This document shows, in pieces, positions 1 through 64,000 of a stretch of 64,000 bases of DNA. The notes beneath the pieces were generated by a model. It did not search any database. It saw nothing but the letters and a program-made list of their open reading frames with translations, and was not told the origin of the DNA. The DNA lies in NCBI GenBank assembly GCA_017462915.1, contig JAFTQG010000042.1, forward strand, positions 18,890 through 82,889, given 5' to 3'. The position numbers were made by a program, and so were the translations under genes. Source of the stretch: Prevotella sp. Lineage in GTDB: Bacteria > Bacteroidota > Bacteroidia > Bacteroidales > Bacteroidaceae. Every line of letters begins with the position of its first letter. The stretch's first letter is position 1.

Positions 1-265
1 TCTTCCACCGTGCATCGGTTATGGTAAACGAACTGACCGTGACGCCCATTGCCGTATAGGTCATCTGTGGAAGAGTGATACTTGACATGCCGTCCGAACC
101 TAAAGTCACTGTGACGACATCACCCTTCTGTACTGTCTTCGGCAAATCAGACATTGCCGGGAGCCAGAAGCTGCCGTCTCCGACAAACTCAAGCCTGCCC
201 GGCATCTGCGCTGAAACATGGACTGTCGCCGCAAGGGCAACGATAAACATTAGAATCTTTTTCAT
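1..265 (-). CDS. secreted calycin-like domain protein, 3' end outside the window
   Basis: The reading frame starts with ATG at 263-265 and runs off the left edge, giving about 88 residues. It begins MKKILMFIVALAATVHVSAQ, a clear signal peptide ending in SAQ, so the product is exported. The following region (roughly residues 30-88) alternates beta-strand-like stretches such as GDVVTVTLGSDGMSSITLPQ, resembling the Bacteroidetes calycin-like beta-barrel family (PF13944). A TATCTTTG box at 298-305 (reverse strand) with TTG 20 bp further upstream matches the phylum promoter. Family assignment is from the pattern only; the missing C-terminus could change it. Confidence 0.55.
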   Translation of the reverse strand, partial: MKKILMFIVALAATVHVSAQMPGRLEFVGDGSFWLPAMSDLPKTVQKGDVVTVTLGSDGMSSITLPQMTYTAMGVTVSSFTITDARWK

Positions 266-297
266 ATACAAAAACATTTCGGTTTATTTTCCGGATG

Positions 298-328
298 CAA
301 AGATACATACTTTTTCCTGTTCCTGCAA
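298..328 (-). promoter_or_regulatory. Bacteroidetes-type promoter for the calycin-like gene
   Basis: Reverse strand TATCTTTG (298-305) fits TAnnTTTG, with TTG at 326-328, spacing 20. Confidence 0.5.
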
Positions 329-492
329 TACCTACATGTCGGTAATCTGCTTATTATCGGAATTTCATGACATATTTGTAGTGTTCATGCAGACTGAGAG
401 ACACTCTGCAAGCTATTCGGTAAGAGAAGAAAAGCCGCAAGAGAAGAACATGCACAGTAAGCGTTCACTGCCAAAAGACCGATGTCTGACAG

Positions 493-540
493 AAAAAAAA
501 CTTGGTGATTCTGCATCATACAGACTACAGAATCACCAAG
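493..540 (-). terminator. rho-independent terminator of asnA
   Basis: A perfect 13-bp inverted repeat, CTTGGTGATTCTG (501-513) and its complement (528-540), is followed on the reverse strand by eight T (493-500). It lies 107 bp past the asnA stop. The rest of 266-647 shows no gene. Confidence 0.85.
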
Positions 541-647
541 AAATATCCTTACATATTATATTATATGCTCCGCAGCTAAAGCGGTTTTCCTTACCGCCAA
601 AAGAACCCAAAGCGCAACTACCGGCCGTGAAGCACCGCTGAAAGGCA

Positions 648-1685
648 CTAAATCAGAGGCATTCCAGCCTCATCACACTCACAGCGCATCTCTTCTGGCC
701 ATATAGAAGCCTGTATCTCACCTACATGTGCCTTGTGGAGCATCAGCATACAGAGACGGCTCTGCCCTATGCCTCCGCCTACTGTGAGAGGCAGTTTGCC
801 GTCAAGAAGCTGCTTGTGGAAATACAGTTCCTTGCGGCTTTCCTCGCCCTCTATCTCAAGCTGGCGGAGCAAAGCCTCCTTGTCTACACGGATACCCATG
901 GACGAGAGTTCCACGGCATGGTCAAGCACAGGATACCATATAAGCATATCGCCGTTAAGTCCGACGGTGCCGTCCTCCGCTACAGTAGACCAGTCGTCAT
1001 AGTCCGGGGCACGTCCGTCGTGTTTCTTGCCGTCGGACAGCTTTCCGCCTATACCGATAATGAACACCGCACCGTATTTTTCCGTCACCTTGTCCTCGCG
1101 CTCCTTCGGCGAAAGGTCCGGGTACATGCGCAGGAGTTCGTCGGCATGGACGAAATGTATCTTCTCGGGAAGGAAAGGTTTCAGCTGCGGATACCACTCG
1201 CAGGCAAGGTACTCCGTGCGGCGTATCGCGCCGTATATGCGCTCCACCACCTCACGCAGATATGCCTGTGTGCGCTGGTTTTCCGTGATTACCGCCTCCC
1301 AGTCCCACTGGTCCACGTACAAGGAGTGGAGATTATCCAGCTCCTCATCGGCACGTATGGCGTTCATATCCGTATATATGCCGTATCCCGGAGCGATACT
1401 GTCCTCCGAGAGCTTCATGCGTTTCCACTTTGCAAGAGAGTGCACCACCTCCGCCTTGGCGTCTCCAAGGTCCTTTATAGGGAATGTCACAGCACGCTCC
1501 ACACCGTTCAGATCGTCATTTATGCCAAGCCCCTGAAGCACGAAAAGCGGTGCCGTGACACGGCGCAGACGCAGCTCTGTGCTGAGGTTCTGCTGGAAAA
1601 ACTCCTTGATAAGCTTTATGCCCTGTTCTGTCTGTGTCGTATCCAAAAGTGCCTTGTATCCTGCAGGCTTAATCAATTTACTCAT
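648..1685 (-). CDS. asnA: aspartate-ammonia ligase (ammonia-dependent asparagine synthetase)
   Basis: Makes asparagine from aspartate, ammonia and ATP in the cytoplasm. The product is 345 residues, starting MSKLIKPAGYKALLDTTQTE, close to the usual AsnA length (about 330-345). Visible family blocks are VERAVTFPIKD, a class II synthetase-like core with GYGIYTDMNAIRADEE, YVDQWDWE, the IGIGGKLSDGKKHDGRAPDYDDW region and the C-terminal GGGIGQSRLCMLML. An in-frame extension to 2051 exists but crosses a tRNA gene and a promoter, so ATG 1685 is preferred. A TAACTTTG promoter box lies 37 bp upstream and a strong terminator follows; it is apparently monocistronic. Confidence 0.97.
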   Translation of the reverse strand: MSKLIKPAGYKALLDTTQTEQGIKLIKEFFQQNLSTELRLRRVTAPLFVLQGLGINDDLNGVERAVTFPIKDLGDAKAEVVHSLAKWKRMKLSEDSIAPGYGIYTDMNAIRADEELDNLHSLYVDQWDWEAVITENQRTQAYLREVVERIYGAIRRTEYLACEWYPQLKPFLPEKIHFVHADELLRMYPDLSPKEREDKVTEKYGAVFIIGIGGKLSDGKKHDGRAPDYDDWSTVAEDGTVGLNGDMLIWYPVLDHAVELSSMGIRVDKEALLRQLEIEGEESRKELYFHKQLLDGKLPLTVGGGIGQSRLCMLMLHKAHVGEIQASIWPEEMRCECDEAGMPLI

Positions 1686-1721
1686 TATCGTATATGATTT
1701 CTTGTTTTTTAATCCCAGGCG

Positions 1722-1752
1722 CAAAGTTACGAATAAAATCCCATATACGCAA
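1722..1752 (-). promoter_or_regulatory. asnA promoter
   Basis: Reverse strand TAACTTTG at 1722-1729 with TTG at 1750-1752, spacing 20, matching the Bacteroidetes primary sigma consensus. Confidence 0.6.
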
Positions 1753-1919
1753 CTTTTGTCATCAAAATTCATCATTTTGCTATCATATTTTTCAAAATAC
1801 GGCAACACTTGTTGACATTTTGCATACAGCAAAAAGAGGTTAATAAAGTATAAAATAATATTCTCCGCCATAAAAAGCGACGCTGTTCGGGAAAAAATCA
1901 TTAATTTTGCAACATCAAT

Positions 1920-1993
1920 GGCCTGGTAGCTTAGTTGAATAGAGCGCAGGATTCCGGTTCCTGAGGTCCTGGGTTTGAGTCCCAGCCGGGTCA
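1920..1993 (+). tRNA. tRNA-Arg (CCG)
   Basis: Cloverleaf: acceptor GGCCTGG pairs with CCGGGTC (one G-T and one T-G pair), anticodon stem CAGGA/TCCTG with loop TTCCGGT (anticodon CCG), T-arm CTGGG TTTGAGT CCCAG, discriminator A. No CCA is encoded. A TAATTTTG box lies at 1902-1909 and a hairpin with a 10-bp stem at 2000-2038 follows. Confidence 0.95.
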
Positions 1994-1999
1994 CTTCCG

Positions 2000-2038
2000 G
2001 CGTTTGGATGTTGTATATTTTTGATGAAATCCAAACGC
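2000..2038 (+). terminator. hairpin downstream of tRNA-Arg
   Basis: GCGTTTGGAT (2000-2009) pairs perfectly with ATCCAAACGC (2029-2038), 6 bp after the tRNA. It is followed by an A-rich rather than T-rich stretch, so the terminator role is inferred from position. Confidence 0.55.
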
Positions 2039-2145
2039 AAAGCCACCACAATATTCATGGATAATCCAATCATTGCAGATACATTGTTATTGTTTGGAAA
2101 GGTTTCACATCATCATCCGTCAAGTTTTACACAAAGCATCACGAG

Positions 2146-2231
2146 ACGAAGTGTGACCCTTCGGTATACAGAAGGTTACCTTTCACTGGGCAAAAGGTCA
2201 CCTTTTGCCTGATAAAGTGTCACCTTTTTCC
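2146..2231. repeat. 22-bp-period palindrome array, cluster A (4 units)
   Basis: Four units of a palindrome related to AAAGGTSACCTTT: GTGTGACCCTT, AAGGTTACCTTT, AAAGGTCACCTTTT and AGTGTCACCTTTTT. The central T of each lies at 2154, 2176, 2198 and 2220, an exact 22-bp spacing. The 6-9 bp between palindromes vary. The region lies between tRNA-Arg and tdk and has no gene. A separate small hairpin, CTAAAAAC/GTTTTTAG, follows at 2249-2275. Confidence 0.85.
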
Positions 2232-2400
2232 ATACGATTCGCAATCAACTAAAAACATGCAAGTTACGTTTTTAGAGATTTCCGTTATAATAGAAAATCT
2301 AATGGCTGGCACGATTTTCATGCCACCGACACAACACGCACTGTAACACATCAGTTACAATACCGTTTCCGAAGCATTGCATCCACATAAAAAACATCAG

Positions 2401-2445
2401 AAAAAAGGCATGGCATGACGAATCATCCATCCGTCATGCCATGCC
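2401..2445 (-). terminator. tdk terminator
   Basis: Perfect 14-bp inverted repeat GGCATGGCATGACG (2407-2420) with 2432-2445, followed on the reverse strand by a T-run (2401-2406). It lies 105 bp after the tdk stop. Confidence 0.8.
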
Positions 2446-2549
2446 TGAACAATATTTCGCCTCGTTTCAAGAGGGTGTCTGGCAGAGTATGCTGCCCTGC
2501 GGAGAAGTCATCAAACGATTGCCATACACCTTATTTTATATTACAAGGC

Positions 2550-3143
2550 TCACCCTTGCTTGGCAGACGCCATGAGCTTTGCCTTCTCGTAACACTTGCG
2601 GCACAAAGGCTCATATTCCCCTGTCTCGCCGAGGAGCACGCGCTTGTCGCCCTCCACTATGCGGTGGCTGACATAAGCGAGCGAACCGCAATGGACACAG
2701 ATGGCGTGCACTTTGGTCACATCGTCGGCAATGGCCATCAGAGCAGGCATCGGTCCGAAGGGCACTCCCTTGAAATCCATGTCGAGACCGGCACAGATGA
2801 CTCTCACGCCCCTGTTTGCAAGCTCGTTGCAGACCTGGACAAGACCATCGTCAAAAAACTGGGCTTCGTCTATGCCCACGACGTCTATGTCGCTGGTAAG
2901 CAGCAGTATGGAGCCTGAGGACTCCACCGGCGTGGAGGGAATCGTGGTATTGTCATGGCTTACCACATCCGCCTCGCTGTAGCGGGTGTCTATGGACGGC
3001 TTGAAGATTTCCACCTTCTGCTTGGCAAACTTTGCACGCTTCATACGGCGTATGAGCTCTTCCGTCTTACCAGAGAACATCGAGCCGCACACGACCTCTA
3101 TGCGTCCGTGGCGTCTCATCTCACCTTGTATATTATCAGTCAT
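2550..3143 (-). CDS. tdk: thymidine kinase (type II)
   Basis: Phosphorylates thymidine to dTMP for nucleotide salvage. The protein is 197 residues from ATG 3143 ([20 protein letters not shown]). It has a P-loop at about 18-25 (GSMFSGKT), the Walker B/lasso region [11 protein letters not shown], substrate-loop residues around [10 protein letters not shown], and two zinc CxxC pairs (CVHC and CRKC) near the C-terminus, all typical of the family. An upstream in-frame extension to 3245 covers the promoter and is unlikely. It is transcribed divergently from rsmI. Confidence 0.96.
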
Positions 3144-3247
3144 TGGGAGTTTATGTATTGCTGTTATGTATTCATTAAGCCTGTGCAGGCAGCGGACAAG
3201 CCTATTCCATCCTGCCTCGGCAAAAAACGGTCGGATGAAATCCAACG

Positions 3248-3278
3248 CAAAATTACAAAGAAAATTTAAAAATCCAAA
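3248..3278 (-). promoter_or_regulatory. tdk promoter
   Basis: Reverse strand TAATTTTG (3248-3255) and TTTG (3275-3278), spacing 19: a full consensus match. Confidence 0.65.
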
Positions 3279-3295
3279 GAAATATACACTTTTTA

Positions 3296-3326
3296 TTGCT
3301 CATATCGGAATTTAGGAGTATTTTTG
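3296..3326 (+). promoter_or_regulatory. rsmI promoter, very short leader
   Basis: TTG at 3296-3298 and TATTTTTG at 3319-3326, spacing 20. The expected start point (about 3332) is only a few bases before ATG 3336, so the transcript is nearly leaderless. Confidence 0.55.
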
Positions 3327-3335
3327 CGGATAGTT

Positions 3336-4097
3336 ATGGGAACACTTTATCTCGTGCCCACACCTGTGGGAAATCTTGAGGACATGACATTCCGTGCTGT
3401 CCGTCTTCTGAAAGAGGCCGACATAATCCTCGCCGAGGACACCCGGACGACGGGCATCCTCCTGAAACACTATGACATACACAAGCCGCTGATGGCACAC
3501 CATAAGTTCAACGAGCACGGCACATCGGCAGGCATCGTGGAGCGTCTGAAGGCTGGACAGACTATATGTCTTGTGACAGACGCCGGCACTCCCGGAATCT
3601 CCGACCCTGGATTCTATCTCGTAAGGGAGGCTGTCGCGGCAGGAATAGAGGTTCAGACACTGCCCGGTGCCACGGCTTTCGTGCCTGCACTGGTAAGTTC
3701 GGGACTCCCCTGCGACAAATTCTGCTTCGAGGGATTCCTCCCTCAGAAGAAAGGACGGCAGACACGCCTCGAACAGCTCATGACGGAAGAGCGCACCATG
3801 ATATTCTACGAGTCGCCCTATCGCCTGCTGAAGACACTGCTGCAGTTTGCCGATATGTACGGCGAAGAGCGTCAGGTGAGCGTATGCAGGGAGATAAGCA
3901 AGATACATGAAGAGTCTGTACGAGGCTCGCTGACAGAGGTTATAGCCCATTTCACGGCCACTCCGCCAAAGGGCGAGATTGTCATAATCCTTGCCGGTGC
4001 CGAACCTGTAAAGTCGAAAGGCAACAGGGAAGAGAGGCGCAGACGCAGGGATGCCGACACCAATCTACAGGAAAACACCGAGACTATCAATGACTAA
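3336..4097 (+). CDS. rsmI: 16S rRNA (cytidine-1402-2'-O)-methyltransferase
   Basis: A SAM-dependent tetrapyrrole-methylase-fold enzyme that methylates the 16S rRNA decoding site. The 253-residue product starts MGTLYLVPTPVGNLEDMTFR, the hallmark RsmI N-terminus, and contains EADIILAEDTR, LVTDAGTPGISDPG (SAM loop), LPGATAFVPALVSSG and PKGEIVIILAG. A TTG four codons upstream is possible, but it lies inside the promoter box. The family's extra C-terminal domain is absent or short, ending in a charged tail. The next gene follows after 6 bp, suggesting co-transcription. Confidence 0.96.
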   Translation: MGTLYLVPTPVGNLEDMTFRAVRLLKEADIILAEDTRTTGILLKHYDIHKPLMAHHKFNEHGTSAGIVERLKAGQTICLVTDAGTPGISDPGFYLVREAVAAGIEVQTLPGATAFVPALVSSGLPCDKFCFEGFLPQKKGRQTRLEQLMTEERTMIFYESPYRLLKTLLQFADMYGEERQVSVCREISKIHEESVRGSLTEVIAHFTATPPKGEIVIILAGAEPVKSKGNREERRRRRDADTNLQENTETIND

Positions 4098-4103
4098 TAC
4101 AAA

Positions 4104-4964
4104 ATGAATACCAATATGAAGAATATCATCTATTTGGCTATATGCCTTATGTGCTTTACCGCATGTGAGAACACAAGCAAGAACCAGTCGACAGAGAACA
4201 CAGATTCGCGTGACTCGCTGCAGCGTGTCATCGAGCAGAAAAACAACGAGATAAACGACATGCTCGGCACTCTCAACGAGATACAGGAGGGCTTCCGCCA
4301 GATAAGTATCGCCGAGGAGCGTGTCACTGTCATAAAGGACGGCGAGGCAACAAGCCGCAAGGAGCAGATACGCTCCGACATCGAGTTCATCGCACAGCAG
4401 ATGAAGCACAACCGCGAACTGATAGCCAAGCTCCAAAGACAGAGCCGCGAGGGAAGCATCGCTGCCGAACAGCTCAAGAAGACTATAGAGAATCTCACGG
4501 CACAGCTGGAGGACAAGAACAAGCAGCTGGAGAATCTCCGCGTGGAACTCAACGCTAAGGATGTGCGCATCGTGGAACTTGACCAGGCTGTCTCCTCTCT
4601 CAACAATGATGTCGCCGAACTGAAGAGCGAGTCGGCAAGCAAGTCTGCAACGATTTCCAATCAGGACAAGCAGCTCAACACTGCATGGTATGCTTTCGGA
4701 ACAAAGAAGGAACTGTCTGAAAACCATATCCTTGAAAAAGGAAAGGTGCTCCGTGCAAACTTCAACAAGAACTACTTCACCAAGGTAGATGTACGTGTAG
4801 ACAGAGAGATAAAGCTCTACTCCAAATCGGCTAAGCTGCTCACCTCCCACCCTTCCACGGCATATACGCTCCAGCAGGATGCGTCAAAGCAGTATGTACT
4901 GCGCATCACCAATCCGGAACTGTTCTGGTCTACAAGCAAATATCTTGTGATACAGGTGAAATAA
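4104..4964 (+). CDS. coiled-coil lipoprotein of unknown function
   Basis: 286 residues. The N-terminus has a lipoprotein signal (hydrophobic segment then CFTAC, Cys at about 21; 17 if translation starts at the second ATG, 4116). Residues about 35-190 are a long heptad-rich coiled coil (repeated QLEDKNKQLENLRVELNAK-like segments) including an SSLNNDVAELKSE stretch. A compact C-terminal domain of about 90 residues (from NTAWYAFGTKKELSENHILE) ends in ITNPELFWSTSKYLVIQVK. I recognise this layout from Bacteroidales hypothetical lipoproteins but not a function. Likely cell-envelope anchored. Confidence 0.85.
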   Translation: MNTNMKNIIYLAICLMCFTACENTSKNQSTENTDSRDSLQRVIEQKNNEINDMLGTLNEIQEGFRQISIAEERVTVIKDGEATSRKEQIRSDIEFIAQQMKHNRELIAKLQRQSREGSIAAEQLKKTIENLTAQLEDKNKQLENLRVELNAKDVRIVELDQAVSSLNNDVAELKSESASKSATISNQDKQLNTAWYAFGTKKELSENHILEKGKVLRANFNKNYFTKVDVRVDREIKLYSKSAKLLTSHPSTAYTLQQDASKQYVLRITNPELFWSTSKYLVIQVK

Positions 4965-5083
4965 GTCTGGCATCAGCCATCGCTTACCGAGGACGCAACC
5001 TATGGCGCAGGCATGTCTTACGCCCGTAGTCATTATTATAAACAGTCTGCAACGACAATGCAGAGAACGTCTGAAAGACATCA

Positions 5084-6217
5084 ATGCTTCAAAGCGAAAT
5101 AACATTTGACCGTTTTATCCGGTGGATAATGGCGGCATTTCTGGCAGTGGCCGCATTCCTTACCGTGAATTACCTCAGCAGTGTACTGCTTCCGTTCTTC
5201 GTGGCATGGGGACTTGCCTATCTGCTGTTTCCTATCGTCACTTTCGTAGAGCGTGTCATGCGTATCCGCATCCGTGCATTGTCTATAATAGTGACGGTGG
5301 TTATCGTCGCGTCGGTGCTCACGGGAGTGACACTCGCCATTATCCCGCCGATGATAGACCAGTTTCAGAAACTCGGCGTGATAGCGACGAACTATATACA
5401 CCAGCACGCCCATGTGACGAGCATTCCTGAGGCACTGAACGAGATGTTCGTCACTTACCGTGCGGAGATTGAGCAGTTCTTCCATTCCAAAGATTTCACT
5501 AACCTTGTGAAGACTACAGCCCCAGGTGTCGTGAGTGTAGTGACAGAGACATTCTCGTTTATAAAGAGCTTCGTCGGTTCGTGTATCACACTGCTGTACA
5601 TGTTCTTCATACTCCTTGACTACGAGAAACTTACAGAGGCCTGGGTAAAGATGTTCCCTGTCAATAACCGCCCTTTCGTGCAGTCTCTGATGCGCGATGT
5701 CTCGGTGGCAATGAACAGCTACATCCGCGGCCAGGCACTTGTCGCGCTAACGATGGGCATACTGTTCTGCATCGGATTCACCATCATCGGATTCCCTATG
5801 GCAATAGGTCTCGGCATACTCATAGGCATACTTGACCTCGTGCCGTATCTGCACACCTTCGCACTCATACCGACAGCGTTCCTCGCGCTCATGAAAGCCG
5901 CCGATACAGGACAGAATTTCTGGGTGATTTTCGCATCGGCAGTGGCTATCTTCATAATCGTGCAGATAATAATAGACATGATTGTCACACCGAAGATTAT
6001 GGGCAAGGCCATGGGCATGAACCCTGCAATACTCCTCCTGTCGCTCTCCGTATGGGGTTCTCTACTCGGATTCATCGGTCTTATCATAGCCTTGCCGCTG
6101 ACGACAATCATACTCACATACTGGAAACGCTATGTCTCTGGCGACGTGGACATGCAGGCGGAGACGGTCAATGAGCAGGCTGGAACTGCGAATACCGACA
6201 TGAAACAGCAGCAATGA
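5084..6217 (+). CDS. AI-2E family transporter (TqsA/PerM-like permease)
   Basis: 377 residues with about eight hydrophobic segments in the arrangement of PF01594: two N-terminal helices, a soluble segment at 100-150, then a C-terminal bundle with LGILIGILDLVPYLHTF (the conserved P-Y/GP motif) and the final ALPLTTIILTYWKRY. Family members export small molecules or ions (AI-2, Na+/H+, peptides); the substrate cannot be read from the sequence. The Gln-rich tail (MKQQQ) is unremarkable. It stands alone, 120 bp after the lipoprotein gene. Confidence 0.9.
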   Translation: MLQSEITFDRFIRWIMAAFLAVAAFLTVNYLSSVLLPFFVAWGLAYLLFPIVTFVERVMRIRIRALSIIVTVVIVASVLTGVTLAIIPPMIDQFQKLGVIATNYIHQHAHVTSIPEALNEMFVTYRAEIEQFFHSKDFTNLVKTTAPGVVSVVTETFSFIKSFVGSCITLLYMFFILLDYEKLTEAWVKMFPVNNRPFVQSLMRDVSVAMNSYIRGQALVALTMGILFCIGFTIIGFPMAIGLGILIGILDLVPYLHTFALIPTAFLALMKAADTGQNFWVIFASAVAIFIIVQIIIDMIVTPKIMGKAMGMNPAILLLSLSVWGSLLGFIGLIIALPLTTIILTYWKRYVSGDVDMQAETVNEQAGTANTDMKQQQ

Positions 6218-6273
6218 AAACATACAGAAAATAACTTCAATATAAAAAACAAATCAAGCTAACAAAAACATTT

Positions 6274-7428
6274 ATGGCACAAAGATTCATTCTAAACGAA
6301 GTATCATACTTCGGCGCGGGATGCCGCAAGGAACTCCCGGAAGTACTCAACCGCATGGGCCTGAAGAAGGCATTGGTCTGCTCAGACAAGGGTCTCATCA
6401 AAGTAGGTACAACAGCAAAAGTCACAGAGGTTCTCGACAGTGTAAACTTCCCTTACGAGATCTACTCGGAGATAAAGCCTAATCCTACTGTGACAAATGT
6501 AAAGCAGGGCGTGGAGGCATTCAAGGCTTCAGGCGCAGACTGCATCATCGCCATCGGCGGCGGTTCGTCAATGGATACAGCAAAGGGCATCGGCATCGTT
6601 GCCAACAACCCTGAGTTCTCTGACATAGTAAGCCTTGAGGGCTGCGCTCCTACAAAGAAGAAGAGCGTGCCTATCATCGCACTCCCTACAACAGCAGGCA
6701 CAGGTGCAGAGGTTACCATCAACTATGTCATCATAGACGAGGAGCGTCAGGCAAAGATGGTATGCGTAGACCCTAACGACATCCCTGCCGTAGCAATCGT
6801 AGACCCGGAACTCATGTATTCTCTCCCTAAGGGACTGACAGCCGCAACAGGCATGGACGCTCTCACACACGCCATAGAGGGCTATATAACAAAGGGCGCA
6901 TGGGTAATGTCTGACATGTATGAGCTTCAGGCTATCAAGATGATAGCAGAGAATCTCCCTATCGCTGTCGACGAACCTACAAATCCTGTCGGACGCGAAG
7001 GTATGGCTCTCGCACAGTACATTGCAGCACAGGCATTCTCCAATGTCGGTCTCGGCCTTGTACACGGCATGGCTCATCCTATGGGCTCTCTCCATGACAT
7101 CCCACACGGTGTGGCAAACGCTCTCCTCCTCCCTACTATTATGGAGTTCAACATGCCTAAGTGCATCGAGAAGTTCGGCATCATAGCAAAGACCATGGGC
7201 GTAAACACCGACGGCATGACAGCAGAGCAGGCCGCACAGGCTGCCGTAGACGCCGTTAAGGCTCTCTCTATCCGTGTAGGTATCCCGCAGACACTCACAG
7301 AGCTCGGCATCAAGGAAGAGGATATCCCTGCACTCGCAGCACAGGCCATCGCAGATGTCTGCACTCCTGGCAATCCGCGCGATGTGACAGAGGCCGAGAT
7401 TGTAGAGCTCTACAAGAAAGTTCTCTAA
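6274..7428 (+). CDS. fucO: iron-dependent alcohol dehydrogenase, lactaldehyde reductase type
   Basis: 384 residues of the group III Fe-dependent alcohol dehydrogenase family. The NAD(P) loop IAIGGGSSMDTAKGI, PTTAGTGAEVT, GMDALTHAIEGY (Asp/His metal ligands) and GLVHGMAHPMGS...HGVANALLLP (two further His ligands) are all present. The nearest named relative by feel is FucO, which reduces L-lactaldehyde to 1,2-propanediol during fucose or rhamnose breakdown. No fucose pathway gene is adjacent, so the physiological substrate is inferred. Followed by a hairpin at 7469-7505. Confidence 0.85.
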   Translation: MAQRFILNEVSYFGAGCRKELPEVLNRMGLKKALVCSDKGLIKVGTTAKVTEVLDSVNFPYEIYSEIKPNPTVTNVKQGVEAFKASGADCIIAIGGGSSMDTAKGIGIVANNPEFSDIVSLEGCAPTKKKSVPIIALPTTAGTGAEVTINYVIIDEERQAKMVCVDPNDIPAVAIVDPELMYSLPKGLTAATGMDALTHAIEGYITKGAWVMSDMYELQAIKMIAENLPIAVDEPTNPVGREGMALAQYIAAQAFSNVGLGLVHGMAHPMGSLHDIPHGVANALLLPTIMEFNMPKCIEKFGIIAKTMGVNTDGMTAEQAAQAAVDAVKALSIRVGIPQTLTELGIKEEDIPALAAQAIADVCTPGNPRDVTEAEIVELYKKVL

Positions 7429-7468
7429 ATATTTCCAAGAAAGGGAAACTCCCTATTATAATTAATGT

Positions 7469-7505
7469 GGATTCTGATGACAGATAATTCCTGTTGTCAG
7501 AATCC
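7469..7505 (+). terminator. fucO terminator hairpin
   Basis: GGATTCTGATGACA pairs with TGTCAGAATCC across a loop; it begins 40 bp after the fucO stop. The rest of 7506-7690 is AT-rich with no gene; there are short repeated CCTAAATTTAC-like words but no clear element. Confidence 0.6.
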
Positions 7506-7670
7506 ATATTTGCAAAAAATGCTACGGATGTAAATTTCCGCCTAACATTTTACAGTTAGGTCTCATTCTACAATTAAGCCTAAATTTACGGATAATTCAT
7601 AAAAAGCCAACGCTATCTCGGGCATATTCTGTTAATATTATTTAAGGAACCGCCTTTCTTTCGCCTAACA

Positions 7671-7702
7671 TTTCCGTATTTCATTTTTTATGAGTACCTT
7701 TG
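7671..7702 (+). promoter_or_regulatory. tRNA-Lys promoter
   Basis: TACCTTTG at 7695-7702 with TTTC at 7671-7674, spacing 20. The following bases CACTCGC are shared with the tRNA-Asp and tRNA-Pro promoters. Confidence 0.6.
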
Positions 7703-7734
7703 CACTCGCTTTATGAGAATAAGGTAGAAATGGA

Positions 7735-7807
7735 GATCCGCTAGCTCAGTTGGTAGAGCACAACACTTTTAATGTTGGGGTCTTGGGTTCGAGCCCCAAG
7801 CGGATCA
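7735..7807 (+). tRNA. tRNA-Lys (TTT)
   Basis: Acceptor GATCCGC/GCGGATC, anticodon stem CAACA/TGTTG with loop CTTTTAA (anticodon TTT), T-arm CTTGG GTTCGAG CCCAAG, discriminator A. Complete cloverleaf; CCA is not encoded. Confidence 0.97.
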
Positions 7808-7810
7808 CAG

Positions 7811-7862
7811 AAAAGGAAAAGCCAAGTCGCTAATACAACAGTGACTTGGCTTTTCCTTTTTA
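7811..7862 (+). terminator. tRNA-Lys terminator
   Basis: AAAAGGAAAAGCCAAGTC (7811-7828) pairs perfectly with 7843-7860, an 18-bp stem ending in TTTT. It begins 4 bp after the tRNA. Confidence 0.85.
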
Positions 7863-7951
7863 ATCAGGGCTTCAGTTATACACCCGTGAGGACAATGATA
7901 TCGGAACTCTGAAATCATGTAATATACAATAATCCTAATCACAATATAATT

Positions 7952-8914
7952 ATGACAAAGACAAGAAAAACATACGCTGTTTTATTCATAGCTCTAATCT
8001 GCATTACAGCCTTAGCATCAGCAATGCACCACAATCCAGCTACCGACAAGAACGGGAACACTGCACTGACAAATGTCCTGACAGATAGCATTTCACGAAT
8101 AACCTCATCCTGTCCTGGTGAAATCGGAGTAGCTGTCATCATTAACAATACAGATACCGTCACCGTAAATGACAAAAGCATCTACCCCATGATGAGCGTA
8201 TTTAAGGTTCATCAGGCACTGGCAATCTGCAACAGATTCGACAAAGACGCCCTCTCCCTTGATACATTATTGACTATCAAAAGAGAAGAACTTGACCCTA
8301 TGACATGGAGCCCCATGATGAAAGAACACCCTGAGTCGCCGATAACCTTGCCTGTGAAAGAATTATTGCGTTATACGCTCATTAAAAGCGACAATAATGC
8401 AAGCAACATCATGTTTGAACGATTGGCCGATATTGCAGAAACAGACAGTTTCATTGCCACGCTCATTCCCCGTAAGAGTTTCCAGATAGCTTATAAAGAG
8501 TCAGAGATGTCCGCAGACCATGCCAAAGCCTATTCCAATTACACATCACCACTTGGCGCGGCAATTCTCATGAACAGGTTGTTTACCGACACCCTCGTAA
8601 GCCGGGAAAAACAAGAATTCATCATGAAATCATTAGGAGAATGCGCCACTGGAAAAGACCGTATAGCTGCCCCACTTCTTAGAAAGGAAAAAGTTTCCAT
8701 TGCCCACAAAACAGGTTCCGGCTACACCAACAACGGAGTTCTTGCCGCCCATAACGATGTTGCCTATATCACTTTACCAAACGGCACGCACTACACATTG
8801 GCAATATTTGTCAAAGATTCCAAGGGCAACGAATCACAAGCCTCAAAAGTAGCAGCACATATATCAGCGATTGTGTATTCGCTATTGTCGCCACAAACCG
8901 CAGGACATTCCTGA
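7952..8914 (+). CDS. class A beta-lactamase, CfxA-family relative
   Basis: A serine beta-lactamase of subclass A2, 320 residues, essentially the length of CfxA (321). An N-terminal signal or anchor segment (about 7-25) is followed by catalytic motifs Ser82-V-F-Lys85, Ser146-Asp-Asn148, omega-loop Glu in KESEMSADH (about 183-190) and Lys253-Thr-Gly255. Blocks shared with CfxA, recalled from memory, include TNVLTDSIS, CPGEIGVAVI, YPMMSVFKVHQALA and SNYTSPLGAA, but many positions between them differ, so it is not CfxA itself. It hydrolyses penicillins or cephalosporins by family inference. The gene is AT-richer than its neighbours and has no IS beside it; tRNA genes flank it on both sides. Confidence 0.93.
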   Translation: MTKTRKTYAVLFIALICITALASAMHHNPATDKNGNTALTNVLTDSISRITSSCPGEIGVAVIINNTDTVTVNDKSIYPMMSVFKVHQALAICNRFDKDALSLDTLLTIKREELDPMTWSPMMKEHPESPITLPVKELLRYTLIKSDNNASNIMFERLADIAETDSFIATLIPRKSFQIAYKESEMSADHAKAYSNYTSPLGAAILMNRLFTDTLVSREKQEFIMKSLGECATGKDRIAAPLLRKEKVSIAHKTGSGYTNNGVLAAHNDVAYITLPNGTHYTLAIFVKDSKGNESQASKVAAHISAIVYSLLSPQTAGHS

Positions 8915-9010
8915 TATTAGACATATATCATTAGCCAACCTTTCGGTTTCCGCTGATGAGCCATCACCTCCCCATGTTTGTCGGGTGAGCCCATATTTAT
9001 AGAGTGAACC

Positions 9011-9048
9011 CTTTCCTGTCTCTCCGAACCTTAGGTCTGACAGGAAAG
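9011..9048 (+). terminator. hairpin after the beta-lactamase gene
   Basis: CTTTCCTGTC (9011-9020) pairs perfectly with GACAGGAAAG (9039-9048). No T-run follows; possible attenuating or structural hairpin. Confidence 0.4.
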
Positions 9049-9058
9049 CAAAGGACAT

Positions 9059-9097
9059 AAAAAAAGTCAACCGCTTATTGTAAGTGGTTGACTTTTT
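9059..9097. terminator. bidirectional terminator between the beta-lactamase and tRNA-Asp
   Basis: AAAAAAGTCAACC pairs with GGTTGACTTTTTT across a short inner stem-loop, with A and T runs on the two sides. It sits between convergent transcripts. Confidence 0.8.
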
Positions 9098-9103
9098 TGT
9101 TGG

Positions 9104-9177
9104 CGGTGCGTACGGGACTCGGACCCGTGACCTCCAGCGTGACAGGCTGGCATTCTAACCAACTGAACTAACGCACC
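9104..9177 (-). tRNA. tRNA-Asp (GTC), copy 1
   Basis: Reverse strand GGTGCGT acceptor, anticodon stem CCAGC/GCTGG with loop CTGTCAC (anticodon GTC), T-arm ACGGG TCCGAGT CCCGT. Sequence identical to the copy at 9205-9278, 27 bp away; downstream member of the pair. Confidence 0.96.
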
Positions 9178-9204
9178 AATGTGCTGTTTATCGAATCAAG
9201 GAAG

Positions 9205-9278
9205 CGGTGCGTACGGGACTCGGACCCGTGACCTCCAGCGTGACAGGCTGGCATTCTAACCAACTGAACTAACGCACC
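9205..9278 (-). tRNA. tRNA-Asp (GTC), copy 2
   Basis: Identical in sequence to the copy at 9104-9177, promoter-proximal. The identity suggests recent duplication or gene conversion. Confidence 0.96.
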
Positions 9279-9307
9279 AGAAAACCATCCTTGTTTCTTA
9301 GCGAGTG

Positions 9308-9338
9308 CAAAGGTACTACTTTTTTCTGAACTGACAAA
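9308..9338 (-). promoter_or_regulatory. tRNA-Asp promoter
   Basis: Reverse strand TACCTTTG (9308-9315) and TTTG (9335-9338), spacing 19. The block from the -7 box into the initial transcribed region (TACCTTTGCACTCGC) is the same as in the tRNA-Lys and tRNA-Pro promoters. Confidence 0.65.
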
Positions 9339-9429
9339 ACTTTTCTCCACTTTTTTCCTAAAAACTTCCATTATCGCAAAAAAAATATAAAAGGGAGACT
9401 GTATACACCTTAATTTAAATAATATTATA

Positions 9430-9437
9430 TAACTTTG
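9430..9437 (+). promoter_or_regulatory. glnN -7 promoter box
   Basis: TAACTTTG, 38 bp before the glnN ATG. A -33 element is not obvious. Confidence 0.5.
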
Positions 9438-9474
9438 CAACGTTTTCGGATATAAGTAAACTCATACATAGCAC

Positions 9475-11664
9475 ATGACAAATCTACGATTCCACGCAGT
9501 CATCACTGCATCAAAGAAGAAACCAATAATAGTTGAAGAGCCTAAAGAGCGCCCTTCCGATTATTTCGGCAAGTATGTCTTCACACGTTCGAAGATGTAC
9601 AGATACCTCCCTGCAAAAATCTACGAACAGATGGTAGACGTCATGGACAACGGTGCACCTTTCGACCGTTCCATAGCCGATGCTGTGGCAAGAGGCATGA
9701 AGCAGTGGGCTGTGGAAAACGGAGTGACACACTACACGCACTGGTTCCAGCCGCTCACAGAGGGAACAGCAGAGAAGCACGACGCTTTCGTCGAGCCTGA
9801 CTATAAGGGCGGAATGATTGAGGAGTTTGAGGGAAAGCTCCTCATACAGCAGGAGCCAGACGCTTCATCATTCCCGTCAGGAGGTATCAGAGCGACATTC
9901 GAGGCACGAGGCTACTCGGCATGGGACCCAACCTCACCGGTGTTCATCATCGACGATACGCTGTGTATACCGACGATTTTCATATCCTATACCGGCGAGG
10001 CCCTCGACTACAAAGCACCGCTTCTCAGGGCCTTGGCAGCCGTAAACAGAGCGGCAACGGACGTATGTCAACTGTTCTACCCCGATGTAAAGAAAGTCTC
10101 TGCAAACCTCGGATGGGAGCAGGAATACTTCCTTGTAGACGAAGATCTCTATGCAGCAAGGCCCGACCTGGTGATGACAGGAAGAACCCTCATGGGACAT
10201 GACTCGGCAAAGAACCAGCAAATGGATGACCATTATTTCGGAACTATCCCCGAGAGAGTCGCACAATTCATGAAGGAGCTGGAGATAAAGGCCCTTGAAC
10301 TCGGCATACCGTGCAAGACAAGGCATAACGAAGTGGCGCCAAACCAGTTTGAAGTGGCACCGATATTCGAGGAAATGAACCTTGCCATAGACCACAACAT
10401 GCTCCTCATGTCCATCATGAAGAGAATAGCAAGGAAGCATGGCTTCAGATGTCTGCTACATGAAAAGCCTTTTGCAGGAATCAACGGCTCAGGAAAGCAC
10501 AACAACTGGTCGCTGACAACAGACACAGGCATACTCCTCCACGCACCGGGAAAGACACCGATGGACAACCTCAGATTCACGGTCTTCATCGTGGAGACAC
10601 TCATGGGTGTCTACAAGCACAACGGACTGCTCAAAGCATCGATAATGTCAGCATCAAACGCACATAGACTCGGTGCCAACGAGGCTCCTCCGGCCATCGT
10701 CTCCTCTTTCCTCGGAAGACAGTTGTCCGAGCTTCTCGGAGCCCTTGAGAAGTCGGACAGCAAGGATGCTTTCAACCTCGCAGGCAAGAAAGCCGTAAAA
10801 CTTGACATCCCTGTCATCCCAGAACTCCTCATGGACAACACCGACAGGAACAGAACGTCGCCTTTTGCCTTTACAGGAAACAGATTCGAGTTCCGCGCCG
10901 TAGGTTCGGAGGCTAACTGTGCAAGTGCAATGATAGTGCTCAACACGGCAGTAGCAGAAGCCCTTGTTGACTTCCGCCAGAGAGTAGACGCACGTGTAGA
11001 GGCAGGAGAAGAGAAGTTTGAGGCTGTGGTGAAAGTGCTCAGGGAAGACATCATCACATGCAAACCGATACACTTCGACGGCAACGGATACTCCGAAGAG
11101 TGGAAGAAAGAGGCCAAGAAAAGAGGTCTTGATACGGAAAGTTCCTGCCCGGTCGTATTCGACAGATACCTTGACGATGACAGCGTAAGGATGTTCGAGA
11201 ACATGGGAGTCATGAGAAGATGTGAACTTGAGGCCCGTAACGAGGTGAAATGGGAGACATACACCAAGAAAGTGCAGATAGAAGCCCGTGTACTCGGCGA
11301 CCTTTCACTCAACCATATCATCCCTACGGCTACAAGATACCAGTCTGAACTCGTAGAACTTGTAGAGAACATGTACAAGATATTCGAGGACGACGAGTGC
11401 GGAAAACTCACCCATCGCAACAAGGAAATCATACGCGAGATAGCAGAACGCATAGAGCGTATAGAGGCTGGAGTGACTACACTTGTCGCAAACAGGAAGG
11501 TAGCCAACAGGATTTCCTCCGAGAGGGAGAAGGCTGTCGCATATCACGACACGGTAGTCCCTGTCATGGAGGAGATAAGGAGCGAGATAGACTGTCTCGA
11601 ACTGCTCATTGCCGATGAGCTGTGGACTCTCCCGAAATACAGGGAAATGCTGTTTATAAAATAA
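9475..11664 (+). CDS. glnN: glutamine synthetase type III
   Basis: Converts glutamate and ammonia to glutamine with ATP; the main ammonia-assimilating synthetase type of Bacteroidetes. It has 729 residues, the typical GSIII length (GSI is about 450). Recognisable blocks: QPLTEGTAEKHDAF, the GSIII-specific N-terminal region with SSFPSGGIRATFEARGY, metal-site GWEQEYFLVD, NEVAPNQFEVAPIFEE, the ATP-loop KPFAGINGSGKHNNWSL, and DRNRTSPFAFTGNRFEFRAVG. Monocistronic, with its own promoter box and a terminator at 11710. Confidence 0.97.
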   Translation: MTNLRFHAVITASKKKPIIVEEPKERPSDYFGKYVFTRSKMYRYLPAKIYEQMVDVMDNGAPFDRSIADAVARGMKQWAVENGVTHYTHWFQPLTEGTAEKHDAFVEPDYKGGMIEEFEGKLLIQQEPDASSFPSGGIRATFEARGYSAWDPTSPVFIIDDTLCIPTIFISYTGEALDYKAPLLRALAAVNRAATDVCQLFYPDVKKVSANLGWEQEYFLVDEDLYAARPDLVMTGRTLMGHDSAKNQQMDDHYFGTIPERVAQFMKELEIKALELGIPCKTRHNEVAPNQFEVAPIFEEMNLAIDHNMLLMSIMKRIARKHGFRCLLHEKPFAGINGSGKHNNWSLTTDTGILLHAPGKTPMDNLRFTVFIVETLMGVYKHNGLLKASIMSASNAHRLGANEAPPAIVSSFLGRQLSELLGALEKSDSKDAFNLAGKKAVKLDIPVIPELLMDNTDRNRTSPFAFTGNRFEFRAVGSEANCASAMIVLNTAVAEALVDFRQRVDARVEAGEEKFEAVVKVLREDIITCKPIHFDGNGYSEEWKKEAKKRGLDTESSCPVVFDRYLDDDSVRMFENMGVMRRCELEARNEVKWETYTKKVQIEARVLGDLSLNHIIPTATRYQSELVELVENMYKIFEDDECGKLTHRNKEIIREIAERIERIEAGVTTLVANRKVANRISSEREKAVAYHDTVVPVMEEIRSEIDCLELLIADELWTLPKYREMLFIK

Positions 11665-11709
11665 GATAAGCCTTTGCCGCTGAGGGCAAGGACACAATAC
11701 AAATACCAT

Positions 11710-11745
11710 AAAGAGAGGCTTGTGCTCAGGCATAAGTCTCTCTTT
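11710..11745 (+). terminator. glnN terminator
   Basis: AAAGAGAGGCTT (11710-11721) pairs with AAGTCTCTCTTT (11734-11745) with one mismatch. Confidence 0.7.
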
Positions 11746-11861
11746 ATGTATATTCCAATTCAGACGGGTATAAACATTTGATGTAAGAACCATCAAGAGT
11801 AGACATTTGCAACAACAGCGACTTTGTTCTTATACTTATATAAAATAATGATTTGCTCAGC

Positions 11862-11910
11862 AAAAAGACGGGATACCGAAAGGCAATCATACGCCTTCAG
11901 GTATCCCGTC
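11862..11910 (-). terminator. htpG terminator
   Basis: GACGGGATACC (11867-11877) pairs with GGTATCCCGTC (11900-11910), and an inner GAAGGC-type stem extends it; a T-run (11862-11866) follows on the reverse strand. Confidence 0.85.
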
Positions 11911-11955
11911 TTCATATCATCGCGCGCCTTCCACACTGTGAAGGCCGTACGGAAA

Positions 11956-14016
11956 TCACTTTATCATGCTGATGCTGCGAGAGAGGAACTTATCAAGCGC
12001 CTCGCCACGCAACATGCCGTTCTGCAGGAGGGCAAGGTCTATGAGCTGATGAACGACATCATTCTTCTGCGCATAGTCGGCGAGCACCTTCTTGCGTGCA
12101 TCCTTCTGTGCGGTGATGTCCTTCTCGGTCTTCGCGAGATCGTCCTTCTCATCCTGAGGAATCTCGTCATCCTTCTTGCCCGCCTTGCTCTGCTCGAGCA
12201 CAGCCTTGCGTGCCTCAAGGCCTTTTATTTCGCTGTCGATAGGCTTCAGCTGGTCTGCGCAAGCAGTCTCCGTATCGCTGAGCACCTTAGCGATAAGCGG
12301 ATGGTCTGAGTTGAGAACCATGCCGAACGAGTCAGGCATCTCGCCATAGAACGACATTCCTGCCTGAAGATGAGACATCTCCTTCATGCGGCGCATCCAT
12401 TCGTTCTGTGTTATGACAACAGGCTTCTGCTCTGCGCCAAGTCCCTCAACCTCAATATTGAACTGTGCCTTGTCAATCTTAGGGAGCTGGCTCTGGAATA
12501 CGGCTGACAAGTTGTCAGTCTCCGCTGCCGACAGCTCGTTTTTCTTCTTGTCGTCCTTTACTATGAGACGCTCCACGATGTCAGCATCCACACGTGTGAA
12601 ACGCGCCTTCTCGAAATGCTGCTCAAACACCTGAACAGCAGGAACATCAAGTTCGCCGTCGAACATCAGCACAGAATATCCCTTGTCCTGAGCCGACTTT
12701 ATATAAGAATACTGAGCCTCCTTGTCTGTAGCGTAGAGGTATACGAGATTGCCGTCCTTGTCTGTCTGCGCATCCTTTATGAGTTCCTTGTACTCATCAT
12801 ACGTGAAGAACTTGCCGTCGATGTCCTTCAGCAGAGCGAAGTCCTTTGCCCTGTCATAGAAATCCATCTGCGAGAGCATACCGTAGTTGATGAAAAGCTT
12901 CAGGGAGTCCCATTTCTCCTCATACTCCTTGCGGTTGTCATTGAAGATAGACTTCAGGCGGTCAGCGACCTTCTTTGTGATATAAGTGCTGATTTTCTTG
13001 ACATTAGCGTCGCTCTGGAGATAAGAGCGAGACACGTTGAGCGGAATGTCAGGCGAGTCTATCACACCGTGGAGCAGTGTGAGGAACTCCGGCACAATGC
13101 CCTCCACCTGGTCTGTAACGAACACCTGGTTGCAGTACAGCTGTATCTTGTTGCGTGTAAGCTCAAGGTTTGACTTAACTTTCGGGAAATACAGTATACC
13201 AGTCAGATTGAACGGATAGTCGACATTGAGATGAATCCAGAACAAAGGTTCGTCAGACATCGGATACAGTGTGCGGTAGAAGGTCTTGTAGTCCTCGTCG
13301 GTGAGCGACGACGGAGTCTTCACCCACATAGGCTCGACATCATTGATGATATTGTCCTCGGCAGTGTCGACCATCTTCTTCTCCTCTGAGCTCCACTCCT
13401 GCTTCTTGCCGAAAGCGACAGGAACAGACATGAACTTGCAGTATTTGTTGAGGAGCTCCTGAATCTTCTGCTGCTCCAGGAATTCCTTGCTGTCCTCAGA
13501 GATATGGAGGATGATGTCAGTACCGTGGCCTTCCTTCTCGGCATCGGTGATTTCGTATTCCGGCGAACCGTCACAGGTCCATTTCACAGCCTTTGCGCCC
13601 TCCTTATATGACAGTGTCACGATGTCCACCTTGTCTGACACCATGAACGAAGAGTAGAAGCCGAGACCGAAATGACCTATTATCTGATTGGCATCGTCCT
13701 TGAACTTCTCGAGGAAATCCGTAACGCCGGAGAAGGCTATCTGATTGATGTAACGGTCTATTTCCTCCTCGGTCATACCGATACCGTTATCGCTGATTGT
13801 CAGTGTCTTTGCCTCTTTATCGAGAGAGACAGACACCTTCAAGCCGTCGACGCTTCCCGAAAACTCGCCCTTCTGTGCAAGAGTCTTCAGCTTCTGTGTC
13901 GCGTCAACAGCGTTGGAAACCATCTCGCGAAGGAAGATTTCCTGGTCGCTATACAAGAATTTCTTGATGACAGGGAAGATGTTCTCTGTCGTAACTCCAA
14001 TATTTCCTTTTGCCAT
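11956..14016 (-). CDS. htpG: Hsp90-family molecular chaperone
   Basis: ATP-dependent cytosolic chaperone. 686 residues starting MAKGNIGVTTENIFPVIKKF. The GHKL ATPase pocket shows REMVSNAVDAT (about 30-40, catalytic Glu and Asn), DNGIGM (76-81) and GHFGLGFYSSFMV (114-126). The middle domain carries PLFWIHLNVDYPFNLTGILYFP and the catalytic-loop region NKIQLYCNQVFV. The C-terminal dimerisation domain is present though it lacks an EEVD tail, as in other bacteria. The gene stands alone, between its terminator and a repeat cluster. Confidence 0.97.
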   Translation of the reverse strand: MAKGNIGVTTENIFPVIKKFLYSDQEIFLREMVSNAVDATQKLKTLAQKGEFSGSVDGLKVSVSLDKEAKTLTISDNGIGMTEEEIDRYINQIAFSGVTDFLEKFKDDANQIIGHFGLGFYSSFMVSDKVDIVTLSYKEGAKAVKWTCDGSPEYEITDAEKEGHGTDIILHISEDSKEFLEQQKIQELLNKYCKFMSVPVAFGKKQEWSSEEKKMVDTAEDNIINDVEPMWVKTPSSLTDEDYKTFYRTLYPMSDEPLFWIHLNVDYPFNLTGILYFPKVKSNLELTRNKIQLYCNQVFVTDQVEGIVPEFLTLLHGVIDSPDIPLNVSRSYLQSDANVKKISTYITKKVADRLKSIFNDNRKEYEEKWDSLKLFINYGMLSQMDFYDRAKDFALLKDIDGKFFTYDEYKELIKDAQTDKDGNLVYLYATDKEAQYSYIKSAQDKGYSVLMFDGELDVPAVQVFEQHFEKARFTRVDADIVERLIVKDDKKKNELSAAETDNLSAVFQSQLPKIDKAQFNIEVEGLGAEQKPVVITQNEWMRRMKEMSHLQAGMSFYGEMPDSFGMVLNSDHPLIAKVLSDTETACADQLKPIDSEIKGLEARKAVLEQSKAGKKDDEIPQDEKDDLAKTEKDITAQKDARKKVLADYAQKNDVVHQLIDLALLQNGMLRGEALDKFLSRSISMIK

Positions 14017-14175
14017 AGTTTTATGTTTATTTGTTTGTCATTATATTCCTGCCATAGCATACTACAAAATCCATGCCAAAAACGGAATGCAAGATTCACC
14101 CCCAAATAGCCAATCAGACCGTCACAAGGAAAAGTCCCGCCATTTCCGTGCTGTACAGACCGTGACATTTTACCA

Positions 14176-14240
14176 TGTGAAAGGTCACCTTTCGCAATGT
14201 AAAAGGTGACCTATTGCAGCATGAAAGGTGACCTTTCACG
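14176..14240. repeat. 22-bp-period palindrome array, cluster B (3 units)
   Basis: AAAGGTCACCTTT, AAAAGGTGACCTATT and AAAGGTGACCTTT; the ACC triplets end at 14189, 14211 and 14233, exactly 22 bp apart. It lies 160-220 bp upstream of htpG, in the gap before ettA, about 210 bp from a MITE-like copy. Nothing coding is seen in 14017-14828. Confidence 0.88.
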
Positions 14241-14448
14241 ACCCCGTTAATGCAAGTTTGCATGGATATGTAATAAGGTGTTAATCATCAAATAGTTACA
14301 ACAAATAGAAGAAAAGCCTTTACCGCTCATGGATTTACCGATTTTTCCCATCAGTCCACACGATTCATGCATGCAGGAACCACCGTGAACACTCTTTCGG
14401 CGTAAGAGCGTGCAAGGACAAGGGAAAGTGCTGCTATACCTATTATAA

Positions 14449-14647
14449 TAAGTAAGTCAAAAAAATTAAACGATACAATCCATGATAAAGCAAGCACTTA
14501 CATCTTGTATGTATAAACCTTGTTCTTTTTGGCTGTTTCCGCCTTGTCGCTCAGTCACATAGCCCGCTATGCTCCCTCGTTCCAAGACGAAAACATCTCA
14601 AAAATAACAAAGCTTTATACTATACATTAATTTTTGTGACTTACTTA
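14449..14647. mobile_element. MITE-like element family 1, copy 1
   Basis: About 199 bp bounded by TAAGTAAGTC and GACTTACTTA; the subterminal AAAAATTAA also repeats inverted. The interior is an imperfect long inverted repeat centred on CATAGCCCGCTATG, with TTGTTnTTTTTG on the left arm matching the right arm. No coding capacity. Very similar to the copy at 28752 and more distantly to 21168. Transposition by a trans-acting transposase is inferred. Confidence 0.75.
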
Positions 14648-14790
14648 TCAGAGTAATCCCTACAAAGCCAGCATTACCATCTACAGCTGTCAGCCGACGG
14701 AATCAAATCGCCATGAAGCAATTATACCGACAGACAAAATGATTTTCACAAAATTAACAATAGCACTTCCGTTTTCTCTGAAAAATTTAT

Positions 14791-14798
14791 TAACTTTG
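14791..14798 (+). promoter_or_regulatory. ettA -7 promoter box
   Basis: TAACTTTG, 31 bp before ATG 14829. Confidence 0.5.
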
Positions 14799-14828
14799 TA
14801 GGCAAAACATAAAAACAGAACAAACAGA

Positions 14829-16526
14829 ATGGCTACAGTAGACGACAAGAAAGTTATCTTCTCAATGGTGGGTGTCAACAAAATCATCCAGCAAAACCAA
14901 AAGCAAGTCCTGAAAAACATATACCTGTCCTTCTTTTACGGTGCCAAGATCGGTATCGTAGGTCTCAACGGTGCGGGAAAATCCACGCTCATGAAAATCA
15001 TCGCCGGCATCGAACAGCCAACATCCGGCGATGTCGTGTGGAGCCCCGGATATTCCGTTGGCTATCTGCCACAGGATCCTCCGCTCAATGAAGAAAAGAC
15101 GGTGAAGGAGAATGTGCAGGAAGGTGTGCAACATGTCTATGACGCACTGAAGGAGTATGACGACATAAACGTGAAATTCGGCTTGGAGGAATACTATTCA
15201 GACCCTGACAAGATGGACAAGCTCATGGCACGGCAGGCAGAGGTGCAGGACATCATTGACAGCACCGACGCATGGAATATGGACTCACGCATAGAGAGAG
15301 CCATGGACGCCCTGCGCTGTCCTCCGGGAGACTGGGCTGTAGACAAGCTGTCGGGAGGCGAGCGCCGACGTGTCGCTCTCTGCAAACTTCTCCTGCAGAA
15401 GCCTGATGTCCTCCTCCTCGACGAACCTACAAACCACCTCGACGCCGAGTCTATAGACTGGCTCGAGCAGCACCTTCAGCAGTATGAGGGCACGGTGATT
15501 GCCGTGACCCACGACAGATATTTCCTTGACGACGTGTCTGAATGGATACTTGAATTGGATCGTGGCGAGGGCATTCCATGGAAGGGCAACTACTCTTCAT
15601 GGCTCGACCAGAAGACATCACGCATGGCGCAGGAGGAGAAAAGCGCGTCGAAGCGCAGGAAAGCCCTTGAGCGTGAACTGGAGTGGATACGCATGGCTCC
15701 CAAGGCGCGACAGGCAAAGGGCAAGGCGCGACTCAACAGTTACGATGCCATGCTCAACCAAGAGCAGAAGGAGCGCGAGGAGAAACTTGAGATTTTCATC
15801 CCCAACGGTCCACGTCTCGGCAACAAGGTCATCAATGCCGAGCATGTCGCAAAGGCTTTCGGAGAGAAGAAACTGTTCACAGACCTCAACTTCATGCTGC
15901 CGCCTAACGGCATAGTAGGTGTCATCGGTCCTAACGGAGCAGGAAAGACTACCCTCTTCCGCCTTATCATGGGGCTTGACAAGGCTGATGCCGGAACATT
16001 CGAAGTAGGTGATACCGTCAAGCTGGCGTATGTCGACCAGCAGCACAAGGATATAGACCCGAACAAGACTGTCTATGATGTAGTGTCGGGAGGTACGGAG
16101 TCTTTCCGCATGGGAGGCAAGGACATCAACGCACGTGCATATCTCAGCAGATTCAATTTCTCCGGCAATGACCAGGGCAAGCTCTGCGGTGTGCTGTCGG
16201 GAGGTGAGAGAAACCGTCTGCAGCTCGCGCTCGCACTGAAGCAGGAAGGTAACGTGCTGTTGCTCGACGAGCCGACCAACGACATCGATGTCAACACTCT
16301 CCGCGCACTGGAGGAAGGTCTGGAGTCGTTCGCCGGATGTGCTGTCGTCATCTCACACGACCGCTGGTTCCTCGACCGTATATGCACCCATATCCTCGCT
16401 TTTGAAGGAGACGGCAACGTGTTCTTCTTCGAGGGAAGCTACTCAGACTATGAGATAAACAAGGCGCAGCGTCTCGGCACTGACGAAGTGAAGCGTCCGC
16501 GCTACAGGAAACTGATGGAAGAATAA
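14829..16526 (+). CDS. ettA: ABC-F ATPase, energy-dependent translational throttle type
   Basis: A soluble ABC-F protein acting on the ribosome near the E site to gate early elongation. 565 residues with two ATPase domains: Walker A GLNGAGKST (45-53), signature LSGGERRRVAL and Walker B LLLDEPTNHLD; then GPNGAGKTT, LSGGERNRLQL and LLLDEPTNDID. The linker contains the Arg/Lys-rich P-site tRNA-interaction motif region (ELEWIRMAPKARQAKGKARL). No transmembrane segments. Length and linker favour EttA over antibiotic-resistance ABC-F members. Followed by a strong terminator. Confidence 0.94.
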   Translation: MATVDDKKVIFSMVGVNKIIQQNQKQVLKNIYLSFFYGAKIGIVGLNGAGKSTLMKIIAGIEQPTSGDVVWSPGYSVGYLPQDPPLNEEKTVKENVQEGVQHVYDALKEYDDINVKFGLEEYYSDPDKMDKLMARQAEVQDIIDSTDAWNMDSRIERAMDALRCPPGDWAVDKLSGGERRRVALCKLLLQKPDVLLLDEPTNHLDAESIDWLEQHLQQYEGTVIAVTHDRYFLDDVSEWILELDRGEGIPWKGNYSSWLDQKTSRMAQEEKSASKRRKALERELEWIRMAPKARQAKGKARLNSYDAMLNQEQKEREEKLEIFIPNGPRLGNKVINAEHVAKAFGEKKLFTDLNFMLPPNGIVGVIGPNGAGKTTLFRLIMGLDKADAGTFEVGDTVKLAYVDQQHKDIDPNKTVYDVVSGGTESFRMGGKDINARAYLSRFNFSGNDQGKLCGVLSGGERNRLQLALALKQEGNVLLLDEPTNDIDVNTLRALEEGLESFAGCAVVISHDRWFLDRICTHILAFEGDGNVFFFEGSYSDYEINKAQRLGTDEVKRPRYRKLMEE

Positions 16527-16534
16527 ATTCATGT

Positions 16535-16578
16535 CATGCCATTCCTCGCACGACTGTTGACGTGTGAGGAATGGCATG
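16535..16578 (+). terminator. ettA terminator
   Basis: CATGCCATTCCTC (16535-16547) pairs perfectly with GAGGAATGGCATG (16566-16578). It resembles the tdk terminator stem (GGCATGGCATGACG), perhaps by chance. Confidence 0.75.
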
Positions 16579-16671
16579 ATAGCTTGCAAAACCATCTTTC
16601 ATCACACAAAGACTGACAAACCAAACTAAAGAAACATACCGTAATTTACAAAATCTATAAAAACTATTCAC

Positions 16672-18024
16672 ATGAAAAGCATTTCATTAGACATCACGAA
16701 GGCGCAGCAGTTCTTGCCTGCAGGCGCTATCATGGCACTCAAGGAGCAGACTGTAGCTGCACGTAAAGGACTCGAAGAGGGTACTGTACCGGGAAACGAC
16801 TTCCTCGGATGGCTTCATCTCCCATCATCCATCACTCCAGAGTTCCTCGCTGAGGTAAAGGCCGTGGCACAGGACCTGCGTTCCAAGGCCGAGGTGATTG
16901 TCATTGCCGGCATCGGAGGCTCTTATCTTGGCGCGAAATGCGTTATAGAAGGTCTCTCAAACTCCTTCCAGTGGCTTGTAAAAGACGCGTCAGCTCCTGC
17001 TGTTGTCTTTGCCGGAAACAATATCGGCGAGGATTATCTCTATGAATTGACACAGTATCTGGAGGGCAAGACATTTGCCATCATCAATATCTCAAAGTCA
17101 GGTACGACAACAGAGACCGCGCTCACCTTCCGTCTGCTCAAGACACAGCTTGAGAAGCAGGTAGGCAAGGAAAAGGCAAAAGACCTCATTGTCGCAGTGA
17201 CAGACGCGAAGAAAGGTGCTGCGCGTACATGTGCAGACAAGGAGGGCTACCGCTCATTCATCATCCCTGACAATGTCGGCGGACGCTTCTCCGTACTTAC
17301 TCCTGTAGGCCTTCTCCCTATCGCATGTGCAGGAATAGACATCGAGCAGCTTGTTGCCGGTGCACAGGCTATGGAGAAGCAGTGTGCCGTTGATGTTCCT
17401 TTCGAGGAGAATCCGGCAGCTATCTATGCCGCAACACGTAACGCTCTGTATCAGAACGGCAAGAAGATAGAGATTCTTATCAACTACCAGCCAAAGCTCC
17501 ACTTCTACGCTGAATGGTGGAAGCAGCTTTTCGGCGAGTCTGAGGGTAAGGACAAGAAGGGCATATTCCCTGCTTCCTGCGACTTCACTACAGACCTTCA
17601 CTCCATGGGTCAGTGGATTCAGGACGGCGAGCGCACCATCTTCGAGACATGCATCTCTGTAGAGAATCCTGACAATAAATTGCTGTTCCCTTCTGACGAG
17701 GAGAACCTCTACGGTCTTAACTTCCTTGCTGGCAAGCGCATAGACGAGGTGAACAAGAACGCAGAGCTCGGCACACGTCTCGCACACGTTGACGGAGGTG
17801 TTCCTAATATCTTGATTTCCATCGAGAAACTCGATGCTTACAACTACGGCCAGCTCATCTATTTCTTCGAGATAGCATGTGGCATGTCTGGTCAGCTCCT
17901 CGGCGTCAATGCCTTCAACCAGCCTGGCGTAGAGGCTTACAAGAAGAATATGTTTGCACTTCTCGAGAAGCCTGGATATGAAGAGGAGACAAAGGCTATC
18001 CGTGCAAAACTTGCTGCTGAATAA
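16672..18024 (+). CDS. pgi: glucose-6-phosphate isomerase
   Basis: Interconverts glucose-6-phosphate and fructose-6-phosphate in glycolysis. 450 residues, the short Bacteroidetes/Firmicutes form. Visible: [13 protein letters not shown] (sugar-phosphate loop), [16 protein letters not shown] (SIS-domain phosphate-binding motif), the PGI signature [20 protein letters not shown] and the C-terminal [13 protein letters not shown] with the catalytic Lys. Monocistronic; a terminator follows. Confidence 0.97.
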
Positions 18025-18050
18025 CATTCACAGGAGGCCAATCACATAAA

Positions 18051-18093
18051 AAAGTCGGCAGAGACAGGGCGTCGCCCCTACTCTGCCGACTTT
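18051..18093. terminator. terminator between pgi and clpB
   Basis: AAAGTCGGCAGAG (18051-18063) pairs perfectly with CTCTGCCGACTTT (18081-18093), with an inner GGGCG/CGCCC stem. It can serve both convergent genes. Confidence 0.8.
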
Positions 18094-18185
18094 CATTATA
18101 TTCTTATATCTGTAATCCGCTACTTATTCATAGACAGCCCATGTCGTATTGGAGGATAGAGCTTAGCGTGTTTTACAGACAGCAT

Positions 18186-20294
18186 TTACTTATTTGTAAA
18201 CGTCAGCCCTTCTCCTGAAGCGTCGACATTTATCGGATGTGCGGTAACCACTGTTCCGCTCAGCAACTGACGCGACAGCTCGTTGAGCAGCAGGTGCTGG
18301 ATAGCACGCTTCACAGGGCGCGCTCCGAAGTCCGGGTCATAGCCTTCACGTGCAAGAATGTCCATCGCGGCATCACTGACCTTGAGCGTGAATCCCTGTT
18401 CGGCAAGCATACCGATAACCTTGTTGACCTGTATGCGTACCACTTCCTTTATCTCCTTTTCGGAAAGTCTGTGGAAGTCGATGATTTCATCGATACGGTT
18501 GAGGAACTCAGGTCTCATTATCTGATGGAGCATCTCACGCTTGGCATTGGACGTCATGATTATTATGGTGTTCTTGAAGTTCACCGTGCGTCCCTTATTG
18601 TCCGTCAGCCTGCCGTCGTCAAGTACCTGCAGGAGAATGTTGAACACGTCAGGATGAGCCTTCTCTATCTCGTCAAAGAGCACTACGCTGTAAGGCTTTC
18701 TGCGGACAGCCTACGTGAGCTGGCCACCTTCATCATATCCAACATATCCCGGAGGCGCACCGATAAGTCTTGACACGCTGTATTTCTCCTGATACTCTGA
18801 CATGTCTATACGTGTCATCATTGTCTCATCGTTGAAGAGATAGTCGGCGAGAGCCTTTGCCAATTCTGTCTTTCCGACACCTGTAGTGCCAAGGAAGATG
18901 AAGCTGGCAATAGGACGCTTCGGGTCTTGCAGTCCGGCACGGGAACGGCGGACGGCATCAGAGACAGCCGTGATGGCTTCGTCCTGTCCTATGACACGCT
19001 TGTGGAGCTCGTCTTCAAGATGCAGCAACTTGTCCTTCTCGCTCTGCATCATCTTGCTGACAGGTATACCTGTCCAGCGGGCAACGACCTCTGCGATATC
19101 GTCTGCCGTAACCTCCTCACGTACAAGTGCGGAAGAGTCTCCCGGCTGTCCGTCACGCTTGGAAAGCAGTTCTGCCTGCGCCTTCTTGAGTTCTGCCTCA
19201 AGACCTTGCATCTGACCGTACCGTATCTCTGCCACACGGCCATAGTTGCCTTCACGCTCGGCTCTGTCTGCCTCAAATCTCAGACGCTCGATAAGTTCCT
19301 TCTTCTGCTGGATATTATTGATAAGGAGGCGCTCTCCCTCCCAGCGGTCACGGAATTCCTTCTCCTGTTTGCGGAGAGAGGAAATGTCATTGTCAAGCTG
19401 TGCAAGTTTCTCCTTGTTGTCCTCACGCTTTATAGCCTCACGCTCTATCTCCAGCTGTGCAAGCCTGCGGCTTATCTCGTCAAGCTCCTCTGGTACGGAG
19501 TCGCGTTCCATCCTGAGCTTTGCCGAAGCCTCGTCCATCAGGTCTATAGCCTTATCCGGCAGGAAACGCTCCGAGATGTATCGCTCCGACAGTTGTACGG
19601 CGGCAATGCAGGCATCATCCTGGATACGGACCTTGTGATGGTTCTCATATCTTTCCTTCAAGCCACGGAGGATGGAAATTGCACTCAGCTCGTCCGGCTC
19701 GTTGACCATGACGGTCTGGAACCTTCTCTCAAGAGCCTTGTCCTTCTCAAAATACTTCTGATACTCATTGAGGGTCGTTGCACCGACAGCTCTCAGTTCG
19801 CCACGGGCAAGGGCTGGTTTCAGGATATTTGCGGCATCCATGGCACCATCGCCTGCACCGGCGCCTACAAGCGTGTGTATCTCGTCTATGAAGAGGATGA
19901 TTTCGCCGTTAGACTGTACCACCTCGTTCACAACGCCTTTAAGACGCTCCTCAAACTCACCTTTATACTTCGCTCCTGCTATAAGCGCACCCATATCAAG
20001 GGTGTACAGCTGCTTGCGCTTGAGGTTTTCCGGGACATCGCCTCTGACAATCCTCTGCGCCAGCCCTTCTACTATAGCGGTCTTTCCCGTACCAGGCTCA
20101 CCGATGAGTATCGGGTTGTTCTTAGTACGGCGCGAGAGTATCTGCAAGACGCGGCGTATCTCTTCGTCACGGCCGATGACCGGGTCAAGTTTTCCCAGCC
20201 GTGCATCCTCCACAAGATTCTTTGCATACTTAGGAAGATGCTGCAGGGAGGTGTTTGCATCGTTCCCTGCATTGCTTCTGTTGTAATTGTTCAT
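18186..20294 (-). pseudogene. clpB: ClpB-type AAA+ disaggregase, N-domain-less, interrupted by in-frame amber TAG at 18711-18713
   Basis: A ClpB/Hsp104-type unfoldase that resolubilises aggregates with DnaK. From ATG 20294 (preceded by AAGGAG 6 bp upstream) the frame encodes NBD1 with Walker A GEPGTGKT (65-72) and Walker B LFIDEIH (about 135), the middle coiled-coil domain (about 270-400) and NBD2 Walker A GTTGVGKT (469-476). After [13 protein letters not shown]-like residues the expected Glu codon is TAG (codon 528). The frame then continues unbroken with [20 protein letters not shown] to a normal C-terminus, about 701 codons in all. The usual N-terminal substrate domain (about 150 residues) is absent. 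Premature termination would remove NBD2 Walker B and sensor residues. Alternatives are a sequencing error or suppression. Confidence 0.9.
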
Positions 20295-20375
20295 GGTTTA
20301 CTCCTTTCTTTTATATGCTTCTGTTATATCCTTTTCGTTATCACGACAACTGTCAATATGCTATATACCGACGGT

Positions 20376-20461
20376 GTCATTCTAAAACAAAGAACCTCAA
20401 AGGTCATGCCTCTGAGGTTCTCATGTCATTTTGGCATCTATCGGATGTCAAAATGTCAATC
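20376..20461 (-). terminator. tandem hairpins between the deacetylase gene and clpB
   Basis: Two inverted repeats: AGAACCTCA with TGAGGTTCT (about 20390-20421) and TGTCATTTTGGCAT with ATGTCAAAATGTCA (about 20424-20459). They lie after the deacetylase stop and before the clpB start on the same strand, so they may terminate the first or regulate the second. Confidence 0.5.
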
Positions 20462-20489
20462 TTGCAAGTATAATCCTGTCTTCTGAAAA

Positions 20490-21167
20490 TCAATCGAAAG
20501 TCTTGAACTCATATCCCTGCGACTTAAGCCATCTCAACGATGCCGGCAGGGCGAAATACAGCTTGTCTATTGACTTCAACGAGTCATGGAATGTTATTAT
20601 GCTGCCGTTTCGGGTGTAGTTCTTCACATTGCGCACCACATCATACGGGGAAAGGAGCTTGGAATAGTCACGCGTGACAAGATCCCACATCACGATACGC
20701 AACTTGTTCTTATACCGCAGATATTGTGTCGGGAGCATCCAGCCGTGAGGCGGACGGAACAGAAGGTTCTGCCCACGTATCTGTCCTTTCCTGTCAGAAT
20801 CGCCACAGGTTTTCTGAAGGAAAGGATTATACTCGTCCATCACCCTGAAACACTTGTCGACATTCCTCTCAAAGAAACTGATCGTATGGCGTGCAGACCC
20901 GATGTGATTGTAAGTGTGGTTGCCCACCTGATGGCCGTCCTCAAGTATCTGACGGTACAGGTCTGGATACTTATGGACATTGTCTCCAACGACAAAGAAG
21001 GTTGCCTTTATGTCAAACTCGCGCAACGTCTTGAGGATATACGGAGTAGACTCCGGTATCGGGCCATCATCAAAGGTCAGATATACCGAGTGCTCGTTTT
21101 CGTCCATACGCCACAATGCCTTAGGGTAAAGCCATCGCAACCATTTTGACGGTTGTTCTATAAACAT
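20490..21167 (-). CDS. polysaccharide deacetylase (NodB domain)
   Basis: A carbohydrate esterase family 4 protein of 225 residues. Motifs: YLTFDDGP (catalytic Asp and first metal Asp), NHTYNHIG (metal His pair), LFRPPHGW and the late ITFHDS motif. No signal peptide is evident; the start (MFIEQPSKWLRWLYPKALWR) is amphipathic, so the protein may be cytoplasmic or membrane-associated. The substrate (N-acetylated glycan) is not determinable. The whole upstream region to the DUF2723 gene stop is a MITE-like copy that ends directly at this ATG. Confidence 0.93.
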   Translation of the reverse strand: MFIEQPSKWLRWLYPKALWRMDENEHSVYLTFDDGPIPESTPYILKTLREFDIKATFFVVGDNVHKYPDLYRQILEDGHQVGNHTYNHIGSARHTISFFERNVDKCFRVMDEYNPFLQKTCGDSDRKGQIRGQNLLFRPPHGWMLPTQYLRYKNKLRIVMWDLVTRDYSKLLSPYDVVRNVKNYTRNGSIITFHDSLKSIDKLYFALPASLRWLKSQGYEFKTFD

Positions 21168-21358
21168 AAGCAGGTCAACTAAATTAAACTATATAATAAA
21201 GCAAATGCCTTGAGCTTGCATGTATAAACGCAGTTATTTTTGACTGTTCCTCCTTGCCACTCCGTCACATAGCCCGCTATGTTCCTTCATTACAAGAATA
21301 AGACATTTCAAAAATAACTGCGTTTTATATCATACATTGATTTGGTTCACTTCCTTAC
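21168..21358. mobile_element. MITE-like element family 1, diverged copy 3
   Basis: Left end GGTCAACTAAATTAAACTAT and right end ACATTGATTTGGTTCACTTC align with copies 1 and 2, with changed terminal bases. The arms carry GCAGTTATTTTTGA on both sides, where copies 1 and 2 have TTGTT-type arms, so pairing is retained though the sequence changed. The centre CATAGCCCGCTATG is intact. It fills the entire gap between two same-strand genes. Confidence 0.65.
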
Positions 21359-21359
21359 C

Positions 21360-24300
21360 TTAAAACTCGTCAGGAATTATTCCGCCCTTGTTCTGGTATG
21401 CATACACTGTCGCCGAGAGCTGCTTCACCATCTTGTCAGCCTGCGCTGTATCAACGGTCTCCGTCAGGTCTATGAGCGAGCGCATGACATATATCTGATA
21501 AAGACAGTCGCGCTGTGCCTGACTGAAGCGGTTTGCATCGAGAGACATGTACCAGCGCATATACTGCTGACAGTTCTTCCACATGCTGCCGACAATGCGC
21601 AGAGCCTCCTGCTTCATTCCAAGCTGTGCGTAGCAGCGGATAATGTCAAGGCCTCCTGAGAGATAGGACGTCGGGACATTATACTCAGGCATCACCTTAT
21701 TCATGTAAGCCAGCACCTTCTTTGCCTTGGCCGTCTGTCCTTCGGCTATGAGGTTCAGGGCAAGACCGGCAAACAGGCGTTTGTGCGTATAGCACATGCG
21801 CGATACCGTCTCATCGAGATAGAGCCCCTTCTTGTCAAGTCCGCCGAACTTGAAGCGTTTCATCACATTATTATATACGCGCTCCGTATCATAGTTCCTT
21901 GCGCCTTCCACATTTGTGGTGAAAGGAGTGATACGGTTGACAAGACCTTCCTGCACAAAGTTATCACCGAGATTCATGTAGTTTTCCTGTCCCACTGTGA
22001 GAGCGACATATAGTGGACGCGTCCAGTTGGCATTGGCAAGCATCTCCAGGAGCATGAGGTCGCCCTTGTAAAGCGCACGCTTGCCAGCAAGAGAGATAAT
22101 CATCCTGTCCGGTATGGTATCGGCAGCCATCATCATGCCGGATTTCCTCACAGCCTCCTTGTCGACAGTAAGATAGAGAGTATCCGTAGGGATGATATGC
22201 GTACCCTCCTCGTCCGTACCTTCACGAACCCAGTACTTGAGGATATTCTTCACCTCAAACGGCTCCTCACCCCATGCCTTCTTTGCAGCCTCAGGATTAT
22301 CCTTGTAGAGCTGCAGTATCTGTGCTTTATATTCCGGCTCTATGGACACATACTCGTTGGTACCGGAGCAGTAGTCTACACGTGGCCATGTGATAGGAAG
22401 AGAAGGAGAGTCGTAAGCCGGACGCACCATCTGGTCTATATACCAGTCTGTCTGCAGATAGGAAAGGTTGCAGACACGTGCGTTCGTGCCGACACCCTCC
22501 ACATCCTGATTGTACCAGAGAGGGAACGTGTCATTGTCGCCGTTCGTGAATATTATAGGATAGCCTGTGTCCTGCATGGAGTTGAGATAGTTCTGTCCGA
22601 AGTCACGGCAGGTATAGCGTCCTGAACGGTCGTGGTCGTCCCATGTCTGGCTTGCCATCTGTATCGGGACGAGAAGACATACCAGTCCGACGACAGCGGC
22701 AATGCCTGCATTGCTCATCTTCAGCTTACGCTCTATGATGTCAAGTATCGCGGCTACGCCCATACCACACCAGATGGCGAAAGCGTAGAACGAGCCTGCA
22801 TACGCATAGTCGCGCTCACGAGGCTGGCTCGGTGTCTGGTTAAGATAGAGTACGATGGCAAGACCTGTCATGAAGAACAGGAAGAACACCACCCAGAACT
22901 GCTGTATGCCCTTGTCGCCGCGGAATGCCTGCCAGAAGAGACCTATCAGGCCGAGCAGCAACGGGAGACAGTAGAAGACATTATGTCCCTTGTTTTCCTT
23001 CAGTTCGTCAGGCAGAAGCGACTGGTCTCCGAGCATCATGTTGTCTATGAACGGGATTCCCGTTATCCAGTTGCCGTGCTCCAGTTCGCCGTTGCCCTGC
23101 AAGTCGTTCTGACGGCCTGCAAAGTTCCACATGAAATATCTCCAGTACATGAAGTTGCACTGATATGAGAGGAAGAACCTTATATTCTCTGCCATTGTCG
23201 GCATCTTCACCATTATCTCCTCGCCGCAACGGTCGAAAGGCACCTCCGTGCCCTGCACTCCGCCCATCCAGTCCTCGTACTGCTGTGCGTGTGCCGAGCT
23301 GTGCATACGTGGGAAGAGCATATTCTGCGCATAGACATACTTATCCTTCGTGCGCACTGTGAAATATCTGTCAGGCTCATCCTCGCTGTGCTTCTCCACC
23401 TTCTGTATTATCGGTGCACCTGTCTTCATCACAGGCTTGCATATATTTCCATCAACCTCCAGAGCCACCTGCGACGTGTACGCCTCACCGTATGCCAATG
23501 GTCTGTCGCCATACTGGTCACGGCTGAGATAGTTGCCGAGAGTGAATATGTCCTCTGGAGAGTTCTGATCCATAGGAGGATTGGCTGCCGAGCGTATGAC
23601 AATGACAGCGTATGTGCTGTAGCCTATCATAAGCATCAGCATACAGAGGAGTGCGGTATTCTTGAACCGTGATGTGACAAACGCCTTTCCACCACGCTTA
23701 TACTGCAACACGCCCCACAGGATGGCAAGAACCACGATACCTGTCACCGCAGCAGACCATCCGTAGCCATAGAACGGTATGCCAAGCATACCCACCGAGG
23801 CGAGGAAAGAGATGTCTTCACGCTTCTTGTTCTTACCCATGAAACTCTCGTAGATAGCCCAGAGAACCGTACCCACAAGGAGCACAAGATATATGATGAC
23901 GCCTGTATTGAACGGACATGAAAGGGTATTCACGAAGAACAGTTCACACCCTCCTCCTACAGTGATTAGTCCCGGCACAACACCATAGAGCACCGCAGCG
24001 ACTATAGCAAAGGATACCGCAAGCGCAGCAAGAGACCCCTTGAGATTGGCTGCAGGATTCTTCTTATAATAATATACCAGCACTATCGCCGGGATACATA
24101 GGAGATTCAGCAGATGGACACCGATAGAGAGGCCTGTCATATAGGCTATCAGCACAAGCCAGCGGTCGCTGTGAGGCTGGTCGGCATTGTCCTCCCATTT
24201 GAGGATGAGCCAGAACACCACTGCCGTGAACGCCGACGAATAGGCATAGACCTCGCCTTCTACCGCCGAGAACCAGAATGTATCCGAGAATGTGTATATC

Positions 24301-24686
24301 AAAGCACCCACAAGTCCCGAAGCCTCAATGGCTATCAGACGTGTCGTGCTTATGACCGTATCACTGCCTACAAGCAACTTGCGCGTAAGATGGGTGATGG
24401 ACCAAAACAGGAACAGGATACACAGTGCCGACAACAGTGCCGACATCGTGTTCACCATCATCGCCACCTGCGACGGGTCGCTGGCAAACTGCGAGAAGAT
24501 ATTGGCCGTGAGCATAAAGAACGGCGCGCCCGGCGGATGCCCCACTTCAAGTTTGTAGCCTGTGGTAATAAACTCTGGACAGTCCCAAAAAGAGGCTGTC
24601 GGTTCGATGGTAGAGCAATAGACGAAAGCCGCGACAAGGAATGTCAGCCAGCCCATGACATTGTCTACGAGTCTAAACTTCTTCAT
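21360..24686 (-). CDS. GT117/DUF2723 polytopic membrane glycosyltransferase-like protein
   Basis: 1108 residues. The N-terminal third begins MKKFRLVDNVMGWLTFLVAAFVYCSTIEPTAS and holds the DUF2723 block (SFWDCPEFITTGYKLEVGHPPGAPFF), a GT-C-like fold; about twelve or more hydrophobic helices extend to roughly residue 700. The large C-terminal soluble part (about 700-1108) includes a helical repeat-like segment after TYKHKRLFAGLALN. The family is listed as GT117 and thought to glycosylate exported proteins in Bacteroidetes; the substrate is unknown. A TATCTTTG box lies at 24767-24774. Confidence 0.9.
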   Translation of the reverse strand: MKKFRLVDNVMGWLTFLVAAFVYCSTIEPTASFWDCPEFITTGYKLEVGHPPGAPFFMLTANIFSQFASDPSQVAMMVNTMSALLSALCILFLFWSITHLTRKLLVGSDTVISTTRLIAIEASGLVGALIYTFSDTFWFSAVEGEVYAYSSAFTAVVFWLILKWEDNADQPHSDRWLVLIAYMTGLSIGVHLLNLLCIPAIVLVYYYKKNPAANLKGSLAALAVSFAIVAAVLYGVVPGLITVGGGCELFFVNTLSCPFNTGVIIYLVLLVGTVLWAIYESFMGKNKKREDISFLASVGMLGIPFYGYGWSAAVTGIVVLAILWGVLQYKRGGKAFVTSRFKNTALLCMLMLMIGYSTYAVIVIRSAANPPMDQNSPEDIFTLGNYLSRDQYGDRPLAYGEAYTSQVALEVDGNICKPVMKTGAPIIQKVEKHSEDEPDRYFTVRTKDKYVYAQNMLFPRMHSSAHAQQYEDWMGGVQGTEVPFDRCGEEIMVKMPTMAENIRFFLSYQCNFMYWRYFMWNFAGRQNDLQGNGELEHGNWITGIPFIDNMMLGDQSLLPDELKENKGHNVFYCLPLLLGLIGLFWQAFRGDKGIQQFWVVFFLFFMTGLAIVLYLNQTPSQPRERDYAYAGSFYAFAIWCGMGVAAILDIIERKLKMSNAGIAAVVGLVCLLVPIQMASQTWDDHDRSGRYTCRDFGQNYLNSMQDTGYPIIFTNGDNDTFPLWYNQDVEGVGTNARVCNLSYLQTDWYIDQMVRPAYDSPSLPITWPRVDYCSGTNEYVSIEPEYKAQILQLYKDNPEAAKKAWGEEPFEVKNILKYWVREGTDEEGTHIIPTDTLYLTVDKEAVRKSGMMMAADTIPDRMIISLAGKRALYKGDLMLLEMLANANWTRPLYVALTVGQENYMNLGDNFVQEGLVNRITPFTTNVEGARNYDTERVYNNVMKRFKFGGLDKKGLYLDETVSRMCYTHKRLFAGLALNLIAEGQTAKAKKVLAYMNKVMPEYNVPTSYLSGGLDIIRCYAQLGMKQEALRIVGSMWKNCQQYMRWYMSLDANRFSQAQRDCLYQIYVMRSLIDLTETVDTAQADKMVKQLSATVYAYQNKGGIIPDEF

Positions 24687-24766
24687 TCTTCTGTTTTTGT
24701 TTTTTCTGTATTCCGCTCGTTCTCCGTGGTATCCACGACACTACGGCACGAATCTTAAATAATGTG

Positions 24767-24774
24767 CAAAGATA
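24767..24774 (-). promoter_or_regulatory. -7 box of the GT117/DUF2723 gene
   Basis: Reverse strand TATCTTTG, 81 bp before the start codon. No clear -33 element. Confidence 0.35.
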
Positions 24775-24949
24775 TAAAAAATAACTGACAGAGAGAACGG
24801 CTTTTATAAGAAAATACGTTTTCGTAAGATAATTTAAGCAACAGGGATAAAAGACAATAAATTCCTGAAACAAGATGCAGACTCACAAATAAAGGCAAAA
24901 ACAAGCCGTTGGAATTTAGTAATATTAGAGCCAATACCTCATAAACGAA

Positions 24950-25010
24950 ATGCCCATTAATCCCAATCGGTCATTAATCCAAGGGTTTAATAGCGTTGCA
25001 TGGATTACAT
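24950..25010. repeat. possible relic of family 2 inverted-repeat element
   Basis: CCCAATCGGTCATTAATCC resembles the CCCAAATCGGTCATTAGA end of the element at 40801. A partial reverse match GGATTA lies nearby. The rest of 24775-25043 is AT-rich with no gene seen. Confidence 0.35.
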
Positions 25011-25043
25011 CACACCCAAGACATTGTATCTGACAAACAGACT

Positions 25044-25079
25044 ATTAGGGACAAACATTTCTTGATGTTTGCCCCTAAT
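25044..25079 (-). terminator. hairpin downstream of the UDG-like gene
   Basis: ATTAGGGACAAACAT pairs with ATGTTTGCCCCTAAT (one mismatch). It lies 48 bp after the stop. No T-run follows. Confidence 0.55.
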
Positions 25080-25126
25080 TTATCGCCTAATGAAGCATAC
25101 AGTCTCGTTTGATTTTGTTCAAATAC

Positions 25127-26269
25127 TTATTTGCTTGATAAAACTTCATTAAACCTGGCAGAGATCTCTTTTATCTCTGTCATAATCTGATTGCAAAGGT
25201 CTTCTGCAGATGTTCCGTTATATGCCCTCATATTCTTAACTCCCAAACAAGTCGCACTTACCTCATACCCGAATTGTCCGAGAACTTGCAGGAACTCTGC
25301 TGTACAACAGTAATTGGCATTCGGATTGTCATAATGAATCTTGCCGTTGTAATCTATATGACGCCAATATACATGCTGTTTGCGTTTTTGAGCAACGACA
25401 ACAGCTTCACAGATAGGGTTTACCTTTAATCTCACTGCATCCTGTTTCTTTTCTAAGACATCATATCGATTAGCGATTAAATGCATGACCTCTTGGGCAA
25501 TATCGTAAGAAACATTAGGCGCCGGTCTATAATTCCGAACCGCCAACAACTCTGAGCCACACTCCTTTTGCAGCATTTCTTTCATCTCCGAGAGTGACAA
25601 CGCAAGATTATCCTTGATTATCTTTATTGACTTTTTCACCAAAGCCACCTGAGGATTGGTATAGAAAGAAGCCGGATGATATATACCGACATACGTGAGT
25701 TCATGCAAGCGTCCGATTATTAGTATATTGCCAAAAACCTTCTCTTGTGCAAACCCATTACCATACTTTGCCCGTAGAATCCCGAAACAGTTAGAACCAC
25801 TGAGAGCTACAACCAGTTGAGGTGAAAGAATATCTATTAAATCAATCGTGTATGGGAGTGTTTCTTCAAGAAGTCCTTTTGGCAACTGATTCGCTTTTTT
25901 CGTATTGAAAAATGTTGCATTGGTGTAGATGATGTCATTATCCCCAAAACGCTCTACAGGAAAGGCCTCCGACAATAATCTTTTTGTTTTTTGCCAGAAT
26001 CTCCACGTGCCTCGGGTGGACCACGCCTTGTTTCCAGCCAAGAGATGTTCACCTGTAGCATCTTCTTTATTCAATGCCCATACCTCGTTGGCTTTCTGGT
26101 CTGTATAACTGCCACCTGAGCCAGGATTGATACCCATGACAACAACCTTGACAGGTTCTGTAATGTCATTCAGCGGAGTCTGCTGGTAAAATGCCAGATC
26201 ATTTGATTCAGCAAGATGAACATATGCTTGGGCAGTCTTATCAGCCCAAAACTTTAGCTTTTCTTTCAT
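25127..26269 (-). CDS. uracil-DNA-glycosylase-superfamily-like protein with extra C-terminal domain
   Basis: 380 residues. The N-terminal half shows the UDG-fold layout: VKVVVMGINPG (motif A-like, about 40-50), ILSPQLVVALSGSNCFG (about 148-163) and GIYHPASFY (HPAS at 198-201, motif B-like). A second part (about 220-380), with repeated aromatic and charged residues, has no family I recognise. The HPxS and GxNPG residues suggest a DNA base-excision or nucleic-acid role, but the catalytic water-activating Asp or Asn is not obvious. The gene is AT-richer than its flanks and isolated by long gaps on both sides, compatible with acquisition. Confidence 0.6.
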   Translation of the reverse strand: MKEKLKFWADKTAQAYVHLAESNDLAFYQQTPLNDITEPVKVVVMGINPGSGGSYTDQKANEVWALNKEDATGEHLLAGNKAWSTRGTWRFWQKTKRLLSEAFPVERFGDNDIIYTNATFFNTKKANQLPKGLLEETLPYTIDLIDILSPQLVVALSGSNCFGILRAKYGNGFAQEKVFGNILIIGRLHELTYVGIYHPASFYTNPQVALVKKSIKIIKDNLALSLSEMKEMLQKECGSELLAVRNYRPAPNVSYDIAQEVMHLIANRYDVLEKKQDAVRLKVNPICEAVVVAQKRKQHVYWRHIDYNGKIHYDNPNANYCCTAEFLQVLGQFGYEVSATCLGVKNMRAYNGTSAEDLCNQIMTEIKEISARFNEVLSSK

Positions 26270-26338
26270 ATATAGATCCTTTTGGTTAATAAAATATCAA
26301 CAGCGACGGATGGTTACAATATTAAGCATCTATAAGAG

Positions 26339-28063
26339 CTAATCTACTTTCACCTTAATAGAACGCCGTGTAGGAGTCACAACGACATATACACCTGTCG
26401 GAAGATCATCATCATCATGTATTTCAAAGCCAGAGAGATTGAATACGCGAGAACCTGCAGGCGCAATGATACGTCCGTCGATCACTTTTACAAGAGCATC
26501 ATCCCTGCCGTCTATTGTATTTTCATCTATAGCTGTTTTTATAACACCTATAGTATCAAAATGTCCCCACACTTCATGCTTTTTATATTCATCCTGTGAT
26601 TCGTACGGTACCCAGAGTCTGATTCTTTTGTAACGATAATAGCCGTCATGGTCAAACGAATTCGCGTAAACCGTAGGAGGTGTGACGGCAAGTACCTCAA
26701 AATCCTTTAAGTCACTACACCAGTAAAAAGCTTCTTCACCAATAAACTTCACAGAACTTGGTATGGTTACTGAAGACAAAGACGAGCAGCATGAAAAAGC
26801 ACTATTCGCAATAGTTTTCACAGAATAAGGAATAGTAATTGATGTTAAGTTATTGCTTCTTGAGAAAGCATCACGTCCTATAAATGTCACAGAATTAGGA
26901 ATGGCATAATGGCCATTCCTTCCCTCAGGATATTTAACAATAGTTGTCATGTCTTTCGAGAATAAGACTCCATCCACAGACGTATAAGCAGTATTGTCTG
27001 GAGCTACAATGATATTTTCCATAGAACTGCAGGCGTCAAATGCTCTAACTCCAATACCCGTTACAGAGTAAGGTATGGCAATGGAAGATAAAGACGAGCA
27101 ATCAGAAAATGAATAATGATCAATCTTTTCTAAAGAATTAGGCAAGGTTATCGAAAATAAAGATGAGCAACCTTGGAAAGCCATATTACCAATGGATGTC
27201 AACGAGCTGGGATTCGGAATATTGACAGATGACAAAGACGAGCAACTTGAAAATGCTGAGCTTTCTATAGATGTCACAGAGCTTGGAATATTGACAGATA
27301 ATAAAGACGAGCACCTGGAGAAAGCACAAGTTCCTATTGTTTTCACAGAATTCGAAATTGTAACAGAGGATAAAGACGAGCACTGAAAAAAAGCCTCATC
27401 ACATATAGATATCACAGAACTTGGGATGGTTACGGAAACCAGAGCTGAGCACCCATGAAATGTGCCCCTATTAATAGCTCTGACAGAATTTGATATTGTG
27501 ACTGAGGACAAAGACGAACATCCCTCAAATGCCCAAGCCTTTATAGATGTCACAGAGTTAGGAATTATTATAGATGGTAAAGACGAACACTGATAGAAAG
27601 CAATTTCTCCTATAGTCTTCACAGAATTGGGAATGGTGATAGAGGATAAAGACGAACAATCCCTGAAAGCCCAGTCTCCTATTATTAGCACTGAACTTGG
27701 AATGGTTACAGACAACAAATAATTACAACCTACAAATGCGCCTTTTCCTATAGCTGTCACAGAATAAACGCAACCATCATAGTTCACTTCTGCCGGGATG
27801 TCGATTTCTGTGAATGCATAACAGTTTGTAGGTGGATATGCTACTTCTGCAGTTTTCTTTGCATTATCAAGATTGTAATAAAGTTCTCCTATCTTAACTT
27901 GCGCAAAGAGAGTCAGTGAAGAAAAGACCAGGAAGATAACCAAGAAGCATCTTAAGGACGACGACAATCCCCTGCGCAAAGGGTATTGCAAATGTAACCA
28001 GTGGCAATAGAAATGGCTACTACACACATGACCGGAAATGGTAAATCTGCTCATAAGAAACAT
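26339..28063 (-). CDS. BspA-type leucine-rich repeat surface protein with T9SS-like C-terminus
   Basis: 574 residues to the first ATG. About 13 LRR_5-type repeats of 23 residues (SVTIPSSVxxIGxxAFxxCSSL) fill residues 95-480, as in BspA proteins that bind host proteins or cells. A hydrophobic segment LRCFLVIFLVFSSLTLFAQ (about 37-55) is the signal peptide. Its n-region is unusually long from ATG 28063, so a later start (for example TTG near 27969) is plausible. The C-terminus (VFNLSGFEI...GVYVVVTPTRRSIKVKVD) resembles a type IX secretion sorting domain. A structured RNA region with a promoter lies upstream. Confidence 0.85.
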   Translation of the reverse strand: MFLMSRFTISGHVCSSHFYCHWLHLQYPLRRGLSSSLRCFLVIFLVFSSLTLFAQVKIGELYYNLDNAKKTAEVAYPPTNCYAFTEIDIPAEVNYDGCVYSVTAIGKGAFVGCNYLLSVTIPSSVLIIGDWAFRDCSSLSSITIPNSVKTIGEIAFYQCSSLPSIIIPNSVTSIKAWAFEGCSSLSSVTISNSVRAINRGTFHGCSALVSVTIPSSVISICDEAFFQCSSLSSVTISNSVKTIGTCAFSRCSSLLSVNIPSSVTSIESSAFSSCSSLSSVNIPNPSSLTSIGNMAFQGCSSLFSITLPNSLEKIDHYSFSDCSSLSSIAIPYSVTGIGVRAFDACSSMENIIVAPDNTAYTSVDGVLFSKDMTTIVKYPEGRNGHYAIPNSVTFIGRDAFSRSNNLTSITIPYSVKTIANSAFSCCSSLSSVTIPSSVKFIGEEAFYWCSDLKDFEVLAVTPPTVYANSFDHDGYYRYKRIRLWVPYESQDEYKKHEVWGHFDTIGVIKTAIDENTIDGRDDALVKVIDGRIIAPAGSRVFNLSGFEIHDDDDLPTGVYVVVTPTRRSIKVKVD

Positions 28064-28109
28064 AAGTCTTAAATGAAAAGCCTCGGTCGTCCCCTCGTTG
28101 GCCCTATAG

Positions 28110-28443
28110 TATTAAATGTGAAAAGCGTAGGAGTCTGTACCTGTCACCGTCCTACTGTCAGAGGCTTCTCGCATTGCCTATCTATGTCGGACGGCAACGC
28201 AGAAGCCCACGCTTATATATGCAATCGATGTGTCCGGCTATATTTCACATGAAATATCGTGCCGGATACTGGATAGACATATATCCACGGGCATCTACCG
28301 TTGCTCAACCCTTGACATAGATATGAAATTTTGCGAGAATTTCTGACAGTCAAGAATCAGCGCGGATAAACGCTTTCTTATGTGTGGTTAACACATCCCA
28401 GCCTCACTTAACCCCAGACCGGGGCTTCTGCGAGGCGGTCTGT
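28110..28443 (-). ncRNA. candidate structured RNA or long 5' leader
   Basis: A consensus promoter (28449-28479) points down this strand. The following 330 nt hold at least five hairpins: GCCTC/GAGGC (28401-5 with 28432-6) enclosing CCCC/GGGG; ATGTGT/ACACAT (28380-28396); TCCGGC with ATATTTCA and its complement (28232-28266); GGCTTCTCGCATTGCC with a near-complement (28163-28207); and GTAGGA/TCCTAC (28127-28155), followed by GCTTTTC. AGACC (28416-20) can also pair with GGTCT (28437-41) and ACTTA with TAAGT, giving an alternative fold or pseudoknot. It does not match the tmRNA, RNase P or SRP motifs I know. It could be a ncRNA or the leader of the BspA gene at 28063. Confidence 0.55.
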
Positions 28444-28448
28444 AAGTG

Positions 28449-28479
28449 CAAAAGTAATAAATTTTATTAATCTGACAAA
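28449..28479 (-). promoter_or_regulatory. promoter of the structured RNA
   Basis: Reverse strand TTTG (28476-28479), 19 bp, TACTTTTG (28449-28456): full consensus match. Confidence 0.7.
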
Positions 28480-28623
28480 CGAGGGAATAAATAATTTTCC
28501 TTTTTTAACAATTCACGATAAATTAGTCTCAAAGTCAGGAAAAAGAGGCCTAATATGCAAAAAGTCTACATTCTCACAAAGCATGACTGACAACCGAAGA
28601 ACAGCTGGTAAACAACACCAGAA

Positions 28624-28704
28624 AAAAGGGTGACACTTTACCTTATAAAAGGTGAGGCTTTGCCATGCAAAAGGTGACACATGAAAAGGCAAAAGGTCAC
28701 CGTC
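28624..28704. repeat. 22-bp-period palindrome array, cluster C (4 units)
   Basis: Units GGGTGACACTTT, AAGGTGAGGCTTT, AAAGGTGACAC and AAAGGTCACC; the central T falls at 28631, 28653, 28675 and 28697, exactly 22 bp apart although two units have lost part of the palindrome. It lies 50 bp from MITE-like copy 2. Confidence 0.83.
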
Positions 28705-28751
28705 ATAACACACATCGGCAATTAGACCGACACAAAAGGCTGGGCTGTTGT

Positions 28752-28952
28752 TAAGTAAGTCAACAAAATTAAACGATACAATCCATGATAAAGCAAGCAC
28801 TTACATCTTGTATGTATAAGCCTTGTTCTTTTTGGCTGTTTTTGCCTTGTCTCTCAGTCACATAGTCCCCGCTATGTTCCTTCGTTACAAGACGAAAACA
28901 TCTCAAAAATAACAAAGCTTTATACTATACATTAATTTGGGAGACTTACTTA
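28752..28952. mobile_element. MITE-like element family 1, copy 2
   Basis: TAAGTAAGTC at the left and GACTTACTTA at the right. The interior nearly matches copy 1 at 14449, with a centre of CATAGTCCCCGCTATG. Both flanks read TTAA (left TTAAG, right CTTAA), which could be a target duplication or part of the repeat. No coding capacity. Confidence 0.75.
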
Positions 28953-29072
28953 AGCAATTATATGCTGAGGAATACGGACACACACGGTTCCTGCGAGGGA
29001 CAACGGGCGAATTATACATACGGTTAAGGCGGTTTTATGGAAATAGCCTTTCCTATAACACGAACAACCGCA

Positions 29073-29963
29073 TCACCGCATCCTGCATAGCCTTATCCCG
29101 AGCTGTGTGGGATGCCTGTTCATGTATGTATGGAGCGTCATCGGCTCCTCAACGACCTTCTTGTGTATCTGCGACGCATTGAGCATGTGGAGGCTGTCGG
29201 CATGCCATACGGCGATGCCTATATGGGATGTGTCAAGACCTTTCTTTGAGGTGATTATGGCTATTATATCTCCGTCCTTGATATAACGCCGAAGATTCCT
29301 TGTATTGGACTTCCCCAGTGCCGACTTCGGGATGTAGCGATAGCGTCTCTGCGCCATTGTCTGTTCCATGCGTCTGATGCCTGGTAGCCATTCCCTGTGT
29401 GCAGAAAGCATCTTGTAGGAGGAAATGTGTGTCGACATATAGTTGACAGGAGTCTTGGAGAAGTCCTGCCAGGCTGTAAAGGGATGGTCGCCCGTCTTTA
29501 TACCAGCAGGAGAAGGCTCTACACGTGAGACTATTCCCTGTCGCGCGTTCTGCTCTATCCAGTATGTAAAGTAATGCTGGCGTGCGGTGTACTCTACGCG
29601 GCCGTCGGCATAGCGTATGTCGCGCAGATGGCGGCAGTAGTCGTCGAAGGAGGTCTCGCCGTTGCGCGAACAGAGGGCGAGGGCGAGGACTGTCTCCACG
29701 TATGTCGTGCAGTCGAGGGCGCGGAGATTTACGACAAGGCGCTCTTCCGTGGCCTTGTCGAGTGTGCCGCCGACATAGGGTATGCCTTTCAGGGCACGGG
29801 CGAAATGGAGGACTGTCTCTCCCATGGTCTTACCTCGCAAAGAGGTCTGGGAAGTAAGGAGACGTTCTACAAGTGTCTTGTCCGACGACTGGAAGTCGAC
29901 CTTCGGAGCGGCACTGCAGAGGACTGCCGTAAGGGAAAACAGGAGCAGGAGGATTCTTTTCAT
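29073..29963 (-). CDS. DUF1460 N-acetylmuramoyl-L-alanine amidase-like protein
   Basis: 296 residues with a signal peptide (MKRILLLLFSLTAVLCSAA). PF07313-type cysteine hydrolase: ALDCTTYVE with likely nucleophile Cys85, and SHIGIAVW with His247. It is expected to cleave peptidoglycan fragments in the periplasm, by family knowledge. It overlaps the upstream DUF4421 gene by 4 bp (ATGA), indicating translational coupling. Confidence 0.9.
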   Translation of the reverse strand: MKRILLLLFSLTAVLCSAAPKVDFQSSDKTLVERLLTSQTSLRGKTMGETVLHFARALKGIPYVGGTLDKATEERLVVNLRALDCTTYVETVLALALCSRNGETSFDDYCRHLRDIRYADGRVEYTARQHYFTYWIEQNARQGIVSRVEPSPAGIKTGDHPFTAWQDFSKTPVNYMSTHISSYKMLSAHREWLPGIRRMEQTMAQRRYRYIPKSALGKSNTRNLRRYIKDGDIIAIITSKKGLDTSHIGIAVWHADSLHMLNASQIHKKVVEEPMTLHTYMNRHPTQLGIRLCRMR

Positions 29964-31102
29964 AACTCAAAAAACTTTCCAGGTGTGCGGTAGCGTTTCT
30001 TCTTGCCGAAGTTCACACCGACATATATATTGATGTTGCCGAAGGTATTGCGGAGAGAAAACTGCGACTTGCTGTAGGCGAAGGAGTGGACTTGTCCGGA
30101 GACGCCTGCAAACCAACGTGTGTTGTTCCACACGATGCCCATGCGTCCGACACCATCGAAACTTATATTCGAGAATTTGAAGTCGCTGAAGAACTTCTCA
30201 AGCCGCATCTGCTCTCCGCTCGACTTATTGTATGTCAGTGCTGCCGTAAGCGAGGCACCCAGCATCCAGTTGCGGGCGAAGACCCAGTTGTAGGAGTATC
30301 CTCCATAGAGCGAATAGCAGCTGTAGTCGATATTCTCGAAAAACTGCATACCCTCCATCTTGTCCTTGTACTCCTCTACATACTGTGATGCCATGTCCAC
30401 AATCCTGTTCCAGTCCATCGAAAGGGCATACTTCGAGTATCCGAAGCCTGCCAGCGGAGAGCCTGCCGAGCGTCTCTGACAGGTAGACTGGTTGTAGGCA
30501 GCCGGATAGCTGTGCTTGCGGTGATTGAAGATGTAGTAGATATTGTATCCCCAGCGCTTCACGTCAAAGCCCTCAAAATGCTTGTCTACAAGGGGCGAGA
30601 CGTCTACAGCCGTACCGTCGGCAGCCTTGACGTCTGTCATGCGGAAGTCAGAAATCTTGCGGTAATAGAAGTCGACACCTATCAATGAAGTGTAGAGGCT
30701 GAGATTGAAAGTCTTGGCGTTGTCGGCGATATGCAGGTTGTTGAACTGGAGCGTATAGCCGAGGAATATAAGCGAATATCCTGCATAAGGGCCTATCTTG
30801 GTCGAAGTCTCCGGGGCAAAGGTCACCGATGCGCCGTTCTTCTGGCGTATCTCGTAGGACTCAAGGTTGGTGGTCGACTGGAGCATCGCCTGGAACTTAT
30901 AGTGCTGGGGCTCGATATAGCTTGTATCGACATTATCAAACTCGCTGATAATCTTCGAGATGCCCTTCCCTATCCTCTTGAACAGAGACGGCTTTTTCTC
31001 CTTCACCGTCGGGACAGACATGATAGAATCGACCTGCACGGTGTCGGTCTGTGCAGTGTCGGTCTGTGCAGAGACAGTTCCGCACAGACATGACAGAAAC
31101 AA
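29960..31102 (-). CDS. DUF4421 outer-membrane beta-barrel protein
   Basis: About 380 residues. The signal peptide reads HILFLSCLCGTVSAQ, then a Thr/Asp-rich linker and a barrel-like series of amphipathic strands ending VGVNFGKKKRYRTPGKFFEL. No ATG is available before the signal peptide: the frame stops at TAA inside the GGTTTAGT tandem array. Start candidates are TTG at 31102 or CTG about seven codons upstream. Thus the array appears to have replaced the original start region. Likely partner of the DUF1460 amidase, which overlaps its stop. Confidence 0.8.
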   Translation of the reverse strand: MFLSCLCGTVSAQTDTAQTDTVQVDSIMSVPTVKEKKPSLFKRIGKGISKIISEFDNVDTSYIEPQHYKFQAMLQSTTNLESYEIRQKNGASVTFAPETSTKIGPYAGYSLIFLGYTLQFNNLHIADNAKTFNLSLYTSLIGVDFYYRKISDFRMTDVKAADGTAVDVSPLVDKHFEGFDVKRWGYNIYYIFNHRKHSYPAAYNQSTCQRRSAGSPLAGFGYSKYALSMDWNRIVDMASQYVEEYKDKMEGMQFFENIDYSCYSLYGGYSYNWVFARNWMLGASLTAALTYNKSSGEQMRLEKFFSDFKFSNISFDGVGRMGIVWNNTRWFAGVSGQVHSFAYSKSQFSLRNTFGNINIYVGVNFGKKKRYRTPGKFFEL

Positions 31103-31125
31103 TATGTGGGCGATTCGTATCAGCG

Positions 31126-31224
31126 TGGTGGTTTAGTGGTTTGGTGGTTTAGTGGTTTGGTGGTTTAGTGGTTTGGTGGTTTAGTGGTTTGGTGGTTTAG
31201 TGGTTTGGTGGTTTAGTGGTTTGG
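31126..31224. repeat. 16-bp tandem array GGTTTAGTGGTTTGGT, about six units
   Basis: Near-perfect head-to-tail repeats of GGTTTAGTGGTTTGGT abut the start of the DUF4421 gene. A partly complementary, inverted stretch (AACCAAACTACTAAACAACT and following, about 31268-31308) lies just past a 44-bp spacer, so the whole can fold into a long hairpin. The G-pairs also fit a two-tier G-quadruplex pattern. Confidence 0.9.
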
Positions 31225-31267
31225 CAGATAGCCGAAATAGCAGTAATAGCCTGTATAGAGAACTGAT

Positions 31268-31309
31268 AACCAAACTACTAAACAACTAAACCACCAAACA
31301 ACTAAACGG
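31268..31309. repeat. inverted partner of the tandem array
   Basis: ACCAAACTACTAAAC-type C-rich words are complementary to the array at 31126-31224 and end at the stop of the oxidoreductase gene. Confidence 0.6.
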
Positions 31310-32290
31310 CTAAATCTTCTTCAATATACGGTCAAGAACCCAGTTGACAGGAGTCACGGAAAGACTTGTGCAGTCGCAGGTGTTGATACCCTGAAGCGTC
31401 TCCACAATGGTCTTGATGAGCGGTTGCTGCACATGTTCCGGATTTGGTATGTCAAATTCTCGGAAGCCTTCAGAAGTGCGGAGATGAATCGGGTCGAAAT
31501 TGAATACGGAGAAACAGATCGTCCCTTTGCTTCCAAGTATCTCGATACGGTCCTCGCTATGCGACTCATGGCCAACGAAGCACCATGAACCGGAACCGAC
31601 AAGACCGTTCTCAAACTGGAAGCAGGCGCTGACGCTGTCTTCCGCCTCATACAGTCCGCCACGGTTGGAAGAATAGCCACGGGCATGAGTTATCAGTCCG
31701 AAGAGTTCCTGAAGCAGATCCAGCTGATGTGGAGCCATATCATAGAAATAGCCTCCTCCTGCTATGGACGAACGTACACGCCACGGCAGATTGTCAGGGT
31801 TAAGGTCTTCCTGTCGCGGAGGACAGGAATAGCGTATCTGCACGTTCTGCACCTTTCCTATGACATTGGATTGTACAAGTTCCTTGACTTTAAGGAAGTA
31901 AGGCAGATAGCGGCGGTAATAGGCTACGAAGCAAGGTACGCCTGTCGTGAGCGAGACATGGTTTATACGGGCACAGTCGTCATAGCTGGCGGCAAGCGGC
32001 TTCTCTACATAAACGGGCTTGCCGGCATTCATCGCCATGATGGAATATATGGGGTGTGATGACGGCGGCGTCGCCACATATACAGCATTGACCTCCGGGT
32101 CGTTTATCAGTTCAGCAGCGTCTGTGTACCACCTCTTTATATTATGTCGCATGGCATAGCTGCGTGCACGCTCCACGGTGCGGCTCATGACCGCCACGAC
32201 CTCCGAGCCTTCCACTTCCCTGAATGCCGGACCGCTCTTCTTCTCCGTCACCTCACCGCATCCGATGAAGCCCCACTTTATCTTCTTCAT
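31310..32290 (-). CDS. Gfo/Idh/MocA family oxidoreductase
   Basis: 326 residues. N-terminal Rossmann fold with KWGFIGCGEVTEKKSGPAF and VATPPSSHP; the catalytic-type EKP motif in VYVEKPLAAS; then a C-terminal domain with VAYYRRYLP and YDMAPHQLDLLQ (active-site His). It uses NAD(P) to oxidise or reduce a sugar or related polyol; the substrate is unknown. It follows the TetR gene by 11 bp, so it may be under that regulator. Confidence 0.92.
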   Translation of the reverse strand: MKKIKWGFIGCGEVTEKKSGPAFREVEGSEVVAVMSRTVERARSYAMRHNIKRWYTDAAELINDPEVNAVYVATPPSSHPIYSIMAMNAGKPVYVEKPLAASYDDCARINHVSLTTGVPCFVAYYRRYLPYFLKVKELVQSNVIGKVQNVQIRYSCPPRQEDLNPDNLPWRVRSSIAGGGYFYDMAPHQLDLLQELFGLITHARGYSSNRGGLYEAEDSVSACFQFENGLVGSGSWCFVGHESHSEDRIEILGSKGTICFSVFNFDPIHLRTSEGFREFDIPNPEHVQQPLIKTIVETLQGINTCDCTSLSVTPVNWVLDRILKKI

Positions 32291-32301
32291 ACGTCCTTCA
32301 G

Positions 32302-32937
32302 CTATTCGTTGTTCAATATTGTCTTGTCAAGCCGCTCGATGCCCTTTATGGTGCACATGCTGCGGACAAAGAATATCATCATGATTTGGAAAACATCCTT
32401 TATAGGGTACGACTTGTCTGCATACTTCCCACTACCACGGAAATTGTCGACAACGCTGTTGCCTACATCATCGATGATATCAAATCTCAGCCCTGTGATA
32501 AAGTACCCCTGTTCCTGCCCTTTGCGGAAGAACTCATGCGTCTGCGCCTTGTGCTCTTCATTGCGATGTTCGAAAAATTCCAAGACACGGGGATACATAC
32601 GGATATCCTCAAAGAAGCATGGATTCATGTCCTTGATCTCGTTGAATCTCATCTTGAGAAACTCCGTGAGGATATCCATGGCATCGTCTGTATGGCTCAT
32701 CTTCTCCTGCAGTTCACGCTTGGATGTCTCGATATGCAGCCTGAAACTCTCAAGAACGACATCTTCTTTATTGGCATATATCTCGTAAAGCGTACGCTTG
32801 GAGATGCCGAGATGGTGTGCAATGTCGTCCATCTTGACAGCGCGGATACCATTCTTCAGGAACAATTTGTACGCCTCTGTGAGGATATTACTCCTTAACT
32901 CGTTGCGGTAATGTGTTGAAGCGGGTTTTCGTGCCAT
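32302..32937 (-). CDS. TetR/AcrR family transcriptional regulator
   Basis: 211 residues. The N-terminal helix-turn-helix reads KLFLKNGIRAVKMDDIAHHLGISKRTLYEIYANKEDVV (about 25-62), typical of TetR. The C-terminal ligand domain is helical with no recognisable subfamily. Its 5' end overlaps the DUF4296 gene by 50 bp. Ligand and targets are unknown; the adjacent oxidoreductase is a candidate. Confidence 0.93.
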   Translation of the reverse strand: MARKPASTHYRNELRSNILTEAYKLFLKNGIRAVKMDDIAHHLGISKRTLYEIYANKEDVVLESFRLHIETSKRELQEKMSHTDDAMDILTEFLKMRFNEIKDMNPCFFEDIRMYPRVLEFFEHRNEEHKAQTHEFFRKGQEQGYFITGLRFDIIDDVGNSVVDNFRGSGKYADKSYPIKDVFQIMMIFFVRSMCTIKGIERLDKTILNNE

Positions 32938-33835
32938 GTTGCTTTATGTTTTGAGGTTCTTGGATTGTAGTCTTCATTGTGTCGCGCGAGAGTGTCTGCG
33001 TTGGCCCCTCCAGCTGTCTATGCGGAAGTTCTGGTAAAGCCTGTACCGTACCGGGCTCATGAGAAAGACGGATATCATAAAGTGAGAATATCTGATGCTG
33101 TACTGACTCCGATGCAGAGATTCCTGTCAAATCAGCAGGCCTGCGCATCATGAACATCCCATAAACGGACTTTATGCCTATAGCCTTGTCATCAGTTATT
33201 ACAAGTGTGTTTGGACCAGACATTGAACAGGTCATGTTGCGTGTCACGATACTGTCATTGTCCAAGCGGAGTGCAAGGACTGCCGTGACTGCATGGGCGG
33301 CCTTATCTGAGAGGAAAAGGCCTGAGAAGCGTAATGTTATGCGGTCTCCAGGAGAAAGAAGGGAGTCTGTCTCGACAGCCCATGTCTTTGTCGTATACGG
33401 CGGATAGTCAAAGAGAAGCATCTGCCGCTCCGCATTCCATATATCCGTGGTGTCCGTCATCTCTCCGACACCTGCGCCCATAGCTATCGCCTCGTTGTTG
33501 ACCCGCTCAAAAAGCCTCTCGTATATCCGTTCCAGCTCGTTGGCATTGCGTGTATAATAGACCATGGACGAGTCCCATTCAGCCTGCGTTACATCATGTT
33601 TTTTCAACACATTGAGGAACAGCGCATACTGACGGGCACCGTTCTCGCGGTCCTTATAGTCAGAATACGAGAAGTGGGCTCTGTGGACATCATACAGCAC
33701 ATCCTCCATCTCGTCCTCGTCAAGAACGTATGAAGGACGCGATGATTCGCAGGCTACCGTCAGCACAGACATGAACAATATGTAAAGAATATTCCTTTTC
33801 AATATCTGCAGATTCATACTTTTCATATTAATCAT
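32888..33835 (-). CDS. DUF4296 lipoprotein
   Basis: 315 residues with a lipobox LTVAC (Cys about 29). The DUF4296 core VLDEDEMEDVLYDVHRAHF...YYTRNANELERIYERL covers about 35-120; the C-terminal half is beta-rich and the tail is Gln/Thr-rich. Bacteroidales genomes often keep this gene next to lspA, as here (8-bp overlap). Function unknown; envelope-located. An alternative start is the ATG four codons downstream. Confidence 0.85.
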   Translation of the reverse strand: MINMKSMNLQILKRNILYILFMSVLTVACESSRPSYVLDEDEMEDVLYDVHRAHFSYSDYKDRENGARQYALFLNVLKKHDVTQAEWDSSMVYYTRNANELERIYERLFERVNNEAIAMGAGVGEMTDTTDIWNAERQMLLFDYPPYTTKTWAVETDSLLSPGDRITLRFSGLFLSDKAAHAVTAVLALRLDNDSIVTRNMTCSMSGPNTLVITDDKAIGIKSVYGMFMMRRPADLTGISASESVQHQIFSLYDIRLSHEPGTVQALPELPHRQLEGPTQTLSRDTMKTTIQEPQNIKQHGTKTRFNTLPQRVKE

Positions 33836-34484
33836 CCTTGGACTCCGCCTTGGATGCTATCCCTATCTCCGACAGCTCTTTACGGCAGAACAGCAACAGT
33901 GCCACTACAGAGCAACTGATGCTTGCATCGGCAAAGTTGAAGACCGGCTGGAAGAATATGAACGGCCGTCCTCCGAAATATGGAATCCAATCGGGATAGG
34001 TACTCACTATGAGCGGGAAATAGAACATATCCACGACCTTGCCCGTAAGGAAGCCCGAATATCCCTCGCCAAAGGGTACAGCATAGGCTACATAGTCCGG
34101 TGTAGACTGTGTAAAACACATGCCGTAGAACATGCAGTCGATGAGATTGCCCGCTGCACCGGCAAGCACCATCGACAGCAGCACGACATATATCCAGCGT
34201 GCTCCGCTCACTATCTGGCGGCACAGATACCACCCTATGACACATATTGCCACGAGACGGAATATGCTCAAGGCATACTTGGGGATGAAAGTCATGCCAT
34301 AAGCCATGCCGTTGTTCTCGACGAAAGTGATGTAAAACCATGATGTCACCTCATGGCTTTCATAAAGCGACATGGAGGTCTTCACCACAATCTTTATCCA
34401 TTGGTCTATGATGAGAATTGACGCGACCAGCAAGATCGCGACAATTCCCTGTTTTTTCTTCTTTTCGTTCAACATCTGATACAA
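33828..34484 (-). CDS. lspA: lipoprotein signal peptidase
   Basis: Inner-membrane aspartic protease that removes signal peptides from diacylglyceryl prolipoproteins. 218 residues with four hydrophobic helices and the two catalytic Asp motifs: AGNLIDCMFYG and FNFADASISC. Somewhat longer than E. coli LspA because of an insert (GMCFTQSTPDYVAYAVPFG), common in Bacteroidales. It lies 42 bp after ileS and overlaps the DUF4296 gene. Confidence 0.96.
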   Translation of the reverse strand: MYQMLNEKKKKQGIVAILLVASILIIDQWIKIVVKTSMSLYESHEVTSWFYITFVENNGMAYGMTFIPKYALSIFRLVAICVIGWYLCRQIVSGARWIYVVLLSMVLAGAAGNLIDCMFYGMCFTQSTPDYVAYAVPFGEGYSGFLTGKVVDMFYFPLIVSTYPDWIPYFGGRPFIFFQPVFNFADASISCSVVALLLFCRKELSEIGIASKAESKDD

Positions 34485-34526
34485 AGAGACGCAAACCGTC
34501 TTGACTGAATGTTCAACAGAAAGGCG

Positions 34527-37500
34527 CTACGCCTTGACAACGAGAATCTTGGCAGTAAACTCTCCAATCTCAGATTCTATGCCGTCCGTAGCATCACCGA
34601 GGGTGATTTCGTTGGCAAGAACCTGTGCAGAGATATGCTCCCCAAAGTTCTTTATTACTCCAGCCAACTCTGGCTTGTCCTCTATCTTGACAACGATACG
34701 GTCGGTAATTTCAAGACCGCTCTCCTTACGGATAGCCTGAATGCGCTTTATCACAAGACGTGAAAGGCCTTCCTCTTTCAGCTCTGGAGTGATATTGATG
34801 TCAAGCGCCACAGTGACAGTGCCTTCCTGTGCTATTGTCCAGCCAGGGATGTCCTCTGAGATTATCTCCACATCCTCGCGCTCGATAAGTGCTACAGTAT
34901 CTGCAACATCAAGACTGATAGAGCCATTCCCCTCAAGCTCTGCAATCTGCTCCTGAGTCATAGACATTACGGCAGCATTGACGTCCTTCATGAGTTTGCC
35001 GAACTTCTTACCCATCGTGCGGAAATTACATTTCACCTTCTTTACAAGGATGCCGGCACCGCTCTCGATGAATGTGAGTTCCTTGACATTGGTCTCAGCA
35101 AGAATGACAGAAGCCATACGCTCTACACACTTACGCATCTCCATGTCCGTCGCCGGAATAGAGATTGTCTGCAACGCCTGTATTACAGGAATCTTCACTT
35201 TCTTACGCAACGAGAGGACCATAGATGTCACCTGCATGGCAACCTGCATGGCGCGCTCGAGCTCCGTATCTATCTTTGAGACATCAGCCTCCGGGAACTT
35301 TGCAAGGTGTACGCTCTCGGCCTTGTCCTTGCCCGTAACAGCATTAAGGTCGAGGAAAAGCCTGTCGGCGTAGAACGGAGACACAGGAGCCACAAGACGT
35401 GCAAGCGTATCAAGACATACATACAGTGTCTGATAAGCGGAGAGCTTGTCCTGAGTCATGCCGCCACCCCAGAAGCGTTTCTTGTTCAGACGGATATACC
35501 AATTAGAGAGCTTGTCCACGACAAACGACTGTATGAGTCTTCCTGCCGGAGTGACATCATAGTCGGAGAGATACTTGTCTACATCCTTGACCAGCGTATT
35601 GAGTTCCGACAGCAGCCAACGGTCAAAGTCCGGACGCTCTGCAAACGGGACATCGGCCTCGGAATAGTCGAATCCGTCAACATTGGCATACAGTGTAAAG
35701 AACGAATATGCCTGATGGAGCTTAATGAAGAATGAGCTTGTCACTTCCTTCACGCCATCCGGGTCGAAAGACAGATTATCCCATGGAGACGAGTTTGTCA
35801 CCATATACCAACGGACAGGGTCTGTGCCGTATTTTGCAATGCAGTCGAAAGGATTGATGACATTGCCCAGACGCTTGGACATCTTCACACCGTTCTTGTC
35901 AAGCACAAGACCGTTGGAGATGACATTCTTATATGCCACGGAGTCAAATACCATTGTCGCGATGGCATGGAGCGTGAAGAACCATCCACGTGTCTGGTCC
36001 ACACCTTCAGCAATGAAGTCTGCCGGATAGACGCGGCGAGAGTCAAGAGCCTCCTTGTTCTCAAACGGATAATGTATCTGCGCATAAGGCATGGCACCGG
36101 AATCAAACCATACGTCAATGAGGTCCAGCTCACGGGTGAGCACAGCACCGCTCTCTCCGACGAGCTTGATATAGTCAACGTAAGGACGATGGATATCAAT
36201 CTTGTCATAGTTCTCCTGCGACATGTCTCCCGGAACGAATCCCTTGTCTTTCAAAGGATTGCTCTCCATGACGCCAGCGGCAACCGACTTTTCTATCTCG
36301 TTATAAAGTTCTTCAAGCGAACCGATGCATATCTCCTCCTTAGTATCACGGTTGCGCCATATAGGCAGCGGAGTGCCCCAATAGCGTGAACGTGAGAGGT
36401 TCCAGTCATTAAGATTCTCAAGCCACTTGCCGAAACGTCCTGAGCCAGTTGACTCCGGATGCCAGTTGATGGTCTTGTTGAGTTCAAACATACGGTCCTT
36501 CTTTGCAGTCGACCTGATAAACCAAGAGTCAAGAGGATAATAGAGCACAGGCTTGTCTGTACGCCAGCAATGCGGATAGTTATGTACATGCTTCTCTATC
36601 TTGAATGCGCTGCCCTCCTCCTTCATCTCGAGGCAGATGACCACATTGAGGTCCATATCCTTCTGTGCGGCCTTTTCATCATATTTGCCACCGACATTGT
36701 ATTTCGGGTCATAGGCATTCTTGACATAGTCGCCGGAGTGCTTCCAATAGCTCTCATTCACACAAGCGCTGACGAATTCTTCATCCATGTCTTCCCTGAC
36801 GAAATACTTGCCTTGGAAATCCACCATAGGACGGGTATCTCCTGCCTTGTCTATGACAAACAGTGAAGGTATTCCGGCATCTTTTGCCACTTTAGCATCG
36901 TCTGCACCGAATGTCGGTGCTATATGCACAATGCCTGTACCGTCTTCTGTCGTCACATAGTCACCCAAGATGACACGGAACGCCTCAGCTTCCTTTACAA
37001 CAACCTTGTCATTCTCAAGCGCACAAGGCTTCACCCATGGCATCAGTTGGCTATAATGGACATCCACAAGCTCCGTACCCTTGCCACGCCACAGGATTTC
37101 GACAGGGACATCGTTTCCTTCCTCGTCCTTTGAAGGCTGGAAATAAGCGCCCATACGGTTCTCGGCAAGGACATATACGGCTTCCTCACCTGTATATGGA
37201 TTATGTCCCTTCACGGCTACATAGTCTATCTTCGGGCCGACACACAGCGCTGTATTAGAAGGCAATGTCCATGGTGTAGTCGTCCATGCAAGGATATAGA
37301 GCGGAAGCTCTGTGTCTATGCCGAGCGGATTCTCGTCAGCGACCTTGAACTGTGCCGTCACCGTAGTATCTTTTACATCACGATAGCATCCAGGCTGGTT
37401 GAGCTCATGAGACGACAGTCCTGTACCTGCCGCAGGCGAATAAGGCTGTATCGTGTAGCCCTTATACAGCAAGTCCTTGTCATACAGTTGCTTCAAGAGC

Positions 37501-37988
37501 CACCAGAGAGACTCTATATACTTTATATCATAGGTAATGTAAGGATGCTCAAGGTCAACGAAATAGCCCATCTTGTCCGTCAGCTGTGTCCACTCATCCG
37601 TGTACATCATCACATTCTTGCGGCAAGCGTCATTATACTCATCAACGCTGATTTTCTTGCCTATGTCCTCCTTTGTTATCCCAAGGCTTTTCTCCACAGA
37701 GAGTTCCACCGGCAATCCATGGGTATCCCAGCCAGCCTTACGCTTCACCTGGTATCCCTTCATAGTCTTATAGCGGAGGAATGTATCCTTTATCGTACGT
37801 CCCATGACATGATGGATACCCGGATGTCCGTTAGCGGACGGAGGTCCCTCAAAGAATACGAACTGTGGACATCTTTCTTTCTCGTCGATACTCTTGTGGA
37901 AAACATCTTTTTCTTTCCACAAAGCAAGAACCTCGTTATTGACATCTGTGAGGTTCAGGGTCTTGTGCTCAGCGAATTTCTTTGCCAT
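34527..37988 (-). CDS. ileS: isoleucyl-tRNA synthetase
   Basis: Class I synthetase of 1153 residues from ATG 37988 (MAKKFAEHKTLNLTDVNNEV). The HIGH-type motif is HPGIHHVMG (near residue 55), and the KMSKR motif is KMSKRLGN. The CP1 editing domain with WTTTPWTLPSN is intact, and the C-terminal region lacks a clear zinc cluster (type 2, eukaryote-like, as in many Bacteroidetes). A further upstream ATG at 38039 lies past the promoter distance and is less likely. First gene of the run to lspA, DUF4296, TetR and the oxidoreductase. The small TraR/DksA-type gene often found between ileS and lspA in this order is absent. Confidence 0.96.
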   Translation of the reverse strand: MAKKFAEHKTLNLTDVNNEVLALWKEKDVFHKSIDEKERCPQFVFFEGPPSANGHPGIHHVMGRTIKDTFLRYKTMKGYQVKRKAGWDTHGLPVELSVEKSLGITKEDIGKKISVDEYNDACRKNVMMYTDEWTQLTDKMGYFVDLEHPYITYDIKYIESLWWLLKQLYDKDLLYKGYTIQPYSPAAGTGLSSHELNQPGCYRDVKDTTVTAQFKVADENPLGIDTELPLYILAWTTTPWTLPSNTALCVGPKIDYVAVKGHNPYTGEEAVYVLAENRMGAYFQPSKDEEGNDVPVEILWRGKGTELVDVHYSQLMPWVKPCALENDKVVVKEAEAFRVILGDYVTTEDGTGIVHIAPTFGADDAKVAKDAGIPSLFVIDKAGDTRPMVDFQGKYFVREDMDEEFVSACVNESYWKHSGDYVKNAYDPKYNVGGKYDEKAAQKDMDLNVVICLEMKEEGSAFKIEKHVHNYPHCWRTDKPVLYYPLDSWFIRSTAKKDRMFELNKTINWHPESTGSGRFGKWLENLNDWNLSRSRYWGTPLPIWRNRDTKEEICIGSLEELYNEIEKSVAAGVMESNPLKDKGFVPGDMSQENYDKIDIHRPYVDYIKLVGESGAVLTRELDLIDVWFDSGAMPYAQIHYPFENKEALDSRRVYPADFIAEGVDQTRGWFFTLHAIATMVFDSVAYKNVISNGLVLDKNGVKMSKRLGNVINPFDCIAKYGTDPVRWYMVTNSSPWDNLSFDPDGVKEVTSSFFIKLHQAYSFFTLYANVDGFDYSEADVPFAERPDFDRWLLSELNTLVKDVDKYLSDYDVTPAGRLIQSFVVDKLSNWYIRLNKKRFWGGGMTQDKLSAYQTLYVCLDTLARLVAPVSPFYADRLFLDLNAVTGKDKAESVHLAKFPEADVSKIDTELERAMQVAMQVTSMVLSLRKKVKIPVIQALQTISIPATDMEMRKCVERMASVILAETNVKELTFIESGAGILVKKVKCNFRTMGKKFGKLMKDVNAAVMSMTQEQIAELEGNGSISLDVADTVALIEREDVEIISEDIPGWTIAQEGTVTVALDINITPELKEEGLSRLVIKRIQAIRKESGLEITDRIVVKIEDKPELAGVIKNFGEHISAQVLANEITLGDATDGIESEIGEFTAKILVVKA

Positions 37989-38064
37989 TTTTATTGTAGT
38001 TTTATTCCTTTCGTTTTGAATATTCATACGTCGCTCCACGTCTTGGAGTGCGCATATTAGGATG

Positions 38065-38095
38065 CAAATTTAGCAATTTTCCACGACTTGGCAAA
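38065..38095 (-). promoter_or_regulatory. ileS promoter
   Basis: Reverse strand TTTG (38092-38095), 19 bp, TAAATTTG (38065-38072). Confidence 0.65.
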
Positions 38096-38142
38096 ACGTT
38101 TATACCTTTTTTAATAACAAAGAAATTAAAATCCTGCAAATA

Positions 38143-38174
38143 TTTGGTGACATCAGAAAAAAACACTACCTTTG
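38143..38174 (+). promoter_or_regulatory. promoter of the aminotransferase gene
   Basis: TTTG (38143-38146), 20 bp, TACCTTTG (38167-38174). It is divergent from the ileS promoter. Confidence 0.65.
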
Positions 38175-38235
38175 CCAATAATATATGCCCACAGCAGGGC
38201 TTACCTTTTTCATTCACAAATCAACAATCCCCAAT

Positions 38236-39441
38236 ATGCCAAAGATTTCAATCCGAGGCCATGAGATGCCGGAATCGCCAATCAGAAAGCTGGCACCTCT
38301 GGCAGCCGCAGCAAAGAAGCGCGGCACGAAGGTCTATCATCTGAACATCGGCCAGCCAGACCTCCCTACTCCACAGGAAGGCCTGCACGCCCTGAAAAAC
38401 ATAGACCGCACGATTCTCGAGTACTCACCATCGCAAGGCTATCTGTCATATAGAGAGAAACTTGTAGGTTACTATAAGAAGTTCAATATCAATGTCTCTG
38501 CCGATGACATCATCATCACCGCAGGTGGCTCGGAGGCTGTATTGTTCTCATTCCTTGCCTGTCTGAATCCTGGTGACGAGATTATCGTCCCTGAACCGGC
38601 TTATGCCAATTACATGGCATTCGCGATTTCCGCCGGAGCAAAGATACGCACCATCGCCACAACCATCGAGGAGGGCTTCTCCCTGCCTAAGGTCGAGAAG
38701 TTCGAGGAACTTATCAACGAGCGTACACGTGCCATCATGATATGCAACCCGAACAACCCTACCGGGTATCTTTATACACGCCGCGAGATGAACCAGATAC
38801 GCGACTTGGTGAAGAAATATGACCTTTATCTCTTCTCTGACGAGGTTTACCGCGAATATATCTATACCGGTTCGCCATATATCTCTGCCTGCCACTTGGA
38901 AGGAATAGAGGACAATGTCGTGCTCATCGACTCCGTGTCAAAACGATATTCCGAGTGTGGCATCCGCATCGGCGCATTAATCACGAAGAATGCCGAGGTG
39001 CGTGCCGCCGTCATGAAATTCTGTCAGGCACGTCTCTCCCCACCGCTTATCGGACAGATTGTCGCGGAAGCATCACTTGATGCTCCAGAGGAATATCATA
39101 GAGACGTATACGATGAATATGTAGAGCGCCGCAAATGCCTTGTAGACGGTCTCAACAGAATACCTGGTGTCTACTCCCCTATCCCTATGGGAGCATTCTA
39201 CACCGTGGCGAAACTGCCTGTCGACGACGCCGAGAAGTTCTGCCGCTGGTGTCTTGAGTCGTTTGAATATGAGGGAGCTACCGTCATGATGGCTCCTGCT
39301 GCAGGATTCTATACTACTCCTGGGGCAGGAATAAACCAGGTACGTATTGCATACGTGCTGAAGAAAAACGACCTTGAACATGCCCTCATCGTCTTGAGAA
39401 AGGCTCTTGAGGCATATCCGGGACATATCATGGAGGACTGA
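38236..39441 (+). CDS. PLP-dependent aminotransferase class I/II
   Basis: 401 residues from ATG 38236 (MPKISIRGHEMPESPIRKL); a start at 38185 is possible but follows the promoter very closely. Fold type I motifs: NIGQPDLPTP, TAGGSEAVLFSF, NPNNPTGYLYTRRE, SDEVYREYIY, and the Schiff-base Lys in DSVSKRYSECGIRIG. The substrate amino acid is not readable. The next gene overlaps by one base (TGATG). Confidence 0.93.
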   Translation: MPKISIRGHEMPESPIRKLAPLAAAAKKRGTKVYHLNIGQPDLPTPQEGLHALKNIDRTILEYSPSQGYLSYREKLVGYYKKFNINVSADDIIITAGGSEAVLFSFLACLNPGDEIIVPEPAYANYMAFAISAGAKIRTIATTIEEGFSLPKVEKFEELINERTRAIMICNPNNPTGYLYTRREMNQIRDLVKKYDLYLFSDEVYREYIYTGSPYISACHLEGIEDNVVLIDSVSKRYSECGIRIGALITKNAEVRAAVMKFCQARLSPPLIGQIVAEASLDAPEEYHRDVYDEYVERRKCLVDGLNRIPGVYSPIPMGAFYTVAKLPVDDAEKFCRWCLESFEYEGATVMMAPAAGFYTTPGAGINQVRIAYVLKKNDLEHALIVLRKALEAYPGHIMED

Positions 39442-40700
39442 TGCTCAGCAGATTCCTTGCAAAAAAGATATACAACGACTCCGGCGACACAAAGAGAGTG
39501 TCGCTGCCGGCCGTCCGTATCGCCACACTCGGTATGGCGACAGGAATTGCTGTGATGATTGTCTCCGTAGCCGTTGTCTTCGGATTCAAGCATACCATAC
39601 GTGACAAGGTCATCGGATTCGGAAGCCATATCGTCGTGCAGAATTTCTCAAACGTGCAGAATGACAATATGGCCCAGATAGGTGTGTCGGACTCGATGCT
39701 CTCCGTGTTGAGGAAAGCTCCCGGTGTTAACCACACGCAGAGGTATGCCATGAAGCAGGGACTGCTGAAGACCGACACCGACTTTCTCGGCATCATGCTG
39801 AAAGGTGTCGGGCAGGAATGGGACTCCACCTTCATAGCCCGAAGCATCATTGACGGCGCTATACCTGCATCCATTTACAAGAAGGACGGACAACCGGCAC
39901 AACCTCAGATTCTTATATCAAAGATAATGGCTGACAAGCTGGGGCTGAAAGTAAAAGACAGGGTGCTGGCATATTTCCTCGGAAAAGACAATGTGCGCAT
40001 GAGGAGATTTGTAATATCGGGCATCTACCAGACAAACCTTACAAAATACGACGAGTCTATGGTATTCTGCGACCTCAATACCGTACAGAAGCTGAATGGC
40101 TGGGACAGCGATGAGGTCAGCGGAGTGGAGATGACTGTCAATGATTTCGGCAGCATCGGCGAGACGGCAGAATGGCTGATACATAAAGTCAACCGCACCA
40201 AAGACTGCTACGGCAACACGTATGTCTCTTCCACCATAAAGGAAATCAATCCGCAGATATTCTCCTGGCTCGACCTTCTTGACCTCAACGTGTGGATAAT
40301 ACTCGCACTGATGATATGCGTGGCTTCCGTAACAATGATCAGCGGACTGCTCATCATCATACTTGAACGCGTGCCGATGATAGGCATACTGAAAGCCCTC
40401 GGTTCACGAAACAGTGTGATACGCCATACATTCCTTTGGTTCGGGATGTTCATCATAGCAAAGGGACTTGTCATTGGCAACATACTCGGTATAGGTATAT
40501 GCCTGTTGCAGAGATACACAGGTATAGTGAAACTTGACCCAGCGACATATTATGTATCGGAAGTGCCTGTAGAACTGAACATTCCTGCTATCCTGCTTAT
40601 CAATGTCGGGACTTTCATCATTTGCACGCTGGTGCTCACAATGCCGAGCTTCCTTGTATCACGTATCCAACCTGCAAAGACTATAAAATTTGGAGAATAA
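39441..40700 (+). CDS. FtsX-like ABC permease, LolC/LolE type
   Basis: 419 residues: one N-terminal transmembrane helix (about 30-50), a large periplasmic domain (50-275) and three C-terminal helices ending ...SFLVSRIQPAKTIKFGE. The architecture matches the lipoprotein-releasing LolC/E and MacB permeases. The cognate ATPase is not adjacent. Given the lipoprotein-rich envelope of this phylum, LolC/E function is the best inference. Translationally coupled to the aminotransferase. Confidence 0.88.
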   Translation: MLSRFLAKKIYNDSGDTKRVSLPAVRIATLGMATGIAVMIVSVAVVFGFKHTIRDKVIGFGSHIVVQNFSNVQNDNMAQIGVSDSMLSVLRKAPGVNHTQRYAMKQGLLKTDTDFLGIMLKGVGQEWDSTFIARSIIDGAIPASIYKKDGQPAQPQILISKIMADKLGLKVKDRVLAYFLGKDNVRMRRFVISGIYQTNLTKYDESMVFCDLNTVQKLNGWDSDEVSGVEMTVNDFGSIGETAEWLIHKVNRTKDCYGNTYVSSTIKEINPQIFSWLDLLDLNVWIILALMICVASVTMISGLLIIILERVPMIGILKALGSRNSVIRHTFLWFGMFIIAKGLVIGNILGIGICLLQRYTGIVKLDPATYYVSEVPVELNIPAILLINVGTFIICTLVLTMPSFLVSRIQPAKTIKFGE

Positions 40701-40727
40701 AAGGCAACAAAGACACATGTTACATAA

Positions 40728-40774
40728 AAAACGGCAACAGGGCTGAAGTATCTTCTTTGCTCTGTTGCCGTTTT
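40728..40774 (+). terminator. terminator after the LolC/E-type permease
   Basis: AAAACGGCAACAG (40728-40740) pairs perfectly with CTGTTGCCGTTTT (40762-40774). Confidence 0.85.
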
Positions 40775-40800
40775 CATATATCTGGCCGCATTTTGCTTAT

Positions 40801-40993
40801 CCCAAATCGGTCATTAGATTTCACTTCGTTTCGTTTTTATCTCCGTTGTATTGCGACCACTTCGGCGACGGCATAGCGGGCTATGGCGAGACGGAACGGG
40901 AAGCAAGACAGCGAAGAGAAAGGCGAAACGAACGAAAAGACCATATAACAATAACAGAACATTACCGTATGTCGGTCTAATGACCGATTTGGG
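40801..40993. mobile_element. MITE-like element family 2
   Basis: 193 bp with perfect 18-bp terminal inverted repeats CCCAAATCGGTCATTAGA (40801-40818) and its complement (40976-40993). Inside, TTCGTTTCG pairs with CGAAACGAA, and the centre is CATAGCGGGCTATG, the complement of the family 1 centre. Noncoding. Confidence 0.8.
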
Positions 40994-41028
40994 TTTATAT
41001 CTTTTGTATACAAGGATTCAATCCTGAC

Positions 41029-42915
41029 CTATTTTTTCTTTTTCCGTCCAGCCTCATCATCTATGGATGACTTGGCCTTGCTCTCCACATAGCGTTTCAC
41101 ATCAAAACCATATTCCAGAGTTGTCTTCAGTGTTCCTGTCTTGATGCTGTATGAGAGACGCAGGGAGTCGAGCGCATTGCCATACTGTTTTTTTACGGCT
41201 TTATTGTTTATGGTAACGGCTGATGCTTCCATTACAGGTGAGAGTATGTCCTGGACCTTAGCAAGAAAATACTCAGAAGCAGAATGAATGCGTCGGCAAA
41301 GTTGCTCATCCTTAATATAATTGACACCCGAACGGGAGAGTATAGTGTCATACTGCACCTTGAACCTGTCTGCGACAGCCACCAGCTCTGTGAGAATACG
41401 TGGCTGGGCATCACGGATCATGTCCACGAAAGCAGGATGCGAGTTATGCAGATTGGTGCATACCACACGCATGAGATACTCGAAATCATAGGCAAGTTTG
41501 CCGAACGAGAACTGCTCCTGCAACAGATGGTAGTAATATTCATACCGCAGACGCGGCAGACGGTCTACACTGTCGGCCGATGATGCCAATGATGTCGATA
41601 CATAGTCATTGACTTTCTGGTCGGTAATGACACTTCCAGCATCAAGCGGAGCGGAGAGCACGAGTCCTTCGAGTGTACGGCAACGTGACAGGGCGACATA
41701 CACCTGCCCATGGGTGAAGGCGCTGTTCGCGTCTATCACTGCATGGTCAAAGGTAAGTCCCTGAGACTTATGCACGGTAATAGCCCATGCAAGGCGCAGA
41801 GGATACTGTCGGAACGTGCCGTCCACCTCCTCGCGTATCTCCTTAGTCTCTTCGTCTATGATATATTTCTTGTTTTCCCACTCCTCCTGCTGCACTTCTA
41901 TCCTATACCGTCTCCCGTTGTCTCCAGCACAGGAGACGACAAGTCCGCGCGGAGAGATTTCCTCCACACGCCCTATCTTGCCGTTATAATAACGCTTCTC
42001 CTGCGAATTGTCATTCTTCAGGAACATCACTTGCGCTCCTGCCTTCAATACCAGACGCTCGTCGGTAGGAAAGGACAGTTCTGGAAAATCACCTGTTATC
42101 TTCGCCTTGAACGTGACGGCAGGAGACGGCAGGGCAGCAAGGCGGCTGTCATTATACCGTTGTGCCATGACGTTATGCGTCGTCAGCCTTATCCAGTCCT
42201 CGCTCTCACGGAAACCGGGGACATAGCGCGAGTTCAAGGCCGACAGGATATCGGCCGTCACACGGTTTTCACGAATGGCGGAAAGGATGGAGACGAAATG
42301 CTCGTTCTGCTGACGGTAAATGCGTTGCAGCTCTATGGTGACATACGGGAGATGCTGCAAAGCCTGTGCACTGAAGAAGTACGGCGTCTCGTAATATTGC
42401 GACAGCAGGCTCCACTCCTCGTCCTTCACTACAGGAGGCAACTGCTGAAGGTCTCCGATAAGGAGAAGCTGCACGCCGCCGAAAGGCGACAGCGGGTCGC
42501 GGTACTTTCGCAGGACATCATCCACGGCGTCAAGGAGGTCACAGCGTACCATGGACACCTCGTCTATCACAAGCAGGTCCATGGTGCGGATAAGATTCTT
42601 CTTCTGCTTGGACATGCTGAAATATTTCTTGTCCTTCGGCGGACGCCCGCGTCTCTTTGCATCGGGATTGTTCGTGACGCCAGGTATGAAGGGCTTGAAG
42701 TCAAGCTGGAAGAACGAGTGCACCGTCTGGCCATCAGCGTTCAGCGCGGCAACACCTGTAGGCGCAAGCACTACCATACGTTTCGGCGACAGCTCGCGCA
42801 GACGCTTGAGGAATGTCGTCTTGCCCGTACCGGCCTTGCCAGTAAGGAACACGCTCGTCTGCGTGCCGGCGATATACTGCCAGGCAAGATTCATCTCGTC
42901 ATTGTGCTGTGCCAT
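41029..42915 (-). CDS. Pif1/RecD-like superfamily 1 DNA helicase
   Basis: 628 residues. ATPase motifs in order: Walker A LTGKAGTGKTTFLK (about 25), APTGVAALNADGQTVHSFF (motif Ia), LLVIDEVSMV (motif II), GDLQQLPPV (motif III), RIYRQQ (motif IV), a UvrD/RecD-type C-terminus with AWAITVHKSQGLTFDHAVID (motif V) and YVALSRCRTLEGL (motif VI). A C-terminal helical extension ends in KKKK. Role in replication or repair is inferred. Its 5' leader is a solo MITE end that meets the ATG. Confidence 0.92.
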   Translation of the reverse strand: MAQHNDEMNLAWQYIAGTQTSVFLTGKAGTGKTTFLKRLRELSPKRMVVLAPTGVAALNADGQTVHSFFQLDFKPFIPGVTNNPDAKRRGRPPKDKKYFSMSKQKKNLIRTMDLLVIDEVSMVRCDLLDAVDDVLRKYRDPLSPFGGVQLLLIGDLQQLPPVVKDEEWSLLSQYYETPYFFSAQALQHLPYVTIELQRIYRQQNEHFVSILSAIRENRVTADILSALNSRYVPGFRESEDWIRLTTHNVMAQRYNDSRLAALPSPAVTFKAKITGDFPELSFPTDERLVLKAGAQVMFLKNDNSQEKRYYNGKIGRVEEISPRGLVVSCAGDNGRRYRIEVQQEEWENKKYIIDEETKEIREEVDGTFRQYPLRLAWAITVHKSQGLTFDHAVIDANSAFTHGQVYVALSRCRTLEGLVLSAPLDAGSVITDQKVNDYVSTSLASSADSVDRLPRLRYEYYYHLLQEQFSFGKLAYDFEYLMRVVCTNLHNSHPAFVDMIRDAQPRILTELVAVADRFKVQYDTILSRSGVNYIKDEQLCRRIHSASEYFLAKVQDILSPVMEASAVTINNKAVKKQYGNALDSLRLSYSIKTGTLKTTLEYGFDVKRYVESKAKSSIDDEAGRKKKK

Positions 42916-42916
42916 G

Positions 42917-42948
42917 TATACTATACATTAAGTTGGGTGACTTACTTA
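42917..42948. mobile_element. solo end of MITE-like family 1
   Basis: TATACTATACATTAAGTTGG then GTGACTTACTTA is the right-hand terminus of family 1 without the rest. It begins two bases beyond the helicase ATG, so it forms the gene's leader. Confidence 0.65.
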
Positions 42949-42957
42949 TGTGTTAAA

Positions 42958-42992
42958 ACAAAAAAGGACTCTCCCTTGACGAGAGAGTCCTT
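42958..42992 (-). terminator. uxaC terminator
   Basis: AAGGACTCTC (42964-42973) pairs with GAGAGTCCTT (42983-42992), followed on the reverse strand by TTTTTTGTTT. Confidence 0.85.
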
Positions 42993-43010
42993 AAAGCTGT
43001 ATGCGGTCGA

Positions 43011-44426
43011 TTAGAACTGGAAGTAGTTCTTTGCGTTATTGTAGCAGATATCCTCTACCATCTGGCGCACGCGCTTCTCCTCATAGCCTGTGAAAGGTAT
43101 GATGCCTGCCTCGATGTCGTTGCCGAGGAGGTTGCAGAGAGTGCGGCGGAAATACTCGTGGCGTGGATAAGAGAGGAACGAGCGGGAGTCTGTCAGCATA
43201 CCCACGAAACGTGAGAGGAGACCGAGTACAGAGAGAGCGTTCATCTGCTTCTCCATGCCGTCCTTCTGATCGAGGAACCACCAGCCTGAACCGAACTGTA
43301 TCTTGCCTGCAACGGAGCCGTCCTGGAAGTTGCCGAGCATAGTGGCAATCACCTCGTTGGCACAAGGGTTGAGGTTGTAGAGGATAGTCTTTGCGAGTGT
43401 ACCCTCTGTGTTCAGTTCGTCAAGGAAGTGTGACATTGCCTTCGCTGTCGTGAACTCGCCGATAGAGTCGAAACCTGTATCAGGACCGAGCTGTGCAAAC
43501 ATCTTGGAGTTGTTGTTGCGGATAGCACCATAGTGATACTGCTGTGTCCAGCCTGAAGCATAGTCCATCTTGCCCTGAGCCTTCAGGTAAGCATGTTTGT
43601 ACTTACGCTGCTCCTCTACTGTAGGTGTAGTACCGGCAAGAGCCTTCGCCATGATAGCGTCGATCTCCGCGTCTGTGTACGGCTCGTCATAGAACTCCTC
43701 TATGCCGTGGTCAGAGAGCCTGCAGCCCATAGAGTCGAAGAAGTCGTGACGCTTCTGGAGAGCCTCGTTGAGCGACGCGAAGTCCTTGATGTCCACATCA
43801 GCCACCTCTGCGAGCTTCTCGATGTAAGCCTTCCATGTTGCAGCCTCGATATTCATGCCTGCGTCAGGACGCCATGTAGGGAGCATACGTGTCTTTGCTG
43901 TAGGGTCTGCCTTCACTACCTTGTGCCACTCGAGAGAGTCTGCCGGGTCGTCTGTTGTGCAGACAATCTCCACATTATAGTGCTCCATCATTCCGCGCGG
44001 GCAGAATTTCGGGTCGTTCTTGATCATGTCGTTACACTTGTCGTAGATTTCCTTAGCATTCTCTGGATTGAGAGTCTCCTCGATGCCGAAGGCTGTCTTC
44101 AGCTCAAGGTGTGTCCAGTGGTAGAGAGGATTGCGGAATGTATAAGGCACAGTCTCTGCCCACTTCTCGAACTTCTCCCAGTCTGTAGTGTCCTTGCCTG
44201 TACAGAAGCGCTCGTCGATGCCGTTTGAACGCATTGCGCGCCACTTGTAGTGGTCGCCCATAAGCCATATCTGCGCTATGGAGTCAAACTTCTTGTTCTC
44301 GGCAACCATCTGCGGGATAAGGTGGCAGTGATAGTCGATGATAGGCATCTTCGCCGCATGATTGTGGTAGAGGTCTTTCGCTGTCTCGGTCTCGAGAAGG
44401 AAATCAGGATCATTGAACTTTTTCAT
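43011..44426 (-). CDS. uxaC: glucuronate isomerase
   Basis: Converts D-glucuronate to D-fructuronate (and galacturonate to tagaturonate), the first step in hexuronate use. 471 residues, normal length. Visible: MPIIDYHCHLIPQ with the metal His pair near residue 33, CTTDDPADSLEWH, LPTWRPDAG, and the amidohydrolase-like C-terminal GSGWWFLDQKDGMEKQM. No uxuA or uxaB partner is in the window. A TATATTTG box at 44478-44485 may be its -7 element. Confidence 0.97.
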   Translation of the reverse strand: MKKFNDPDFLLETETAKDLYHNHAAKMPIIDYHCHLIPQMVAENKKFDSIAQIWLMGDHYKWRAMRSNGIDERFCTGKDTTDWEKFEKWAETVPYTFRNPLYHWTHLELKTAFGIEETLNPENAKEIYDKCNDMIKNDPKFCPRGMMEHYNVEIVCTTDDPADSLEWHKVVKADPTAKTRMLPTWRPDAGMNIEAATWKAYIEKLAEVADVDIKDFASLNEALQKRHDFFDSMGCRLSDHGIEEFYDEPYTDAEIDAIMAKALAGTTPTVEEQRKYKHAYLKAQGKMDYASGWTQQYHYGAIRNNNSKMFAQLGPDTGFDSIGEFTTAKAMSHFLDELNTEGTLAKTILYNLNPCANEVIATMLGNFQDGSVAGKIQFGSGWWFLDQKDGMEKQMNALSVLGLLSRFVGMLTDSRSFLSYPRHEYFRRTLCNLLGNDIEAGIIPFTGYEEKRVRQMVEDICYNNAKNYFQF

Positions 44427-44886
44427 AATTCCTTAAGGTTTTTATTTGTTTGTCTTGATATATTCTGTATATGTTTGCAAATATACTCAAATTATTCCTG
44501 TAAAAGGGCATTATGACAAAAGAATTAACAAGAATTAATGTGAATCAAGTGGAGTACAACTATTCAGGCCACACACCAGCGTCCATGAATGGCCAGAATG
44601 GTTACAATTCCAGAATTGCCCAATTACAGTATATTCATGCTTTTCATGATCATTCCAGTATGATTCTTGTCTGTTTATATGAATAAGCAGAGATATAATC
44701 TCCTGCTTTTATAATGATGTATCCCCTTATCGAACACGAATATCTTGCCTAATTCTCCAATCGGTAATCCAATGTATGGGTATGTAGTTCAACGTGATAT
44801 AAGTACAGGAGAAGAGTAGATTATAAATACATGAGATGCGCCTATTTGATGAAGCACATCCCATGTATACAAGCTGTAAAAAATAT
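44427..44886. other. 460-bp intergenic stretch
   Basis: AT-rich, no gene. It contains the uxaC -7-like box (44478-44485), a CCAATCGGTAATCC word resembling family 2 ends (about 44752) and, at 44827-44868, a hairpin ATACATG/CATGTAT with a GATG/CATC inner pair that probably ends the BspA gene on the reverse strand. Confidence 0.5.
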
Positions 44887-47800
44887 TTACTTTATAAAAA
44901 TCTTTCGAACGGAGCCGTTAGAATAGCGGATTATATTCAGTCCCTTCTGTAAATCATTATACTTGCGCCCATTAATATCATAATAACCTGTGGCGACAGG
45001 ACTTGACTCTTCAGTCACCGCATAGTCAATGCCTGTGGCGGATGCTTCTGTGGTAAATGTCTGTTCCTCACCGTATGTGATACTGGAAGCTGTCTTCACG
45101 AACGTGCGGAAACGATAAGTGTTGCTTGGCTGCAGGCCTGTAAGCGTAGCGGTCATCACCTGTCCCGTGCCGAAAACAGTAGTAACATTATTATTATCAG
45201 TGACAGCCTTCACGCTCATAGCCTTGCTTTCAGCCACACCTGTAACCCAATATTCAAATCCTTGTTCTATGATGTTATCCGTACCTGCCAGCACATATCC
45301 TTTCACCTTTGCACTGTTGCTGCCAATCTCAGTAGCCTCATAGGTATGGACTGTCGGCTCGAAATAACTGAAATCGCTCGGGTCGAATGTCACCCAGTCT
45401 CCGTAATAATACGTGCCGTCTCCCGATTTGTAAAACGCTCTCACATTATAGTAAGACGTGGATTGCAGGTTGCGGATGTAGCCCTCCAGTTGCCCGTCAT
45501 AGATGGCGGCATAGCCTTCGCTGGGTTTGAGCGATTCGGGGGCATCGTACTTTTTCCATTGGAAGCCCACATTCGTCTCATCATCGCTGATGTTCGTTTC
45601 GGCTGCCACAATGGCGCATGTGCTCGACACGCAACGTGGCTGCAGCGTAGTCAGTTCCAAAGCTGGAGTAGTAAAGGTCTTGCTTACGCTCTCGTTGCTT
45701 CCTTCTTTCGTCTTGACGTAATAGCTCACGGTGTAAGATGTATTTGGTTTAAGTCCGGTCATGCTCAATGTGTTTCCAGCATTTTGTCCGCTAAAACCGG
45801 CTTCCAACACGTGGGCGTCATCTTCTGTATAGCTTCCCTTGACAGATATGCTGGTCGGGCTTACATTCAGCGCGGTGATAGCTGGCTTCAGAGAGGCAGT
45901 CTTTACAGAAAGACCATATTGGTTGCTAATTCGCGTTGCACCGTATTCAGCAAACGGGTAGATTGTGTAAGTTGTATTGGGCGTAAGTCCGCCAAGTACA
46001 ACTTTATCGTTCGTGCAGTCGTATTCTTTATTATTGAAAACAAATCCTTTCTTATCTGCCGAACACGTTTGGTCGGAACTTGCGCTTATCGAGATTGCCA
46101 TTGTTGTTTGTTTGTAAAGACTTCCGGTTCCGATTCCAACCGTCGGTTCTAAGGTCTTCACCGTCTTCGTTATGGCAATTGTTTCTCCGTCTGTATTCTT
46201 AAAGGTTGCTATAATGTCATACGAAGTACCGAAGGAAAGTCCAGTTATCACGTACATGCCGCTCTCATTAGGTGTAACTTCGGTATCTCCAAATTTGACG
46301 CTTTGCAAAATAGCCTGAACATACTCATTGGCGATAACCTTAAACTCTACACTTTGCAAGTATTGACGTGCGGAAATTGAGTAGGGGATATCTATGTCTG
46401 CAATTTGTCCGGACCAGAATTTAGAGATTGTATTTATTTCCGAACCATACGCATAAATTATGGAAGAAGAGTCAAGCCCGACGAAACATTTATTATAGGA
46501 GGATAATTTACAAAATAAATAAAGAGATTTCAGAGTGCACCCTTTGAAGGCAGAGTCTCCGATGCTTGTCACGGACAAAGGAATGCTGATAGTAGTCAGC
46601 CCACTGCACCCTTCAAACACCCAACTACCTATGCTTGTTACGGACGAAGGGATGTTGACAGAAGTTAGTCCAGTACACCCACTGAACGCAGAGCTCTCGA
46701 TGTTTGTCACAGACGAAGGGATATTGATAGTAGTCAGCCCAGTACAGCCTGAGAACATATAGCCACTGATGCTTGTCACGCTTTCGGGTATACTGGCAGA
46801 AGCCAGCCCGGTGCAACCAGAGAACACAGCATTTTCTATGGTTTTCACAGACAAAGGGATATTGATAGAAGTCAGCCTTGTGCAATTACTGAACGCAGAG
46901 TATTCGAGACTTACCACGCCTTCGGGTATATTGACGGAGCCGGTTTTTCCTTCGGGACACCTTATTAATGTTGTCTTGTCTTTGTCATATAAGATGCCGT
47001 CAATAGAGCTATATGTAGGATTGCCCAACAAAACATTTATTGCAATCAGTCCGTTGCACCCACCGAACGCTTTCTCTCCGATGCTTATCACGCTTTCGGG
47101 TATACTGACAGAAGCTAGTCCGCTACAATCAGCGAACGCACCATCTCCGATGCTTGTCACACCTTCTGGTATATTGATGGAGGCAAGTTCGCAACACCCT
47201 TCAAACGCCCAACTACCGATGCTTGTTACGGACGATGGTATATTGACAGAAGTCAATCCGCTACACCCTCTGAACACAGCAGGTTCGATGTTTGTCACAG
47301 ACGAAGGGATATTTATGAACGTCAGTCCGTTGCACCCTTCAAACGCCCAACTACCGATATTTACCACGCCTTCTGGTATGTTGACAGAAGTCAATCCACT
47401 ACACCTGTAGAACGCATTATTCCCGATACTTTTCACACCTTCAGGAATATTGATAGAACCGGTTTTACCCTTGGGACATGTTATTATGGTTGTCTTGTCT
47501 TTGTCATACAAAATGCCATCAATAGAGCAATATACAGGATTGTCCGATGAAACATTTACAGCAATCAGCCCGCTGCACTCGCCGAACGCATTGTTTCCGA
47601 TGCTTGTCACATACGAAGAGATACTAACGCAAGTCAGCCCGATGCAACCATAAAACGCAGCTTTTCCGATGCTTATCACGGATGAAGGGATGGTGACGGA
47701 AGTTAGTCTGTCACAAGCATGAAACGCATCATCTCCGATACTTGTCACGATGTATTCTTTTCCATCATATGTTATTGACTGAGGAATAGCCACATCACCT

Positions 47801-47973
47801 GTATATCTATCTGTATAATAGTAGGAAGAACTGCGATATGTCACACTTGCTGTCATGCTTGTCCCATTCAAATTGTAGTAAATCCCATCTATTAGCGCAT
47901 CATGCGCATAGACGCCGCTTGCGAAGAGGGTTACCACAACGAGTAGCAGAAGTTTTTGTATTTGTTGTTTCAT
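44887..47973 (-). CDS. large BspA-type leucine-rich repeat surface protein
   Basis: 1028 residues from ATG 47973 (MKQQIQKLLLLVVVTLFASG, signal peptide to about 23); in-frame codons up to 48060 are probably untranslated. About 18 LRR_5 repeats of 23 residues (GLTSVNIPSSVTSIGxxAFxGC) cover residues 70-490, broken twice by a SSIDGILYDKDKTT insert. Four Fn3-like domains follow (about 560-950), with LTGLxPNTSYxxxxxV motifs. The tail (YYDINGRKYNDLQKGLNIIR...SVRKIFIK) resembles a T9SS sorting signal. It is likely an adhesin binding host proteins. A structured hairpin precedes the start. Confidence 0.92.
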   Translation of the reverse strand: MKQQIQKLLLLVVVTLFASGVYAHDALIDGIYYNLNGTSMTASVTYRSSSYYYTDRYTGDVAIPQSITYDGKEYIVTSIGDDAFHACDRLTSVTIPSSVISIGKAAFYGCIGLTCVSISSYVTSIGNNAFGECSGLIAVNVSSDNPVYCSIDGILYDKDKTTIITCPKGKTGSINIPEGVKSIGNNAFYRCSGLTSVNIPEGVVNIGSWAFEGCNGLTFINIPSSVTNIEPAVFRGCSGLTSVNIPSSVTSIGSWAFEGCCELASINIPEGVTSIGDGAFADCSGLASVSIPESVISIGEKAFGGCNGLIAINVLLGNPTYSSIDGILYDKDKTTLIRCPEGKTGSVNIPEGVVSLEYSAFSNCTRLTSINIPLSVKTIENAVFSGCTGLASASIPESVTSISGYMFSGCTGLTTINIPSSVTNIESSAFSGCTGLTSVNIPSSVTSIGSWVFEGCSGLTTISIPLSVTSIGDSAFKGCTLKSLYLFCKLSSYNKCFVGLDSSSIIYAYGSEINTISKFWSGQIADIDIPYSISARQYLQSVEFKVIANEYVQAILQSVKFGDTEVTPNESGMYVITGLSFGTSYDIIATFKNTDGETIAITKTVKTLEPTVGIGTGSLYKQTTMAISISASSDQTCSADKKGFVFNNKEYDCTNDKVVLGGLTPNTTYTIYPFAEYGATRISNQYGLSVKTASLKPAITALNVSPTSISVKGSYTEDDAHVLEAGFSGQNAGNTLSMTGLKPNTSYTVSYYVKTKEGSNESVSKTFTTPALELTTLQPRCVSSTCAIVAAETNISDDETNVGFQWKKYDAPESLKPSEGYAAIYDGQLEGYIRNLQSTSYYNVRAFYKSGDGTYYYGDWVTFDPSDFSYFEPTVHTYEATEIGSNSAKVKGYVLAGTDNIIEQGFEYWVTGVAESKAMSVKAVTDNNNVTTVFGTGQVMTATLTGLQPSNTYRFRTFVKTASSITYGEEQTFTTEASATGIDYAVTEESSPVATGYYDINGRKYNDLQKGLNIIRYSNGSVRKIFIK

Positions 47974-48032
47974 GTTTGTTTTCTGTAAGAAAAAAGCGTG
48001 ATACCATTCCTCTGCTTGCCTTTTACATAGGT

Positions 48033-48132
48033 ACCGCCAAGTAACCTGCACGACTAACAAGCACAGAATGGTTCACGCCTATAAACGTGAACCTTCAGTC
48101 TGCTTGTTCTCAGTCGTTGAAATTTTGGCGGT
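48033..48132 (-). promoter_or_regulatory. nested hairpin leader of the large BspA gene
   Basis: ACCGCCAA (48033-40) pairs with TTGGCGGT (48125-32); inside, CGACT/AGTCG, CAAGCA/TGCTTG and GGTTCACG/CGTGAACC (48070-93) nest in order. The structure ends 60 nt before ATG 47973 on the transcript. Confidence 0.55.
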
Positions 48133-48720
48133 TTCATGTAAAAGAGAACAAGAGCTAAAAGCTCAATATGTTTATATGTTCATTTCAAGTTTATTGGATG
48201 GACACGCTTCTTGTTGTTAATGTTTTTGCCGGCATTTCAACACGGCGGATTTCTCACAACATTGTGGAATGTAGCCTTACCAGCTATCAAGTTCCTTTGC
48301 GTTCCGTACTTCTTTTCTGTTTCTTGAATATTAATGTTAGTTCCACTTCGTATTCTATCTGTTTACATACGCAAGAATGAATACGTGTTCCTGCACATAT
48401 ATCTCACAATAGCATCTGACAGCGAGGCACATAAGAAATGATTCAAGCCACAAATCCAATCTTCTCAGAAGAAAAACATCCGAAACTTGATATCAGTCCA
48501 CCTTGTCACTTCACTTGCCCATAAAAAATTTGATGCTATTGGTACTACTGCGTAATTGCCATTTTACGTTTACGGCAACACACCTGATTTTGTAAAATTA
48601 CAAACTTTTCTGTATATGGCCTCTATTTGTTTGTCTTTTTTAACAGGCTGTCTGGTTTATTAATATAATTTCAGAAAACAAGAATAATTGATAATAATTA
48701 CCAGTCAACCTATTCTCCTT
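48133..48720. other. about 590 bp without a gene
   Basis: AT-rich, no frame with a recognisable protein and no matched repeat. No consensus promoter for the BspA gene was found here. Confidence 0.5.
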
Positions 48721-48727
48721 GTTACGA

Positions 48728-48786
48728 TAAAAGGTGACCTTTTATGTAGTAAAGGGTCACCTTTCATGCGGTAAAAGGTCACCGTT
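48728..48786. repeat. 22-bp-period palindrome array, cluster D (3 units)
   Basis: AAAAGGTGACCTTTT, AAAGGGTCACCTTT and AAAAGGTCACCGTTT; central T at 48735, 48757 and 48779, exactly 22 bp apart. It lies about 320 bp before the TrpB2 gene. Confidence 0.88.
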
Positions 48787-48904
48787 TGTTTTTCCATCCA
48801 TAGCGTTTTGCTCATGAACATAAGGCCTCGACATGAGCGAGAGCATGAAAATATAATGAAATACGGCATCATCCGCACGGAATTGAAAGAAAATCGGCAA
48901 AAAT

Positions 48905-48936
48905 ATTGGCAGTCTGAAAGAAAATAAGTAATTTTG
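48905..48936 (+). promoter_or_regulatory. promoter of the TrpB2 gene
   Basis: TTG at 48905-48907 and TAATTTTG at 48929-48936, spacing 21. The 150-nt leader after it carries GGTTT and AACC words. Confidence 0.5.
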
Positions 48937-48949
48937 CAGTCAAAGTGAG

Positions 48950-49105
48950 ATGGTGGTGCAGTGGTTGATGGTTTAAGGTTTTAGGTTGACTGCCCAATAC
49001 CTGCAACCTAATGCCGTATAACCAAACAGGCGAAAACCAATAACCAACAAACTGCCCAACCGAAAACCGTAAAAACCGTAAAACCAATAACCGAATATAA
49101 AAAAT
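48950..49105. repeat. GGTTT/AACC-word leader region
   Basis: G-rich words (GTGGTTGATGGTTT, GGTTTTAGGTTG) are followed by complementary C-rich words (CCAAACAGGCGAAAACC, AACCGTAAAAACCG). It resembles the GGTTT arrays at 31.1 and 50.5 kb but is less regular. Confidence 0.5.
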
Positions 49106-49106
49106 C

Positions 49107-50471
49107 ATGAAAAGACAGAAGCGCTATTTCCTCTCCGAGGAACAGATTCCCACACAGTGGTATAACATCCAGGCCGATATGGTCAACAAACCGTTGCCGC
49201 CGCTCAATCCGGCAACGAAAAAGCCGTTGACACCCGAGGACCTTTATCCTATCTTCTGTGAGGAATGCAGCCGTCAGGAGCTTGACCAGGAACATGCATG
49301 GATAGACATCCCCGAGGAGGTCCGCGAGCTGTACGCATACTACCGTTCCACTCCGCTCGTGCGTGCCTACGGGCTGGAGAAGGCGCTCGGCACTCCTGCA
49401 CATATCTATTTCAAGAACGAGTCTGTCAGTCCTGTGGGCAGCCACAAGCTGAACTCTGCCATCGCGCAGGCCTACTACTGCAAGAAGGAGGGCGTGACTA
49501 ATGTGACAACGGAGACGGGTGCCGGCCAATGGGGTGCGGCGCTGTCATACGCGGCAAAGGTTTTCGGACTTGAGGCCGCCGTGTATCAGGTGAAGATTTC
49601 ATACGAGCAGAAGCCTTACCGCCGCTCTATCATGCAGACTTACGGCGCACAGGTCACTCCGTCGCCTTCCATGTCTACACGTGCGGGAAAGGACATTCTC
49701 ACGCGCGAGCCGAACAACCAGGGCTCTCTTGGCACAGCTATCTCCGAGGCTGTGGAGCTGGCACGCACGACTCCCAACTGCAAGTACACGCTCGGTTCGG
49801 TGCTGAGCCATGTCACTCTGCATCAGACCATCATAGGCCTGGAGGCGGAGAAGCAGATGGAGATGGCTGGCGAGTATCCTGACATCGTGATAGGATGCTT
49901 CGGCGGCGGCTCGAACTTCGGCGGCATAGCTTTCCCTTTCATGCGACACAACATCAAGGATGGCAAGACGACACGCTTCATAGCTGCCGAACCGGCTTCT
50001 TGTCCTAAGCTGACACGCGGAAAGTTCCATTACGATTTCGGCGACGTTGCCGGCTATACGCCGCTCCTCCCTATGTACACCCTCGGACATGACTTCATGC
50101 CGGCCAATATCCATGCCGGCGGACTGCGCTACCATGGAGCAGGCGTCATCGTCTCGCAGTTGCTCAAGGACAAGCTGATGGAGGCTGTCGACATAAACCA
50201 GCTGGAGTCGTTCGAGGCCGGAGTGCTCTTTGCCAAGGCAGAAGGCATCATCCCTGCCCCGGAATCCTGCCACGCCATCGCCGCTGCAGTAAGGGAAGCC
50301 AAGAAATGCATCGAGACAGGTGAGGAGAAAGTCATACTGTTCAATCTCTCGGGACATGGGCTCATAGACATGGCGGCATACGACAACTACCTTGCAGGAA
50401 ACCTCCAGAACTACGAGGTGCCTGAGGAACTTATCGAGAAGAATATCGCAAAAGTCGAGAATCTGGTATAA
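49107..50471 (+). CDS. trpB: TrpB2-type tryptophan synthase beta-like protein
   Basis: A PLP fold type II enzyme of 454 residues, the length of TrpB2 (TrpB1 is about 400). The Schiff-base Lys114 lies in NESVSPVGSHKLNSA; TETGAGQWG and the phosphate-binding GCFGGGSNFGG are present; the C-terminus has FNLSGHGLIDM. TrpB2 makes tryptophan from indole (or phosphoserine) and serine and often works without TrpA. No trpA or other trp gene is adjacent, supporting an indole-salvage role. Confidence 0.94.
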   Translation: MKRQKRYFLSEEQIPTQWYNIQADMVNKPLPPLNPATKKPLTPEDLYPIFCEECSRQELDQEHAWIDIPEEVRELYAYYRSTPLVRAYGLEKALGTPAHIYFKNESVSPVGSHKLNSAIAQAYYCKKEGVTNVTTETGAGQWGAALSYAAKVFGLEAAVYQVKISYEQKPYRRSIMQTYGAQVTPSPSMSTRAGKDILTREPNNQGSLGTAISEAVELARTTPNCKYTLGSVLSHVTLHQTIIGLEAEKQMEMAGEYPDIVIGCFGGGSNFGGIAFPFMRHNIKDGKTTRFIAAEPASCPKLTRGKFHYDFGDVAGYTPLLPMYTLGHDFMPANIHAGGLRYHGAGVIVSQLLKDKLMEAVDINQLESFEAGVLFAKAEGIIPAPESCHAIAAAVREAKKCIETGEEKVILFNLSGHGLIDMAAYDNYLAGNLQNYEVPEELIEKNIAKVENLV

Positions 50472-50480
50472 GGATTTTAC

Positions 50481-50550
50481 GGTTAGGCGGTTTTTCGGTT
50501 ATACGGGGATTACCTTTCATGTAACCGCATAACCGAAAAACCGCCTAACC
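50481..50550. terminator. 26-bp-stem hairpin after the TrpB2 gene
   Basis: The arms 50481-50506 (starting GGTTAGGCGGTTTTTCGG) and 50525-50550 are complementary with one mismatch (a wobble pair in RNA). The stem is unusually long for a terminator and lacks a T-run. Confidence 0.75.
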
Positions 50551-50569
50551 GCAGAAACAAAAAACGTCG

Positions 50570-50669
50570 TTGGTGGTTTGGTTATTTGGTGGTTTAGTTG
50601 TTTAGTTGATGGTTTGGGGCATATAGCATATAACCAAACAACTAAACCACCAAATAACCAAACCACCAA
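50570..50669. repeat. 34-bp perfect inverted repeat before the SPFH gene stop
   Basis: The arm at 50570-50603 (starting TTGGTGGTTTGGTTATTTGG) is perfectly complementary to 50636-50669, with a 32-bp loop. It ends four bases before the stop of the SPFH gene. Likely a bidirectional terminator or cruciform with the preceding hairpin. Confidence 0.9.
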
Positions 50670-50672
50670 TAA

Positions 50673-51629
50673 CTATTTCCCTGTGTTCACCACAGGCTGT
50701 GCCGGTTCGTCGGCACAGAGGACGACAAGCAGATTGCCTATCATATCGGCTTTCTTCTCGTCGTTAAGTTCCACGATACCTTCGTCGGAGAGCTTGTCAA
50801 GAGCCATCTTCACCATGCTCACTGCACCCTCGACTATCTTCTCGCGGGCAGTGATTATCGCGGCGGCCTGCTGACGGCGAAGCATGACGGCCGCTATCTC
50901 CGGCGCATAGGCAAGATAATTGATGCGTGCCTCCATGACCTCAAGGCCTGCCATCTCAAGACGCTCATTGAGCTTGCTGGTCAAGACCTCATTGATTTCC
51001 GCACTGCCGTCGCGTAACGTCACCTCATTATCCTCCCCGTTCTCGTTGTCATAGGCATACATTCCTGCTACCTCGCGGAGTGCGGAGTCGCTCTGTATCG
51101 CCACAAAACGCTCAAACTTGTTCATGCGTGCCGAAGCGCTGTTGAGCGTCTGTGCCGAAGCTGAGACATCAGTGTCTATGTCGAATATCGCCTTGTATGT
51201 ATCTTTCAGCCGCCATACGACGACAAGTCCGATAAGGACAGGATTACCAGCCTTGTCATTGACCTTTATGGGTTCTGCATTAAGGTTGCGTGCACGGAGG
51301 CTGACGTTCTTCACACTCATGAACGGATTGAGCCAGTAGTAGCCATTCTGACGGAATGTGCCGACATACTTGCCGAAGAATGTCATCACCTTTGCTTCGT
51401 TCGGTTCAAGCAGCGAGAATCCGCAAGAGCATATTATGGAGACGATGAACAGTATGACTCCCAGCACGAACCACAAAGCGCATGGCTCGTCTGCATCTGC
51501 ATTGACTATGCCTTTGACTATGGCATATACCGTGATGCACCATAGCACCAAGGCTATGGCAATCATGAGGAAACCGTTGAGATAACCTCCCTTGAACTCA
51601 AACTCACCTGACTGTTTCATATTTTGCAT
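50673..51629 (-). CDS. SPFH/stomatin-like membrane protein
   Basis: 318 residues with two N-terminal transmembrane helices (about 20-40 and 52-72), then the SPFH core (VMTFFGKYVGTFRQNGYYWLNPF...RARNLNAEPIKVNDKAGNPVLIGLVVVWRL) and a coiled region INEVLTSKLNERLEMAGLEVMEARI. Family members organise membrane microdomains and shield proteases. The start could be the second Met (MKQ). It lies 55 bp before the DPP IV stop on the same strand. Confidence 0.9.
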   Translation of the reverse strand: MQNMKQSGEFEFKGGYLNGFLMIAIALVLWCITVYAIVKGIVNADADEPCALWFVLGVILFIVSIICSCGFSLLEPNEAKVMTFFGKYVGTFRQNGYYWLNPFMSVKNVSLRARNLNAEPIKVNDKAGNPVLIGLVVVWRLKDTYKAIFDIDTDVSASAQTLNSASARMNKFERFVAIQSDSALREVAGMYAYDNENGEDNEVTLRDGSAEINEVLTSKLNERLEMAGLEVMEARINYLAYAPEIAAVMLRRQQAAAIITAREKIVEGAVSMVKMALDKLSDEGIVELNDEKKADMIGNLLVVLCADEPAQPVVNTGK

Positions 51630-51684
51630 AATAATTTTGTTTTATCATATTGTTTTTAACCTTTACAGGCTTTATGTAGCACCG

Positions 51685-53862
51685 TCATTTCATGGCATTT
51701 ACGAAATGTTCTGCAACCTGCCGAAGCAGATGGCGGCGTGTATTGCCTCCGAAAATGCTGTGGTTGCGGTTGGTATAGAGCAGTTCGCGGAAATCCTTGT
51801 CTGCCTGCACAAGAGCTTCGGCATACTCGTATGAGTTTTGCGGATGGACATTATCATCGGCTGTGCCATGGCAGAGCAACAGTTTTCCATGCAACTTCGA
51901 TGCGCGCGAAATAGGATTTTCCGCATATCCGGAAGGATTTTCCTTTGGTGTACGCATGAAACGCTCAGTATATACAGAGTCATAGTATTTCCAGTTTGTT
52001 GGCGGAGCTATGGCGACACCGGCATAGAACACCTCCCTGCCCTCGCTCATGGACATAAGGGTATTGAAGCCTCCGTAAGACCAGCCCCATATTCCGATAT
52101 GGTCGGCATCGACATAATCCTGCTTTGCCAGCCACATGGCGGCCTCTACCTGGTCTTTAGACTCAAGAACACCGAGATTCAGATATGTGCATTTCTCGAA
52201 CTCTGCGCCACGGCAACCTGTGCCACGGCCATCAACCGTGACGACGATAAAGCCCAAAGAGCATAGATATGCATCGTATATAGCGCCTTCACCCATGGAG
52301 CCAAGTCGCCATGAATCAAGCACCTGCTGTGACGACGGACCGGAATACTGGTGCATTATGACAGGACACTTGCGTGAGGTGCTGCCCGTTGGACGCATCA
52401 TCCAGCCGTTGAGCACGACACCCTCCGAAGTAGTAAAGGAGAAGAGCTCTTTCTTCGGCATGTCATATTGCGCCAGCGTATCAAGAAGGGCCTTATTGTC
52501 AAGTATCGTGGAGAGGACCTTTCCCTTGTTTGTATTGGATGTGCAGACATAAGGTGTGTTGCGGTCGCTCCAGGTATTGAAGTAATATTTCATCGTGGCA
52601 GAGAATGTCGCACTGTTCGTTCCGTCCAGCTTTGAGAGTCTCTCTATCTTGCCATTACGGTGCGCGACATAGACATGGCGTGTCATAGGCGTAGGGGCAG
52701 CCTGGTAGTATATGTCGCCGGTCTTTCTGTCAACGCCATAGACTGCGGTGACATCCATCTTCTCCGGACAGACTTCCTGCAACAACCTGCCATCCATTGC
52801 ATAACGGTAGATATGACGATAGTTGTCTCTGTCTGAAATCATGACAAAACCGTCGGCAGTAAGCACGAAATCGTATGCCACCTCAGGGACATACTTGTCT
52901 GCCTCCTCTTTCATAATAAGCTTAGCCTCCGACGTAACAGGGTTCGTCGCATAGACACACATCTTGTCTTGATGACGGTTGAGGGTGACAAACAGTACAT
53001 TGGATGCGCTCGTGGTCTGGAACAGACGGCATATATATCCGTCGGCGTCCAACGGGACATTCAACTGTCTTGACTTGCCAGATTTTATATCATAACTCCA
53101 TGCAGTGACCTTCGCATTGTCATAACCTGCCTTAGGATATTTGTAGGAATAATATCCAGGATAGTCAGAATATTCCTCTTTCGCCCCCTTCAGTCCCTTA
53201 TAAAGCTGGATATCAAAGGTCTTGACATCAGACTCGTCATATTTTATCCAACATAGCTGGCTGCCGTCTGCATTGAAGCAAAGGGAGCATGACAGACCGA
53301 ATTCCTCTTCGTTAACCCAATCAGGTATGCCGTTAATCACCTCATTGCGCTTTCCGTCAAATGTAACCTGCGTCTCTGCAGCATCGTCAACCGTAAAGAG
53401 ATAGATGTTGTTTTCACGGACATAAGCTATCTTACAGCCATCATTGCTCCATACCGGAGACTGGCAAGGCCGTGACGACAAGCCCGACAAGGTATTTGTC
53501 TGCATATCATATACATACCATATAGCCGTAAAAGAACGACGGTATATATACTTAACGTCTGTAGCTATAAGCATTTTCCTGCCGTCAGGCGACATGATGA
53601 ACGCTTCCGCTCCCTTGATTGTGCAGCCTTTTGCCGCCGCATAATCAAACAGCACACCGTCTTGCCTGCCATTCTTGAAACTGTAAGACAGGACTTTCCC
53701 GTCAGACAGGCAAGCATAACGTTCGCCGTCAACCAACGGAGTTACAGACATCTGACGCTCTGCACGGAACTTCCTGCCGACAGCGTCTTCAAGAGTAAAA
53801 GGCGTACCGGCAAATGCCGACACGCCAATCATCATAAGTAGTGATAAAACTATTCTCTTCAT
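51685..53862 (-). CDS. dipeptidyl peptidase IV (S9 prolyl oligopeptidase family)
   Basis: Releases X-Pro dipeptides from peptide N-termini. 725 residues: signal peptide (MKRIVLSLLMMIGVSAFAG), beta-propeller (about 60-450), alpha/beta hydrolase. Catalytic triad Ser595 in GWSYGGF, Asp670 in GTADDN and His701 in NRNHS; the Glu pair that binds the substrate N-terminus is seen as NEEEFGLS (about 185). Typical of oral Bacteroidetes such as Porphyromonas and Prevotella. It overlaps the GldB-like gene by 4 bp. Confidence 0.95.
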   Translation of the reverse strand: MKRIVLSLLMMIGVSAFAGTPFTLEDAVGRKFRAERQMSVTPLVDGERYACLSDGKVLSYSFKNGRQDGVLFDYAAAKGCTIKGAEAFIMSPDGRKMLIATDVKYIYRRSFTAIWYVYDMQTNTLSGLSSRPCQSPVWSNDGCKIAYVRENNIYLFTVDDAAETQVTFDGKRNEVINGIPDWVNEEEFGLSCSLCFNADGSQLCWIKYDESDVKTFDIQLYKGLKGAKEEYSDYPGYYSYKYPKAGYDNAKVTAWSYDIKSGKSRQLNVPLDADGYICRLFQTTSASNVLFVTLNRHQDKMCVYATNPVTSEAKLIMKEEADKYVPEVAYDFVLTADGFVMISDRDNYRHIYRYAMDGRLLQEVCPEKMDVTAVYGVDRKTGDIYYQAAPTPMTRHVYVAHRNGKIERLSKLDGTNSATFSATMKYYFNTWSDRNTPYVCTSNTNKGKVLSTILDNKALLDTLAQYDMPKKELFSFTTSEGVVLNGWMMRPTGSTSRKCPVIMHQYSGPSSQQVLDSWRLGSMGEGAIYDAYLCSLGFIVVTVDGRGTGCRGAEFEKCTYLNLGVLESKDQVEAAMWLAKQDYVDADHIGIWGWSYGGFNTLMSMSEGREVFYAGVAIAPPTNWKYYDSVYTERFMRTPKENPSGYAENPISRASKLHGKLLLCHGTADDNVHPQNSYEYAEALVQADKDFRELLYTNRNHSIFGGNTRRHLLRQVAEHFVNAMK

Positions 53863-54638
53863 TGTTCAAGTATTTTTCTCAAGGTATAGTCAGGATGTTT
53901 CTTATGGAACTCCGCGAATCGATGTACATCTGGAGTATCAAAGAATGATTTCCCAAGAGCCTTGTTGGCAACATACATGACTTTTCCTATATGCGCATCC
54001 CTGACTTTCTGCGGCGATGTCTCAAAATTATCCAGCGGATACAGAGATATCAGATAGAACAGCAGACAATCAGGCACGATATTCTCACGCGTCATGGCTC
54101 TGGTCTGTGAAGGTGTATAATACTTCTTGTAAACAGAATAATCAGCACCGAGATACTTATCAAGACATATACCTATATTATTGTCTCCTATGATTATACT
54201 TTGACCAAGCGCACCGATCTGAGTATATATCTTCGGAATCTCAAACTCAGGAAGCTCCTCATGCAGGAAAGCAAAAGCTGAAGCCATCTCTTCCTTGATA
54301 TCGTCCATCATGGCATACTGCTTCCCGACCTCGGAGATTATATTCTGAAGCGTAGGATCCTGATAGAATTTAAGAAGGCGCTCGTTGATATCCTCCTGAT
54401 CTACATTACCTATCTCCAGCATATTCTCTATCAGTGTACGGGTCTCCATAGGATACAGCGTGTTCATCTGCTGAAGAGCAGAATAGTCCCCAGTCGTAAG
54501 AAACCTGCTCTGTACGCGGTCATAACGCTCTATACGCACTTCGTCAGCGACATCGGTATCCGGCCAAAGATTCAACTGGCATCCGAGAATGGATGTCAGA
54601 CAAAATATATAAACTAATATGTACGATATTTTCTTCAA
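53859..54638 (-). CDS. gldB: GldB-like lipoprotein
   Basis: 259 residues, lipobox TSILGC (Cys20). The GldB-type core includes VRIERYDR near the N-terminus, a fungalysin-like segment without an obvious zinc site, and IYTQIGALGQSIIIGDNNIGICLDKYLGADY (about 140-170), a block I associate with GldB. GldB is a gliding/T9SS accessory lipoprotein in Flavobacteria; in non-gliding Bacteroidales its role is unclear. It fits with the T9SS-like surface proteins. Promoter TAATTTTG at 54664-54671. Confidence 0.75.
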   Translation of the reverse strand: MKKISYILVYIFCLTSILGCQLNLWPDTDVADEVRIERYDRVQSRFLTTGDYSALQQMNTLYPMETRTLIENMLEIGNVDQEDINERLLKFYQDPTLQNIISEVGKQYAMMDDIKEEMASAFAFLHEELPEFEIPKIYTQIGALGQSIIIGDNNIGICLDKYLGADYSVYKKYYTPSQTRAMTRENIVPDCLLFYLISLYPLDNFETSPQKVRDAHIGKVMYVANKALGKSFFDTPDVHRFAEFHKKHPDYTLRKILEQ

Positions 54639-54663
54639 ACTAATGTCTTTCTGAATTTTTGCA

Positions 54664-54694
54664 CAAAATTATACAATTTTATCAATATGAGCAA
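54664..54694 (-). promoter_or_regulatory. promoter of the GldB-like gene
   Basis: Reverse strand TAATTTTG (54664-54671), with TTG at 54692-54694, spacing 20. Confidence 0.5.
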
Positions 54695-54732
54695 GTTTTT
54701 TGGTGAAAATTTCAAAAATCAGTGCAAAGTTT

Positions 54733-55686
54733 TTATAATTTTACACTTGATATGTCCACCAGATTATTAACAATGGCATAAATCGTCAGTCCTGCTGGAG
54801 AATGAATCTGCAGTTTCTTTGCAATATTCCTACGGTGTGTTATCACCGTATTGGTAGATATGCACAGGTGGTCGGCAATCTCCTTATTGGACATTCCCTG
54901 GACAAGAGCAACGACAACATCCCTCTCACGTGCAGACAGACCATCCTGACTCTTGTTCTGATGAAGCATTCTGGATATCTTCACCGACACATCATTCTGG
55001 CGCATCTTATTTTCAAGATGACGTATGGCAGGGATGAAGATACGCTCCTCCACCTCCGTATGCTGTATGAGCCACTCCTCATTGTTGAATATGTCATGAA
55101 GTGCCGCAAGCAGGAGATTGTTTCCCATGCCATCCGACGGAAGATACTTGATGATGATATTCTTCAATTCGCGCAACTTCTGCTCCGCATGGTCATGATT
55201 ACGCGAATATACATCAATCGAATACGTAGAAGAAGATTTTCCTTCCAGGAGCTGTTCCACATAGGGAAACACCTCCTTCTCCTCATACTTCATGTGCTGA
55301 TGGATGGAAAGAGCATATTCATCGTATATCTTCAGTATCAGGCCTGCAAGACCGTCACGCTCGTCAAGAGCCTGCGTCAGTTCCTTACGGATAAACGGCA
55401 ACTGAAAGTCAAGATAATACCGGTGACACGAACGAAGATAGCTCAGAAGCGTGTCCACAGACAATTTGCTTACATCATCTATTTCCTTGAATCCATTTAT
55501 CGAAAAGTTCACAAGAGCCAGAAATGTATAGGTATCAACACCTTGCTCTTCGCAGACCTCGGCAACGGTCTTGTCTCCAAAACCCAGGTTTATGCCAAAG
55601 CGGCCTAACGACTGCAAGATGTTGTAATTGTCTCCTATCAGCGTAATCATCTGGTCATACGCCTCGTATATCTTATGCGTCTTCAT
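54733..55686 (-). CDS. ScdA-like/hemerythrin/LuxR fusion transcription regulator
   Basis: 317 residues in three parts. Residues about 18-55 (LGRFGINLGFGDKTVAEVCEEQGVD) match the shape of the ScdA/RIC N-terminal domain, but the Cys-Cys pair is replaced. Residues about 80-225 form a hemerythrin-like helical bundle with candidate diiron ligands H88, H129/H131, E135, H164/H166, H209 and E213. Residues 248-310 are a LuxR HTH (SARERDVVVALVQGMSNKEI). It suggests an oxygen-, NO- or redox-sensing regulator. It follows the CinA gene by 50 bp. Confidence 0.85.
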   Translation of the reverse strand: MKTHKIYEAYDQMITLIGDNYNILQSLGRFGINLGFGDKTVAEVCEEQGVDTYTFLALVNFSINGFKEIDDVSKLSVDTLLSYLRSCHRYYLDFQLPFIRKELTQALDERDGLAGLILKIYDEYALSIHQHMKYEEKEVFPYVEQLLEGKSSSTYSIDVYSRNHDHAEQKLRELKNIIIKYLPSDGMGNNLLLAALHDIFNNEEWLIQHTEVEERIFIPAIRHLENKMRQNDVSVKISRMLHQNKSQDGLSARERDVVVALVQGMSNKEIADHLCISTNTVITHRRNIAKKLQIHSPAGLTIYAIVNNLVDISSVKL

Positions 55687-55736
55687 ATTGTATAAAGCAA
55701 TTTCAGCAAAGGAAACAGAGGATGGCTATCCTTATC

Positions 55737-56267
55737 CTATTCAGCTGTCAGTTCCACGACTTCGTCACCGACACGTGCAGGCTCATGTGCACTGACAAAA
55801 TCGAGAAGGAGCTTGAGGGCTTCCATCACAGCCTTGCCTATATTCTCGTCACGTCCCTCATCGTCCGTAAGCTGGAGAGTAATCTGCTCGTCCTTGTTTC
55901 CGCAGGCTATCCATATCGTGCCGACAGGGATATCGCCCTCACTGCCAGGGCCGGCAAAGCCTGTTGAAGCAACGGCATAGTCTACACCGAGAGCATTGAT
56001 TGCACCGGCAACCATCTGCTTTGCCACTTCCTCGCAGACCGCCGTCTTCTCCTCTATAATGTCAGCATCGACACCAAGCACATTGACCTTTACATCATCC
56101 CAATAGCTTACGATACCACCCTTGAAATAGTTTGACGCGCCCGGAACCATTGTTATAGCACTTGCTATACCGCCAGCAGTACAGCTCTCCGCTGTACCTA
56201 CAGTCTTATCTGATTCATAAAGCAAAGAAAGCAGTTCCTTACTGAGTACCTTATTTCCAAATTCCAT
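55737..56267 (-). CDS. pncC: CinA C-terminal domain protein, nicotinamide-nucleotide amidase
   Basis: 176 residues from ATG 56267 (MEFGNKVLSKELLSLLYE). It is a stand-alone CinA-C/PncC domain: TVGTAESCTAGGIASAIT (active-site Ser-Cys/Lys region), YFKGGIVSYWDDVK, AVASTGFAGPGSEGD and GTIWIA. It deamidates nicotinamide mononucleotide in NAD recycling. The MocF-like N-terminal domain of full CinA is absent. The upstream start at 56294 is less likely. Confidence 0.92.
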   Translation of the reverse strand: MEFGNKVLSKELLSLLYESDKTVGTAESCTAGGIASAITMVPGASNYFKGGIVSYWDDVKVNVLGVDADIIEEKTAVCEEVAKQMVAGAINALGVDYAVASTGFAGPGSEGDIPVGTIWIACGNKDEQITLQLTDDEGRDENIGKAVMEALKLLLDFVSAHEPARVGDEVVELTAE

Positions 56268-56428
56268 AATGTTTCTACATCCGCATCCTGCCACCAGACG
56301 CTACACTGGAGAAAGGATTTCACCTCAGGATGTGATGAGGGTTTAGTTTTGTTTATATTTACTGCCAAGCCTGCCTCCCGTTCCGCAAGTGTAGCGACTC
56401 ATGAAAAGGAATCTGCAAGCTAAGCCTC

Positions 56429-57460
56429 TCACTTGAATGTCACTTTAGAGAAAGCCGGAGCATCTATCGGACAGAAATCATTGTCCTTATACTTATATGT
56501 GCCGACAATGCCTATCATGGCGGCATTGTCCGTAGTATAACTGAATTTCGGTATATATACCGTCCAGCCGAAACGCTTGGCATAGTCATGGAATGCGTTC
56601 CGCAATCCATTGTTTGCCGATACACCGCCAGCCACGGCGACATGCTTGATGCCCGTCGTCTTTGCAGCGAGCTTCAGTTTCTTCATAAGTATATCCACGA
56701 TAGTCCATTCCAAAGAAGCCGCAAGGTCTTCTTTATGATGCTCTATGAAGTCCGCGTCCTCCGCAACCCACTTGCGCAGATTATAGAGAAACGAGGTCTT
56801 CAGTCCCGAGAAGCTGTAGTCCATCCCCGGTATATGCGGCTCCGCAAACTGGTAAGCCTTCGGATTGCCTTGGCGCGCAAGGCGGTCTATGATAGGTCCT
56901 CCAGGGTATCCAAGTCCCATGACCTTGGAACATTTGTCTATCGCCTCCCCTGCTGCATCGTCTATCGTCTGGCCGAGTATCTCCATGTCGTTATAAGCAT
57001 TCACCTTGACAATCTGCGAATTGCCGCCACTGACGAGAAGACACAGGAAAGGGAACGGAGGCTGACTGTCATCATCGTCGTCCTCCTTGATGAAATGAGC
57101 CATGACATGTCCCTGCAGATGATTAACATCTATGAGAGGGATGCCAAGGGCGCGAGCCATGCCTTTCGCGAAGTTCACTCCCACGAGCAACGACCCCATA
57201 AGACCCGGGCCACGGGTGAAAGCTATAGCCGAGAGCTCTTCCTTCCCCACTCCCGCACGCTTGAGCGCGGCATCGACGACAGGGACGACATTCTGCTGGT
57301 GGGCGCGGGACGCCAGTTCCGGCACGACACCGCCGTATTCCTCATGGACGGCCTGCGAAGCCGTCACGTTGCTCAGCAACACACCGTCACGCAACACTGC
57401 TGCCGATGTATCATCACAAGAAGACTCTATCGCTAAAATGAATATCGGTCTTTTCTCCAT
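56429..57460 (-). CDS. tsaD: tRNA threonylcarbamoyladenosine transferase subunit
   Basis: Transfers threonylcarbamoyl to A37 of ANN-decoding tRNAs with TsaB and TsaE. 343 residues. ESSCDDTSAAVL at the N-terminus, NHLQGHVMAHF with the metal His pair, PFLCLLVSGGNSQI, DDAAGEAIDKCSK and VAVAGGVSANNGLR are all family hallmarks. The insert KEDDDDDSQPP is acidic and local. Located 27 bp after map, consistent with an operon map-tsaD-(gap)-pncC. Confidence 0.96.
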   Translation of the reverse strand: MEKRPIFILAIESSCDDTSAAVLRDGVLLSNVTASQAVHEEYGGVVPELASRAHQQNVVPVVDAALKRAGVGKEELSAIAFTRGPGLMGSLLVGVNFAKGMARALGIPLIDVNHLQGHVMAHFIKEDDDDDSQPPFPFLCLLVSGGNSQIVKVNAYNDMEILGQTIDDAAGEAIDKCSKVMGLGYPGGPIIDRLARQGNPKAYQFAEPHIPGMDYSFSGLKTSFLYNLRKWVAEDADFIEHHKEDLAASLEWTIVDILMKKLKLAAKTTGIKHVAVAGGVSANNGLRNAFHDYAKRFGWTVYIPKFSYTTDNAAMIGIVGTYKYKDNDFCPIDAPAFSKVTFK

Positions 57461-57487
57461 TCATTCCTCTTTTTAAACATCAATATT

Positions 57488-58351
57488 CTAATAAGACAAG
57501 ACTTCCAGCCCAGTCTCCGTCATGAGAAGAGTGTGTTCCCACTGTGCAGACGGAAGCTCGTCTTCGGAAATGACCTCCCAGCCGAACGGATCGTCGGCAT
57601 CGATGAACACCTTATAGGTTCCCATGTTTATCATCGGTTCTATGGTGAACACCATGCCCGGCACAAGGAGCATACCCGCCCCCTTCTTGCCGTAATGCGG
57701 AATGTCCGGATCCTCATGAAACTGCAGTCCGACGCCATGTCCGCAAAGGTCACGGACTACACCGTAATGATATTTATGTGCATGTTTCTGTATTGCATTG
57801 CCTATATCTCCGACAAAACAATAAGGCTTGGCAGCCTCCATGCCTATCTCAAGGCACTCCTTTGCCACACGGACAAGCTGCTCACACTCGGGAGATGTCT
57901 TCCCTCCGACGATGAACATGCGTGACGCGTCAGCATAGTAACCGTCAAGAATAGTAGTGAAGTCGACATTGACGATGTCCCCTTCATGCAGTATCTGGTT
58001 TGGCTTCGGTATACCGTGGCACACACATTCGTTGACACTGACGCACACGGATTTCGGGAAGCCCTCATAGCCCAGACAGGCAGGGACGGCGTTATGCTCC
58101 TTGCAATAAGCCATGCATATATCGTCTATCTCCTGTGTGGACATGCCTGGACGGATAGCCGCAGCAACGGCGTCAAGCACACCAGTGTTGACAACACCGG
58201 CACGGCGTATGCCCTCTATCTGTTCAGGAGTCTTTATGAGGTCACGGCTCGGGACATTCTTCGAGCGGTTCTGCCAGTAAAGTATCTGCTTATCCATCTC
58301 CGTAAGTTCCTGTCCCGGGATAATGGACCATCTGTGTTTCTTGTTTGACAT
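57488..58351 (-). CDS. map: methionine aminopeptidase type I
   Basis: Removes initiator methionine. 287 residues with an N-terminal extension of about 40 residues (MSNKKHRWSIIPGQ, absent in E. coli). The metal site is conserved: VDFTTILDGYYADASRMF (two Asp), GHGVGLQFHEDP (His), TIEPMIN (Glu) and EHTLLMTE (Glu); the substrate-side His lies in VCHGIP. No CxxC zinc motif. Confidence 0.96.
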   Translation of the reverse strand: MSNKKHRWSIIPGQELTEMDKQILYWQNRSKNVPSRDLIKTPEQIEGIRRAGVVNTGVLDAVAAAIRPGMSTQEIDDICMAYCKEHNAVPACLGYEGFPKSVCVSVNECVCHGIPKPNQILHEGDIVNVDFTTILDGYYADASRMFIVGGKTSPECEQLVRVAKECLEIGMEAAKPYCFVGDIGNAIQKHAHKYHYGVVRDLCGHGVGLQFHEDPDIPHYGKKGAGMLLVPGMVFTIEPMINMGTYKVFIDADDPFGWEVISEDELPSAQWEHTLLMTETGLEVLSY

Positions 58352-58383
58352 AAGCTGAATTACCTATATAGTTGGTGAAAACA

Positions 58384-58419
58384 GCAAAGAGACTTAAGCA
58401 GTGTGCCTAAGTCTCTTTG
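58384..58419 (-). terminator. tRNA-Pro terminator
   Basis: CAAAGAGACTTA (58384-58395) pairs perfectly with TAAGTCTCTTTG (58408-58419), 6 bp beyond the tRNA 3' end. Confidence 0.75.
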
Positions 58420-58424
58420 TTGTG

Positions 58425-58499
58425 TCGGGGTACCAGGATTCGAACCTGGGACCCCCTGCTCCCAAAGCAGGTGCGCTAACCGGACTGCGCTACACCCCG
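58425..58499 (-). tRNA. tRNA-Pro (TGG)
   Basis: Reverse strand CGGGGTG acceptor, anticodon stem CCTGC/GCAGG with loop TTTGGGA (anticodon TGG), T-arm CCAGG TTCGAAT CCTGG, discriminator A. Confidence 0.96.
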
Positions 58500-58546
58500 A
58501 ATGGTTTGTTTTTGCAAGTTCAGAACTCATTTCCGAATTGCGAGTG

Positions 58547-58578
58547 CAAAGGTACTACTATTTTCCGAACTGTGCAAA
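58547..58578 (-). promoter_or_regulatory. tRNA-Pro promoter
   Basis: Reverse strand TTTG (58575-58578), 20 bp, TACCTTTG (58547-58554). The same extended block (GCGAGTGCAAAGGTACTACT, plus strand) is at the tRNA-Asp promoter. The region 58579-58789 shows nothing else. Confidence 0.65.
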
Positions 58579-58784
58579 TTATTGAACGATTTTTTTTGAG
58601 AAATCTCAATTCAATAGATATAAATCAAGGATTTTCGGCAGTGCACAATATATTATAATACACCATCCCCAATTTGTCGCCTGTCGGGCACTTTTTGTTT
58701 TACTCTCGTTTTTCTGACACTTGCACAACTTTTCGCCGCATCACCCAACAGGAAAACACATCAGAGTTGCCATGTTTACACTAC

Positions 58785-58830
58785 AAAAAAATGCAAATGC
58801 GGCGAAATATGCTTTCACCGCATTTGCATT
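58785..58830 (-). terminator. spt terminator
   Basis: AATGCAAATGCGG (58790-58802) pairs perfectly with CCGCATTTGCATT (58818-58830), with a T-run following on the reverse strand. Confidence 0.85.
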
Positions 58831-58866
58831 ATCAAGCAAACAAAGCACCCGTATAAGGTGTTTGTC

Positions 58867-60054
58867 TTATTTTATCACACCCTGCTCTACAAATATCTGC
58901 TTCAATATCTCTACCGAGCGGTCTACCTGCTCCTTTGTATGTGTCGCCATGAGCGCATATCTTACCAGCGTGTCTGTAGGAGCGCAAGCCGGCGGCACGA
59001 CAGGATTGATGAACACGCCACGCTCGAAAGCAAGGGCCGTGATGAGGAATGTCTTGTCCACATCGCGCACGTAAAGCGGTATGATAGGCGATTCCGTGTC
59101 TCCTATCTCAAAGCCCTCGTCCTTGAAACGCTTGAGAGCATAGTTCGTGACATCCCACAGCTGCTCTATTATCTGCGGCTCTTCCTTCAGGATATCAAGC
59201 GCCTTCTGTGCGGCAGCCGTCGCTGCTGGGGTATTTGAGGCAGAGAATATATAGGTACGCGCATTATGGCGGAGGAAGTTTATCGTATCCCAGTCGCCGG
59301 CAATGAAGCCGCCGATAGAGGCGAGAGACTTGGAGAATGTACCCATGATGAGATCTACCTCGTCGGTAAGTCCGAAATGGTCACAGACGCCGCGTCCGTT
59401 CTTGCCGAACACACCGATACCGTGAGCCTCGTCTACCATGATGGAGCAGTTGTACTTATGCTTCAGCTCGACTATCGCAGGGAGATTGGCAAGGTCGCCC
59501 TCCATGGAGAATACGCCGTCGACGACAATCAGCTTCACCGCCTCGTAAGGAAGTTTCTTGAGGATATTCTCAAGGTCCTCCATGTCGTTGTGCTTGTATT
59601 TCAGCTGCTTGGCGAAGCTCAGCCTGCGTCCGTCCACGATGGAAGCGTGGTCACGGTCGTCACAGATGATATAGTCTTCACGTCCGCAGACCATGGCAAC
59701 GACGCCTGCATTCACTGAGAATCCCGTAGAAAAACACAGAGCCTCGTCCTTATGCACGAACTCCGCGAGGTCTTTCTCGAGCTTCACGTGTATGTCAAGC
59801 GTACCGTTGAGGAAACGGCTGCCGGCACATCCTGTGCCATACTTGTCTATCGCGGCCTTTGCCGCCTCGCAGATGCGGTTGTCACCGACAAGACCTGTAT
59901 ATGCATTCGAACCGAACATCAGCACCTTATGGCCTCCCATTTCCACCTCTGTACCCTGCCTGCCGAGTATCTCACGGAAATAAGGATACACACCTGCCTC
60001 CATGAACTTCTGTGGCAGGCGATAACTCTTGAATTTTTCTGATAATTGTCCCAT
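58867..60054 (-). CDS. spt: serine palmitoyltransferase
   Basis: Condenses serine with palmitoyl-CoA in sphingolipid synthesis, a hallmark of Bacteroidetes. 395 residues from ATG 60054 (MGQLSEKFKSYRLPQKFMEAG). Alpha-oxoamine synthase motifs: GTGCAGSRFLNGT, IVDGVFSMEGDLA, VDEAHGIGVFGKNGRG and the PLP-binding Lys242 in GTFSKSLASIGGF. KBL-type relatives are possible, but the N-terminus and context favour SPT. A start at 60099 lies over the -7 box and is rejected. Confidence 0.93.
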   Translation of the reverse strand: MGQLSEKFKSYRLPQKFMEAGVYPYFREILGRQGTEVEMGGHKVLMFGSNAYTGLVGDNRICEAAKAAIDKYGTGCAGSRFLNGTLDIHVKLEKDLAEFVHKDEALCFSTGFSVNAGVVAMVCGREDYIICDDRDHASIVDGRRLSFAKQLKYKHNDMEDLENILKKLPYEAVKLIVVDGVFSMEGDLANLPAIVELKHKYNCSIMVDEAHGIGVFGKNGRGVCDHFGLTDEVDLIMGTFSKSLASIGGFIAGDWDTINFLRHNARTYIFSASNTPAATAAAQKALDILKEEPQIIEQLWDVTNYALKRFKDEGFEIGDTESPIIPLYVRDVDKTFLITALAFERGVFINPVVPPACAPTDTLVRYALMATHTKEQVDRSVEILKQIFVEQGVIK

Positions 60055-60096
60055 TTTTATATAGGTATACTTTCGTATAATATAAATTTCAATATG

Positions 60097-60104
60097 CAAA
60101 GGTA
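60097..60104 (-). promoter_or_regulatory. spt -7 promoter box
   Basis: Reverse strand TACCTTTG, 43 bp before ATG 60054. The nearest TTTG is at 60128-60131, slightly too far. Confidence 0.5.
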
Positions 60105-60174
60105 CAAAAAAACTTTAATAAAGTGCACAAAGGAGTAAAAAAAGTGCCTTTTTGACAAAAATATTTTATATCCG

Positions 60175-60207
60175 TTGCTCAAATCATCTATTTTTTTCGT
60201 AATTTTG
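60175..60207 (+). promoter_or_regulatory. promoter of the lipid kinase gene
   Basis: TTG at 60175-60177 and TAATTTTG at 60200-60207; the spacing of 22 is a little long. Confidence 0.45.
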
Positions 60208-60258
60208 CATTCAGATATCCACTATGAACAGTTATTCTCGGTAGTCATCGCAAACGTT

Positions 60259-61335
60259 ATGGATAAAAAGAAAATCATCTTCATACTCAATCCGATTTCT
60301 GGAACAATAAGCAAAGCGGGTATTCCCACACTGATAGACAACATACTCGACAAGGACAAGTTCTGCTACACGATAGCGGAGACGCAACATGCCGGCCACG
60401 CCTCGGAACTGGCACGCAAGGCCGTCGAGGAGAAATACGACATAGCCGTGGCTGTCGGCGGCGACGGCACGGTCAACGAGGTGGCACGCGCACTTGTCAA
60501 TTCCCAGACGGCTCTCGGCATCATCCCCTGCGGCTCGGGCAACGGACTGGCACGCCATCTGATGATCCCCATCAACGTGAAAGGGGCGCTCGAGGTAATC
60601 AACCAGTGTGAAATCCATGACCTCGACTACGGCATCATCAACTCCATGCCGTTCTTCTGCACCTGCGGCATGGGCTTCGACGCTTTCATCTCCATGAAAT
60701 TCGCCAATGCCGGCAAGCGCGGCCCTATCACCTATGTGGAGAATGTGCTGAAGGAGGGACTGAACTACAAGCCCGAGACATACATCATAGAGGACGAGAG
60801 CGGCACAAAGAAGCATGAGGCGTTCCTCATTTCCATAGCCAACGCCTCGCAATACGGCAACGACGCATACATCGCGCCACAGGCTTCCATGAGCGACGGA
60901 CTGATGGATATCATCATCATGGAACCGTTTGACATGCTCGAGGCGGCACAGGTGTCGATAGACATGTTCAACAAGACTCTCGACAAAAACTCGAAAATCA
61001 AGACTTTCCGCTCAAAGCATGTACGCATACACCGTACGGAACCGGGAGTGATACACTACGACGGCGACCCTATCATGGCTGATGCCGACCTTGACATATC
61101 CATACGCGAGAAGGGCATCAAGATAGTCATAAACCCTAATGCCGACAAGCGGCGACGCCAACCGTCAAGAATGCAGTCGGCGTTCAGCGAGTTCATGTCA
61201 AGCATACATTCCGCACGCATGGAGGTCACGGACGCCGTGAAGGAGGTAAGCGGGGAGGTTGCCTCGGACATCTCACGGCAGGGACGCAGAGTGCAGCAGA
61301 TAAGCAAGACCATACAGAATAAGCTTAACCTATAA
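60259..61335 (+). CDS. diacylglycerol/sphingosine kinase-family lipid kinase
   Basis: 358 residues from ATG 60259 (MDKKKIIFILNPISGTISK). DAGK catalytic motifs: NPISG, VAVGGDGTVNEVARAL and GIIPCGSGNGLARHL. The C-terminal beta-sandwich includes MGFDAFISMKF and YDGDPIM. A C-terminal extension of about 55 residues (from KRRRQPSRMQSAFSEF) is helical and unassigned. It phosphorylates diacylglycerol or a sphingoid base; being adjacent to and divergent from spt makes a sphingolipid role attractive but unproven. Confidence 0.92.
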   Translation: MDKKKIIFILNPISGTISKAGIPTLIDNILDKDKFCYTIAETQHAGHASELARKAVEEKYDIAVAVGGDGTVNEVARALVNSQTALGIIPCGSGNGLARHLMIPINVKGALEVINQCEIHDLDYGIINSMPFFCTCGMGFDAFISMKFANAGKRGPITYVENVLKEGLNYKPETYIIEDESGTKKHEAFLISIANASQYGNDAYIAPQASMSDGLMDIIIMEPFDMLEAAQVSIDMFNKTLDKNSKIKTFRSKHVRIHRTEPGVIHYDGDPIMADADLDISIREKGIKIVINPNADKRRRQPSRMQSAFSEFMSSIHSARMEVTDAVKEVSGEVASDISRQGRRVQQISKTIQNKLNL

Positions 61336-61487
61336 CGGTTAGGCTTTTTTCTTATCAAGCACACAAAACAAAGCACACAATTACTTATTAGAAACCAGCA
61401 TATTACGCACAAGTGCGCAATATAAGCGTGAAGCCGTTTCCGTCTCGGGGTAACCATCGCGGGAGATTGCTTTGGCGCAAATGAAAA

Positions 61488-61567
61488 CAGAAGGTGACCC
61501 TTCACGCTGCAAACGGTCACCTTTCACATGGTCAAGGATAACCTTTCACATAGTCAAAGGTCACCCT
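61488..61567. repeat. 22-bp-period palindrome array, cluster E (4 units)
   Basis: AAGGTGACCCTTC, AACGGTCACCTTTC, AAGGATAACCTTTC and AAAGGTCACC; central T at 61495, 61517, 61539 and 61561, exactly 22 bp apart. Two spacers are nearly the same (ACATGGTC and ACATAGTC). The remaining 61336-61737 has no gene. Confidence 0.88.
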
Positions 61568-61714
61568 CTTCCTTGCCACGCCTACTGTGCAGTCTTGCTA
61601 CCTGACGTTTTCCCTGTCTTGAGCGCAGGCGGACTTGCATGTTTCTGCATACCGCAATGCCGGCAATGCGGCCTTGATTTCCCTCAAAATCGCCATGTCC
61701 CAGCAAATCAAGGC

Positions 61715-61745
61715 TTGCACGTGTTGCAAATAATAAGTACCTTTG
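61715..61745 (+). promoter_or_regulatory. promoter of the HAD phosphatase gene
   Basis: TTG at 61715-61717 and TACCTTTG at 61738-61745, spacing 20. Confidence 0.6.
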
Positions 61746-61771
61746 TATCGTAAATGTAAAACCGAACGAAG

Positions 61772-62413
61772 ATGATAAAAGCTATCCTTTTTGATTTTGA
61801 CGGCACTCTTGCCGATACCGCTCCAGGCATAGTGAAGACGATGGAATGCACTTTCAAGGAAATGGGGCTGCCCGTCCCTTCCGAGGAGGCTATGCGGAGC
61901 ACCATCGGACTGCCGTTGCCGAAAGCGTTGCAGTCGCTCAACGGACTCAATGACAAGGACACCGAGACTGCCACAGAGATATACCGCCGCCTGTTTGCCA
62001 CTGTGGAGGCTGCGCTGATAACCATATTCCCCAAGGTCAAGGAGACTCTCCAGACACTGCACGAGAGAGGTTTGCGCCTCGCCATCTGTACATCGAGAAA
62101 CGTGGAGTCGCTCGACATGATTCTCCAGCACCACGACATCGGCAGGTTTTTCGAGACAAAAGTCACACATTCCGACAACCTTCCGGCAAAGCCTGCGCCG
62201 GACATGGTGCTCGCACTGCTGGAGCGCATGAGGCTCAAGGCCGACGAGGCTATCGTGGTAGGTGACACCACATTCGACATACAGATGGGCAACAGCGCAG
62301 GATGCCGCACGGTCGCCGTAACATACGGCAATCATGCTGTCGACCGTCTTTCTACGGTCTGTCCGTCGGTGATGATAGATTCCTTCGACAAATTGCTTGA
62401 CGAGATAGAGTAA
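61772..62413 (+). CDS. HAD-superfamily hydrolase, phosphoglycolate phosphatase-like
   Basis: 213 residues. Motif I LFDFDGTLADT (catalytic Asp8 and Asp10), motif II ICTSR, motif III Lys in LPAKPAPDM and motif IV VVGDTTFDIQMG. The helical cap lies between residues 15 and 85, as in Gph and pyrophosphatase PpaX. The substrate is not determinable. dinB follows after 15 bp, a probable operon. Confidence 0.9.
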   Translation: MIKAILFDFDGTLADTAPGIVKTMECTFKEMGLPVPSEEAMRSTIGLPLPKALQSLNGLNDKDTETATEIYRRLFATVEAALITIFPKVKETLQTLHERGLRLAICTSRNVESLDMILQHHDIGRFFETKVTHSDNLPAKPAPDMVLALLERMRLKADEAIVVGDTTFDIQMGNSAGCRTVAVTYGNHAVDRLSTVCPSVMIDSFDKLLDEIE

Positions 62414-62428
62414 CTTACACACAAAGCC

Positions 62429-63505
62429 TTGGTACGCAAGATTATACATATCGACATGGACAGCTATTTTGCGTCTGTAGAGCAAAGGGACGACCCTTCG
62501 CTCAGAGGCAAGCCGTGCGCCGTGGGCGGGCTCTCAGACCGCGGTGTATTGTCTACGGCGAGTTATGAGGCAAGGAAATTCGGCGTACATTCTGCCATGT
62601 CGACAAGGCGTGCCCTGGAACTTTGTCCCGAACTCATCGTCATCCCCGGCAATCATGAGAAATACAAGGCTGTGTCAAGGCAGATACATGAGATATTCCA
62701 TGAATACACCGACATCATCGAACCGATATCGCTTGACGAGGCTTTCCTCGATGTCACGGAGAGCAAGGACGGCTGTACTACGGCAACAGAGATAGCCTGT
62801 GAGATAAAACGCAAGATAAAGGAACGGCTCGACCTTACCGCGTCGGCAGGCGTCTCGTACTGCAAGTTTCTTGCAAAGATAGCCTCCGACTATGATAAGC
62901 CTGACGGTTTATATGTCATACCGCCAGAGCGCGCCCTGGATTTCATCGACTCCCTGCCCATAGAGAAATTCTGGGGAGTGGGCAGCACGACGGCACGACG
63001 TATGCACCAGCTCGGCATAAACTGCGGATTCCAGCTGCGACAGTGGTCTCTGCAGGGACTGACAAGCGAGTTCGGCAAGGCCGGGAGAATCTATCATGAC
63101 TTTGCCCGAGGCATAGACGAGCGCCCTGTAATAGCCGAACGGGAGCGGAAAAGCGTAGGTTGCGAGACGACTTTCGAGAAGGACATCTATGCCAGGTCTG
63201 CCGTAATAATAGAGCTTTACCATATAGCCGAGGAACTGATAAGGCGGCTTGACAAGGTGGCGTTTGAGGGATATACGCTGACCCTGAAGGTGAAGTATCA
63301 CGATTTCACGCAGATAACAAGGAGCCATACTGAAACAGTCGTCTTCTCTGACATGAAAACCATATTGCCCGCAGCCAAGAAGCTGATGAACGGCATCGTA
63401 TTCAATGACGAGCGGAGAATCCGTCTGCTCGGCCTGAGCGTATCAAATCCACGGGATGAACTGCACAGCAGGCACAACTGGGTGGAACAGGAACTGGGAT
63501 TCTAA
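62429..63505 (+). CDS. dinB: DNA polymerase IV (Y-family translesion polymerase)
   Basis: 358 residues, starting with TTG (MVRKIIHIDMDSYFASVEQ after initiation). Catalytic residues: Asp9 in HIDMDSYF and the SLDEAFLDV pair; RAGS-like region YEARKFGVHSAMSTRRA; helix-hairpin-helix GVGSTTARRMHQLG; little-finger domain to the end. A beta-clamp-binding tail is short (EQELGF). It bypasses lesions with reduced fidelity. No LexA-type box was recognised upstream. Confidence 0.95.
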   Translation: MVRKIIHIDMDSYFASVEQRDDPSLRGKPCAVGGLSDRGVLSTASYEARKFGVHSAMSTRRALELCPELIVIPGNHEKYKAVSRQIHEIFHEYTDIIEPISLDEAFLDVTESKDGCTTATEIACEIKRKIKERLDLTASAGVSYCKFLAKIASDYDKPDGLYVIPPERALDFIDSLPIEKFWGVGSTTARRMHQLGINCGFQLRQWSLQGLTSEFGKAGRIYHDFARGIDERPVIAERERKSVGCETTFEKDIYARSAVIIELYHIAEELIRRLDKVAFEGYTLTLKVKYHDFTQITRSHTETVVFSDMKTILPAAKKLMNGIVFNDERRIRLLGLSVSNPRDELHSRHNWVEQELGF

Positions 63506-63583
63506 GATACATGTCTGTCATTTCATGCAAAGGAACGCCACTGTCTCCGCAACAAAGACCTGCGCTCCAAGCAGACAAAGGGC

Positions 63584-63620
63584 TTTTAAGAAACCGGCAT
63601 CTGACGGCTTTTTCTTAAAA
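63584..63620 (+). terminator. dinB terminator
   Basis: TTTTAAGAAA (63584-63593) with CCG pairs with CGG and TTTCTTAAAA (63611-63620). Confidence 0.65.
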
Positions 63621-63667
63621 TATTATAATAAACCCCTGCACATATTCCATATACGGGAATATTTTAC

Positions 63668-63675
63668 TACCTTTG
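63668..63675 (+). promoter_or_regulatory. tRNA-Ser -7 promoter box
   Basis: TACCTTTG, 25 bp before the tRNA. Confidence 0.5.
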
Positions 63676-63700
63676 CATCGATAAACGGAAATCACCATCT

Positions 63701-63788
63701 GGAGAGGTGCTCGAGTGGTTGAAGAGGCACGCCTGGAAAGCGTGTAATCGACAAAATCGATTCGCAGGTTCGAATCCTGTTCTCTCCG
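63701..63788 (+). tRNA. tRNA-Ser (GGA)
   Basis: Acceptor GGAGAGG/TCTCTCC, anticodon stem CACGC/GCGTG with loop CTGGAAA (anticodon GGA), a long variable arm (ATCGACAAAATCGAT) typical of serine tRNAs, T-arm GCAGG TTCGAAT CCTGT, discriminator G. Confidence 0.96.
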
Positions 63789-63797
63789 CACAAGCAG

Positions 63798-63841
63798 AAA
63801 GGCTTGGTACTTAAACGAAAGTGCCAAGCCTTTACTTTTTT
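63798..63841 (+). terminator. tRNA-Ser terminator
   Basis: AAAGGCTTGG (63798-63807), extended by TACTT/AAGTG, pairs with CCAAGCCTTT (63824-63833), followed by ACTTTTTT. Confidence 0.8.
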
Positions 63842-63867
63842 GTGTTCCGCTGTTATTTTATTATTAC

Positions 63868-64000
63868 TGTCCGCTAAACATTTTGAGTTGAATAAAAATT
63901 AGGGCTGATTCCATTTGCAGGAGTCAGCCCATTATCGTTATTTAGCAGTCGCAAAACAAAACATAAATAACGATGGGCAAAAGTACACATTTCTTCGGAC
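63868..64000 (+). mobile_element. left end of an IS4-family insertion sequence
   Basis: A transposase start codon (63973) is preceded by an AT-rich leader containing a hairpin GGGCTGATTCC/GGAGTCAGCCC (63902-63930). The outer boundary is not certain; CTGTCCGCTAAACA near 63868 is a candidate terminal repeat. The element continues past the window. Confidence 0.55.
63973..64000 (+). CDS. IS4-family transposase (DUF4372-type), 5' fragment
   Basis: Only nine codons are visible: MGKSTHFFG. This N-terminus is one I recall from Bacteroidales IS4-family transposases with a DUF4372 N-terminal domain. The rest is outside the window, so completeness cannot be judged. Confidence 0.6.

Follow-up and report, generated by a model that had tools for sequence, protein, structure and literature searches.

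What are the short palindromes that stand exactly 22 bp apart, gap after gap, between the genes of a Prevotella genome, and what might they do for the cell? The original prediction came from the window, i.e. the whole stretch of 64,000 nt analysed here (G000:C21:18890-82889, where G000 is the Prevotella sp. assembly GCA_017462915.1), and it described five clusters, A to E, holding eighteen palindromic units. All five exist where they had been placed, with a 13-bp palindrome (consensus AAAGGTSACCTTT) and 9-bp linkers giving the exact 22-bp step; our recount is 19 units, or 18 if the decayed first unit of array B is excluded. The five arrays and the genes beside them are as follows.

1920-1994, + strand: tRNA-Arg, neighbour of array A
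2149..2227, no strand assigned: array A, four units (2149, 2171, 2193, 2215) with 9-bp linkers
2550-3245, - strand: thymidine kinase gene, neighbour of array A
11956-14016, - strand: Hsp90 gene, flanking the divergent gap of array B
14158..14236, no strand assigned: array B, four units (14158, decayed; 14180; 14202; 14224)
14829-16526, + strand: gene with two ABC ATPase domains, flanking the divergent gap of array B
26339-28063, - strand: BspA-type LRR gene, neighbour of array C
28626..28704, no strand assigned: array C, four partly decayed units (28626, 28648, 28670, 28692)
29073-29963, - strand: amidase-like gene, neighbour of array C
44887-48060, - strand: LRR gene, flanking the divergent gap of array D
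48730..48786, no strand assigned: array D, three units (48730, 48752, 48774), with no recognisable fourth slot on either side
49107-50471, + strand: PLP-dependent enzyme gene, flanking the divergent gap of array D
60175-61335, + strand: diacylglycerol-kinase-like gene, flanking the convergent gap of array E
61490..61568, no strand assigned: array E, four units (61490, 61512, 61534, 61556)
61598-62485, - strand: ORF without a Pfam match at E 1e-5, flanking the convergent gap of array E

Matches to AAAGGTSACCTTT with up to three mismatches number 34 in the window, against 14.2 ± 3.6 in shuffled sequence (largest 25; none of 100 shuffles reaches 34). A sixth array lies on the same contig outside the window, at G000:C21:11172, which is 9.9 kb before array A and continues the even spacing.

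The observation is real and larger than first reported. With a weighted four-slot array score, we found 106 arrays in a G000 sample of 26 contig pieces (1.593 Mb, 54% of 2.93 Mb) and 3 in the reversed sequence, which extrapolates to ∼195 loci per genome in place of the five-locus family initially proposed. Raising the score cut-off from 40 to 50 lowers the number of arrays from 112 to 103 and that of the reversed control from 34 to 0; because the count barely falls while the control vanishes, the array class is discrete. Arrays occur in each of the 26 sampled contigs, which were chosen for having matches, and a two-unit pattern at 22 bp with up to three mismatches is found at 377 places in the whole of G000, versus 1 in the backwards control. 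The range of three to four copies per cluster holds in the window, but the usual design genome-wide is exactly four units with no further unit in register (92 of 106 arrays). Likewise, the absence of any spacing slip is true of the window's five clusters but not of the genome sample: strong units no more than 130 bp apart give 449 distances, of which 438 are exact multiples of 22, and the remaining 11 are 21, 65, 87 or 109 bp, i.e. one base short, and thus represent rare slips. The proposal that spacing is restricted to 22 bp therefore came through the genome-wide search. Strong units hardly ever stand alone (155 of 156 lie inside arrays, the sole exception belonging to an array truncated at a contig start). 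A clue to autoregulation from isolated units was looked for and dropped, there being just one such unit, at a contig end, and no avoidance of the core was seen outside the arrays of G000 (GGTNACC, 173 versus 179 expected). We found no published account of this array in a literature search that included analogues and from which most subscription journals were beyond reach.

Which parts of the array are held constant? In 51 aligned arrays, which read AAAGG..CCTTT with YRY/RYR linkers, information is highest at GT.AC, the second A and the second-last T. The centre usually holds G or C, and the linkers follow the pyrimidine/purine pattern YRYNNNRYR; 50 G000 arrays show no conservation outside the four units within 250 bp on each side. 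An array is present at the orthologous gap of G000 arrays in 27 of 28 cases in the related genome G060, 7 of 9 in G144 and 3 of 4 in G125 plus named relatives, and the single G060 site scored as 'absent' concerns a weak element (score 48) with flanks that match several loci. Conversely, of 44 arrays found in G060, 23 could be mapped by both flanks, and all 23 have a G000 counterpart; fetching by a perfect two-unit match biases the G060 loci, and some of those from G125/G144, to good pairs. Between G000 and G060 (23 pairs), the palindromes diverge by 7.7%, the linkers by 22.9% and the aligned 60-bp flanks by 17%, with only 0 to 2% at the GT.AC positions. This slower evolution, together with the predominance of multiples of 22, bears out the suggestion that phasing is under constraint. 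Gap openings within arrays number 9, versus 22.9 expected from the flanks (25 pairs, 2 of 27 alignments having been dropped), although arrays were located in register, which makes few inside indels partly a matter of construction. In G144 and G125, the linkers cannot be aligned and the centres are often A or T, but four units at 22 bp are kept. An independent, gene-based test is in accord for G144, with 6 shared, 4 G000-only and 0 G144-only arrays on the 3′ side (p=7.6e-5; 5′ side p=0.012), and gives weak agreement for G125 (p 0.04 and 0.22) and, with too few orthologues (54 reciprocal best hits), Fisher p values of 1 and 0.48 for G084.

Do the arrays serve the genes beside them? Among 97 G000 arrays (9 of 106 at piece ends were dropped; gene calls are from a longest-ORF heuristic), the gap is tandem for 49, divergent for 26 and convergent for 22, against an intergenic-base background of 55, 24 and 21%, and no array lies within a called gene over 450 bp. 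Median distances are 136 bp to stop codons and 227 bp to start codons, placing arrays somewhat nearer to stops. One could imagine that the arrays are sites for a global transcription regulator and have no architectural role; an Lrp-type octamer, for example, might wrap four sites, given that Lrp-type proteins occupy, as dimers, sites separated by two or three helical turns and, as higher oligomers, wrap DNA (PMC2995911). There are two PF01037 (Lrp-type) matches in G000, but this domain occurs in every one of 28 genomes selected to include carriers and non-carriers of arrays, such that its presence is uninformative on Lrp as the binder. Further, the arrays show no promoter bias and are nearer to stops than to starts, the nine window genes that adjoin them share no function (one of the nine has no match), and a regulon is not expected to be evenly spaced along the chromosome, as these arrays are (see below). 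Regulatory sites thus strike us as a rather improbable explanation.

The units within an array are not independent of one another. In G000 (n=106), reverse-complement covariation is positive for units 1:2 (z=4.5) and 3:4 (z=3.7) and negative for 2:3 (z=-2.7), which are instead alike in direct orientation (z=3.1); the unit pairs 1:3, 1:4 and 2:4 show no excess of reverse-complement similarity. The G060 values (n=50; 4.9, 4.3 and -3.2 for 1:2, 3:4 and 2:3) come largely from the same sites and are not independent, whereas 34 arrays from G125/Palleniella/Xylanibacter and G144 give 2.6, 5.0 and -0.4, along with a 2:4 signal (z=2.6). At least 12 of 13 positions pair in 24 (1:2) and 22 (3:4) of the 106 arrays, in 8 for 2:3 and in just 2 for both 1:2 and 3:4; in other words, as a rule no more than one of the two pairs is good. 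In 22 G000/G060 orthologue pairs (1 of 23, with shifted register, was left out here and in the linker count that follows), double changes number 5 in 1:2 and 6 in 3:4, versus 1.95 and 2.64 expected, and 2 and 4 of these, respectively, were paired both before and after, compared with 0 or 1 in the other four unit pairs. Small linker inversions between the two genomes affect 5 of 44 cases in linkers 1 and 3 and 0 of 22 in linker 2; few in number, they do no more than hint at DNA-level pairing. When arrays are oriented by their better pair (n=96; 10 of 106 dropped for ties or short flanks), the linkers are asymmetric to a degree seen in 0 of 500 random orientations and the flanks weakly so (p=0.010), which suggests polarity, or decay at one end. 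In the 61 of these 96 arrays whose two pairs differ by at least 2, the neighbouring gene on the better-paired side faces the array with its 3′ end in 32 cases and with its 5′ end in 29; on the other side the numbers are 25 and 36.

Such pairing could in principle belong to RNA. Units 1:2 and 3:4 can each form a hairpin with a 13-bp stem and a 9-nt loop, the double changes just described speak for a bidirectional terminator or other RNA hairpin, and the arrays are closer to stop than to start codons. Intrinsic terminators, however, would sit downstream of genes and be depleted in divergent gaps, where the 26 of 97 arrays match the background. On the sense strand of the 49 tandem gaps, G-T mismatches number 75 versus 95 for A-C (p=0.14), which is not the direction expected of RNA, and both hairpins are rarely good in one array. 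The Rfam scan of the window returned nothing but tRNAs at gathering thresholds, and around array A, where ten matches appear at E up to 10, only the tRNA attains its own family's threshold. We reject the terminator/RNA reading on gene context and mismatch type and consider it extremely improbable. Because there is neither a gene-orientation bias nor a G-U signature, we read the pairing as a DNA-level trait, the covariation of 1:2 and 3:4 plausibly arising from DNA hairpins or cruciforms, through either selection for these structures or hairpin-templated repair.

How far does the design extend? We searched 150 genomes of the genus for a generic frame in which AAAGN5CTTT recurs three times at a 22-bp step (up to three mismatches), and obtained matches in 64, with 22 genomes holding 50 to 402 places (controls 0 to 15); in some genomes control matches are as numerous as true ones, and some single matches are simple tandem repeats of other kinds. 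With 64 of 150 genomes matching and 22 at 50 or more places, many species are without recognisable arrays. A family sample of 151 genomes, searched at up to two mismatches, yielded 13 with matches: 7 of the 10 from the genus and 6 of the 141 from other genera (29 genera), the latter with at most 3 places each. The frame persists while the core changes by genome: GGTSACC (GTNAC) in G000 and G060, CAGCC/CTATG in G012, CGGCT/CTACG in G084, TGCCA in G117 and STNAS in P. corporis DSM 18810, where three-unit places number 138 and the control gives 4.

Several sightings lie outside this core set. A convincing four-unit array with cores GTCGTAC/GTACGAC is found in a neighbouring genus (G207:C15:20881-20981), its three overlapping matches being all those counted in that genome. 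Among viral contigs, two hold exact matches, at 3 places in all, and one contig filed as viral, IMGVR_UViG_2558860931_000002 (L269, L270), carries two arrays of four identical AAAGCATAGCTTT units, which may be the chromosomal flank of a provirus. Candidatus Doudnabacteria MAGs (L128, L155, L160) have single two-unit hairpins, CAAAGGTSACCTTTG-N7-CAAAGGTSACCTTTG, with equal spacing and no four-unit array; these are possibly terminators, and convergent. Finally, 22-bp-period tandem repeats with different, repetitive linkers in other genomes of the genus (L072, L082, L085, L089, L091) are perhaps unrelated families.

The placement of the arrays along the chromosome is, to us, the most surprising feature. 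In G000, where spacing is typically 8 to 20 kb, 80 gaps between successive arrays have a mean of 14.9 kb, a median of 13.7 kb and a CV of 0.46, whereas intergenic sites placed at random give 0.91 ± 0.09 and in 2000 draws never a value as low. Of the 80 gaps, 4 are under 7.5 kb, whereas random placement predicts 33.6 and gave at least 21 in every one of the 2000 draws; one of the four is an 88-bp gap within a single long array. The six longest pieces by themselves give 42 gaps with a mean of 16.1 kb, a CV of 0.42 and a smallest gap of 7.5 kb (0 of 2000). The contigs of G000, G125, G144 and G060 were picked from match listings but read from fixed positions, and the test was made within contigs. 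G125 is also even (16 gaps, mean 12.6 kb, CV 0.27, 0 of 2000), and there is smaller support from G060 (4 gaps, P 0.010) and G010 (contig C3, 23 places among the matches listed, CV 0.53, P 0.001; C2, 11 places, P 0.031). Even spacing is not universal, since it is not shown in G144 (6 gaps, P 0.12), G084 (37 gaps, CV 0.84, P 0.19, minimum 1.7 kb) or G117 (27 places among the matches listed, CV 1.06, P 0.78); the places counted in G010 and G117 are mismatch-defined subsets.

The evenness and the dialect-like cores bring to mind DNA uptake signals (USS/DUS-like) spread by biased transformation, which can be evenly spaced, form inverted pairs and have species dialects. On spacing, one passage of PMC1939737 cites a significant evenness of uptake sequences and another calls it less even than a role in compaction needs. 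With uptake signals described as running from 'hundreds to thousands' of copies (PMC2346458), ∼195 is at the low end. Moreover, uptake signals are single motifs that also occur within genes, whereas isolated units here amount to 1 in 156 and none of the 97 arrays is inside a called gene over 450 bp. We judge this origin very improbable.

The strongest competing reading is a mobile element, now domesticated or fossil, with insertion immunity: old, non-autonomous elements, PINSR- or MITE-like and amplified lineage by lineage, would owe their spacing to target immunity and survive as fossils or in partly domesticated form. Amplification is indeed visible in G084 and G017 (L166-L185), where 42 oriented copies share ∼190 bp around the array, with imperfect inverted ends TGTAAAgATAATTC / GAAAAATATTTACA and position-specific linkers that look like recent spread; this element is probably a younger amplification and perhaps PINSR itself, judging from length, dispersal and genus. 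Its cores of two classes are shuffled among units 1-3, and one copy (L175, 16482) looks internally inverted. The linker asymmetry in G000 would suit a mobile origin too, as would the precedent of PINSR, a repeat 188 bp long that is dispersed between genes, one strain having 177 copies and another 184 (PMC4755523). On the other hand, G000 conserves nothing beyond the four units, no empty site exists for the 23 G060 arrays with both flanks mapped (among loci fetched for good pairs), the difference in divergence between palindromes and linkers argues for selection, and a search covering the Y1 type found no such transposase in G000. We regard a mobile origin as unlikely but serious; the even spacing could also stem from the insertion immunity of an old element.

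Our tentative preference, held at somewhat less than even confidence, is that the arrays are chromosomal architecture sites for a putative oligomeric, co-evolving DNA-binding protein. The usual four units, the two-turn period and the near absence of single sites fit an oligomeric protein, and the lack of a gene-orientation preference, the positional conservation and the even spacing fit one that acts on the chromosome. The original prediction of a cooperative dimeric DNA-binding protein or nucleoid factor is still the best fit, and it fits better now because the arrays are evenly spaced, although the protein itself is only putative. What the earlier reading did not include are the four-unit rule, the complementarity of 1:2 and 3:4, the change of core from species to species and the evenness along the chromosome. 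Mechanistically, four palindromes two helical turns apart could seat four dimers, or else two tetramers, along one face of the DNA; a sequence-specific oligomerising protein might then stiffen, wrap or bridge the DNA at points ∼15 kb apart, and the bound arrays would delimit or anchor chromosome domains. The cores (GTNAC in G000, STNAS in P. corporis, CTATG, TGCCA and others) would drift with the specificity of the protein. Reverse-complement covariation of neighbouring sites, however, is unexpected from simple protein binding and counts against this architectural reading. So do the genomes in which evenness is not shown, the many species without recognisable arrays and the somewhat closer position to stop codons. 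A bolder version, about which we are more doubtful, is a genome-wide chromosome metric in many Prevotella, in which a putative oligomeric protein would act on 79-bp four-palindrome sites, mostly 8 to 20 kb apart, and set evenly sized domains, with its specificity and some 200 sites drifting by species while the 22-bp grid stays fixed.

Intergenic palindromic repeats are themselves a known kind of sequence; it is the architectural role that, if true, would be a new kind of chromosome organisation. We know of no bacterial system that resembles a chromosome-wide, sequence-encoded set of domain boundaries. With cores particular to each species set on an unchanging 22-bp grid, the arrays would exemplify co-evolution between a protein and ∼200 sites, and the core dialects could act as lineage markers. 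The identities of the barriers between bacterial topological domains remain to be established, with random placement commonly observed in E. coli (PMC6907758), and we are excited that an evenly spaced, conserved, DNA-encoded site would make the domain-boundary question directly testable.

How do the arrays compare with described systems? P. gingivalis belongs to the same order as Prevotella, and its BrickBuilt MITE is likewise a dispersed intergenic tandem repeat. We reject it as a match: BrickBuilt has terminal inverted repeats and a 23-nt unit, AGAYCATARTATCCTCTCRTRTG, in 1-22.8 copies (PMC4596501), whereas the arrays have a 22-bp period, usually four units and another sequence. PINSR is closer, being dispersed, intergenic and present in ∼180 copies in a Prevotella, with a length near that of the ∼190-bp G084 element. 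It is specific to the P. intermedia/nigrescens group, with about three-quarters of its regions common to two strains (PMC4755523), and as a conserved 188-bp repeat it differs from the G000 arrays, in which the four 22-bp units alone are conserved (250-bp flanks, n=50); section 3.4 of its description names no 22-bp palindrome array and no even spacing. Compared by description, not by sequence, PINSR may be a relative from the same superfamily. Lrp-type octamer sites, aligned two (or three) helical turns apart with four dimers per octamer, share the alignment that a 22-bp spacing provides, but are described for gene control regions (PMC2995911); by analogy, Lrp-type proteins make aligned dimers and DNA-wrapping octamers conceivable at the two-turn sites of the arrays. 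Like BIME/REP elements, which are extragenic palindromes in more than 100 copies, regularly spaced and in alternating orientation (PMC2817692), the arrays are extragenic and numerous (106 in 1.593 Mb). BIME/REP elements carry a GTAG-type tag at the hairpin foot (PMC2817692) that the arrays lack, and the arrays have an exact 22-bp grid, usually four units and even chromosomal spacing. A RAYT/REPIN system is rejected, there being 0 matches to PF01797 (Y1 tyrosine transposase) at E 0.001 in G000, which is 99.97% complete. In E. coli, one BIME was found to hinder the diffusion of supercoils, and matS, a 13-bp motif with 23 sites, one per 35 kb on average, is bound in Ter by MatP dimers that can tetramerise (PMC6907758). 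The arrays resemble matS in that a 13-bp motif recurs along the chromosome, with a putative binder in place of a dimeric MatP, and they differ in that matS consists of single sites confined to Ter, while arrays are found in each of the 26 sampled contigs. BIMEs and matS may thus serve as working analogues for an architectural role of the arrays.
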